Positions 1-35,681 of a DNA stretch of 35,681 nucleotides are shown here, piece after piece. Position numbers and translations under genes: made by a program. Location of the stretch: assembly GCA_030831315.1 (NCBI GenBank), contig JAURLI010000010.1:1-35681 (forward strand), written 5' to 3'. Under the pieces are notes generated by a model. It saw only the letters and a program-made list of their open reading frames with translations, did not search any database and was not told the DNA's origin. How positions within the stretch are numbered: the first letter of the stretch is position 1; each line of letters starts with the position of its first letter. The DNA is from Alphaproteobacteria bacterium. GTDB taxonomy: Bacteria; Pseudomonadota; Alphaproteobacteria; SMXQ01.

Positions 1-666
1 TTCGACCGACAGGCCCCGGTAATTGCCGCGAACGCTGTCCCCAACAGCGGCGGCGACTTTCTGGTGCTGATCGGCCTCATCCCCCCAGAACGGCAAATCG
101 GCGAACTGCCCACCCCGTATATCGGTCAATGCCTTGCCGGCAAAATCGAGCCAGGTCGAATTCAGTTCGATGACGCTGCCTTGGCTATCGAGCAACGCGC
201 AAAACTGGTTTGAAGAATTGAACAGCATGTTGAACTTGCGCTCCTGGGCGGCAAGTACATGCATCTTGGCGCGTCGATCGCTGACATCGCGCAGGATCGC
301 GGCGAAATAGCGCCGCCCGCCTTCTTCAAGGGTAACGATGGAGGCTTCGGCCGGAAAGGTGCTGCCGTCCTTGCGGCGGCCCTGGATTTCCCCGCGTTGA
401 CCCATCCGCCGGGTCGCCATGCCTTCCGCCGCGAAACCTGCAAGATGCGCGTGATGCCCTGCACGGGCGCCTTCGGGAAGGAGGATCGACAGGTCTTTGC
501 CCAGTACTTCAACCGGGTCATAACCGAAGACCGCCGTCGCGCCGGCGTTGAAGGACACGATCTCCCCCGCCGCGCCGACGACGATGATCGCATCCTCGAT
601 CGCCGCGACAAGCTCGGTGAGCAAATGCCGCCCCTCATTCGGTTCACTGCGGTCTGAGGTATTCAC
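1..666 (-). CDS. PAS-domain sensor protein, N-terminal part (runs off window)
   Basis: The minus frame from a GTG at 666 is open to base 1, giving 222 residues with no stop. Residues about 13-135 read as a PAS plus PAC unit: an FNAGATAVFGY core, then GRRKDGSTFPAEASIV and AAILRDVSDRR. A second PAS begins near residue 145 (FNMLFNSSNQFCALLD). Tandem PAS domains usually precede a histidine kinase, GGDEF or PAS-linked regulator, but the output domain lies outside the window. No ATG precedes the first PAS in this frame and a TGA lies about 27 bases upstream of the GTG, so GTG is the best start; a GGCGGAAA stretch lies just before it. It is downstream of the amidohydrolase on the same strand, after an AT-rich gap that probably holds its own promoter. 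No membrane segment is visible in this part. Ligand and partner are unknown. Confidence 0.85.
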   Translation of the reverse strand, partial: MNTSDRSEPNEGRHLLTELVAAIEDAIIVVGAAGEIVSFNAGATAVFGYDPVEVLGKDLSILLPEGARAGHHAHLAGFAAEGMATRRMGQRGEIQGRRKDGSTFPAEASIVTLEEGGRRYFAAILRDVSDRRAKMHVLAAQERKFNMLFNSSNQFCALLDSQGSVIELNSTWLDFAGKALTDIRGGQFADLPFWGDEADQHQKVAAAVGDSVRGNYRGLSVE

Positions 667-795
667 GGGTTTCCGCCAAAGCTCCGCATTTCAAAAGGAG
701 ATTAAATATACAATAAAAGTTATAGAAGCCTAAATATCTATTGGAATAGGGTGATGCATAATTCTTTATGTTTGATTAACCAATTATGCAGGCCC
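667..795. promoter_or_regulatory. AT-rich intergenic region, likely promoter of the PAS gene
   Basis: This gap between the amidohydrolase stop and the GTG of the PAS gene is much more AT-rich than the rest of the window (670-790). On the minus strand it offers several TATAAT-like hexamers, for example TATAAC and TTTAAT, but no single convincing -35/-10 pair. A separate inverted repeat at 755-790 lies inside it. The base composition suggests a promoter or operator region for the sensor gene; the exact start cannot be set by eye. Confidence 0.45.
755..790. repeat. 9-bp inverted repeat with 18-base spacer
   Basis: TGCATAATT (755-763) and AATTATGCA (782-790) are perfect reverse complements, 18 bases apart. 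The repeat sits just past the amidohydrolase stop and about 90 bases upstream of the PAS gene start. It could be an operator for a dimeric regulator or an RNA hairpin; it lacks the GC-rich stem and T-run of an intrinsic terminator. Confidence 0.5.
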
Positions 796-807
796 TCAGG
801 GGAGGGC
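792..807 (-). terminator. Small hairpin at the end of the amidohydrolase gene (weak terminator candidate)
   Basis: GCCCTC (792-797) and GAGGGC (802-807) form a 6-bp stem with a 4-base loop that covers the amidohydrolase stop codon at 796-798. No T-run follows on the minus strand, so intrinsic termination is doubtful; it may act with the adjacent 755-790 repeat. Confidence 0.25.
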
Positions 808-1845
808 GTAAAGCCGTGCGGGGTTGGTTTGCAGGATCTTTCGGACGCTGGCGGCAGGCAGATTGCCGTCCTCGGCCATTCTTTTGAGGGCCCCCACCTC
901 GGTCGCCGAATCACGGTGGCCGTAATCGGTGCCGATGATCAGTTGATCGTCGCCGATTTCATCGAGCAACCACGGCAGGTCGTCGGTGCGCTGGGTGGTG
1001 ATGAAGAAGTTGACCCCGGCCATCGGATTTTTGGCCTGATGACCACGGCGTGCCAGCCTGAGGCGCGCCTCGCCCAGCACATAGGGTACCCACTGGGCGC
1101 TGGTTTCGATGAACGCCCAGCGCAGCTCGGGAAAACGGGCGGGAACCTCTTTCTCCAGCAGGCTGCCGAAGGATCCCATGACCGGGAATTTGAAGGTCAT
1201 CATCGAGTTCTGCGGCTGCAACATGTCGTGGTACTCGTAACTGTCGACGCCCGCGTGCAGGCAGATCGGCAGGCCGAGCTCCTGCGCCATCTCGTAGAGC
1301 GGGAAGAAGTAGCGATGCGACAGCAGCCGGTCGCATTCCATGCCGCGCATGAAGATGCCGCAGGCACCGTGCTGCTTGCAGTATTCCAGTTCCTCGCGGA
1401 CCTTGGCCGGGTTGACGAGCGATTGCAGCGGCGGCACCAGCACCCAGCGCAGGCGGTCGGGTGCCTTCGCCCAGATTTCAGCGAGCCAGCGGTTGTAACT
1501 GCGCGAGAGCGCAAAATCGATGTCAGGCTCGCGCGTGATCGGGCGCAGGAACAGGGATGGAAACAGCACCTGGATATCGATGCCGATTTCATCCATGTGG
1601 GCAATCCGTGACGAAACATCGCGCATATCGCGCGATTCGGGGGGCACGTCCTTGCCGACGTTGGTGCGCGACTTGATTTCGCCGTCGATCAGCCAGTAAT
1701 CGCCGGCGCGATTGCCGGGTACGGGCGCGCCGTCGGACGGATCGCGCATCAGCAGCTGCGGGCGGAAGCGTTGTTCGTCTTCGCGCAGGAACGACCATGT
1801 ATAGGGCGTTTCGATCACATGGGCGTCGGCATCGATCGTCGGCAT
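796..1845 (-). CDS. Amidohydrolase family protein (ACMSD/COG2159 type)
   Basis: A 349-residue metal-dependent hydrolase or decarboxylase of the amidohydrolase-2 TIM-barrel family. It opens with the strand-1 metal motif as IDADAHVIE (D7, H9, E12), has the barrel His in LPICLHAG (H197) and the conserved Asp in IIGTDYGH (D307), and ends with the usual NPARLY. The second His of the classical HxH is absent, as in the branch that uses HxxE. Family members include ACMSD, gamma-resorcylate and 5-carboxyvanillate decarboxylases, 2-pyrone-4,6-dicarboxylate lactonase and 4-oxalomesaconate hydratase, all in aromatic catabolism, which fits the setting. The exact substrate cannot be read from sequence. No signal peptide is seen, so it is cytoplasmic. 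It is divergent from the bicupin at 2069 with a shared 223-base upstream region. Confidence 0.88.
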   Translation of the reverse strand: MPTIDADAHVIETPYTWSFLREDEQRFRPQLLMRDPSDGAPVPGNRAGDYWLIDGEIKSRTNVGKDVPPESRDMRDVSSRIAHMDEIGIDIQVLFPSLFLRPITREPDIDFALSRSYNRWLAEIWAKAPDRLRWVLVPPLQSLVNPAKVREELEYCKQHGACGIFMRGMECDRLLSHRYFFPLYEMAQELGLPICLHAGVDSYEYHDMLQPQNSMMTFKFPVMGSFGSLLEKEVPARFPELRWAFIETSAQWVPYVLGEARLRLARRGHQAKNPMAGVNFFITTQRTDDLPWLLDEIGDDQLIIGTDYGHRDSATEVGALKRMAEDGNLPAASVRKILQTNPARLYALP

Positions 1846-1898
1846 GTTTTCCTCCCCTCGCCCGGCGCTCTTTGACTGGGCCGATTGCGAGCAGCTTC

Positions 1899-1928
1899 AT
1901 TCTAGGGCGCGCCCGATGGGGCCGACAA
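1899..1928 (-). promoter_or_regulatory. Putative promoter of the amidohydrolase
   Basis: On the minus strand TTGTCG (1928-1923) and TAGAAT (1904-1899) are 18 bases apart, resembling a sigma-70 promoter with 4 of 6 and 5 of 6 consensus bases. The -10 lies about 54 bases upstream of the ATG at 1845. This is a by-eye call in the divergent gap. Confidence 0.35.
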
Positions 1929-1976
1929 GCAAGGCCCCGTCCCTTGCCTCCGCCCGTCCGCCGTGGCACCATGAAT

Positions 1977-1996
1977 ATCCCCGGAAAACCGGGGAT
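1977..1996 (+). promoter_or_regulatory. Leader hairpin upstream of the bicupin gene
   Basis: ATCCCCGG (1977-1984), loop AAAA, and CCGGGGAT (1989-1996) form a perfect 8-bp GC-rich stem followed by TTTCAG. It lies about 70 bases before the bicupin ATG, within the probable 5' leader. The T-run is short (three), so it may be a weak attenuator or an mRNA structure rather than a strong terminator. Confidence 0.45.
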
Positions 1997-2068
1997 TTCA
2001 GGGGGCTCATGCTTCGGTTTCGCCCCCGCCGCAACGAAGCATCCGACCGATGCAAAAGGGAGCGCCCG

Positions 2069-3304
2069 ATGCCACACGATGAAATCAATTACGCCCACTG
2101 GCACGAGATCACCTCGACCGACAAGAAGGCCGGCAAGGGCTCCTTCGCCACGCCGCCGATGCCTTACGACAAGTTCATGGAAGAAGAGGGCATCCCCGTT
2201 CATCGCGATATCGGCGTGCACCGCGTGCAGGATCTGCCGATGAAGCCGTGGAAGCGGTTGGGCGGCCGGGGCAGCTTCATCCAGCTTTTCGGCACCGAGG
2301 GCCTGTGGGGCTCCTACGTGGTCGAAGTTCCCGGCGGCGGTACGCTGAACACGGAAAAGCACCTCTATGAAGAGCAGTACCTCGTCGTCGAGGGCCGCGG
2401 CACCACCGAGATCTGGCAGGACGGCGGCAAGAAGCAGGTGTTCGAATGGCAGAAGGGCTCCATGTTCGCCATTCCGCTCAACACCAACCACCGGATCATC
2501 AACGCGGCATCGTCGCCCGCCATTCTGCTCGCCGGCACCTCGGCCCCGAATGCCATCAACCTCTACGGCAACGTCGATTTCATCTTCAACAATTCCTACG
2601 TCTTCAAGGACCGCTACGACGGCGCCGACGACTACTTCAAGCCGCGCGACGATCTGGCACCCGATCCCGTGCGCGGCCTTGCCATGCGCAAGACAAACAT
2701 CATTCCCGACATCATGGCCTGCGAACTGCCGCTCGATAACCGGCGCTCGCCCGGCTATCGCCGCATCGAGCCGCACATGGCGGGCAACCGGTTCTATCTG
2801 TGGATCGGCCAGCACGAGACGGGCCGCTATTCCAAGGCGCATTACCACGGCTCGGCCGCGGTGCTCATTTGCGTGAAGGGCAAGGGCTATACCTATACTT
2901 GGCCGAAGGAACTGGGCCCGACGCCGTGGAAGGACGGCAAGGCCGATCAGGTGCGCCGCCAGGATTATGAGCCCGTCGGCATGGTGTCAGCCGCGCCGAT
3001 GTCGGGCGACTGGTTCCACCAGCACTTCGGCATCTCCAAGGAGGCGCTCCGGCTCACCGCATGGTTCGGCCCCAACAACGCACGCGGGCGCAAGCCCGGC
3101 CTGCCCGGGGTCAAGCAGCTGGATGCCGGCGCCATCGACATGCGCGCGGGCGGCAGCGCCATTCCCTACGACATGGAAGATCCCTACCTGCGCAAGGAAT
3201 ACGAAGAAGCCCTCAAGGCCAACGGCGCCGTCTCGCGCATGGAGCCGGAGCTTTACGACCCCAACAATGAAAAGACGCGCGCTTGGGGCGGGGCCGACTT
3301 CTAG
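2069..3304 (+). CDS. Bicupin protein (paralogue 1, divergent member)
   Basis: A 411-residue protein with two cupin beta-barrels. The first (about 80-160) has KHLYEEQYLVVEGRG (H98, E101/E102) and a later NHRI (H141). The second (about 245-330) has AHYHGSAAVLICVKGKGY (H258, H260) and GDWFHQHF (H317, H319), a fuller metal site. The order of domains and the WFHQHF element match the bicupins at 9984, 12557 and 13825, but this copy is longer and diverged. Fe- or Mn-dependent bicupins include gentisate and 1-hydroxy-2-naphthoate dioxygenases; a ring-cleaving or related oxygenase role is an inference from context. The ATG at 2069 follows AAAAGGGAG at good spacing; a longer open frame back to 1844 lacks cupin similarity. 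The SDR gene follows after 17 bases, probably in one transcript. Confidence 0.85.
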   Translation: MPHDEINYAHWHEITSTDKKAGKGSFATPPMPYDKFMEEEGIPVHRDIGVHRVQDLPMKPWKRLGGRGSFIQLFGTEGLWGSYVVEVPGGGTLNTEKHLYEEQYLVVEGRGTTEIWQDGGKKQVFEWQKGSMFAIPLNTNHRIINAASSPAILLAGTSAPNAINLYGNVDFIFNNSYVFKDRYDGADDYFKPRDDLAPDPVRGLAMRKTNIIPDIMACELPLDNRRSPGYRRIEPHMAGNRFYLWIGQHETGRYSKAHYHGSAAVLICVKGKGYTYTWPKELGPTPWKDGKADQVRRQDYEPVGMVSAAPMSGDWFHQHFGISKEALRLTAWFGPNNARGRKPGLPGVKQLDAGAIDMRAGGSAIPYDMEDPYLRKEYEEALKANGAVSRMEPELYDPNNEKTRAWGGADF

Positions 3305-3321
3305 GCGAACGGACAGAGCCG

Positions 3322-4062
3322 ATGACGAAGCCAAGAACGGCCATCATCACCGGTGCCGCGAGCGGCATCGGCCGCGCCGCGGTGGCGGAAGCCATCGCCG
3401 CAGGCTGGAAGGTGGCCGCTCTCGACCTTGGCCTGCCGACGGCACCCGAAGGCGCGAGCGCTGAAAACTTCGTCGCGCTTTCCTGCGACGTCTCGAAGGC
3501 GGAGGCCTGCGCGAAGGCAGTTGCCGACGCAGCCGCCCGGCTCGGCAGCATCGATACGCTCCTGCATTTCGCCGCAGTACATTCGACCGAGACATGGGAT
3601 GCGCTCGATGCCGATATCTTCAACCGTACCCTTGCCGTCAATGTCACCGGCTCCTTCCTGATGGCCCAGGCGGCAGCCCACTGGATGAAGGATCACGGCG
3701 GCGGCGCCATCGTTCTGACCGGCTCGGGCTCGATCAGCGTGTCGGGCCTCGGCGGGCATGGACGCGGTGGGCCCGCCTATGTCAGCTCGAAAGCCGCGAT
3801 CATCGGCCTGACCCGCGCCCTTGCCCGTTCCCTGGCACCCTTCGCCATCCGGGTGAACGCGATCAGCCCCGGCGCCACCGACACCGCCATGACCGCCGAA
3901 TATTCGCCCGAGGCGCGCGCCAACGTGGGCAGCCGCACGCTGGCCGGGCGCATGGGCGAGCCCGAAGAGATTGCCCGGGCGGCGATGTTCCTTGCTTCCG
4001 ATGACGCCAGCTACATCACCGGCGAAATTCTCAATGCCAATGGCGGCGGCAGTTTCGGCTGA
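3322..4062 (+). CDS. Short-chain dehydrogenase/reductase (SDR)
   Basis: A 246-residue classical SDR, NAD(P)-dependent and cytoplasmic. The cofactor motif TGAASGIG is at 10-17, structural N107 is in LAVNVTG, and the active-site YVSSK gives Y153 and K157, with a Ser in SISVS near 137-141. The usual NNAG strand-4 motif is altered to LHFAAV. The C-terminal PEEIARAAMFLASDDASYITGEIL stretch and GG end are typical of the family. In aromatic catabolic clusters such enzymes often oxidise cis-dihydrodiols or hydroxy intermediates; the substrate here is unknown. ATG 3322 is preferred over 3283 because the latter overlaps the bicupin and would add residues before the nucleotide-binding strand. It lies between a bicupin and a small cupin gene on the same strand. 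Confidence 0.92.
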   Translation: MTKPRTAIITGAASGIGRAAVAEAIAAGWKVAALDLGLPTAPEGASAENFVALSCDVSKAEACAKAVADAAARLGSIDTLLHFAAVHSTETWDALDADIFNRTLAVNVTGSFLMAQAAAHWMKDHGGGAIVLTGSGSISVSGLGGHGRGGPAYVSSKAAIIGLTRALARSLAPFAIRVNAISPGATDTAMTAEYSPEARANVGSRTLAGRMGEPEEIARAAMFLASDDASYITGEILNANGGGSFG

Positions 4063-4094
4063 CCGCCCCGGCCAATGCCTGAAGGGAGGCGACA

Positions 4095-4571
4095 ATGACC
4101 AGCGTAACGATGGAAGACCTGCAAAGGTTTCGCGAGTTGGAGCCGACGATCCTCGATCTCAAGACCCAGCTGGTGGCAGAAGGCATGACGTCGCGGCTCC
4201 TGATGCAGGGCGAAAACTCGACCTACCGCGTGCTGTGCTATGCGCCCTGCCGGGGCGAAGACCACGGCTTGCATGGCCATATCGAGGAAGAGCACGTCTT
4301 CTTCGTGCTGCATGGGGTCGCCGAATTCAACACTGTCTCGGGCAAGTTGCCGCCGGTGCGCAAGAACCAGGGCATCTTCATTCCCAAGGGGTGCTTCTAC
4401 GAATTCATCAACCCGGGGCCCGACTCCCTCGTCGTGCTGCGCTGCGGGGCAAGCGCCATGAAGATCGAGCGCTCGACCCGCCTGACGCCGGGCGGCGAGC
4501 CGATCCCCGGGCGCTCAAAACGTCACCCGCACCTCAACAACGTCGTCTACCACGACGCTTTTCTGGAATAG
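4095..4571 (+). CDS. Small single-domain cupin protein
   Basis: A 158-residue protein with one cupin fold. Motif 1 is intact, HGHIEEEHVFFVLHG (H60, H62, E66). In motif 2, IPKGCFYEFIN, the metal-binding His is replaced by Tyr102 while N106 is kept, so the metal site is altered. A strong Shine-Dalgarno sequence, AAGGGAGG, precedes the ATG at 4095. It is the third gene of a probable bicupin-SDR-cupin transcript. Function could be isomerase, dioxygenase-like, or sugar/aromatic binding; nothing in the sequence decides this. It ends one base from the stop of the convergent MFS gene at 4573. Confidence 0.85.
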   Translation: MTSVTMEDLQRFRELEPTILDLKTQLVAEGMTSRLLMQGENSTYRVLCYAPCRGEDHGLHGHIEEEHVFFVLHGVAEFNTVSGKLPPVRKNQGIFIPKGCFYEFINPGPDSLVVLRCGASAMKIERSTRLTPGGEPIPGRSKRHPHLNNVVYHDAFLE

Positions 4572-4572
4572 C

Positions 4573-5841
4573 TCAGGACCGGCGGATCAACCCGTCGCGG
4601 AACGCCGGCGAGCGCCCCGTCCATACGCCGAGCCCGGCGAGCGCCACCATGCCGATGGCGCCGACCAGATAGAAGGCGTATTCGAGGCCGACGAATTCCG
4701 CCACCGCCCCCATGATGAAGGGCACAAGCGCGCCGCCGAACTTGTTGAACGACAGGCGCAGCGCCGCGACACGGCCTTGCAGGTCGCGGCCCACGGCCTG
4801 GGATGAAATCGTCAGCATCAGCGGGAAATTGTAGCCCTGCCCTATGCCGCGCAGGCTGATGGCGATGGCGAGCGCCAGGAAGGTGCCGAGCACCGGCGTG
4901 ATGGCGATGGCGATGACCGCCATCATGGTCATGGCAATCAGCAGCCAGTGGCCGCGCACCCGCGCACTGAGCCAACCCACCGTCAGCGCCGCCAGCGCCG
5001 AGATGCCGTTGGAAATGCCGAGCAACAGGCCGATGGCGCTGGCATCGAAGCCGACTTCCTTGAGCCACACGCCATAGAACGAGTTCTGTATCCCCGATCC
5101 CGCCTGGCGCATGAAGGTACAGGAAATCACCAGCGCCACCGCGGGCAGCGCGAGCAGGCGGAACGTGGTGATGTAGTCGCCGAGGCTCGGCAGGATGCCT
5201 GGGCGGCGCGCGGTGGCAGGCTCCGCAACGGCCGCGGGCGCCGCTGCCGCAGGCACGGGTTCGGGCTTCGATTCAGGCCGCGTATCGGGCAGCAGGAACG
5301 CCGTCACCGTGCCCATCAGCACCCAGACCGCCGTAACGATGAAGGCCACGGTCGCGCCGAACTGGGCCCAGACGAAGCCCGCCAGAATGGGCGCGGCGAA
5401 ACCGCCCAACCGTGTCGCCGCCGTCAGGCGCCCGGCATAGACCGCCTCGCCGCGCAGCAGCACACCGACCAGCGCCTGGGCGCCGATCCAGCCCGTGACC
5501 TCCAGAAATCCTGAAACCATCTGCAGGGCGACGGCGCCCCAGACCGTCGGCGCCAGCGGATAGAGCAGGAACACCGCCGACCCTGCCACCCCCATGACCA
5601 TGATCACGGCGCGCGGGCCGAAGCGGTCCTGCAGGGCGCCGCCGTGAATGGAAAAGGCGATGACCAGCGCCTGACGCGCCGAAACGATCAGGCCGATCAT
5701 CACTGGCGAAGCGCCCAGTTGCAGCGCCCACAGCGGGATGATGACGGAAACGATCAGCACCTGGCTGCCGGCGAAGAAGGCAACTGCGTAAACCAGAAGC
5801 TGCGTGCGCAGCGCTACGGCGCCGCCCTGATCGACAGACAT
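4573..5841 (-). CDS. MFS transporter
   Basis: A 422-residue inner-membrane transporter with about twelve hydrophobic segments. The loop between the second and third segments holds the MFS signature as GGALQDRFGPRAVI (residues 67-80). A Pro/Ala/Glu-rich cytoplasmic linker at about 186-213 separates the two six-helix halves. It is the last gene of a minus-strand run whose members are aromatic-catabolism and transport genes, 44 bases after the MetE-like gene. It may import an aromatic acid or export an intermediate; direction and substrate cannot be told from sequence. The ATG at 5841 has only a modest ribosome site (AGGGGAAA). Confidence 0.9.
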   Translation of the reverse strand: MSVDQGGAVALRTQLLVYAVAFFAGSQVLIVSVIIPLWALQLGASPVMIGLIVSARQALVIAFSIHGGALQDRFGPRAVIMVMGVAGSAVFLLYPLAPTVWGAVALQMVSGFLEVTGWIGAQALVGVLLRGEAVYAGRLTAATRLGGFAAPILAGFVWAQFGATVAFIVTAVWVLMGTVTAFLLPDTRPESKPEPVPAAAAPAAVAEPATARRPGILPSLGDYITTFRLLALPAVALVISCTFMRQAGSGIQNSFYGVWLKEVGFDASAIGLLLGISNGISALAALTVGWLSARVRGHWLLIAMTMMAVIAIAITPVLGTFLALAIAISLRGIGQGYNFPLMLTISSQAVGRDLQGRVAALRLSFNKFGGALVPFIMGAVAEFVGLEYAFYLVGAIGMVALAGLGVWTGRSPAFRDGLIRRS

Positions 5842-5885
5842 GAATGTTTCCCCTAATCCCCGAATCCGCCGCCAGGCGCCGGCCT

Positions 5886-6896
5886 TTAAATTTCGGCGCG
5901 AAGTTCCCGCGCGGCGCCGACCATCGCTGTCAACTTGGCGCGGGCCAGCTGGCGGCTGATCGTCATCAGGCCGCAGTCCGGCCCCAGCATGACGCGGCCG
6001 GGATCGACATGATCGAGAAGCGAAGCGACGCGCCGCTTGACCTCGTCCACGCTCGGCGCGGGCGTGTTGCCCGGATCGACGCAGCCGAACATGATCAGGC
6101 GGTCGCCGCAGGCGGCAAGAAGCGAAGGATCGTAGTCGCTGCGCCCGAATTCGACGGTGAAGCCGCCGATCCGGGTTTTCATCAGGGCATCGAGCAACTC
6201 AGGATAAGTGTGTTCGTGCTGGGGCGTGTCGCCGCCGGGATAGCCGTAGCAGAGATGCACCAGCGTCGGCACCGTGATGCCCTCAAGACAACGATCCAGC
6301 GCGCGGGCACCATAATCGAAGACCTTCTGGTGATAGCGGGTCATGGCCGGCTCGTCGATCTGCAGCATGTCGCAGCCCGCCGCCTGAAGTTCCAGAAGCT
6401 CGGCATTGACGGCAACGGCGATGTCCATCGCGAGCTCGCCCTCGTCCTTGTAGAAAGTGTTGAGGGTGCTGTCGATCATGGTCATCGGCCCGGCCACCGC
6501 CATCTTGAGCGGCAACGCGGTGTGGGCGCGCGCGAACTTCAGGTCTTCGACCACTGCCGGCGCGCGGCGGCTGACCCGGCCGACAATGCGCGGCACCACG
6601 TGCGGATTGACGCGCCCGCGATAAACCTCCTTGTCGCCCTTCTGCTTCATGTCGACGCCATCCCAGGTCGAAGCGGCGTGATAGACGAAGCTCTCGCGCC
6701 GCTGTTCGCCGTCGGTCAGAAGCTCAAGACCCAGCTCTTCCTGCTCGCGCAGGCAGACGATGGTGGCGTCGTCCTGGGCCTCGTGCAGAGCGTCGCCCTC
6801 GAGGCAGAATTTCGCCCGTGAGCGGTTGGTTTCAGCCAGCCAACCGGGACGGGGGAAGCTGCCGACGCTGGTCGGGGTAAGAGGCAGAAGTTTCAT
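5886..6896 (-). CDS. Core MetE-like (cobalamin-independent methionine synthase C-terminal family) protein
   Basis: A 336-residue protein matching only the catalytic C-terminal barrel of MetE; the N-terminal half of the roughly 750-residue enzyme is absent. The zinc ligands are all recognisable: H214 and C216 in VHLCYG, E249 in TVEFGRS, and C308 in LGPDCG. QIDEPA (179-184) is the conserved substrate-binding stretch, and the N-terminus TSVGSFPRP is typical. Such short proteins include archaeal core methionine synthases and the alkyltransferase that joins epoxypropane to coenzyme M, all activating a thiol on zinc. Here it could transfer a methyl or other alkyl group in catabolism, but that is inference. 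AGGAAG lies upstream of the ATG. It sits 13 bases after one MFS gene and before another. Confidence 0.85.
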   Translation of the reverse strand: MKLLPLTPTSVGSFPRPGWLAETNRSRAKFCLEGDALHEAQDDATIVCLREQEELGLELLTDGEQRRESFVYHAASTWDGVDMKQKGDKEVYRGRVNPHVVPRIVGRVSRRAPAVVEDLKFARAHTALPLKMAVAGPMTMIDSTLNTFYKDEGELAMDIAVAVNAELLELQAAGCDMLQIDEPAMTRYHQKVFDYGARALDRCLEGITVPTLVHLCYGYPGGDTPQHEHTYPELLDALMKTRIGGFTVEFGRSDYDPSLLAACGDRLIMFGCVDPGNTPAPSVDEVKRRVASLLDHVDPGRVMLGPDCGLMTISRQLARAKLTAMVGAARELRAEI

Positions 6897-6909
6897 GAGC
6901 GATTTCTTC

Positions 6910-8172
6910 CTATGTTGCGCCCGGACCGGTTACTGGCGTTTCGAGCGCGCGCATCAGGGCGCGCCGTTGCTGCCAGGCCCAGATCCAGAATAGAACACAA
7001 ACCGCCGCCCCGACAGCAAGAGGCGGCCGCAAGCCGGCATGTTCGGCAATCGTGCCCATGATCAGCGCGCCAATGGATGGCGCGCAGTGCTGCACCAGCC
7101 CGTGGTTGCTGATGACCCGTCCACGCATGACGGGATCGGAGGCGGACTGGATCAGGGTCTGGTTGGCGACGTTCTGCATGATCGCGGCGAGGCCGATAAT
7201 GAAGATGGCAACGCAGCCGACGAGGAAAATCGGCGTAGCCACGAACAGGAGCGTGCCGAGTCCTATCAGCAGCACGCCGCAGATACTGATGACAGTCAGG
7301 CCCGATACGCCCTTGTCGCGGCTTGCCATGTAAAAGGCGCCGATCATGGCGCCTGCCCCGTAGGAACTGGTGAAGATCGCGAGGCCTTCGGGCCCGCGCC
7401 CGAAAACGTCGCTGACGAAGCCTGGCAGCAGGTCGCTCAGCGGCTTCGCCAGAAACCCGATCATGACCAGCAGCAGCATCTGTATCCGGATGCCCGGGTG
7501 AACCAGCATGTACTTGAGACCTTCCATCGTCTCCGCCGCGATGGAACGCTTCTCGCGCGCGGGCGGCGGCGCAACCCGCGTGCTGATCAGATGCAGCATC
7601 AGGGTAAAAACGAAGAACAGGCCCGCCGCGGCGGCAAAAGTCCAGCCGATCCCGGCCAGGACGATGACGCTGCCGCCGACCGCTGGGCCGATGAAGCGCG
7701 AGACATTGAAAATGATGGAATTGAGGGCGACCGCGGACGGCAGCATGTCGCGCCCGACCAGAGAAAAAATAACGGTCATGCGCGATGGCCGGTTGAAGGC
7801 CGTCACCGTGCCCCGCACGATGACGATGGCGACCAGCAGCCAGATGTTCATCCAGCCGCCGAGCGTAAGCACCGCCATCGCTACCGCATAGACTAGCGAC
7901 ATGGACTGGGTGATACGCAGCAGCTTGAAATAATCGACCCGGTCGACGACGGTCCCGGCGATCAGGGCGAAGAAGAACATCGGCGCCGATTCAATGATGG
8001 CGATGGCGCCGAGCCAGGCGGCGGACCGGGTCAGCTCCCATGTCAGCCACAAGAGCGCCACGCGCTGGGTCCACAGCCCGATGTTCGACGTCAGGTTGCC
8101 GATGACGAAGAGGCGATAGTCACGGATCGCGAAGGTGCGCCGCAGCGCACCGAAACCGCCCGGAATTTTCAA
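6910..8172 (-). CDS. MFS transporter (MFS_3/EntS-like)
   Basis: A 420-residue membrane protein with about ten to twelve hydrophobic segments. The N-terminal GNLTSNIGLWTQRVALLWL stretch is typical of the MFS_3 group (EntS-like), many of which are exporters. The start is taken as TTG at 8172, which overlaps the permease stop as TTGA, indicating translational coupling; earlier codons in this frame lie within the permease coding sequence and read as non-membrane, basic residues. Its place directly behind an ABC permease and before a MetE-like gene suggests work on the same compound or efflux of a by-product. Substrate unknown. Confidence 0.85.
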   Translation of the reverse strand: MKIPGGFGALRRTFAIRDYRLFVIGNLTSNIGLWTQRVALLWLTWELTRSAAWLGAIAIIESAPMFFFALIAGTVVDRVDYFKLLRITQSMSLVYAVAMAVLTLGGWMNIWLLVAIVIVRGTVTAFNRPSRMTVIFSLVGRDMLPSAVALNSIIFNVSRFIGPAVGGSVIVLAGIGWTFAAAAGLFFVFTLMLHLISTRVAPPPAREKRSIAAETMEGLKYMLVHPGIRIQMLLLVMIGFLAKPLSDLLPGFVSDVFGRGPEGLAIFTSSYGAGAMIGAFYMASRDKGVSGLTVISICGVLLIGLGTLLFVATPIFLVGCVAIFIIGLAAIMQNVANQTLIQSASDPVMRGRVISNHGLVQHCAPSIGALIMGTIAEHAGLRPPLAVGAAVCVLFWIWAWQQRRALMRALETPVTGPGAT

Positions 8173-9932
8173 GACGCCGCCCCCTGGGCACGAGTGCCGC
8201 GCCCGAAGCCGGCAAGGCGCAACAGCAGCGTCACGGCCAGCAGGAACACCATCAGCAACGTGCCGAGCGCCGCGACTGCTTCCATGTACCCCTCGTCCCA
8301 CATATTCCACATGAGTATGGCGAGCACCTGGTTTTCCTCGCCCTCATACAGCATCAGCGGCTTGCCGGCGGTACGGATGACATGAAGCATGACCCAAATC
8401 CAGACGCCGACGAAGGTAGGCATCATCAGCGGCACGAAAACCCGCCACATCGTGCGCAGGCGCGCCGCGCCGGACATGTGCGCTGCCTCCTCCAGATCCT
8501 TGTGAACCTGCAGGATGGCGGCATTCATCGCCCGGGTCCCATAGGCCATGTAGCCGATGGCGAAGGCGATGGTCATGGCCGTGATGCCGCCGTGAATGGG
8601 CAGCCCCCAGGTATCGAGATGCAGAAAAATCCAGAGGAAGGCCAATCCCATGACAATGCCCGGGATCGCATGGGGTATGAACGCCAGCTGATCGAGCACG
8701 CGGCGCGCGCGGAAACGAGTACGCACGATGACATAGGACACGATGAAGGATATCACCACCGTCAGGGTGGAGGCGGCAATCACGAGCACAAGGGTATTGG
8801 TCAGGACCTTGCCGACGAAGGCGGTTTCGAAGAGGTGCTCGTAATTGCGCAAAGTCATGCCGGTGATGGCATCGAAGGACGGCGCCCGCACGAAGGGCTG
8901 AAAGGAAGTAAAGGCGAAGACCAGGAACGGCAGGATGACCGCCAGCACCAGATAAAGAATGACTCCCCCCAGCGCCACCCAGCGCCAGCGGCCGAGGTCG
9001 GCGAGCCGCGGGCGATAGCCCTTGCCGGTAATGATGGTGAAACGTTCCGAACGTGCAATCACCCGCGCGTACAGAAACGTCGCGACGATGGCGATGGCGA
9101 GATAGACGATGGCCAGCGCATTGGCCTCGCCGTAATTGGGCTGCAGGGTCACCGAATGCAGCACCGAATAGATCTTGGTCGAGAACACATAGATGCCGCC
9201 CGGCATGCCGAGAATGCCCGGGACCTCGAACACTTCGAGCGCCGTCATCATCTGGTAGATCACGACCGCAAGCAGCCCGGGCAGCATCAGCCGCGCCGTT
9301 ACCTTCCTGAGGGTGGAAACCGGGGCCGCACCGCTCATGGCGGCGGCTTCCTCCAGCGACGGATCCATAGACCGTAACAGCGGCACCAGCATCAGGAACG
9401 CCGTCGGGACCAGGCGCAATCCCTCGATGAAGATCATGCCGCCCAGCGAATAGATATTGATCGGGCCGATGCCGAGCGTCCCCTGCAGAAAATCGTTCAG
9501 AAAGCCGATGCGCGGGCTGAGCAGCAGCACCCAGGCCATCGCCTGCAGCATGCTGGGAACGGCGAGGGTCATCGGCACCCCGGCATAGATCCAAATCTTG
9601 CCGGGCATGTTGCTGCGCTCGACCAGCCACGCAAGCGCAACCGCGGCCGAACTGCCGAAGATGGTAGCCCCGGCGACATAGACGACGGTGTTGTAGAAAA
9701 TGCGGGCGGTGCCCTCGTCGCGCCAAACCTCCTCGTAATTTTCGAAGGTCAGCTCGCCGAGATCGAGATCGGTCGGCAGCGGCGCCAGGGAAAAGCTGCC
9801 GAGGACGAGAAAAACGAGGGGCACGACCACCGCAGCCGTGACGACGATGAAAACGAGCATCGCCCACGGGTTCGCCGGCATGAAACGTGGCGCCCCGAGA
9901 GCACGCGCGCCGGATGTCGCCTCGATGGTCAT
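8169..9932 (-). CDS. ABC transporter permease, fused two-domain type (importer 1)
   Basis: A 587-residue inner-membrane permease made of two fused six-helix domains, as in the FbpB/AfuB ferric and related importers. Two EAA loops that contact the ATPase are seen: LEEAAAMSGAAP in the first half and LEEAAHMSGAAR in the second. ATG 9932, preceded by GAACGAGGG, is preferred to ATG 9977 because the extra residues are an Arg-rich run encoded by a GC palindrome. The matching solute-binding protein is probably the one at 11143-12519, separated from it by a bicupin gene. No ATPase gene belongs to this set in the window, so it may share the ATPase of another importer. The substrate is probably not iron, given the aromatic-catabolism context, but this is inference. 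Confidence 0.9.
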   Translation of the reverse strand: MTIEATSGARALGAPRFMPANPWAMLVFIVVTAAVVVPLVFLVLGSFSLAPLPTDLDLGELTFENYEEVWRDEGTARIFYNTVVYVAGATIFGSSAAVALAWLVERSNMPGKIWIYAGVPMTLAVPSMLQAMAWVLLLSPRIGFLNDFLQGTLGIGPINIYSLGGMIFIEGLRLVPTAFLMLVPLLRSMDPSLEEAAAMSGAAPVSTLRKVTARLMLPGLLAVVIYQMMTALEVFEVPGILGMPGGIYVFSTKIYSVLHSVTLQPNYGEANALAIVYLAIAIVATFLYARVIARSERFTIITGKGYRPRLADLGRWRWVALGGVILYLVLAVILPFLVFAFTSFQPFVRAPSFDAITGMTLRNYEHLFETAFVGKVLTNTLVLVIAASTLTVVISFIVSYVIVRTRFRARRVLDQLAFIPHAIPGIVMGLAFLWIFLHLDTWGLPIHGGITAMTIAFAIGYMAYGTRAMNAAILQVHKDLEEAAHMSGAARLRTMWRVFVPLMMPTFVGVWIWVMLHVIRTAGKPLMLYEGEENQVLAILMWNMWDEGYMEAVAALGTLLMVFLLAVTLLLRLAGFGRGTRAQGAAS

Positions 9933-9953
9933 GGCGCCCTCGTTCCACCCCCG

Positions 9954-9975
9954 GCGACGGCGAAGTCGCCGTCGC
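9954..9975 (-). promoter_or_regulatory. GC-rich intercistronic hairpin
   Basis: GCGACGGCG (9954-9962), loop AAGT, CGCCGTCGC (9967-9975) is a perfect 9-bp stem between the bicupin stop (9984) and the permease ATG (9932). No T-run follows on either strand. Such stems often protect the upstream part of an operon mRNA or damp expression of the membrane component. Confidence 0.45.
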
Positions 9976-9983
9976 AAATCGCG

Positions 9984-11066
9984 TTACGCCTTTGGCTTGT
10001 ATTCCGGCCGCGGCTGATGGACATCAACGCCGTTCTTCTTCAGTTCGGCCGCGTAGGAATCGTAGATCCAGGGATCTTCCTGTTCGTACTCGATCTGGTC
10101 GGGGCCGCCACCTTGGGCCGACATGCCGAGGCGGATCGGATGCTCGGGACTGCCGCCACGACGCAGCGCGAGATAGCGCGCAGGCTCGGCGCCGGTATTG
10201 AAATGCTGGTGGAACCACCATTCGGGCGGTGCAAACAGCGAGTTTTCCTTCCAGTTGACCCGCGTCGGCTTGTCACCCTCCTTCCACAAAAGCGAATAGC
10301 CTTCGCCCGCGAGGATGATGACATGGGCGCCGGGGCCATGCCGGTGGCCCTTCTTGTAGGTGCCGACCTCGAATTCCGACAGGTGGCAGGCCATGGTGTG
10401 GCCCGACATCGACATGTGGAACGACTTGGCAGCGAAACCGCGATCCTTCCAGTTGATCAGGCGGAACTGCAGGGTATCGGGAATGAGGTTGATGCGCGTG
10501 ACACGCCCACCCAGGTATTCGCGCTCGCCGTTGAAGAAGCTGTTCTCGCCCTTGTAGCGGTCATCGAAGACGAAGGTATTTTCGAAGACGTAGCGGTCGT
10601 TGTGATAGAGATTCATCGTCAACGGCGCATTGGTCACCATCAGGATACGCGCCGGACGGTGCTTGTCGTGATTGACATGCTGGTAGGTCGAATTCAGGGG
10701 CGGCCCGAACAGCGCCCGTTTGCCCCAGGGAACGGAATTTGTCGGGCAGCCTTCCTGCTCGATGATGGTTTCGCCCTCGCCCTCGACGATGAAGCACCAG
10801 GTCTCGAACATGTGGCGGATCGGCTTGGTTTTGCCGCCGGGCGCTACCTCGATGATCATCGAGGAGGTAATGAACGGGTCGGCCAGATTGACGAAGGCGC
10901 CGTTGCAGCCGAAGCGTTCCCAGTGACCGAGCTGGACCTGCATCATGTCTTCGATGTGGAAAGCCTCGTAAATCGGGATGCCTTCGCCCTTCTGCCAGAT
11001 CTCGTAGAAGGGCTTAGGGCGGACGAACTTCTGTTCGACCGTGGCGCTGTTCATAGTGTCATTCAA
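9984..11066 (-). CDS. Bicupin protein (paralogue 2)
   Basis: A 360-residue two-cupin protein. The first barrel has RHMFETWCFIVEGEGE (H85, E88) and TYQHVN (H130). The second has KKGHRHGPGAHVIILAGEGY (H241, H243, H248) and WWFHQHFNTG (H286, H288), so the richer metal site is C-terminal. It is closely related to the bicupins at 12557 and 13825. The start is taken as TTG at 11066 because AGGAG lies seven bases before it; the ATG at 11054 is 19 bases from that site. It lies between the solute-binding protein gene and the permease gene of importer 1, tying it to the imported compound. Ring cleavage is possible, as in bicupin gentisate dioxygenases, but unproven. Confidence 0.86.
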   Translation of the reverse strand: MNDTMNSATVEQKFVRPKPFYEIWQKGEGIPIYEAFHIEDMMQVQLGHWERFGCNGAFVNLADPFITSSMIIEVAPGGKTKPIRHMFETWCFIVEGEGETIIEQEGCPTNSVPWGKRALFGPPLNSTYQHVNHDKHRPARILMVTNAPLTMNLYHNDRYVFENTFVFDDRYKGENSFFNGEREYLGGRVTRINLIPDTLQFRLINWKDRGFAAKSFHMSMSGHTMACHLSEFEVGTYKKGHRHGPGAHVIILAGEGYSLLWKEGDKPTRVNWKENSLFAPPEWWFHQHFNTGAEPARYLALRRGGSPEHPIRLGMSAQGGGPDQIEYEQEDPWIYDSYAAELKKNGVDVHQPRPEYKPKA

Positions 11067-11073
11067 CGCGGCT

Positions 11074-11078
11074 CTCCT
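11074..11078 (-). promoter_or_regulatory. Ribosome binding site that sets a TTG start
   Basis: Minus-strand AGGAG at 11078-11074 is seven bases upstream of TTG 11066 and 19 bases upstream of the first in-frame ATG (11054). The spacing favours TTG as the start of bicupin paralogue 2. Confidence 0.6.
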
Positions 11079-11142
11079 TGACTCCGGGCCCTGCGGGCCG
11101 ATTGCTCTTGCGCAGGCGACCCTGCGGTTTCCCTGTTAAACG

Positions 11143-12519
11143 TCACTTGGCGCAGGCAACGGCCGATGCGCTCTGTCCCGGACCGGGATAGGTCACCTTG
11201 CATGACATACCGGCCTTGAGATCGGCCCGGCCCGCCTTGGCTCCGCCAATACTCACCGCCGTGCGGCGCGCACTGATGGTGACCTCGGTTGGCTTGCCCT
11301 GATGGTCGAAAATGATGGTACGGCCCTTGCCCTTGACGCCCGTCAGCCGGACATCGAGGGTCAGCAGCTTCGCGCCGCCCTTGTCACCACCGGCCTTCTT
11401 CCACAGCGGATCGTAATAGGCGATCAGCTTCGGGTACTCGTTGACCAGTTTCGCCTCGTCGCGGATGGCGATGGGCTTGCCTGCGATTTCCTCCGGATAG
11501 GGCATGAATTCCTTGCGGCCGGAGAATTCCTTGCGCACCGAGATGGCCTCGTCCGCATGGAACTGTGCGAGCTGCCCTTCCTTGGACAGGAACCAGTTGG
11601 TGAAAATGAGCGAGCCATACCGATGCGGGTTGTTCTTCAGCACCACAAGGAGCGAGATCGCCAACGGTACCGGCGACGGGCAGTGAAACGCCACCGGGGC
11701 GCCGCGGCTCTGGTATTGGGAGATGCGGTATTCGGCCGCCGCCACCGCCGCGTCGAATTCGCCCGCGATAGTCAATCCGATCATCGCATTAGCGCCTTCC
11801 TTGCGCAGCTGCGGCTTCACGTCGTTGAACAGCTTCGTCATGAAGTCACGCGTCCAGTCGGGACCGTTCTTGAGCCAGAGCATGGAAAGCCAGAGGTTGG
11901 GCCTGTTGGGCACGCCCAGCTTTCCGCCCTGCCAGCGCGGGCTGGTCACCAGATCGTCCCAGGTTTTCGGCAAATCCGCCTTCTTCACCTTGCTGGTGTT
12001 GTAGACCATGCACCTGTAGGCGACCTTCTGGCCGACCCAATGACCGGAGGCTTCGCGCATATCGGGTTCGAGCCGCTGGTAGTTGGGCAGTTGCCGCAGA
12101 TCCTCCAGCGCGCCGATGTCGCGGAAATTCACCCATTCGCCCCCAAGACTGATGATGACGTCGGAAATATAGCGGCCCTGCTTGTAGGCCAGCACCTGCT
12201 TGACGCCGCGGTCATGAAGGCCGCCACGCACGTAGGAAACCTTTACATCCGGATAGCGTGCGCGGAACGGCGCGGCCAGCTTCTGGAACTGTGGCGGATC
12301 CCACGATCCGATGATGTTGACGGCGCCCTCAGCCTTCGCCTTCTCCAGCCATTCGGGCGGAACACGGGCCTCTTCATCCATGCCCGCAACAACGCCCTCG
12401 CCCATCTTCAGGGCCTGCAGGATCGCCTTGGTTTCCGCGGGCAGCCGGTCGGCCGCGTGTGCCGCGGGCGATATGGCCGCAAGGACTAGGCTGCAGATCG
12501 CCAACATCGTCTTTTTCAT
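11143..12519 (-). CDS. ABC transporter solute-binding protein with a C-terminal extension (importer 1)
   Basis: A 458-residue exported binding protein of the ferric/2-aminoethylphosphonate/spermidine-type family. A Sec signal peptide is clear at 1-22 (MKKT, hydrophobic core, AHA cleavage site). The core (about 50-375) shows PEWLEKAKAEGAVNI, the YNTSKV segment and the FTNWFLSKEGQ motif near 306-316 that is typical of the family. Residues about 379-458 are an extra segment of short beta-rich stretches ending RADLKAGMSCKVTYPGPGQ, with a possible C440-C456 pair; this is not part of the usual fold. The ATG has GAGGGAG upstream. The gene lies between two bicupin genes and two genes ahead of the importer 1 permease. 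Substrate likely an aromatic acid or a metal complex; not resolved. Confidence 0.9.
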   Translation of the reverse strand: MKKTMLAICSLVLAAISPAAHAADRLPAETKAILQALKMGEGVVAGMDEEARVPPEWLEKAKAEGAVNIIGSWDPPQFQKLAAPFRARYPDVKVSYVRGGLHDRGVKQVLAYKQGRYISDVIISLGGEWVNFRDIGALEDLRQLPNYQRLEPDMREASGHWVGQKVAYRCMVYNTSKVKKADLPKTWDDLVTSPRWQGGKLGVPNRPNLWLSMLWLKNGPDWTRDFMTKLFNDVKPQLRKEGANAMIGLTIAGEFDAAVAAAEYRISQYQSRGAPVAFHCPSPVPLAISLLVVLKNNPHRYGSLIFTNWFLSKEGQLAQFHADEAISVRKEFSGRKEFMPYPEEIAGKPIAIRDEAKLVNEYPKLIAYYDPLWKKAGGDKGGAKLLTLDVRLTGVKGKGRTIIFDHQGKPTEVTISARRTAVSIGGAKAGRADLKAGMSCKVTYPGPGQSASAVACAK

Positions 12520-12556
12520 CGCTGGGCTCCCTCTTTGTATCGTCGATGGGTCTGGC

Positions 12557-13669
12557 TCAACGCTTACGGTACGCGGGGCGCGGCTGATGGTTCTCGGCGC
12601 TGTTTTTCTTCAGCTCCGAAACGAACAGATCGTAGATCCAGGGCGCTTCGTCCTCGTGCTCGATCTGGTGGTTCTTGGCAAAATCGGGGTCGGTATTGGG
12701 GCCCGGCGCGCCGATGCGGCAGGGATGCTCGGGCGCGCCCTTGCTCTTGAGCGCGAGATAGCGCGCAGGCTCGGGCCCGGTGTTGAAGTGCTGGTGGTAC
12801 CACATGTCGGGAGGGGAAAACATCGAGTTCTCCCGCCAGTCGACCTTGGTCGGCTCCTCGCCTTCCTTCCAGCACAGGGAATAGCCGGTGCCCTGCAGGA
12901 TGATGACATGGGCGCCGGGGCCGTGACGGTGTGCCTTCTTGTAGGTGCCGGGCTCGAATTCCGACACATGGGCACCGATGGTGTGATGGCTCATGCCCGT
13001 CAGGAAAACGGTGCGCGCACCGATGCCGCGCTCCTTCCATTCGTGCAGGTAATAGTCGCGCACATCCTTGACCATGTTGGTGCGCACGTAGCGCTGGGCA
13101 ACGATTTCGTAGGTCGGGTTGAAATACCCCTGTTGGCCCGCGTACCGGTCATCGAAGACGAAGGGGTTTTCGAAGACGTAGCGTTCGTTGTGATAGAGGT
13201 TCATGGTCAGCGGCGCATTGGTCACCATCAGGATGCGCGCCGGTTCCGTGCTGTCGGTGTTATGGTGCTGGTAGGTGCAGTTGAGCGGCGGGCCGAACAG
13301 GGAACGCGGCTGCCATGGGATCACCGTATCGGGGGCGCCATCCTGGCTCACAAGGGTCTCGCCCTTGCCGCCGATGACATAGACCCAGGTTTCGAACATG
13401 TGGCGCACCGGCTTGGTCTTCTGGCCGGGCTTCAGTTCGATGATCATCGAGGTGATCAGGAACGGATCTTCGAGATTGACGAAACAGGCATCGCACCCCA
13501 TCCACTCCCAGCGGGCGAGCTTGACGGCGGCGAGGTCGTCGATATGGAAGCTCGAATAGGTCGGGATGCCCTGTCGCTCCTGCCACAGGTCGTAGAACGG
13601 CTTCGGCCGCTCGAACTTGCGGTCGGTCGCGCCCGCCTGAGAGGCGTTGAAATTGTCGAGTATCGCCAC
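12557..13669 (-). CDS. Bicupin protein (paralogue 3)
   Basis: A 370-residue bicupin closely similar to those at 9984 and 13825. The first cupin has VRHMFETWVYVIGGKGE (H90, E93) and TYQHHN (H135, H136). The second has KKAHRHGPGAHVIILQGTGY (H247, H249, H254) and WYHQHFNTGPEPARYLAL (H292, H294). The start is GTG at 13669, preceded by AAGGGGGG; codons upstream in frame read as an Arg-rich stretch with no counterpart in the paralogues. It is the first gene of the importer 1 operon, 37 bases before the solute-binding protein gene. Likely a metal enzyme acting on the imported compound; dioxygenase activity is inference. Confidence 0.86.
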   Translation of the reverse strand: MAILDNFNASQAGATDRKFERPKPFYDLWQERQGIPTYSSFHIDDLAAVKLARWEWMGCDACFVNLEDPFLITSMIIELKPGQKTKPVRHMFETWVYVIGGKGETLVSQDGAPDTVIPWQPRSLFGPPLNCTYQHHNTDSTEPARILMVTNAPLTMNLYHNERYVFENPFVFDDRYAGQQGYFNPTYEIVAQRYVRTNMVKDVRDYYLHEWKERGIGARTVFLTGMSHHTIGAHVSEFEPGTYKKAHRHGPGAHVIILQGTGYSLCWKEGEEPTKVDWRENSMFSPPDMWYHQHFNTGPEPARYLALKSKGAPEHPCRIGAPGPNTDPDFAKNHQIEHEDEAPWIYDLFVSELKKNSAENHQPRPAYRKR

Positions 13670-13824
13670 ATTCCCCCCTTGCCGCCGGAAGCGGCATCCG
13701 CCCTGCCGCGTTCTTGCCGCGCGGCACCGGGCCAATCCCTTGCTTTATGCAGGCTAACAGCAGGAATAGCCCGTGATTAGAGCCATTCTAGGCAATATTC
13801 CGTTTCCCAACAGGGGTCCTGCGG
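13670..13824. promoter_or_regulatory. Intergenic gap, likely promoter of the importer 1 operon
   Basis: This 155-base gap interrupts an otherwise tight minus-strand run and contains the only locally AT-rich stretch there (about 13740-13810). TAGAAT on the minus strand (13790-13785) could be a -10 element, but TTGGGA upstream is only 14 bases away, so the pair is weak. It probably carries the promoter of the bicupin-binding protein-bicupin-permease operon. Confidence 0.35.
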
Positions 13825-14922
13825 TCAGCCCTGCCGGTAGGCTGGCTTCGCCTGGCGGATCTCGACCCCCTTGCGGGCCAGTTCGGCCGCGTATTCGGCG
13901 AAGATCGCGGGATCTTCGTCGTCGAAGTCGATCTGGGCCTTGCCGAACTGGGTCATGCCGTCGCCCGAATCCTGGAACCGGGGCATGCCCGTACGCAGGG
14001 GATGGACCGGGTTGTTGTTGCGCACGGCAAGATAGCGGGCCGGCTCCTTGCCGGTATTGAAATGCTGGTGCCACCACCACTCGGGCGGCGCGAACATGGT
14101 GCCGGCCTTCCATTCCACCCGCTGGCGGGGCTCGCCGTCGGCCCACAGCAGGGAATAGCCCTCACCGTCGAGCATCACCACATGGGCGCCCGCGCCGTGG
14201 CGGTGCGCCTTCTTGTAGGTACCGACCTCGAAGGACGAAATATGCGCGGCGATGGTGCTGTCGGAGATCGACATGAAGGCGGTCTTGGCCCCCTTGCCGC
14301 GCATTTCCCAGTTGTAGAGCTCGTATTTGCCGACATCGCGGATGTAATTCACCGACGACAGGCGGCTGCCGAGGTATTCGGGGATGCCGTCGAAGAAATT
14401 TTCCTGCCCCTGGTAGCGGCGCTTGAAGGCCCAGTCCGCGCCGAACACGAAATCCTCGTCATGATAAAGGCTCATCACCATCGGCGCGTTGTTGACGACC
14501 AGCAGGCGCGCCGTCGTATCGCCGGTATTGCGATGCTGGTAGGTGGTATTGAGCGGCGGCGCGAACAATGAGCGTTCCGCCCAGGAAATCCTGCGGGTGG
14601 GCGAGCCCTTCTGTTCGACCACCGTCTCGCCCTCGCCCGAAATGATGTAGGTCGTCGCCTCGAACAGGTGATGAACGGGATTGAGCGTCGTGCGCGGCGG
14701 GATTTCGAGAACGAAAGACCCGACGAGGAAGCTGTCGGTCAGGTTGATGAAGCAGCCGTTGCAGCCGAAGCGCTTCCACGGGCCGACCTCGACATCCTTC
14801 AGGTCGGCGACATGGAAGGTCTTGTGGACGGGAATGCCCTCGCTTTCCTGCCAGACGTAGTAGTACTGCGGCGGGCGCTTGAAGACCTTGGCTTCGGGAT
14901 CGTTGGGCGCGGCGTCCGTCAT
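13825..14922 (-). CDS. Bicupin protein (paralogue 4)
   Basis: A 365-residue bicupin. The first cupin has VHHLFEATTYIISGEGE (H84, H85, E88) and TYQHRN (H130). The second has KKAHRHGAGAHVVMLDGEGY (H240, H242, H247) and WWHQHFNTGKEPARYLAV (H285, H287). The ATG at 14922 overlaps the stop of the Rieske oxygenase as ATGA, so the two are translationally coupled and probably act on successive intermediates. This is the strongest contextual hint that these bicupins are catabolic enzymes, possibly ring-cleaving, rather than transport accessories. It is the last gene of the minus-strand operon beginning near 21752. Confidence 0.86.
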   Translation of the reverse strand: MTDAAPNDPEAKVFKRPPQYYYVWQESEGIPVHKTFHVADLKDVEVGPWKRFGCNGCFINLTDSFLVGSFVLEIPPRTTLNPVHHLFEATTYIISGEGETVVEQKGSPTRRISWAERSLFAPPLNTTYQHRNTGDTTARLLVVNNAPMVMSLYHDEDFVFGADWAFKRRYQGQENFFDGIPEYLGSRLSSVNYIRDVGKYELYNWEMRGKGAKTAFMSISDSTIAAHISSFEVGTYKKAHRHGAGAHVVMLDGEGYSLLWADGEPRQRVEWKAGTMFAPPEWWWHQHFNTGKEPARYLAVRNNNPVHPLRTGMPRFQDSGDGMTQFGKAQIDFDDEDPAIFAEYAAELARKGVEIRQAKPAYRQG

Positions 14923-16094
14923 GCACTCTGCCTTTTCTGGTCGCGGGCGACGCGCGCCTGGCCGGTTGATACGTGAATGTCGATGTATTCGTTGAGCTTC
15001 GGATCGCGGATCAGGCCCTTGGGGTCCTTGCCCTCCTGCACGCGCTTGATCTGTTCGCGCAAGAGGCGGCGATAAAGCGCGATACCGGCATCGGATACGC
15101 CCAGGTTCTCGCGCGAACGGTCGGTGATCGCCCCTTGGGTTTCCCACGCCATCGCGTCGTGAGAGGCGAAGCTGTTCATGTGATAGACGCCGTATTCATC
15201 GCGCAGCGGCGGCACGTTCTGGAACGGCACCTGGTTGGGCTGCGGCACCTCGCTGCCGTCTTCGGTGGGCGTGAACTGGTAGCGATAGATCTGCGTGTGG
15301 GTGTCATCCACCGGCAGGCGCATGTGCATGACGAGATGTTCGCGCTGGGGCGACAGCAGGAAGTTCGGGAAGATCACCGGGTGGCCGTCTTCCTCTTCGG
15401 CCTCGTCGCCGCCGTAGATGCGCTGCTTGCGCACGCCGACCCAGTTGGCCTCCTCGACGATCTCGAAATGCATCTTCTCGATCGGGCGGTAATAGTAGGT
15501 ACCCATGTCGCCCTTGCCTTTCAGCACCAGGGTATGGGCATGCAGGTAGTAGGTGTGGCAGGGATCGCAGGAGTTTTCCATCACCTGTAGCCAGTTGCAG
15601 TCGAGCAGCGGCAGGACGTCGATGCGGCGCACACCGTCCTTGCGCAGAAGCTGCGCCCAGCGCGGCAGTTCCGGCGCCTCGCCCGGCCCCATGTAGGTCC
15701 ACAGCATGCCGCCCAGTTCGCGCACCGGGTAGGCGCGCTGGCGTACGTGGTTGATCAGCCTCGTGTCCTTGGGCTCGAACGGCATTTCGATGCACTTGCC
15801 CGTGCAGTCGAACTTCCAGCCGTGGTAGGGACAGCGCAAACCGTCCTCTTCGACGAAACCGTAAAGCAGCGAGGCCGAGCGATGGCAGCATTGCTCTTCC
15901 ACCAGCCCGAAACGGCCCGAGCCGTCGCGAAACAGGACGAGTTCCTCGCCCATCACGCGGATCTTCTTTTTCGGGTTTTCCGCGGTGAGCTCGGCCGCAG
16001 GTCCGACCGGCTGCCAGTAGCGGCGCATTAGTTCCCCCGCCGGCGTACCCGCACCGACGCGCGTCAGTTCGGCATTCTGTTCGTGAGACAGCAT
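14919..16094 (-). CDS. Rieske non-heme iron oxygenase, large subunit (copy 1)
   Basis: A 391-residue oxygenase component of the phthalate 4,5-dioxygenase/vanillate demethylase type. The Rieske [2Fe-2S] ligands are C69, H71 (QCCHR) and C88, H91 (CPYHGW). The mononuclear iron region is NWLQVMENSCDPCHTYYLH with bridging D177 and ligands H180 and H185; a late HDAMAWETQGAITDR stretch carries the acidic ligand region. Compared with copies 2 and 3 it has ENSCDPCH where they have EG(N/E)(I/C)D..H, and TQG in place of ESMG, so it may have a different substrate. Such enzymes hydroxylate or O-demethylate aromatic acids using a separate reductase, which is not in the window. GGAGG precedes the ATG. It is coupled to the bicupin downstream. 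Confidence 0.93.
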   Translation of the reverse strand: MLSHEQNAELTRVGAGTPAGELMRRYWQPVGPAAELTAENPKKKIRVMGEELVLFRDGSGRFGLVEEQCCHRSASLLYGFVEEDGLRCPYHGWKFDCTGKCIEMPFEPKDTRLINHVRQRAYPVRELGGMLWTYMGPGEAPELPRWAQLLRKDGVRRIDVLPLLDCNWLQVMENSCDPCHTYYLHAHTLVLKGKGDMGTYYYRPIEKMHFEIVEEANWVGVRKQRIYGGDEAEEEDGHPVIFPNFLLSPQREHLVMHMRLPVDDTHTQIYRYQFTPTEDGSEVPQPNQVPFQNVPPLRDEYGVYHMNSFASHDAMAWETQGAITDRSRENLGVSDAGIALYRRLLREQIKRVQEGKDPKGLIRDPKLNEYIDIHVSTGQARVARDQKRQSA

Positions 16095-16121
16095 GGCTTC
16101 CTCCGTTCAGGCGCCGGCAAG

Positions 16122-16880
16122 CTAGTTTTCGCCTGCCAGCGTCGCGTAGTAGCGCCATGACGACCGGACGTTACCCATCAGCGGCGGCATGGCGCCATCG
16201 GACGCAGTGTTTCCTCCATCCTCCCGACCGTAACCCGGAATGAATGTTTTTATATCTTCGTCGGAAATCGATCGGGGCGTACCCAAAAGATACGCTTCGT
16301 AATTCATTTCCGCCAGTTCGTTGATCTTGATCGCGGCGAGCGTCGCTTCCTCCACCGTCGGTCCGACGGTGGTGATGCCGTGACCGCGCATCAGGCAAAT
16401 GCGTGCGCGGCCCATGGCGGCGGCGAACTCCTCGCCCAAAAGATCGTTCTTTATCAGGATGGCGCGGTCGTAAAGCGCCGGCCCTTCGACGGCAAGCCTC
16501 AGGCCGGTCGGATCGTAAGCACCGAAAATCGGTAAAATCTGTTTTTCCGTAATGGTGAAAAGCACCACGGTTTTCGGATGCACGTGAACGACGCTGTTCA
16601 CCTCGGGCCGCATCCGGTAGAGCCAGGAATGAATGAACACTTCCTGCGGTGCCTTCAAGCCATCCGGGCCGTCGAGTTTCTCGCCGTCGCCATCGACCCG
16701 GATGATTTCACCCGCCGTCGTGTAGCGCACGCCCACTTCGTCGCGCCCGCGCGCGCGCACCAGAAAGCCGCCGTCGCAACGGGCGCTGATATGGCCCGTC
16801 GCTGCCTTGGTCAGCCCCAGATTGCCGATGATGCGGCAGGCCTTGGCGACCAGTTCGCGTTGTGCGGCGAATGCATCCAT
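16122..16880 (-). CDS. Class II aldolase/adducin family protein (copy 1)
   Basis: A 252-residue zinc-type enzyme of the class II aldolase fold. The metal ligands are H99 and H101 in VVHVHPKT and H167 in RGHGITT; the catalytic Glu is E80 in PQEVFIH. The usual SGNIS phosphate-binding loop is changed to TGHIS, suggesting a non-phosphorylated substrate. Members include sugar-phosphate aldolases and epimerases, but also decarboxylases of hydroxylated aromatic acids such as 3,4-dihydroxyphthalate decarboxylase, which suits this cluster. ATG 16880 gives the conserved N-terminus; an upstream extension lies within the preceding gene. It follows the RraA genes after 13 bases and precedes the Rieske gene by 27. 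Confidence 0.85.
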   Translation of the reverse strand: MDAFAAQRELVAKACRIIGNLGLTKAATGHISARCDGGFLVRARGRDEVGVRYTTAGEIIRVDGDGEKLDGPDGLKAPQEVFIHSWLYRMRPEVNSVVHVHPKTVVLFTITEKQILPIFGAYDPTGLRLAVEGPALYDRAILIKNDLLGEEFAAAMGRARICLMRGHGITTVGPTVEEATLAAIKINELAEMNYEAYLLGTPRSISDEDIKTFIPGYGREDGGNTASDGAMPPLMGNVRSSWRYYATLAGEN

Positions 16881-16893
16881 CGCGCCCGCCGCC

Positions 16894-17535
16894 CTACTTC
16901 GGCAACGGCGCCCAGCCGTAAAGCTCGATTGTCGACTTGCCCTGCTTGAGCGAGGCGATGGTGCGCGCTTCCTTGTCCTCGCGCGACTGCGAAGCATCAA
17001 GCGCGGCCTTCGCAGCGCCCTGCGGAATGACGACGACACCGTCGCGGTCGCCGTTGATGATGTCGCCGGGCGCCACATCGACATTGCCGATGCGGATCAA
17101 TTGCGCCAATGAGCCGCCTTCGTCCTTGGTCGTGCCCTGGATGGCGAGGCCACGCGAGAACACGGGGAAACCGATCTCTTCCAGAAGGTCGGCATCGCGC
17201 ACGCAGGCATCGATCACCAGACCGGCGAGCCCGCGCTGCTGCGCGGCATGGGCCATGATTTCCCCGAAGTAACCCGCTTCAAACCCGCCGCCGCAATCGA
17301 CCACCAGAATGTCGCCGGGCTTGGCCTGGTAGATGGCGCGATGGATGTTGATGTTGTTGAAGGCCTTGGCCACCACGGTGAAGGCCGGACCGCAGATCTT
17401 CCATGAATTGGACACCGGCTTGATTGCCGCAGGCAACGCCCCCTTGCGGCCCATCGCCTCGTGAATGGTCGCCGACGGGAAGGTCGCCGCCCGCGCGATG
17501 GTGGCCGCATCGGGCCGGAGAAAATCGAAACTCAT
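16894..17535 (-). CDS. RraA-family aldolase-like protein (tandem copy A)
   Basis: A 213-residue RraA/MenG-like fold protein. The active-site Arg-Asp pair is R113-D114 in DACVRDAD, and Glu92 lies 20 residues before the Arg, giving an E-X20-R-D pattern in place of D-X20-R-D known for 4-hydroxy-4-methyl-2-oxoglutarate/4-carboxy-4-hydroxy-2-oxoadipate (HMG/CHA) aldolases. Other family landmarks are CGPAFTV, KPGDILVVD and PVFSRG. HMG/CHA aldolases make pyruvate and a keto acid at the end of protocatechuate and gallate 4,5-cleavage. This copy is the most diverged of the three (it has FNNINIHRAIYQA where the others differ). AGAGG precedes the ATG, five bases after the neighbouring stop. Confidence 0.85.
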   Translation of the reverse strand: MSFDFLRPDAATIARAATFPSATIHEAMGRKGALPAAIKPVSNSWKICGPAFTVVAKAFNNINIHRAIYQAKPGDILVVDCGGGFEAGYFGEIMAHAAQQRGLAGLVIDACVRDADLLEEIGFPVFSRGLAIQGTTKDEGGSLAQLIRIGNVDVAPGDIINGDRDGVVVIPQGAAKAALDASQSREDKEARTIASLKQGKSTIELYGWAPLPK

Positions 17536-17539
17536 GGCG

Positions 17540-18193
17540 TTACCTCTTTGTCTGCAGATTGTGATAGCCGTGCTTCTTGCGGGCATCGACCAGCTTCGCG
17601 CCCGCCCTGACTTCGGCGACGATGCGGGCCTCGGCTTCGGCCACCGCAGTGGCGATGTCGAGGACATCCTTTTCCTTTTCCACCGGAACCACCAGCACGC
17701 CGTCGTCGGAGCCCACGAGGATGTCACCCGGGCGCACCTGCACGTCGCCGAGCGACACGGTGACGTTGGTGCCGTCCACCTCGACCCGGTCCTTGCCCGT
17801 GCGCATGAAGCGCCCGCGCGAAAAGATCGGATAGCCGACCTCGAGCGAGCCGGCAACGTCCCTGCACACGCCATGGATCACGGTGCCCGCAACCCCGCGT
17901 GCTTTCGCCGTGGTCGTCAGGATATCGCCCCATACGGTGCAATCGAGACGCCCCGCATTGTCGAGCACCACCACGCCGCCCGGAGGCACGTCGTCGATGT
18001 AATCGCCGACCGTTCCCTTGACGATTCCGCAGGGCCGGTACTTCAGGGTGAAGGCGCGGCCCACGACGTGATGGCCGTTGGCGAGCGGCGCAATGCCCTG
18101 CGCCATGCCGTGAATGCCGAGCCGGTCGAGCGCGTCGGAGATCGACGCACTGGCGAGCTTCTTGAAACCTTCGATAACGGGATCGGTCGTCAT
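17540..18193 (-). CDS. RraA-family aldolase-like protein (tandem copy B)
   Basis: A 217-residue RraA-like protein. D90-X20-R111-D112 (WGD to GVCRDV) matches the D-X20-R-D pattern of HMG/CHA aldolases, so of the three tandem copies this is the best candidate for a true pyruvate aldolase. Family landmarks are SISDALDRLG near 18, RAFTLKYRP, PPGGVVVLD and YPIFSRG. The ATG is one base after the stop of copy C (TAAAATG), so translation is coupled. Known relatives are cytoplasmic, oligomeric and Mg/Mn-dependent. The activity is inferred from motif and context only. Confidence 0.88.
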   Translation of the reverse strand: MTTDPVIEGFKKLASASISDALDRLGIHGMAQGIAPLANGHHVVGRAFTLKYRPCGIVKGTVGDYIDDVPPGGVVVLDNAGRLDCTVWGDILTTTAKARGVAGTVIHGVCRDVAGSLEVGYPIFSRGRFMRTGKDRVEVDGTNVTVSLGDVQVRPGDILVGSDDGVLVVPVEKEKDVLDIATAVAEAEARIVAEVRAGAKLVDARKKHGYHNLQTKR

Positions 18194-18194
18194 T

Positions 18195-18863
18195 TTATTT
18201 CTTGTCCTTGTTGAGCATCTGTTCGTAGCCGCCGCTTTCCATCACGTGGACGATGGACGCACCCTTGCGCACCGCATCGGCCATGCGCGCCTCGCGGGCA
18301 GCGATTTCCTCGCCCTTGGCGATGACCTCCTCGGCGCGGGCCTGCGGCACGATGATCGTGCCAGAACCGTCCGCGACGACGTAATCGCCGGGGTGAACCT
18401 GCACGCCCGCGAACTGGATTTCCTCGTTCACGCTGTCCTGGATGACGCGCCCGCGCGCGGTGATCGGCACCACGCCCTTGGCATAGACCGGGAATTTCGC
18501 CGCTGCGGAATCATCGATGTCGCGACACGCCCCGTCGATGACGATGCCGGCAAGCCCCTTGGTCGCGGCGGCCAGCGACAGCAGCCCGCCCCAGCCCGGC
18601 ACATCGGTGCGCCCGGCCAGTTCCATCACCAGGACGTCGCCCGGTTCCGCCGCCTCGATCGCCTCGGTGCCGAGGTGACGGGTGGGCTTTTCCACCCCCT
18701 GCGGCTTCAGCTTCACGGTGACCGCGCGCCCGGCGATGCGCGGGCACGGCCACTGCGGACGAATGCCGAGCGTTGCTCCCTTTATGCCAAGCGCATCGAG
18801 CGCATCCGATACGGTGCAGGCATCCAGTTTCGAAAGGCGCTCGACCAGCGCGTCACGTGCCAT
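18195..18863 (-). CDS. RraA-family aldolase-like protein (tandem copy C)
   Basis: A 222-residue RraA-like protein with G93-X20-R114-D115-X2-D118 (DGACRDIDD), the variant pattern with Gly in the position of the aldolase Asp. Other marks are TVSDALDALGIKG, RAVTVKLKP and EPGDVLVME. The start is ATG 18863 with GGGAGA about eight bases upstream; a GTG at 18878 would add five residues with no clear ribosome site. It follows the importer 2 permease by 55 bases. It may be an aldolase, decarboxylase or a regulator-like protein; in plain RraA of E. coli this fold binds RNase E, so the name RraA does not prove aldolase activity. Confidence 0.87.
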   Translation of the reverse strand: MARDALVERLSKLDACTVSDALDALGIKGATLGIRPQWPCPRIAGRAVTVKLKPQGVEKPTRHLGTEAIEAAEPGDVLVMELAGRTDVPGWGGLLSLAAATKGLAGIVIDGACRDIDDSAAAKFPVYAKGVVPITARGRVIQDSVNEEIQFAGVQVHPGDYVVADGSGTIIVPQARAEEVIAKGEEIAAREARMADAVRKGASIVHVMESGGYEQMLNKDKK

Positions 18864-18918
18864 TTGGCAATCTCCCACGGACCAGAATTTTCCTAGACGT
18901 TATCACAGGACGGTGCGT

Positions 18919-20652
18919 TCACCGCAGCCCCGAAAATCCGAAACGCCGGCCGATCAGCCGCGCGATGATCGCCATGCATCCGGTCATGAACACGATCAGC
19001 ACACCGACGACGGCTGCTGCCTCGAATGTGCCATCGACGATGTGATCGACCTGCAGCATGGCGAGCGGCCGGTTTTCGGCGGTCACCAGCATGGCGATCG
19101 TGGACACGTTGCGCGCCGCCGACACGAAAGTAAGCAACGCGACCGCGACCAGCACGGGGCCCAGCAGCGGCAGCACGATGCGCCGGAACGTATAGGCCCA
19201 GGAGCCGCCGGCGATGAAGGAGGCCTCTTCCAGGTCGCGGCCGAGCTGAACCATGTTGCTTTTGACGAGCTGCACACCAGTTGAAATGGAATTGAGAATG
19301 CAGGCGACGATGAGCACGGCGAGCGTGCCGTAAAGCGGCTGGAACAGGTCGACGTTGAGGAACACCCACAGAAGCGCCAGGCCGAGGATGATGCCGGGCA
19401 GGCTGGCAGGCAGCCACGACAGAAAATCGAGAACGCCGCGCGCCGCGTAGCGCGTGCGCACGGAAATATAGGCGACCAGCGAATACCAGAAGACGCCGAT
19501 CAGTGCGGCGGCACCGCCCATCAGCAGCGTGTTCGTCGTCGCGCGCAGCATCGGCGGGTCGGTCAGAACCGCTTCCCAGTGCTCGAAGGTCCAGGCGTCC
19601 TCGAGGCCGAAATGCCCGTAGAGGCTCATGAACGTTCCCATCAGCAGGAACACGATGGGCACCACCGTGATCAGCGTGCCGAAGGCGGTGATGATGCCGA
19701 ACACCGGCCAGCGCCAGCTACGCAGGCGCAGCACGTTGAAGGTGAAGCTGGACGTGACCGTGACGTAGCTGCGCTTGTGCGACAGGTACTGCTGCCAGAA
19801 GATCAGCGGCAGCATGCTGACGAGGATGGCGAGCCCCAGCACCGTCGAGACGCCGAACATCGGCGGATCTTCCTGGATGAACTGGTAGATCTTGGTCGAA
19901 AACACATAGAAGTTGTCGGGCGGCCCCAGGATCAGCTCGATCTCGAAGGATTCGAGCGAATGGATCAGCGAAATGCACAGCGTGATCATGAACGCGGGCA
20001 TCAGCACGGGAATGACGATGCGCCGAAGCGTTCCGAGCGGACTTGCCCCCGAAATGCGCGAAGCTTCCTCCATCGCACCGTCGAGGTTGCGGAAGGCAGG
20101 CGACAGGAAGATGTACTTGGCCGCCACCGAGCGCGCCGCGATATGGGCGAAGATGATGCCGGAGAAGCTGTAGATGTTGAACGGCCCCTCTTCCATCCCG
20201 AACAGGGCGACCGCCGCCTGGTTGGCGAGACCGAACTGCGGATCGAACAGCAGGATCCAGCCCATCAGCACCGGCAGGGCCGGCAGGAAGAAGGCGACCC
20301 AGAAGAACGCATCGATCAGCTTCTTGCCGGGAAGATCGGTGCGCGCCACCGCCCAGGCGATCAGGATCGCCGCCGGGAAGGCTATGACCTCGGTCGCGAT
20401 CACGCGCTTGAAGGTATTGAGGATGGAGGGAACCATGCCCGGCGCGCTCCACGCGGTGCGCCACAGTTCCAGCCCGTAGTATTTCTTGCCGTCCGGCCCT
20501 TCGACCAGGAAGCTCGCATCGATCAGCAACACCAGCGGATAAGCGACCAGCATCAGCATCACGAACAGCACCACGCTGGCCCCGACCGTGCCCGGACGCA
20601 GGCGGCGCAGGAAGCCCGGCCTTGCGGGCGGGGTGATGCCTACTTCGGCCAT
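18919..20652 (-). CDS. ABC transporter permease, fused two-domain type (importer 2)
   Basis: A 577-residue membrane protein with two six-helix halves and two EAA loops, MEEASRISGASP and LEEASFIAGGSW. It is a paralogue of the importer 3 permease (27670) by order, length and loop sequence. The ATG at 20652 overlaps the ATPase gene by 13 bases; the overlap sequence is nearly the same in importer 3, which supports the start and shows common descent of the gene pair. The matching binding protein is probably the Tat-type one at 23262 on the other strand. Downstream come three RraA genes, so uptake and late catabolism are probably co-transcribed. Confidence 0.92.
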   Translation of the reverse strand: MAEVGITPPARPGFLRRLRPGTVGASVVLFVMLMLVAYPLVLLIDASFLVEGPDGKKYYGLELWRTAWSAPGMVPSILNTFKRVIATEVIAFPAAILIAWAVARTDLPGKKLIDAFFWVAFFLPALPVLMGWILLFDPQFGLANQAAVALFGMEEGPFNIYSFSGIIFAHIAARSVAAKYIFLSPAFRNLDGAMEEASRISGASPLGTLRRIVIPVLMPAFMITLCISLIHSLESFEIELILGPPDNFYVFSTKIYQFIQEDPPMFGVSTVLGLAILVSMLPLIFWQQYLSHKRSYVTVTSSFTFNVLRLRSWRWPVFGIITAFGTLITVVPIVFLLMGTFMSLYGHFGLEDAWTFEHWEAVLTDPPMLRATTNTLLMGGAAALIGVFWYSLVAYISVRTRYAARGVLDFLSWLPASLPGIILGLALLWVFLNVDLFQPLYGTLAVLIVACILNSISTGVQLVKSNMVQLGRDLEEASFIAGGSWAYTFRRIVLPLLGPVLVAVALLTFVSAARNVSTIAMLVTAENRPLAMLQVDHIVDGTFEAAAVVGVLIVFMTGCMAIIARLIGRRFGFSGLR

Positions 20653-21752
20653 AGGCTGAGCGCGTCCTTCGGAATGTGCAGCGCGACCGTGTCGCCCTCG
20701 CGCAGACGTTCGGCCCGCGGCACGTAGACCAGCAGATTCGCGCCGCCCGCGCGCACGTGGCATTCGAAACGGTCACCGACGAACAAAAGGGTCTCGACCC
20801 GGCCTTCGAAGGTGTTGTGGTCGGCACCCGCCGCCGCCTTGCCGATACGGATACTTTCGGGCCGGATCGCCGCCGTCAGCGTGGCGCCCGAGGCGGGGCT
20901 GACGCCGCAGAAGGCAGAGGAAACGAGGGTGAGCCCGCCGTCACCGAGCCGGACCTCGGCCTCGGCGCCGCGCAAGGCCGTCACCGCGATCTCGATGCGC
21001 GTCGACAGGCCGATGAAATCACGCACGAACGGGTTGGCGGGATTTTCGTAGAGATCGACCGGATCGCCCACCTGTTCGACACGGCCCGCGTTCATCACCG
21101 CGACGCGGTCGGCAAGGGACAGGGCTTCGGACTGGTCATGGGTAACGAGGATGACGGTGACGCCGACCTGGCGCTGCAACTGCTTCAGTTCGACGCGCAT
21201 CTGTTCGCGCAGCTTGACGTCGAGGTTGCTGAACGGCTCGTCCAGCAACAGGACATCGGGCTTGTAGACGAGTGCGCGGGCCAGCGCCACGCGCTGCTGC
21301 TGGCCGCCGGAAAGCGTCGGCGAGGGCCGGTCCTCGAACCCGCCGAGGCCGACCTGGGCAAGGGTCTCGCGCACGGCGGTCTCGATTTCCCCCGACGGCA
21401 GGTTGCGCAGGCGCAGCGGATAGGCCACGGTTTCGCCTACCGTCAGGTGCGGCCAGATCGCATAGGACTGGAATACCATGCCCATGTTGCGCTTCTGGGG
21501 CGGCACGAAGATATCGTCCTCGGCCGAATAGAGAACATTACCGTTCAGCGTGATGGTGCCGGTATCGGGTGAATCGAGACCCGCGATCTGGCGCAGCGTG
21601 GTCGACTTGCCGCAGCCCGACGGGCCGAGAAGGGCGAAAACCTCGCCCTCGACGATATCAAGGGTCAGGTCGTCAACTGCGCGAAAACTGCCGAACAGCT
21701 TGGAAATATGGGCGAGCCGGAGAAACGGCTTGCCGCTGCCTGCGGAAACGAT
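20640..21752 (-). CDS. ABC transporter ATPase (importer 2), apparent ATC start
   Basis: A Fbp/Pot-type ATPase with a C-terminal TOBE-like region; 370 residues if it starts at ATC 21752. Walker A GPSGCGKST is at 43-51, the signature LSGGQQQ near 147, Walker B VLLLDEP near 167 and the H-loop VTHDQ near 204. The frame from the TGA at 21800 to the Walker A contains no ATG, GTG or TTG; the first such codon is GTG 21506, which would delete Walker A. GGGGAGG sits six bases before ATC 21752, and a perfect TATAAT lies about 40 bases further up. The importer 3 ATPase begins at the corresponding place with ATG. Either a rare ATC start is used or the base at 21750 is wrong or mutated (C in place of G on the plus strand would give ATG). 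It couples ATP hydrolysis to import through the permease at 18919. Confidence 0.9.
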   Translation of the reverse strand: MVSAGSGKPFLRLAHISKLFGSFRAVDDLTLDIVEGEVFALLGPSGCGKSTTLRQIAGLDSPDTGTITLNGNVLYSAEDDIFVPPQKRNMGMVFQSYAIWPHLTVGETVAYPLRLRNLPSGEIETAVRETLAQVGLGGFEDRPSPTLSGGQQQRVALARALVYKPDVLLLDEPFSNLDVKLREQMRVELKQLQRQVGVTVILVTHDQSEALSLADRVAVMNAGRVEQVGDPVDLYENPANPFVRDFIGLSTRIEIAVTALRGAEAEVRLGDGGLTLVSSAFCGVSPASGATLTAAIRPESIRIGKAAAGADHNTFEGRVETLLFVGDRFECHVRAGGANLLVYVPRAERLREGDTVALHIPKDALSLWPK

Positions 21753-21758
21753 GACTGG

Positions 21759-21765
21759 CCTCCCC
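21759..21765 (-). promoter_or_regulatory. Strong ribosome binding site upstream of ATC 21752
   Basis: Minus-strand GGGGAGG is followed by six bases (CCAGTC) and then ATC GTT TCC. The spacing is optimal for ATC 21752 and for no other start in the frame, so it decides the start of the importer 2 ATPase. Confidence 0.6.
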
Positions 21766-21789
21766 GGGCCGGGCTTCCCCGGCCTCTTG

Positions 21790-21795
21790 ATTATA
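21790..21795 (-). promoter_or_regulatory. -10 element of the ATPase/permease/RraA operon
   Basis: A perfect TATAAT on the minus strand, 38 bases before ATC 21752, in an otherwise GC-rich context. No good -35 is found at 16-18 bases (GC-rich there), so an activator may be needed. It is part of the divergent control region with the Rieske gene at 21939. Confidence 0.45.
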
Positions 21796-21833
21796 CGTCA
21801 ACCCGCGCGGCTGCCGCCGATGCCCGCGCTTTC

Positions 21834-21865
21834 TTGACCCTCGGTATCGAGTTCCGTAGTCTAAT
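21834..21865 (+). promoter_or_regulatory. Putative promoter of the Rieske (copy 2) gene
   Basis: TTGACC at 21834-21839 is followed after 17 bases by TAGTCT, or after 20 by TCTAAT (21860-21865). The region downstream to 21895 is AT-rich. It lies about 75 bases before the ATG at 21939. Spacing and -10 are not ideal, so this is tentative. Confidence 0.35.
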
Positions 21866-21938
21866 ATTCGAAAGCGATTTCCCAAATCAAAAAACAAGCG
21901 ACCGGCAACCCGGCACTTGCGCCAGCGAGGACCGCCCG

Positions 21939-23219
21939 ATGACCACCCGTGAAGAAAACGAACTGATGTGCCGCGTCGGACCCGGAACCCCCGGGGGCAA
22001 GATGATGCGCCGCTACTGGCTGCCCGTCGCCCTGTCCGAAGACCTGCCCCGGGGCAGCCGCCCCGTGCCGGTCACGCTGCTCGGCGAACAGCTGGTTCTG
22101 TTCCGCGATGAACAGGGGCGCCCCGGGCTTCTTCAGCGCGCCTGTCCGCACCGCTGCACCGATCTGAGCTATGGCCGCATCGAGGACGGCGGCCTGCGCT
22201 GCCTCTATCATGGCTGGCTTTTCGATGTTGCCGGCAACTGCATGGAGCAGCCGGGCGAGCCGCCCGAGAGCACCTACAAGGACGAGGTCAAGGCGCGGTC
22301 CTATCCGCTTGTCGAAAAGGCCGGAATGATCTTCGGCTACCTCGGCCAGGACGCTCCGCCGGAATTCCCCGACTGGGAGTTTCTGAACGCGAGCGATGAG
22401 CACCGCTGCCTGCTGCGCTCGCACATCGCCTGCAACTGGCTTCAGGCGCTGGAAGGCAACATCGACCCGGTTCATCTCAGCTATCTGCACCGCCCGCTCA
22501 AGCAGGTGGATACGCGCCCGGTGCCGGGCAGCGAAAAGTCGGCGGACCAGTTCTACGGCGACGACCGGCGGCCCAACCTCGATCTCGAGCAGACCGATTA
22601 CGGCATCCGCATCTATTCGATCCGCCGTGCCCCCGAGGACAAGCAGTACGTGCGCATCACCAATTTCATCATGCCGTGCCAAGCGGCCATCGTCGGCAAC
22701 GAAGGGCGCGTGAACGAAGGGTATTCGGTGCACTGGCACGTACCCATCGACGACTACAACAACATGCGCTTCGACTTCGTCTTCAACCGCGTGCGCCCGG
22801 TCGACAAGGAAAAGTACCGCAAGCGGCTCGGCAACCTGACCGGGCCCGACGGCGTGACGAAGCGCAGTCTCGAGAACCGTTATTTCCAGGACCCCGTCGC
22901 CATGCAGACGGAAAACTTCACCGGCATGGGCGGCTCCTTCAACATCCATGACGCCGCCGCCACCGAGAGCATGGGGCCGATCAGCGACCGCACCCAGGAA
23001 CATCTCGCCACCAGCGACCGCATCATCGTGCGCGCCCGCCGCCAGGTGCTGGAAGCCATCGCCGATGTTGCCGAAGGCCGGGAGCCGCGCGGCGTGATCC
23101 GCGATCCCGCGGGCCGCGACCGCTCCCATGTCGTCGTCATGTCGGAGGTTATCCCGCACGACGTCGATCCCAAGGAACACTGGAAAACCCGCGTTCACCG
23201 GTGTCAGGCGGCCGAGTAG
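21939..23219 (+). CDS. Rieske non-heme iron oxygenase, large subunit (copy 2)
   Basis: A 426-residue phthalate 4,5-dioxygenase-type oxygenase. Rieske ligands: C69, H71 (CPHRC) and C88, H91 (CLYHGW). Mononuclear iron: NWLQALEGNIDPVHLSYLH with D176, H179, H184; the late NIHDAAATESMGPISDR stretch is the conserved region with the acidic ligand. The C-terminal end is longer than in copy 1. ATG 21939 gives the shared N-terminus (RVGPGTPGGKMMRRYW), as in copies 1 and 3. It is divergent from the importer 2 operon and followed after 42 bases by a binding protein gene, so the importer 2 substrate is probably its substrate or a precursor. No reductase or ferredoxin gene is adjacent. Confidence 0.94.
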   Translation: MTTREENELMCRVGPGTPGGKMMRRYWLPVALSEDLPRGSRPVPVTLLGEQLVLFRDEQGRPGLLQRACPHRCTDLSYGRIEDGGLRCLYHGWLFDVAGNCMEQPGEPPESTYKDEVKARSYPLVEKAGMIFGYLGQDAPPEFPDWEFLNASDEHRCLLRSHIACNWLQALEGNIDPVHLSYLHRPLKQVDTRPVPGSEKSADQFYGDDRRPNLDLEQTDYGIRIYSIRRAPEDKQYVRITNFIMPCQAAIVGNEGRVNEGYSVHWHVPIDDYNNMRFDFVFNRVRPVDKEKYRKRLGNLTGPDGVTKRSLENRYFQDPVAMQTENFTGMGGSFNIHDAAATESMGPISDRTQEHLATSDRIIVRARRQVLEAIADVAEGREPRGVIRDPAGRDRSHVVVMSEVIPHDVDPKEHWKTRVHRCQAAE

Positions 23220-23261
23220 GCCGCCCGCCCCCAAGACCATAACCATAAGGGAGACTTCACG

Positions 23262-24383
23262 ATGACCGATTCCAACAAGTTCTGGCCGCTCAGCCGGCGC
23301 GACTTCGCCCTTGGCCTCGCGGGAACCGCCGCCGCGACGTCGCTTCTGCGCGGCGTGCCCGCCCTTGCCCAGGACTGGAAGGCGCGCTGGGATCAGGTCG
23401 TCGCCGCCGCCAACAAGGAAGGCGCGCTCGATGTCGCGGGCCCGTCGGGGCGCCAGTGGCAGCAGCTGCTGGCCGATTTCGGCAAGGAATACCCGAAGAT
23501 CAAGACCCGCGTGACCCCCTTCGACAGCCGCGACTTCTGGCCGCGCATCCTCAAGGAACGGGAAGTCGGCAAGCACCTGTGGGACATCCGCGTCGGCGGC
23601 GCCGATACCCAGGTCTATCCGCTGGCCAAGGACGGCGGGCTTGCCGACGTGCGCGCCATGTTCATCCTGCCCGAGGTCGCCGATGAATCGAACTGGTACG
23701 GCGGCTTCGACCACATGTTCCTCGACAATGCCAAGAAATACGTGCCGAGCTTCGGCGCCTATGAAAGCCCGCTGGCGCATACCAACAAAGCTTTCATCAA
23801 GGACGGCGAGATCAAGGACATCAAGGAACTGCTGCTTCCGAAATGGAAGGGCAAGATCGCCATGGCCAATCCGCGCGGCGGCTCCACCGCCGTCAGCATG
23901 GCGCTTCTCTACAAGAAGTTCGGGGCCGACTTCATACGCGAACTGTTCACCAAGCAGCAGCCCGTCGTCGTCAAGAATTCGCGCCAGCTGATGGACTGGT
24001 TCGTGTCGGGCAAATACCCGATCGGCATCGGCCTGCCCAATTCGCAGATCGTCGCCTACCGCAAGCGCGGCGTGAAGATCGACATGGGCAAGGTTGCCGG
24101 TCTCGATATCTGGTCGGTCGGCGTCGCCGGCATCCAAGTACTTCAGCCGCGCCCGCACCCCAACGCGACGATCGTGTTCGTCAACTGGCTGCTGAGCAAG
24201 AAGGGCCAGGAACACGTCATGCCCAAGGTGCGGATCAACAGCCGGCGCAAGGACATTCCCGTCGTCGACAAGCACCGCGAGCTTGACTGGAAGGATTACA
24301 AGGGCGCCGTTTCCGGCCAGACGGAGGAGTTCACCGCCGCCATGCTGGAAGCGAAGAACCTGATCCGCACGCTGGTGAAATAA
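23262..24383 (+). CDS. ABC transporter solute-binding protein, Tat-exported (importer 2)
   Basis: A 373-residue periplasmic binding protein of the ferric/spermidine-like type. The N-terminus has a twin-arginine signal, LSRRDFALG at 10-18, then a hydrophobic stretch and a PALAQ cleavage site near 37. The C-terminal VFVNWLLSKKGQE motif is the family hallmark. Tat export implies the protein folds in the cytoplasm, possibly with a cofactor or bound ligand, unlike the Sec-type binding proteins of importers 1 and 3. ATAAGGGAGA precedes the ATG. It follows Rieske copy 2 and is convergent with the LigB-type gene. Confidence 0.92.
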   Translation: MTDSNKFWPLSRRDFALGLAGTAAATSLLRGVPALAQDWKARWDQVVAAANKEGALDVAGPSGRQWQQLLADFGKEYPKIKTRVTPFDSRDFWPRILKEREVGKHLWDIRVGGADTQVYPLAKDGGLADVRAMFILPEVADESNWYGGFDHMFLDNAKKYVPSFGAYESPLAHTNKAFIKDGEIKDIKELLLPKWKGKIAMANPRGGSTAVSMALLYKKFGADFIRELFTKQQPVVVKNSRQLMDWFVSGKYPIGIGLPNSQIVAYRKRGVKIDMGKVAGLDIWSVGVAGIQVLQPRPHPNATIVFVNWLLSKKGQEHVMPKVRINSRRKDIPVVDKHRELDWKDYKGAVSGQTEEFTAAMLEAKNLIRTLVK

Positions 24384-24386
24384 TAG

Positions 24387-24404
24387 GGGCGGCTCACGCC
24401 GCCC
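24387..24404. terminator. Bidirectional terminator-like hairpin
   Basis: GGGCGGC (24387-24393), loop TCAC, GCCGCCC (24398-24404), followed by TTT on the plus strand. It lies 3 bases after the stop of the binding protein gene, and its loop contains the stop codon of the convergent LigB-type gene. The T-run is short, so strength is uncertain. Confidence 0.5.
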
Positions 24405-25302
24405 TTTCCCAGACGGCAAAGCCCATGGCGCAGCCCACACCCTGCGGGCTGCGGTAGCACGGGACGTAATCGACCATGGCGCCGCCCGCACCCGCCGCCG
24501 CCGCTGCGATCATCCAGTTGCGGATTTCGGAGGTGCCCGCGGTCAGGTCCTCGTCGCGCATGGCGGCCATGAAATCTAGGTCGCCCTTTTCCAGCGCGGC
24601 GATGAAGTCGCGGTCGAGCTTTTCGTCGATCTTGGTATGGCTGAGCCCGCCTGAGCCGATAAAAACGACGCGCTCGGCCGCCGTTGTTGCGCGGGCAGCG
24701 GCGCCAAGCACGCGGCCGAAGGCGACGCAGCGCGCCGCGCTCGGTGCCGGCGGGAAATAGGTGTTCACCATTACGGGCAAAATCGGCACGTCCGCTTTCG
24801 GCAGGATGAATTCGAGCACGCGGCCAAAGGCATGGCCGAGGCCCCCCTCCATCCGCGTCACTTTCGACCAGGACGGGTCGAAACCCGCCGCCATCAGCGC
24901 CCCCAGCATTTCCCTTGCCAGCGCGCCGTTGGCCTTGTAGTGGCGCGACTGGTTTTCGAGCGAGGTACCGAAGTAGCGGTACTTGCGCGTCGCGTCCACC
25001 TCGTCGCCAATGAACAGGGTGAAGGGTGGCATGTTGTCGTCCAGCATGTTCTCGTGCTGATCGTCGCCGATGATAACGATGGTGTCGGGACGCCACGATT
25101 CGAGCCTGTCGCGCAGCGTGGCGATGGCGGCGTTGCAGCGGGCTTCGTGGGCGCGCATCGCCTCGGGCGTGATTTCAGCCTCGATTCCGGGCTTCGGGTT
25201 GAACGGCCCCCGCGCGCGCCCCGGCAATTCCGCCCATTTGTCCGCAGGCGTCAGCAGTTGCGGACTGTGGGACATGGCCATGCAGCCGACGATCTTCGCC
25301 AT
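24394..25302 (-). CDS. Class III extradiol ring-cleavage dioxygenase (LigB type)
   Basis: A 302-residue protein of the LigB family (protocatechuate 4,5-dioxygenase catalytic chain and relatives). Iron ligands are probably H12 (MSHSP), H83 (GDDQHENM) and E259 (TSEIRNW); the catalytic His is H222 in GSGGLSH. It would insert O2 into a catechol-type ring next to a hydroxyl. No LigA-type small subunit gene is adjacent, so it could work alone, as in some one-chain members, or borrow a subunit encoded elsewhere. Possible substrates are protocatechuate, gallate or related dihydroxybenzoates; not decided by sequence. The ATG follows GGGAGGAAAAAGAGA. It is divergent from the importer 3 operon. Confidence 0.88.
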   Translation of the reverse strand: MAKIVGCMAMSHSPQLLTPADKWAELPGRARGPFNPKPGIEAEITPEAMRAHEARCNAAIATLRDRLESWRPDTIVIIGDDQHENMLDDNMPPFTLFIGDEVDATRKYRYFGTSLENQSRHYKANGALAREMLGALMAAGFDPSWSKVTRMEGGLGHAFGRVLEFILPKADVPILPVMVNTYFPPAPSAARCVAFGRVLGAAARATTAAERVVFIGSGGLSHTKIDEKLDRDFIAALEKGDLDFMAAMRDEDLTAGTSEIRNWMIAAAAAGAGGAMVDYVPCYRSPQGVGCAMGFAVWERAA

Positions 25303-25406
25303 TCTCTTTTTCCTCCCGATGCAGCGACACCGTCATGTTCGACAAAATCGTCAAAGCGCGATAGTGTTTTCGGAAATTAAAAACGATTTACACAGGGAGA
25401 CGAAAA

Positions 25407-26531
25407 ATGAATTTCGCAAAATTCATCGTCACGATTTCCGCTGTTGTTGGCTTTTTCATGAGCGGCCCCGCCGCCCAAGCGCTTGAGGACTGGACTACCG
25501 TCCTTGCCAAGGCCAAGCAGGAAGGGATTGTCGTCGTCCACGGCGCGCCGGGCAAGCGCTATGCCGAGGCCCTGGTCGCCGCCTTCAACAAAAAATATCC
25601 CGACATCAAGGTGCAGTTCTCCGGCGCCTCCAACCGCACCGACGTACCGAAGCTCCTGCGCGAACGCAAGGCCGAGATCTTTGCCTGGGACGTCTGGGTT
25701 TCAGGCCCCTCGACGGCAGTCGGTCGCCTCAAGCCGCTTGGCGTATTCCAGCCCCTTCAGCCCTTTCTGACCAAGGAAACGATGGACGACCGCTACTGGC
25801 ACGACGGTTTCGACGCGGGCTGGATGGATATCGAGAAGAAGTACTTCTACTCCTTCGATGGCACCACCCAGAATCCGATCCAGGTCAATTACGATTTCAT
25901 CAAGAAAGGCTCGATCACCTCGATCAAGGACCTGCTGAAGCCGGAATTCGCGGGCAAGATCGTCTGGGACGATCCGCGCTTCAACGGCTCGGGCAACGGC
26001 TCATCGCAGACGATCTTTGAAAACATGGGCGAGGATTTCCTGCGCCAGCTCTACAAGCAGCAGGTCGTCTACACGACGAACCGGCGCCAGCTTGCCGAAT
26101 GGGTGGTACGCGGACGATATCCGATCGGGCTTGGAGTCGGCGAGAACGACCTGGCCGTGTTCCAGAAGCAGGGCCTGGGCAAGAATATCGAACCGTTGCC
26201 CGACAGCGCCTACAAGGTCCAGCAGCTGAGCTCGGGCTTCGGCGCGCTCGGCATCGTTGATCGCGCGCCCCATCCGAACGCGGCGGCCGTTTATGTCAAC
26301 TGGCTGCTGAGCAAGGACGGGCAGGAAGCCTGGGCGGGCGTGCCGCGCAATTCGCGCCGCGTCGATGTGAAGCCCGGTGACCCCAGCCTCGCCCCGCGGC
26401 CGGGCATCACCTACTTCAACGGCCAGGCGGAAAAGCACTTCAAGACCCGCGCCCATCTGATGGACGTGGCCAAGGAAACCATCACCGCCGAGATGCCCAA
26501 GAAAAAGAAGCGTTCCAAGAAAAAGGAATAG
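25407..26531 (+). CDS. ABC transporter solute-binding protein (importer 3)
   Basis: A 374-residue periplasmic protein, Sec-exported by a signal peptide at 1-25 (hydrophobic core, AQA cleavage site). Family marks are VVHGAPGKRYAEALVAAFNKKYPDI and YVNWLLSKDGQEAW. The last residues are strongly basic (PKKKKRSKKKE), unusual for a periplasmic binding protein. Motif and length match the importer 2 binding protein, but export route differs (Sec here). CAGGGAGA precedes the ATG. It heads the importer 3 operon, followed by ATPase and permease genes. Substrate not readable from the sequence. Confidence 0.92.
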   Translation: MNFAKFIVTISAVVGFFMSGPAAQALEDWTTVLAKAKQEGIVVVHGAPGKRYAEALVAAFNKKYPDIKVQFSGASNRTDVPKLLRERKAEIFAWDVWVSGPSTAVGRLKPLGVFQPLQPFLTKETMDDRYWHDGFDAGWMDIEKKYFYSFDGTTQNPIQVNYDFIKKGSITSIKDLLKPEFAGKIVWDDPRFNGSGNGSSQTIFENMGEDFLRQLYKQQVVYTTNRRQLAEWVVRGRYPIGLGVGENDLAVFQKQGLGKNIEPLPDSAYKVQQLSSGFGALGIVDRAPHPNAAAVYVNWLLSKDGQEAWAGVPRNSRRVDVKPGDPSLAPRPGITYFNGQAEKHFKTRAHLMDVAKETITAEMPKKKKRSKKKE

Positions 26532-26557
26532 TCCCGGCGCAACACCACAGACAGGAC

Positions 26558-26582
26558 GGACCGCGGCCGATGGCCGCGGTCC
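26558..26582 (+). promoter_or_regulatory. Strong intercistronic hairpin between binding protein and ATPase genes
   Basis: GGACCGCGGCC (26558-26568), loop GAT, GGCCGCGGTCC (26572-26582) is a perfect 11-bp GC stem. It sits 26 bases after the binding protein stop and 8 bases before ATG 26591. An in-frame ATG at 26570 lies in its loop. No T-run follows. It probably stabilises the binding protein mRNA and lowers ATPase/permease translation, a common way to make excess binding protein. Confidence 0.55.
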
Positions 26583-26590
26583 GGCAGTAC

Positions 26591-27669
<1,079 letters not shown>

Positions 27670-27682
<13 letters not shown>

Positions 27683-29397
27683 TCCTGCCCGAGGCGGGAT
27701 CGCGCACCCGCCGCCTTTTCGAATTTCGCACCCTGCTGTTCGCGGCGGTGCTGCTGACGACGTTGTTCCTCGTCCTTTATCCCGTCGTCCTGATCGTTTT
27801 CTACAGCTTCTCGGCGGCGGAAACCGGCGCCGATTTCGTCTTCGGCCTGGATGCCTGGCAGCGCGCCCTGCGCGAGCCGGCGATGTTCGGCACCATCATC
27901 AACACCGTGAAGCTGCTGGTCGCCATCAACCTGATCTCCTTCCCCGTCGCCATCGTCATTTCATGGGTTCTGGCGCGTACCGATATCCCGTGGCGGGGCG
28001 GGCTTGAGTTCATGTTCTGGATATCGTTCTTCCTGCCGTCGCTGTCGGTGACGCTTGGCTGGATCATGTGTCTCGATCCCGAATACGGGCTCCTCAACAA
28101 GCTTGTGATGTTCGTTTTCCCCTTCATCGAGGAGCCGCCCTTCAACATCTATTCGTTCTGGGGCATCGTGTGGGCGCATCTCGGCGCCAATGCCATTGCG
28201 GTCAAGGTGATGCTGCTGACGCCGACCTTCCGCAACATCGATTCCTCGCTCGAGGAGGCCTCGCGGGTGGCGGGCGCCGGACGTCTCGGCACGCTCGCGC
28301 GCATCGTCGTTCCCGCCATGGCGCCGGCGCTGATCGCCATCCTGCTGATGGCGATGATCCGCGCCATGCAGTCCTTCGAGATCGAGATGGTGCTGGGACC
28401 GGCATTCCAGTTCTACGTCTACTCGACCAAGGTCTATACCCTGATCGCGCAGGAACCGCCGGAATTCGGCTCGGCCTCGGCGCTGGCGACGCTGGGGCTT
28501 GCCGCCATCCTGCCGCTGATCTTCGCCCAGCGCTGGATCACCTCGCGCCGCCAGTACGCGACGCTGACGGGCAAGCTGCAGACCCAGCCCGTTCGCCTGG
28601 GTCCGTGGCGGATCCCGGTCTTCCTCGCCGTGCTTACGGTCGTGCTGCTGCTGACCGTGGTGCCGCTGGTTTTCGTCGGCCTGGCCTCGACCATGAAGCT
28701 GTTCGGCTTCTTCAATATCCGCGACCCCTACACCCTCGATCACTGGGTCACGGTGCTGACCGACGAAACCTTCGGCCAAGCGGTGACCAATACGCTGAGC
28801 ATGGCTGGCGGTGCCGGCATCCTGTCGGTCGTGCTGTTTTCACTGGTCGCCTATTTCACCGTGCGCACCACTTTCAAGGCGCGCGCCATCCTCGATTTCG
28901 TGTCCTGGCTGCCCTTCGCCGTGCCCGGCATCCTGTTCGGCGTCGGCCTCCTGTTCGTGTTCCTGGAATCGCCGCTGTTCAGGCCGCTATACGGCACCAC
29001 GTGGCTGCTGATCCTAGCCACCGTCATCAGCTCGATGACGCTCGGCGTCCAGATCATCAAGTCAAACATGATGCAGCTCGGCAACGAGCTGGAAGAGGCA
29101 TCACGCGTCGCGGGCGCCACCTGGTGGCATACCTTCACCCGCGTCGTGCTGCCGATCATGGTGCCGGTCCTGCTGCTGGTCGGCATCATGAACTTCATTT
29201 CGGCGGCGCGTGACATCGCCTCGGTCGCGCTTGTGGCGACGGCGGAAACAAAGACGCTCGCCCTTTTGCAGCTCGATTACATGGTAGAAGGCCGCTACGA
29301 GGTCGCGTCAGTCGCGTCTTTCGTCGTCATCGTCCTGTCGACGGGAATAGCCCTTGTCGCCCGCGCGCTCGGCCTGCGCATCGGCATTCGCAACTAG
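27670..29397 (+). CDS. ABC transporter permease, fused two-domain type (importer 3)
   Basis: A 575-residue permease with two six-helix halves and EAA loops LEEASRVAGAGR and LEEASRVAGATW. It starts at GTG 27670, overlapping the ATPase stop by 13 bases; the sequence there (CAGCCTGTGGCCGAGATAG) is nearly identical to the importer 2 junction. Transmembrane content and length make it a full partner to the ATPase. Its stop overlaps the stop of the convergent decarboxylase-like gene (CTAG at 29394-29397). Confidence 0.93.
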
Positions 29398-30380
29398 GTT
29401 GCCAGAAACTCCGGCAGGAACAGGTCATCGACGAGAATTTCCCCGTCGGTGAAACCCTGCTCGCGCATGTAGCGCACCAGGGTCGTGAGTGTCTTGCGGT
29501 TGGCGGCACGGCCATAGGGCCAGGGATCGCCGCCAAACAGTTGTTCGATCTCCGCCAGATCGTCGAGCAGCCACGGCAGCATCACGTGCTGGCCGTTCTG
29601 GGAAGAAAGCCTTCGCCGCGCCGCGACCTTGGCGCGGCCGCAGGCCTCGAAGAAGCGCGCCGCCAGCCACGGATTGGCCTCATGCACGGCACGGCGCAGG
29701 ACGACGAGATGCATGATCGGGAAAATCCCCGTGCGGCGGAAATAATCGGCTTCGCGCGCGCGAAAATCGGGGAACAGGCGCACGATTTCGGGATAAGCCG
29801 CGACCGCCTCATCGACGAAGGTGCCGAGAATGGCGTCGATTTCACCGGCCGCCAGTAGTTCGGCCAGCGAGCGGCCCGTTTCGTTGACCTCGATCGCGGG
29901 CGGATGGCGCATCGGGCTTGCCGACGGATCGCCATGTCCGCCCGGCTGCATGACAGAGCCTTCGATCCAACGGAAGGTCGCGCAATCGACGCCGTATTCA
30001 TCGGCCAGCAGTCCGCGGATCCAGATCGCCGCGGTCTGGGTATAGAGCGGCACGCCGACGCGCCGCCCTTCAAGATCGCGGGGTTCGCGCACCGGGCCGT
30101 CCCTGCGCACGCAGATGAAGCCGTGGCGAAACATGCGCGACGGGAAAACCGGCAGCGCGACGAAAGGCTGCTTCCCCCAGTCGCGCAGCGCGATGAACTC
30201 GGAGCAGGAAAATTCGGAAATGTCGAAATCGTCGCCCCCGGCCAGCCGGTCGAAGATGAGCCGCGGCGGCCACATGGTCTCGCCCGCGATCTCCACACCT
30301 TCGATGCGCACGGAGCCGTCATGCAGGGCCTCGAACCTGTCGTAGGGACCGGAAGCAAAGGTCAGGCGAAGGGGCGGCAT
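29394..30380 (-). CDS. 4,5-dihydroxyphthalate decarboxylase-like protein (Pht5 type)
   Basis: A 328-residue cytoplasmic protein with a periplasmic-binding-like fold but no signal peptide. The N-terminus (LRLTFASGPYDRFEAL), DFDISEFSCSEFIAL and the EPRDLEGRRVGVPLYTQTAAIWIRG stretch match my memory of the Pht5/dihydroxyphthalate decarboxylase group. In phthalate catabolism that enzyme converts 4,5-dihydroxyphthalate to protocatechuate. Many annotated relatives are of unknown substrate, so the activity is a guess supported by the three phthalate-type Rieske genes and the LigB gene. AAGGAG precedes the ATG. It is divergent from the TauD-type gene, with an 88-base gap likely holding both promoters. 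Confidence 0.8.
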   Translation of the reverse strand: MPPLRLTFASGPYDRFEALHDGSVRIEGVEIAGETMWPPRLIFDRLAGGDDFDISEFSCSEFIALRDWGKQPFVALPVFPSRMFRHGFICVRRDGPVREPRDLEGRRVGVPLYTQTAAIWIRGLLADEYGVDCATFRWIEGSVMQPGGHGDPSASPMRHPPAIEVNETGRSLAELLAAGEIDAILGTFVDEAVAAYPEIVRLFPDFRAREADYFRRTGIFPIMHLVVLRRAVHEANPWLAARFFEACGRAKVAARRRLSSQNGQHVMLPWLLDDLAEIEQLFGGDPWPYGRAANRKTLTTLVRYMREQGFTDGEILVDDLFLPEFLAT

Positions 30381-30468
30381 CGGCAGCGGTACTCCTTGTT
30401 GGCGGCGCCAGCATAAGGGCGCGCGCCGCTGCTTGCCAGCAGGAGGCGCGCTGGACTAGGCTGCCACC

Positions 30469-31338
30469 ATGTCCCCGACCGCCAACAGCCGCGCCAACGC
30501 GCCCTTTACGATCGAGCCCATCGGGCCGACCATCGGGGCGGAGATTCATGGTCTCGACCTCCGCCGGCCGCTGGACGATGCCACCTTCGCCGCACTGGAA
30601 GCGGCACTGATCAAGCACAAGGTCATCTACCTGCGCGACCAGAACCTGACCACCGCCGAACACGTCGCCTTCGGCAAGCGCTTCGGCGATCTGGAGGTTC
30701 ACCCCTTCCGCCCGGAAGGCGAATTTCCGGAAATCATGGTGCTGGACAACCACAAGGACAACCCCGTGCTGTCCACCGACGTCTGGCATTCGGACACCAC
30801 ATTCCGTGAATGCCCGACCAAGTATTCGATCCTGCGTTGCCTAAAAATTCCGGCCGTCGGCGGCGATACCCTGTGGGCGGATATGTGCGCGGCCTATGAC
30901 GGCCTCAGCCCCGTCATCAGGAAGCTGCTCGACGGCCTCGAAGCGGTCCACGATTTCCAGAATTTCCGCGCGCTCTATGGCAAGGACGAAGAAAGCCAGA
31001 AGAAGCTGCGCCGGATGGAGGAGCTTTACCCGAACCCGACCCACCCGGTAGTGCGCACGCACCCGGTGAACGGGCGCAAGGTGCTCTACGTCAATCCGCA
31101 GTTCACCCTTTTCATCAAGGGCATGAACGAAGGCGAGAGCAAGGCCTTGCTGGAATTGCTCTACGAACAGACCCACGTGCCGGAATACCAGTTCCGCCTG
31201 CGCTGGCGGCCGGGCACGATCGTGCTGTGGGACAACACATCGACCCAGCACTACGCCGCGAACGACTATTATCCCAACCGCCGCACCATGGAGCGCGTCG
31301 CCGTCATCGGTGACAGGCCCTTCTACCGGCCGGCCTGA
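30469..31338 (+). CDS. TauD/TfdA family Fe(II)/2-oxoglutarate dioxygenase
   Basis: A 289-residue dioxygenase. Iron ligands: H107 and D109 (VWHSDTTF) and H261 (STQHYA); R276 in RTMERV binds 2-oxoglutarate. Family members hydroxylate next to a sulfonate, ether or sulfate ester to release it (taurine, 2,4-D and alkyl sulfates). GLDLRRPL near 28 and VGGDTLWADM near 130 are typical. It lies in the same region as the sulfatase and may remove an ether or sulfur substituent from the aromatic compound. Substrate unknown. It ends 9 bases from the stop of the convergent aldolase gene. Confidence 0.92.
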   Translation: MSPTANSRANAPFTIEPIGPTIGAEIHGLDLRRPLDDATFAALEAALIKHKVIYLRDQNLTTAEHVAFGKRFGDLEVHPFRPEGEFPEIMVLDNHKDNPVLSTDVWHSDTTFRECPTKYSILRCLKIPAVGGDTLWADMCAAYDGLSPVIRKLLDGLEAVHDFQNFRALYGKDEESQKKLRRMEELYPNPTHPVVRTHPVNGRKVLYVNPQFTLFIKGMNEGESKALLELLYEQTHVPEYQFRLRWRPGTIVLWDNTSTQHYAANDYYPNRRTMERVAVIGDRPFYRPA

Positions 31339-31347
31339 ATTCTGATT

Positions 31348-32124
31348 CTAGCGCCCGCGCGGCGGTACACGTTCGCTGGCGAACAGCGGATCGCCTGCCG
31401 CTTCGGCGCGGGCGAGCTTGCGGCAATAATAATCGTAGAGAACCTGGCCGCCGACGATGGCCGGATCGAGCTGGGTGCCTTCTTCCAGCTTGTGTGCCAA
31501 CTCGCTTTCCGGCGGCGCGGTGAACTTCAGGTTCGAGCCGTTGATGATCAGGCTTTCCTGGCACATTTTCTCGACAGCGATGGCGATCAGCACCGGATCC
31601 TTGATCGTCGGCCCGCAGGTGACCAGCCCGTGGTTGCGCAGCAGCACCGCGTGATGGGGGCCCATCACTTCGACCATTTCGCGTGCCATATCCTGGGTGC
31701 CGACGAGGCCCGAGGAGTCCTCGAACCGCGGCGTGCGCAGCGGCTGGGTCGTCGCCCGCGGCACGATGGTGGCGAGCGGCTCTTCCGCCGCCGAATAGAT
31801 GGACGCATAGAAGGGATGGGTATGCGCAGTGGCATCGATGTCGGGGCGCAGGCGCATCAGCTCCGAATGAATCGGCCATTCGCCGTGGGGCTTGCCATCG
31901 CCCGCGAGCTGGTGGCCATCGAAGTCGAGCAGCACGAAATCGCGGCGGTCGACCACCTCACCGAGCGCAATTCCCGCCCGCTTCATCCACAATCCCCGGC
32001 CTTCGGGATCGCGGAGCGCCATGTGGCCGACCACGCGGTCGCCGTGGCCTTCGAGCTCGAGAACCCGGCAGGCCCGCGCCAGTTCATCGAGGTCGGCGGC
32101 AAGCGCGTTGCTCATCTCGGCCAT
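31348..32124 (-). CDS. Class II aldolase/adducin family protein (copy 2)
   Basis: A 258-residue protein. The metal ligands are H101 and H103 in ATAHTHPF and H165 in LRNHGLVT; the catalytic Glu is E82 in GEWPIH. As in copy 1 the phosphate loop is unusual, VVGHMALR in place of SGNISVR. This supports a decarboxylase- or aldolase-like role on a non-phosphorylated substrate. It is only distantly similar to copy 1 (16122). ATG 32124 follows GGGAGAC; ATG 32112 is an alternative. Divergent from the sulfatase gene. Confidence 0.85.
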   Translation of the reverse strand: MAEMSNALAADLDELARACRVLELEGHGDRVVGHMALRDPEGRGLWMKRAGIALGEVVDRRDFVLLDFDGHQLAGDGKPHGEWPIHSELMRLRPDIDATAHTHPFYASIYSAAEEPLATIVPRATTQPLRTPRFEDSSGLVGTQDMAREMVEVMGPHHAVLLRNHGLVTCGPTIKDPVLIAIAVEKMCQESLIINGSNLKFTAPPESELAHKLEEGTQLDPAIVGGQVLYDYYCRKLARAEAAGDPLFASERVPPRGR

Positions 32125-32237
32125 CGGTGTCTCCCGTATATTTTCCGACCCGCACGCTAGCGGCGGGGGCCGGGCCTGTCCAGTGCGGTGGTTTGCCGAT
32201 GACGGCGGCTGGGATATGCTCAGCAGACAGGGAGAAA
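32125..32237. promoter_or_regulatory. Divergent promoter region, aldolase copy 2 / sulfatase
   Basis: A 113-base gap between divergent starts must hold promoters for both genes. I see no convincing -35/-10 pair by eye; CAGGGAGAAA (32228-32237) is the ribosome site of the sulfatase. Confidence 0.3.
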
Positions 32238-33830
32238 ATGGCCAAAAGACCAAACTTCGTTCTGTTCATCACCGACCAGCACCGGGCAGACCACCTCGGC
32301 TGCTACGGCAACGGGCTGCTGCGCACGCCTGCCATCGACGCGCTGGCGGCACACGGCACGCGCTTCGACAATTTCCATGTGGCGAGCCCCGTGTGCATGC
32401 CCAACCGCGCGTCCCTGATGACAGGACGGATGCCGTCACTGCACGGGGTGCGGCACAACGGGATACCCTTGTCTCTCAATCAGGTCACCTTCGTCGAGTT
32501 GCTGGCAGCGGCGGGCTATGCGACGGCTCTTGCCGGAAAGTCGCACCTGCAGAACTTCACGGGGCGCCCGCCGAATTTCGGCTTCGAGGAGCGGCCCGGT
32601 TCCACGGCCCCGCCGTCCGAATTGCGCGAGGCCGACCGGCACCAGCGCCGCGGCGCGCAATATGAATCGGAAAACGACGCACTCTGGCGCAAGGGCGGTC
32701 ACGGGGTGGCGCTGCCCTTCTACGGCTTTGCCCGGGCCGATATCTGCACCGGCCACGGCGATCAGGTCGGCGGCGATTACCGCAACTGGCTGGCCGCACG
32801 CCATCCCGACCCCGACAGCCTGATCGGCCCCGCCAACGCCCTGCCCGCGGGCGACCGCAAGGCGCCGCAATGCTGGCGCACCCGCGTGCCCGAAGAGCTT
32901 TACCCGACGTCTTACGTCGCTGACCGCGCCGCCGATTTCCTTCGCGCCCATGCCGCGGCCAGCGACGGTCGGCCGTTCTTCCTGCAGGTCTCCTTTCCCG
33001 ACCCCCATCATCCGTTCACGCCGCCCGGCCGGTTCTGGGACATGTTTGATCCCGGCGACATCGAGCTGCCCGAAAATTTCTCCGCGGGCGACGTGGCGCC
33101 GCTCGCCCATCTGCGCGCCGAGCTTGCCGCGGGCACCGCGGTGCGCGACCAGCCGACCCTGCCCTGGGCGGCAACGGAAGACGAGGCACGGGTCATCATC
33201 GCCGCGACCTATGGCATGATCGCCATGGTGGATGAAGCCGTCGGCCGCCTGACGGCGCTGATCGACGAACTTGGCCTCGGCACCGACACGGTGATGATGT
33301 TCACGGCCGACCACGGCGATTACATGGGCGATCACGGACTGATGACCAAGTACCTGCTGCATTACCGCAGCCTGACGCGGGTACCGTTCATCGTCGCCGA
33401 CCCCGGCCACAAGGCAGGCGCGGCGCGCGGCGATCTGGCGTCCACCCTCGACATTTCTACCTCGATCCTCGGCCGGGCCGGCTTGCAACCCTTCAACGGC
33501 ATGCAGGGGCGCGATCTGTTCGATTCCGGCGCGCGCGCGCCGGACAGCCTTTTGATCGAGGAAGATGCCTCGCTTCCGATGTTCGGAAAAAATGGCCGCG
33601 AACGCGTGCGCACCCTGGTGACGGACCGCTGGCGGCTGACCCATCATCAGGCGGCTGGACAGGGTGCGGAGTGGTGGGAGCTTTACGATCTCGAAAACGA
33701 TCCCGGCGAAAGCCGTAATCTGTGGGATGATCCCACGACCCGCGAGATCGCCCGCGACCTGATGGCGCGCATGATCGCACGCATGACCGAAATACAGGAC
33801 ACGAGCCCATTGCCCACGGGCCGTGCCTAA
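32238..33830 (+). CDS. Type I sulfatase / phosphonate monoester hydrolase family protein
   Basis: A 530-residue alkaline-phosphatase-superfamily hydrolase. The formylglycine motif is C53-M-P-N-R57 (SPVCMPNRASLMTGR), N-terminal metal site is ITDQHRADHLG (D13, Q14), and the second site is FTADHGDYMGDHG (D358, H359). C53 must be oxidised to formylglycine for activity, by an enzyme not in the window. It may hydrolyse an aryl or choline-like sulfate ester, or a phosphonate monoester. No signal peptide is visible, so it is probably cytoplasmic. The start at 32238 follows AGGGAGAAA; the frame continues upstream into the divergent aldolase gene but is not coding there. Confidence 0.9.
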   Translation: MAKRPNFVLFITDQHRADHLGCYGNGLLRTPAIDALAAHGTRFDNFHVASPVCMPNRASLMTGRMPSLHGVRHNGIPLSLNQVTFVELLAAAGYATALAGKSHLQNFTGRPPNFGFEERPGSTAPPSELREADRHQRRGAQYESENDALWRKGGHGVALPFYGFARADICTGHGDQVGGDYRNWLAARHPDPDSLIGPANALPAGDRKAPQCWRTRVPEELYPTSYVADRAADFLRAHAAASDGRPFFLQVSFPDPHHPFTPPGRFWDMFDPGDIELPENFSAGDVAPLAHLRAELAAGTAVRDQPTLPWAATEDEARVIIAATYGMIAMVDEAVGRLTALIDELGLGTDTVMMFTADHGDYMGDHGLMTKYLLHYRSLTRVPFIVADPGHKAGAARGDLASTLDISTSILGRAGLQPFNGMQGRDLFDSGARAPDSLLIEEDASLPMFGKNGRERVRTLVTDRWRLTHHQAAGQGAEWWELYDLENDPGESRNLWDDPTTREIARDLMARMIARMTEIQDTSPLPTGRA

Positions 33831-33866
33831 AAAAGAAAGGGCGCCGAACATTCTAGGGAGTCGCTC

Positions 33867-35165
33867 ATGCTTTCAACGGACCTGAACGATCTCATTACCC
33901 TGACCGGGCCCGGCACGCCGGGCGGCAACATGTTTCGCCGCTTCTGGATCCCTGCCTGCCTGTCGAAGGAAGTGGCCGAACGCGAAGGCCCGCCGGTGCG
34001 CGTGCGCCTGCTCGGCGAAAAGCTCGTCGCCTTCCGTGGCCGCGACGGCCGCGTCGCACTCATCGGCGAGCATTGCCCGCATCGCGGCGCCTCGCTCTAT
34101 TTTGGGCGCAACGAAGACGGCGGCCTGCGCTGCCTCTATCACGGCTGGCTGGTCAATGGCGAAGGCCGCGTGACCGATGCCCCCGCGGAACCCGATCCTT
34201 CCGTGATCTGCCGCGACGCGCGCGCCGTCGCCTACCCCACCCATGAAGTGGCGGGTATCGTCTTTGCCTACATGGGCCCGCCCGAGAAGAAACCGCTGTT
34301 CCCGGCCTATCGCTTCACCACGGCACCCGAAAATCACATGTACGTCACCAAGTCCCTGCAGGAGTGCAATTACCTGCAGGGGCTCGAAGGCGAATGCGAT
34401 TCGGCGCACCTGTCCTTCCTGCACCGCGCGCTGCGCGGGCCGCTCGCCAACCGCACCATCTTCACCAGCCGCAAGCCGCAGTATTCATACGAGCGCACTG
34501 ACTTCGGCATCCGCCTGATCGCCACCCGCGAAACCGACGACGACCGGCTTTACGTGCGGATCTCGTCCTTCGTACTGCCCTATGGCTGCTGGGTGCCGGC
34601 ACGCAACCGCGAACTGCACATGCATGTACCCGCCGACGACACACACAGCTGGCGCTTCGATCTGGGCGTGCTTGATCACCCGGTTTCCGAGACGCCCAGC
34701 ATCGATGACCGCGGCCAGTTTCTGGACGAGGATTTCCGCAAGATTCCTAACATGTCGAACGACTACCTCCAGGACCGCGAGGTACAGAAGCACGACAATT
34801 TTTCAGGGATGAAGGGATTTCTGGCGCAGGACTCGGCGGTGACCGAAAGCATGGGGCCGCGTTTCGACCGCTCGCAGGAATACCTCGGTCAGAGCGATGC
34901 CGGCATCGTCGCCGTGCGCAACCTGATGGTGAAGACCATCCGCGATCTGGAAAAAGGGATTGAGCCGCCGCAGGTCGTGACCAAGGCCGAAGACAACATC
35001 TTCACCCATGTCGATACCTGCCAGGTGACCATCGAAAAGGGCGAGGACTGGCGCAAGCACCTGCCCCATGTCGCCGCACCCAAGGCGGTGCCGGGAGCGC
35101 CGCTGCCGCCCTTCCCCGACCCGGAAGGCAGCCTCAGGCGCGAAACCGGGACCCACGTGCGCTAG
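33867..35165 (+). CDS. Rieske non-heme iron oxygenase, large subunit (copy 3)
   Basis: A 432-residue phthalate 4,5-dioxygenase-type oxygenase. Rieske ligands: C70, H72 (CPHRG) and C89, H92 (CLYHGW). Mononuclear iron: NYLQGLEGECDSAHLSFLH with D178, H181, H186; late FLAQDSAVTESMGPRFDR carries the acidic-ligand region. It is closer in motif to copy 2 than to copy 1. AGGGAG precedes the ATG. The N-terminus MLSTDLNDLITLTGPGTPGGNMFRRFW is the family type. It follows the sulfatase by 36 bases, so co-transcription is likely and links desulfation to ring oxidation. The regulator gene is convergent, 10 bases away. Confidence 0.94.
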   Translation: MLSTDLNDLITLTGPGTPGGNMFRRFWIPACLSKEVAEREGPPVRVRLLGEKLVAFRGRDGRVALIGEHCPHRGASLYFGRNEDGGLRCLYHGWLVNGEGRVTDAPAEPDPSVICRDARAVAYPTHEVAGIVFAYMGPPEKKPLFPAYRFTTAPENHMYVTKSLQECNYLQGLEGECDSAHLSFLHRALRGPLANRTIFTSRKPQYSYERTDFGIRLIATRETDDDRLYVRISSFVLPYGCWVPARNRELHMHVPADDTHSWRFDLGVLDHPVSETPSIDDRGQFLDEDFRKIPNMSNDYLQDREVQKHDNFSGMKGFLAQDSAVTESMGPRFDRSQEYLGQSDAGIVAVRNLMVKTIRDLEKGIEPPQVVTKAEDNIFTHVDTCQVTIEKGEDWRKHLPHVAAPKAVPGAPLPPFPDPEGSLRRETGTHVR

Positions 35166-35175
35166 AGCGGTGAAA

Positions 35176-35681
35176 TCAGGCCCGCGCGCGGCGCAAAGGT
35201 GCGTCGCCCGGCATCTGGCCGATGGCCTTGAAGGAAGAGATCGAGGCGTTCTCGACATGGGCGCGGGCGGCGGCGCGGGCCGCCGTTATGTCGCGCGCCT
35301 CGATGGCAGCGACCAGCGCATCCACTTCGCCGATGCTTTCGGCCTTGCGTTCTTCGCGCGAAATGGAGGCAGCCCGCATCGGGCTCGTGCGCAGATGCAG
35401 GGTCATCAGCAGGTCGAAGGCCACCGGGTTGCGCGCGCCCTCGCAGAAGGCGTCGTAATAGATTTTCTTGGCGTCCAGGATCGCTTCCAGGTCGGCCAGC
35501 TGGTAGGCCCGCTTGAGGCCTTCGCCCGCTTCGCGGAAAGCCGCGCAATCGGCAGCGCTTGCGCGTTCGATGAACTGCTCGGCGATCAGGGCCTCGAGCT
35601 CGGCACGGATGCGATAGATGTTTTCGGCATCTTCCGTCGAAATCGGCGTCACCATCAGACCGCGCACGGTTGAATTGGAAA
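35176..35681 (-). CDS. GntR-family transcriptional regulator, FCD domain (partial)
   Basis: The minus frame is open to the window edge at 35681; the visible 168 residues hold the C-terminal all-helical FCD ligand domain. It begins at the end of the winged helix (STVRGLMVTPIS) and then TEDAENIYRIRAELEALIAEQF, the usual junction. The C-terminal DITAARAAARAHVENA is typical of the FCD group. The DNA-binding helix-turn-helix is cut off. FCD proteins commonly sense organic acids and repress catabolic genes, so it is a likely local regulator for the Rieske/sulfatase group; the operator is unknown. Confidence 0.88.
   Translation of the reverse strand, partial: SNSTVRGLMVTPISTEDAENIYRIRAELEALIAEQFIERASAADCAAFREAGEGLKRAYQLADLEAILDAKKIYYDAFCEGARNPVAFDLLMTLHLRTSPMRAASISREERKAESIGEVDALVAAIEARDITAARAAARAHVENASISSFKAIGQMPGDAPLRRARA

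Follow-up and report, generated by a model that had tools for sequence, protein, structure and literature searches.

We report here a large and real family of bicupins that carries a conserved metal-type site in its C-terminal cupin and is a member of no characterised family tested. A literature search for this family, or for a bicupin together with EutA, found no paper, and within the literature searched the family is undescribed. New are both the conserved tandem triplets in which the genes occur and the presence of a EutA-type ATPase gene beside a bicupin in genomes that lack EutB. The analysis centres on a contig of 35,681 nucleotides (the window) from an alphaproteobacterial genome, which contains four bicupins, two of them separated by a solute-binding protein gene and one following a Rieske oxygenase gene:

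2069..3304, (+) strand: bicupin BC4, of a divergent subgroup
9984..11066, (-) strand: bicupin BC1, 360 aa, with C-cupin residues H241/H243/H286/H288
11143..12519, (-) strand: SBP_bac extracellular solute-binding protein, between BC1 and BC2
12557..13735, (-) strand: bicupin BC2, start uncertain, with homology from near 13654
13825..14922, (-) strand: bicupin BC3, starting inside the Rieske stop (ATGA)
14919..16094, (-) strand: Rieske oxygenase of the phthalate 4,5-dioxygenase type (7fhr, E 2.8e-59; LigXa_C)

The open reading frames bear out the arrangement proposed in a sequence-only reading of this DNA, namely three related bicupins, a solute-binding protein between BC1 and BC2, a Rieske gene joined to BC3 by an ATGA overlap (at 14922-14919), and a fourth bicupin at 2069. 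BC2, BC3 and BC4 are 59%, 50% and 29% identical to BC1, respectively, and Pfam Cupin_2 matches twice in each of BC1-3 and once in BC4. The C-cupin HxH...HQH motif described in that reading is shared by all four bicupins. The N-cupin remnant, described as an H..E pair with a lone His, stands in part: H85/E88 are kept and the first motif-1 His is gone in all four, but the lone His (H130) is common to BC1-3 only, as BC4 has Ile at this position and a non-homologous His two residues earlier (BC1 numbering).

The same pattern extends across the family. Among 95 non-identical copies (BC1 numbering), the C-cupin HxH (H241, H243) is found in 90, both histidines of HQH (H286, H288) in all 95, and Arg297 in 94; the five HxH exceptions are four real losses (YxP), all of them copies from family f180 that adjoin EutA, and one truncated or misaligned row. 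The first motif-1 His of the N-cupin (position 83) is present in none of the 48 copies in which it was scored, with His85 in 83/95, Glu or Asp88 in 94/95, and the motif-2 His130 in 56/95. The HxH...H facial triad that is the hallmark of the broad 3-His cupin dioxygenase class is found here in the C-cupin, and it is quite probable that the bicupins bind metal. One could suppose that they are non-catalytic, acting as binding, sensing or storage-type cupins within aromatic catabolism operons, as the N-cupin is degenerate, the C-cupin HxH is lost in the four f180-family copies adjoining EutA, and seed storage proteins are among the top folds. However, the triad and Arg are near-invariant across 95 diverged copies and the neighbourhoods are catabolic operons, and we regard a non-catalytic role as very improbable.

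In gentisate dioxygenase (GDO) the ligands His119, His121 and His160, and Gln108, His162 and Asp175 around them, all lie in the N-cupin (PMC4019311). H288 aligns with GDO His162, and the Gln108 and Arg127 positions are occupied by Ser230 and Val249 in the BC1 C-cupin and mostly by Ser and Val/Ile/Leu across the copies. The layout had been called reversed relative to GDO, which holds insofar as it is the C-cupin, not the N-cupin, that carries the conserved metal-type site. Active C-cupins are nevertheless already known: the active site of homogentisate dioxygenase is in the C-terminal cupin, and the C-cupin of the S. pomeroyi GDO also holds a (second) metal site (PMC4019311; PMC10306065), so the position of the site is not in itself unprecedented. 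The reversed layout may also not amount to the same two domains having swapped roles.

The source genome (2.70 Mb, 89 contigs) encodes 21 full-length bicupin homologues, a count also returned by profile search, and all 11 sampled genomes of its uncultured order have approximately 6-31 bicupin matches each, a few of them partial; the bicupins of the window are therefore far above chance expectation. A chimeric or contaminated bin was considered as a source of the expansion and is ruled out by its recurrence in 11 genomes. One other family, f180, carries about 6-7 complete copies in each genome, and Rieske domains are also expanded in the bicupin-rich genomes, with 7-33 in each. Homologues are rare outside the order: bicupin matches were found in 12 of 385 genomes in a sample of the class, and in a sample of the phylum only in the source genome, which is a lower bound given that four candidates were scored per genome with a strict cut. 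Two bicupins are present on Sinorhizobium and Phyllobacterium plasmids, and no relatives were found in the viral contigs searched. Among the related genomes, Dino_bin8 is from Centrosaurus bone (PMC8067395), and the name prefix of A5-S04_155 matches samples of a ferromanganese-nodule sediment study (PMC10367259).

At several loci the bicupins form sets of three in tandem, accompanied by HDO (PF14518) genes and, in one type, by EutA genes. In the tree, the triplets of the window and of a second genome, G005, pair position by position within one clade, and two other triplet types are made up of different old paralogues. Because the triplet types differ in the origin of their paralogues, triplets must have come together repeatedly and been retained afterwards. 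An arrangement of one active and two dead subunits is disfavoured, since nearly all triplet members keep the C-cupin triad. Solute-binding protein genes interleave the bicupins twice in G005 and not at all in G001.

The second recurrent association is with EutA-type genes (PF06277), whose products match the model over its full length with up to 414 bits and fall below the NCBIfam equivalog cut-offs. All 17 bicupin-bearing genomes contain EutA, with 2-6 matches each and 43 strong ones in total. EutA is the caretaker of a B12 enzyme, and yet EutB of that enzyme, ethanolamine ammonia-lyase, is found in none of the 17 bicupin-bearing genomes. A bicupin lies within 1.5 kb at 36 of the 43 strong EutA loci, 32 of them on the same strand, as against approximately 3% expected, although the binomial statistic ignores genome relatedness and reads only as a departure from chance; of the remaining seven loci, two are near a contig end. 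At least four alphaproteobacterial families retain the pair, and the linkage strongly indicates a functional tie between bicupin and EutA. The four bicupins of the window have no adjoining EutA, and BC4 differs in this from its relatives, at most of which EutA adjoins.

How close this tie is can be read in more than one way. Bicupin and EutA-like ATPase could constitute a single ATP-dependent system in which EutA is essential, for example in ATP-driven exchange of a metal or inhibitor or in substrate activation, with BC1-3-like copies using a EutA encoded elsewhere. The tight linkage at 36 of 43 loci, the lack of EutB in all 17 genomes, and the recurrence of the pair in at least four families, including two pairs in plasmid clusters, fit such a system. 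The numbers fit it poorly: a genome has 2-6 EutA matches but as many as 31 bicupin matches, so that most bicupin copies lack an adjoining EutA, and we consider an essential role improbable. Nickel dependence, suggested by NikR/HoxN beside one pair, was dropped as this is not conserved in S. mexicanum or at other loci.

The genes around the bicupins point to a catabolic pathway, and in addition to the Rieske oxygenase the window contains:

796..1845, (-) strand: amidohydrolase family 2 protein
16122..17084, (-) strand: class II aldolase family protein, nearest to PhtC (3,4-dihydroxyphthalate decarboxylase; 190.9 bits, cut-off 200), with the domain from about residue 70
16894..17874, (-) strand: RraA-like aldolase, passing the 4-carboxy-4-hydroxy-2-oxoadipate aldolase model (189.3 vs 179 bits), with its real start at about residue 110 of the ORF
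17540..18193, (-) strand: second RraA-like gene
18195..18878, (-) strand: third RraA-like gene
24394..25302, (-) strand: LigB-type (class III extradiol) dioxygenase

A set matching these pathway genes is present in G005, and a similar core cluster is conserved on two rhizobial plasmids (Phyllobacterium, Sinorhizobium), where a Rieske oxygenase with ferredoxin and reductase, a class II aldolase, RraA and an amidohydrolase are found with two bicupin-EutA pairs. The gene content supports catabolism of an aromatic-dicarboxylate-like compound, the substrate being suggested by the enzymes encoded. At many other bicupin loci UbiD or CoA-pathway enzymes stand in place of the Rieske gene.

Structure prediction, proposed earlier as a check, places the bicupins nearest to gentisate and salicylate dioxygenases (GDO/SDO). 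AlphaFold2 models built from eight sequences gave pLDDT 78.1 and pTM 0.81 for BC1, and 69.7 and 0.77 for BC4. With VIA, all GDO/SDO entries lead for BC1 (Z 20.3-21.4; next family, vicilin, 19.1) and GDO/SDO also lead for BC4 (18.9-19.8 vs 18.6 for the next), although Z differences below 1 are ties and other bicupins follow closely. Some of the top folds are seed storage proteins. A profile search of solved structures returned GDOsp 3bu7 first, aligned C-cupin to C-cupin (E 2.2e-10).

These comparisons also bear on whether the bicupins are oxygenases at all, as they could be metal-dependent decarboxylases, isomerases or lyases that work on compounds produced by the surrounding Rieske, LigB or UbiD-type enzymes. 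Oxalate decarboxylase is the top Foldseek match, there are weak profile matches to glucose-6-phosphate isomerase and auxin-binding protein, and the replacement of Rieske by UbiD or CoA-pathway enzymes at many loci would suit such activities. Oxalate decarboxylase and isomerases use a Glu ligand, however, and in 94/95 copies the C-cupin position where that Glu usually stands (248) holds one of His, Val, Asn, Ile, Tyr, Ala and Phe instead. Quercetinase likewise uses a Glu ligand (PMC4019311). The more careful structural alignment by VIA, moreover, prefers GDO/SDO to the Foldseek result, and on balance a non-oxygenase function seems rather unlikely.

The origin of the two cupins was addressed by comparing domains. 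Profile scores were 80.6 for the new N-cupin with the GDO C-cupin, 64.1 for new C with GDO C, 43.4 for new C with GDO N, and 34.5 for new N with GDO N, and the N/C pairs within the new family and within GDO both exceed 103. In the domain tree the two new cupins join each other (100/96) apart from both GDO cupins, although the AU test does not reject the alternatives (p 0.24-0.29). A simple exchange of roles relative to GDO was considered and left open, as the new C-cupin is also nearer to GDO C than to GDO N and the tree joins the new cupins. An independent cupin duplication in the new family is the best reading of these sequence comparisons, albeit unproven.

We favour the interpretation that these are uncharacterised, distant relatives of the ring-cleaving 3-His Fe(II) dioxygenases of gentisate/salicylate type, with the site in the C-cupin, acting in Rieske-led aromatic-acid catabolism and in some cases maintained by EutA, although we would put this at roughly an even chance. 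O2-dependent cleavage of a ring or other C-C bond, as predicted from sequence, would be likelier than any single rival, with the case for it and the case against about equally weighted. Fe(II) would be held by the C-cupin triad H241, H243 and H286 and chelated by a hydroxylated aromatic acid that the partner Rieske oxygenase has produced or trimmed; O2 would then be activated and the ring or C-C bond cleaved, and enzymes of the decarboxylase, amidohydrolase and RraA-aldolase types, encoded nearby, would take over the products. The role of the N-cupin would be mainly structural, the paralogues, often in fixed threes, may divide a substrate range or successive steps, and at many loci outside the window a EutA-type ATPase probably maintains or reactivates the bicupin. 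The oxygenase reading is favoured by the C-cupin ligands, the GDO/SDO fold matches, the oxygenase gene context, the true GDO-like bicupins that neighbour the new ones, the EutA linkage and the conservation of the plasmid clusters. Against it we count the replacement of Gln108/Arg127, scores far below cut-off for the GDO and MabB models, and the occurrence of the cupin fold with a His triad in isomerases, decarboxylases and lyases, with oxalate decarboxylase the top Foldseek match; the HxH missing in 5/95 copies and the lack of a EutA neighbour for the window bicupins also count against the interpretation as a whole.

A bolder proposal is that these proteins form a cupin oxygenase class not described before, with a C-cupin site, a duplication of their own, dependence on a dedicated EutA-type ATPase that reactivates them or exchanges their metal, and a large tandem-triplet toolkit in an uncultured alphaproteobacterial order. 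We hold this to be unlikely. If the oxygenase interpretation is true, an entire branch of metalloenzymes that cleave rings or C-C bonds, reaching about 31 copies in a genome, stands without an assignment, in lineages that occur in, among others, fossil bone and deep-sea sediment, and EutA would gain a second job in genomes without its B12 enzyme. The original observation of the bicupins is confirmed, and its interpretation as a possible new oxygenase group with a reversed layout is partly supported. The genome-wide expansion, the triplets and the EutA link were beyond the reach of a single-contig reading.

Placement within a known, characterised bicupin family was examined directly, and the window bicupins fall in none of the curated ones, as the sequence-only reading considered possible, with at most 35.7 bits against curated cut-offs of 442 and 650. 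The best NCBIfam match is 5-aminosalicylate 1,2-dioxygenase MabB (NF049978; one cupin only, at most 35.7 bits, cut-off 650), and the GDO model TIGR02272 gives at most 19.0 bits (BC3; cut-off 442). Filing the family as GDO, MabB, homogentisate dioxygenase or oxalate decarboxylase is ruled out by the scores of the models and by where the ligands lie. As an internal comparison, the same genomes contain GDO-like bicupins adjoining the new-type ones; they carry the canonical His triad in the N-cupin along with Gln, Arg and Asp, and they too score below the TIGR02272 cut-off (230-252 bits).

Several known systems nevertheless share features with the new family. GDO/SDO (3bu7, 2d40, 2phd) have the same bicupin fold, an HxH...HxH motif with the His162 equivalent and an aromatic-acid context, but the new family has its site in the C-cupin, has lost the N-cupin site, and has Arg127 and Gln108 replaced. 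Homogentisate 1,2-dioxygenase is also a bicupin whose C-terminal cupin is the active one (PMC4019311), although its site is 2-His-1-carboxylate, whereas the new C-cupin offers three His and lacks Glu where it would usually stand. The 3-His-1-Glu site of the oxalate decarboxylase and quercetinase bicupins is absent from the new C-cupin. 5-nitrosalicylate 1,2-dioxygenase (8ch4) is likewise a 3-His cupin dioxygenase, which shows that ring cleavage can persist when Arg127 and His162 change (PMC10306065), but it is a monocupin and is matched only via the GDO-like paralogues. Finally, unlike the EutA known as the reactivating factor of ethanolamine ammonia-lyase, the EutA-type ATPases described here are linked to bicupins and occur without EutB.

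A bicupin is linked to a gene resembling EutA, the reactivating factor of ethanolamine ammonia-lyase, at 36 of 43 EutA loci (L068-L110), and EutB, a subunit of that enzyme, is found in none of the 17 genomes that carry them. From this linkage and the absence of EutB, we conclude that the EutA-like genes are orphans, with the bicupin as a putative new partner. In four EutA-adjoining bicupin copies from f180, another bicupin-bearing family of bacteria (L069, L075, L078, and L097), the HxH of the C-cupin is replaced by YxP while HQH is kept, and the sequence suggests a possible loss of the metal site.

Tandem triplets of bicupins repeatedly adjoin genes for PF14518 haem-oxygenase-like diiron proteins (HDO), and are of two conserved types (L029, L031, L041, L042, L046, and L047), one of which is closed by EutA. 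Because the number of solute-binding protein genes interleaving the triplet varies, with one in the triplet of the window (9984-14922), two in genome G005, and none in G001 (L043 and L027 compared with the window), these genes appear to enter and leave the operon. Near bicupins in two families lies a set of three genes that includes a Nuo51-type FMN/Fe-S subunit and resembles formate dehydrogenase (L032, L040, L060, and L066). Rieske domains are likewise expanded in the 11 genomes of the window's order (G000-G010), with 7-33 per genome at genome sizes of 2.4-4.1 Mb.

Four bicupins resembling gentisate and salicylate dioxygenases (GDO/SDO) adjoin new-type bicupins and HDO genes, and retain the canonical N-cupin site:

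L042:5570-6811, GDO/SDO-like bicupin, canonical N-cupin site
L045:5813-6922, GDO/SDO-like bicupin, canonical N-cupin site
L045:11500-12519, GDO/SDO-like bicupin, canonical N-cupin site
L030:4375-5430, GDO/SDO-like bicupin, canonical N-cupin site
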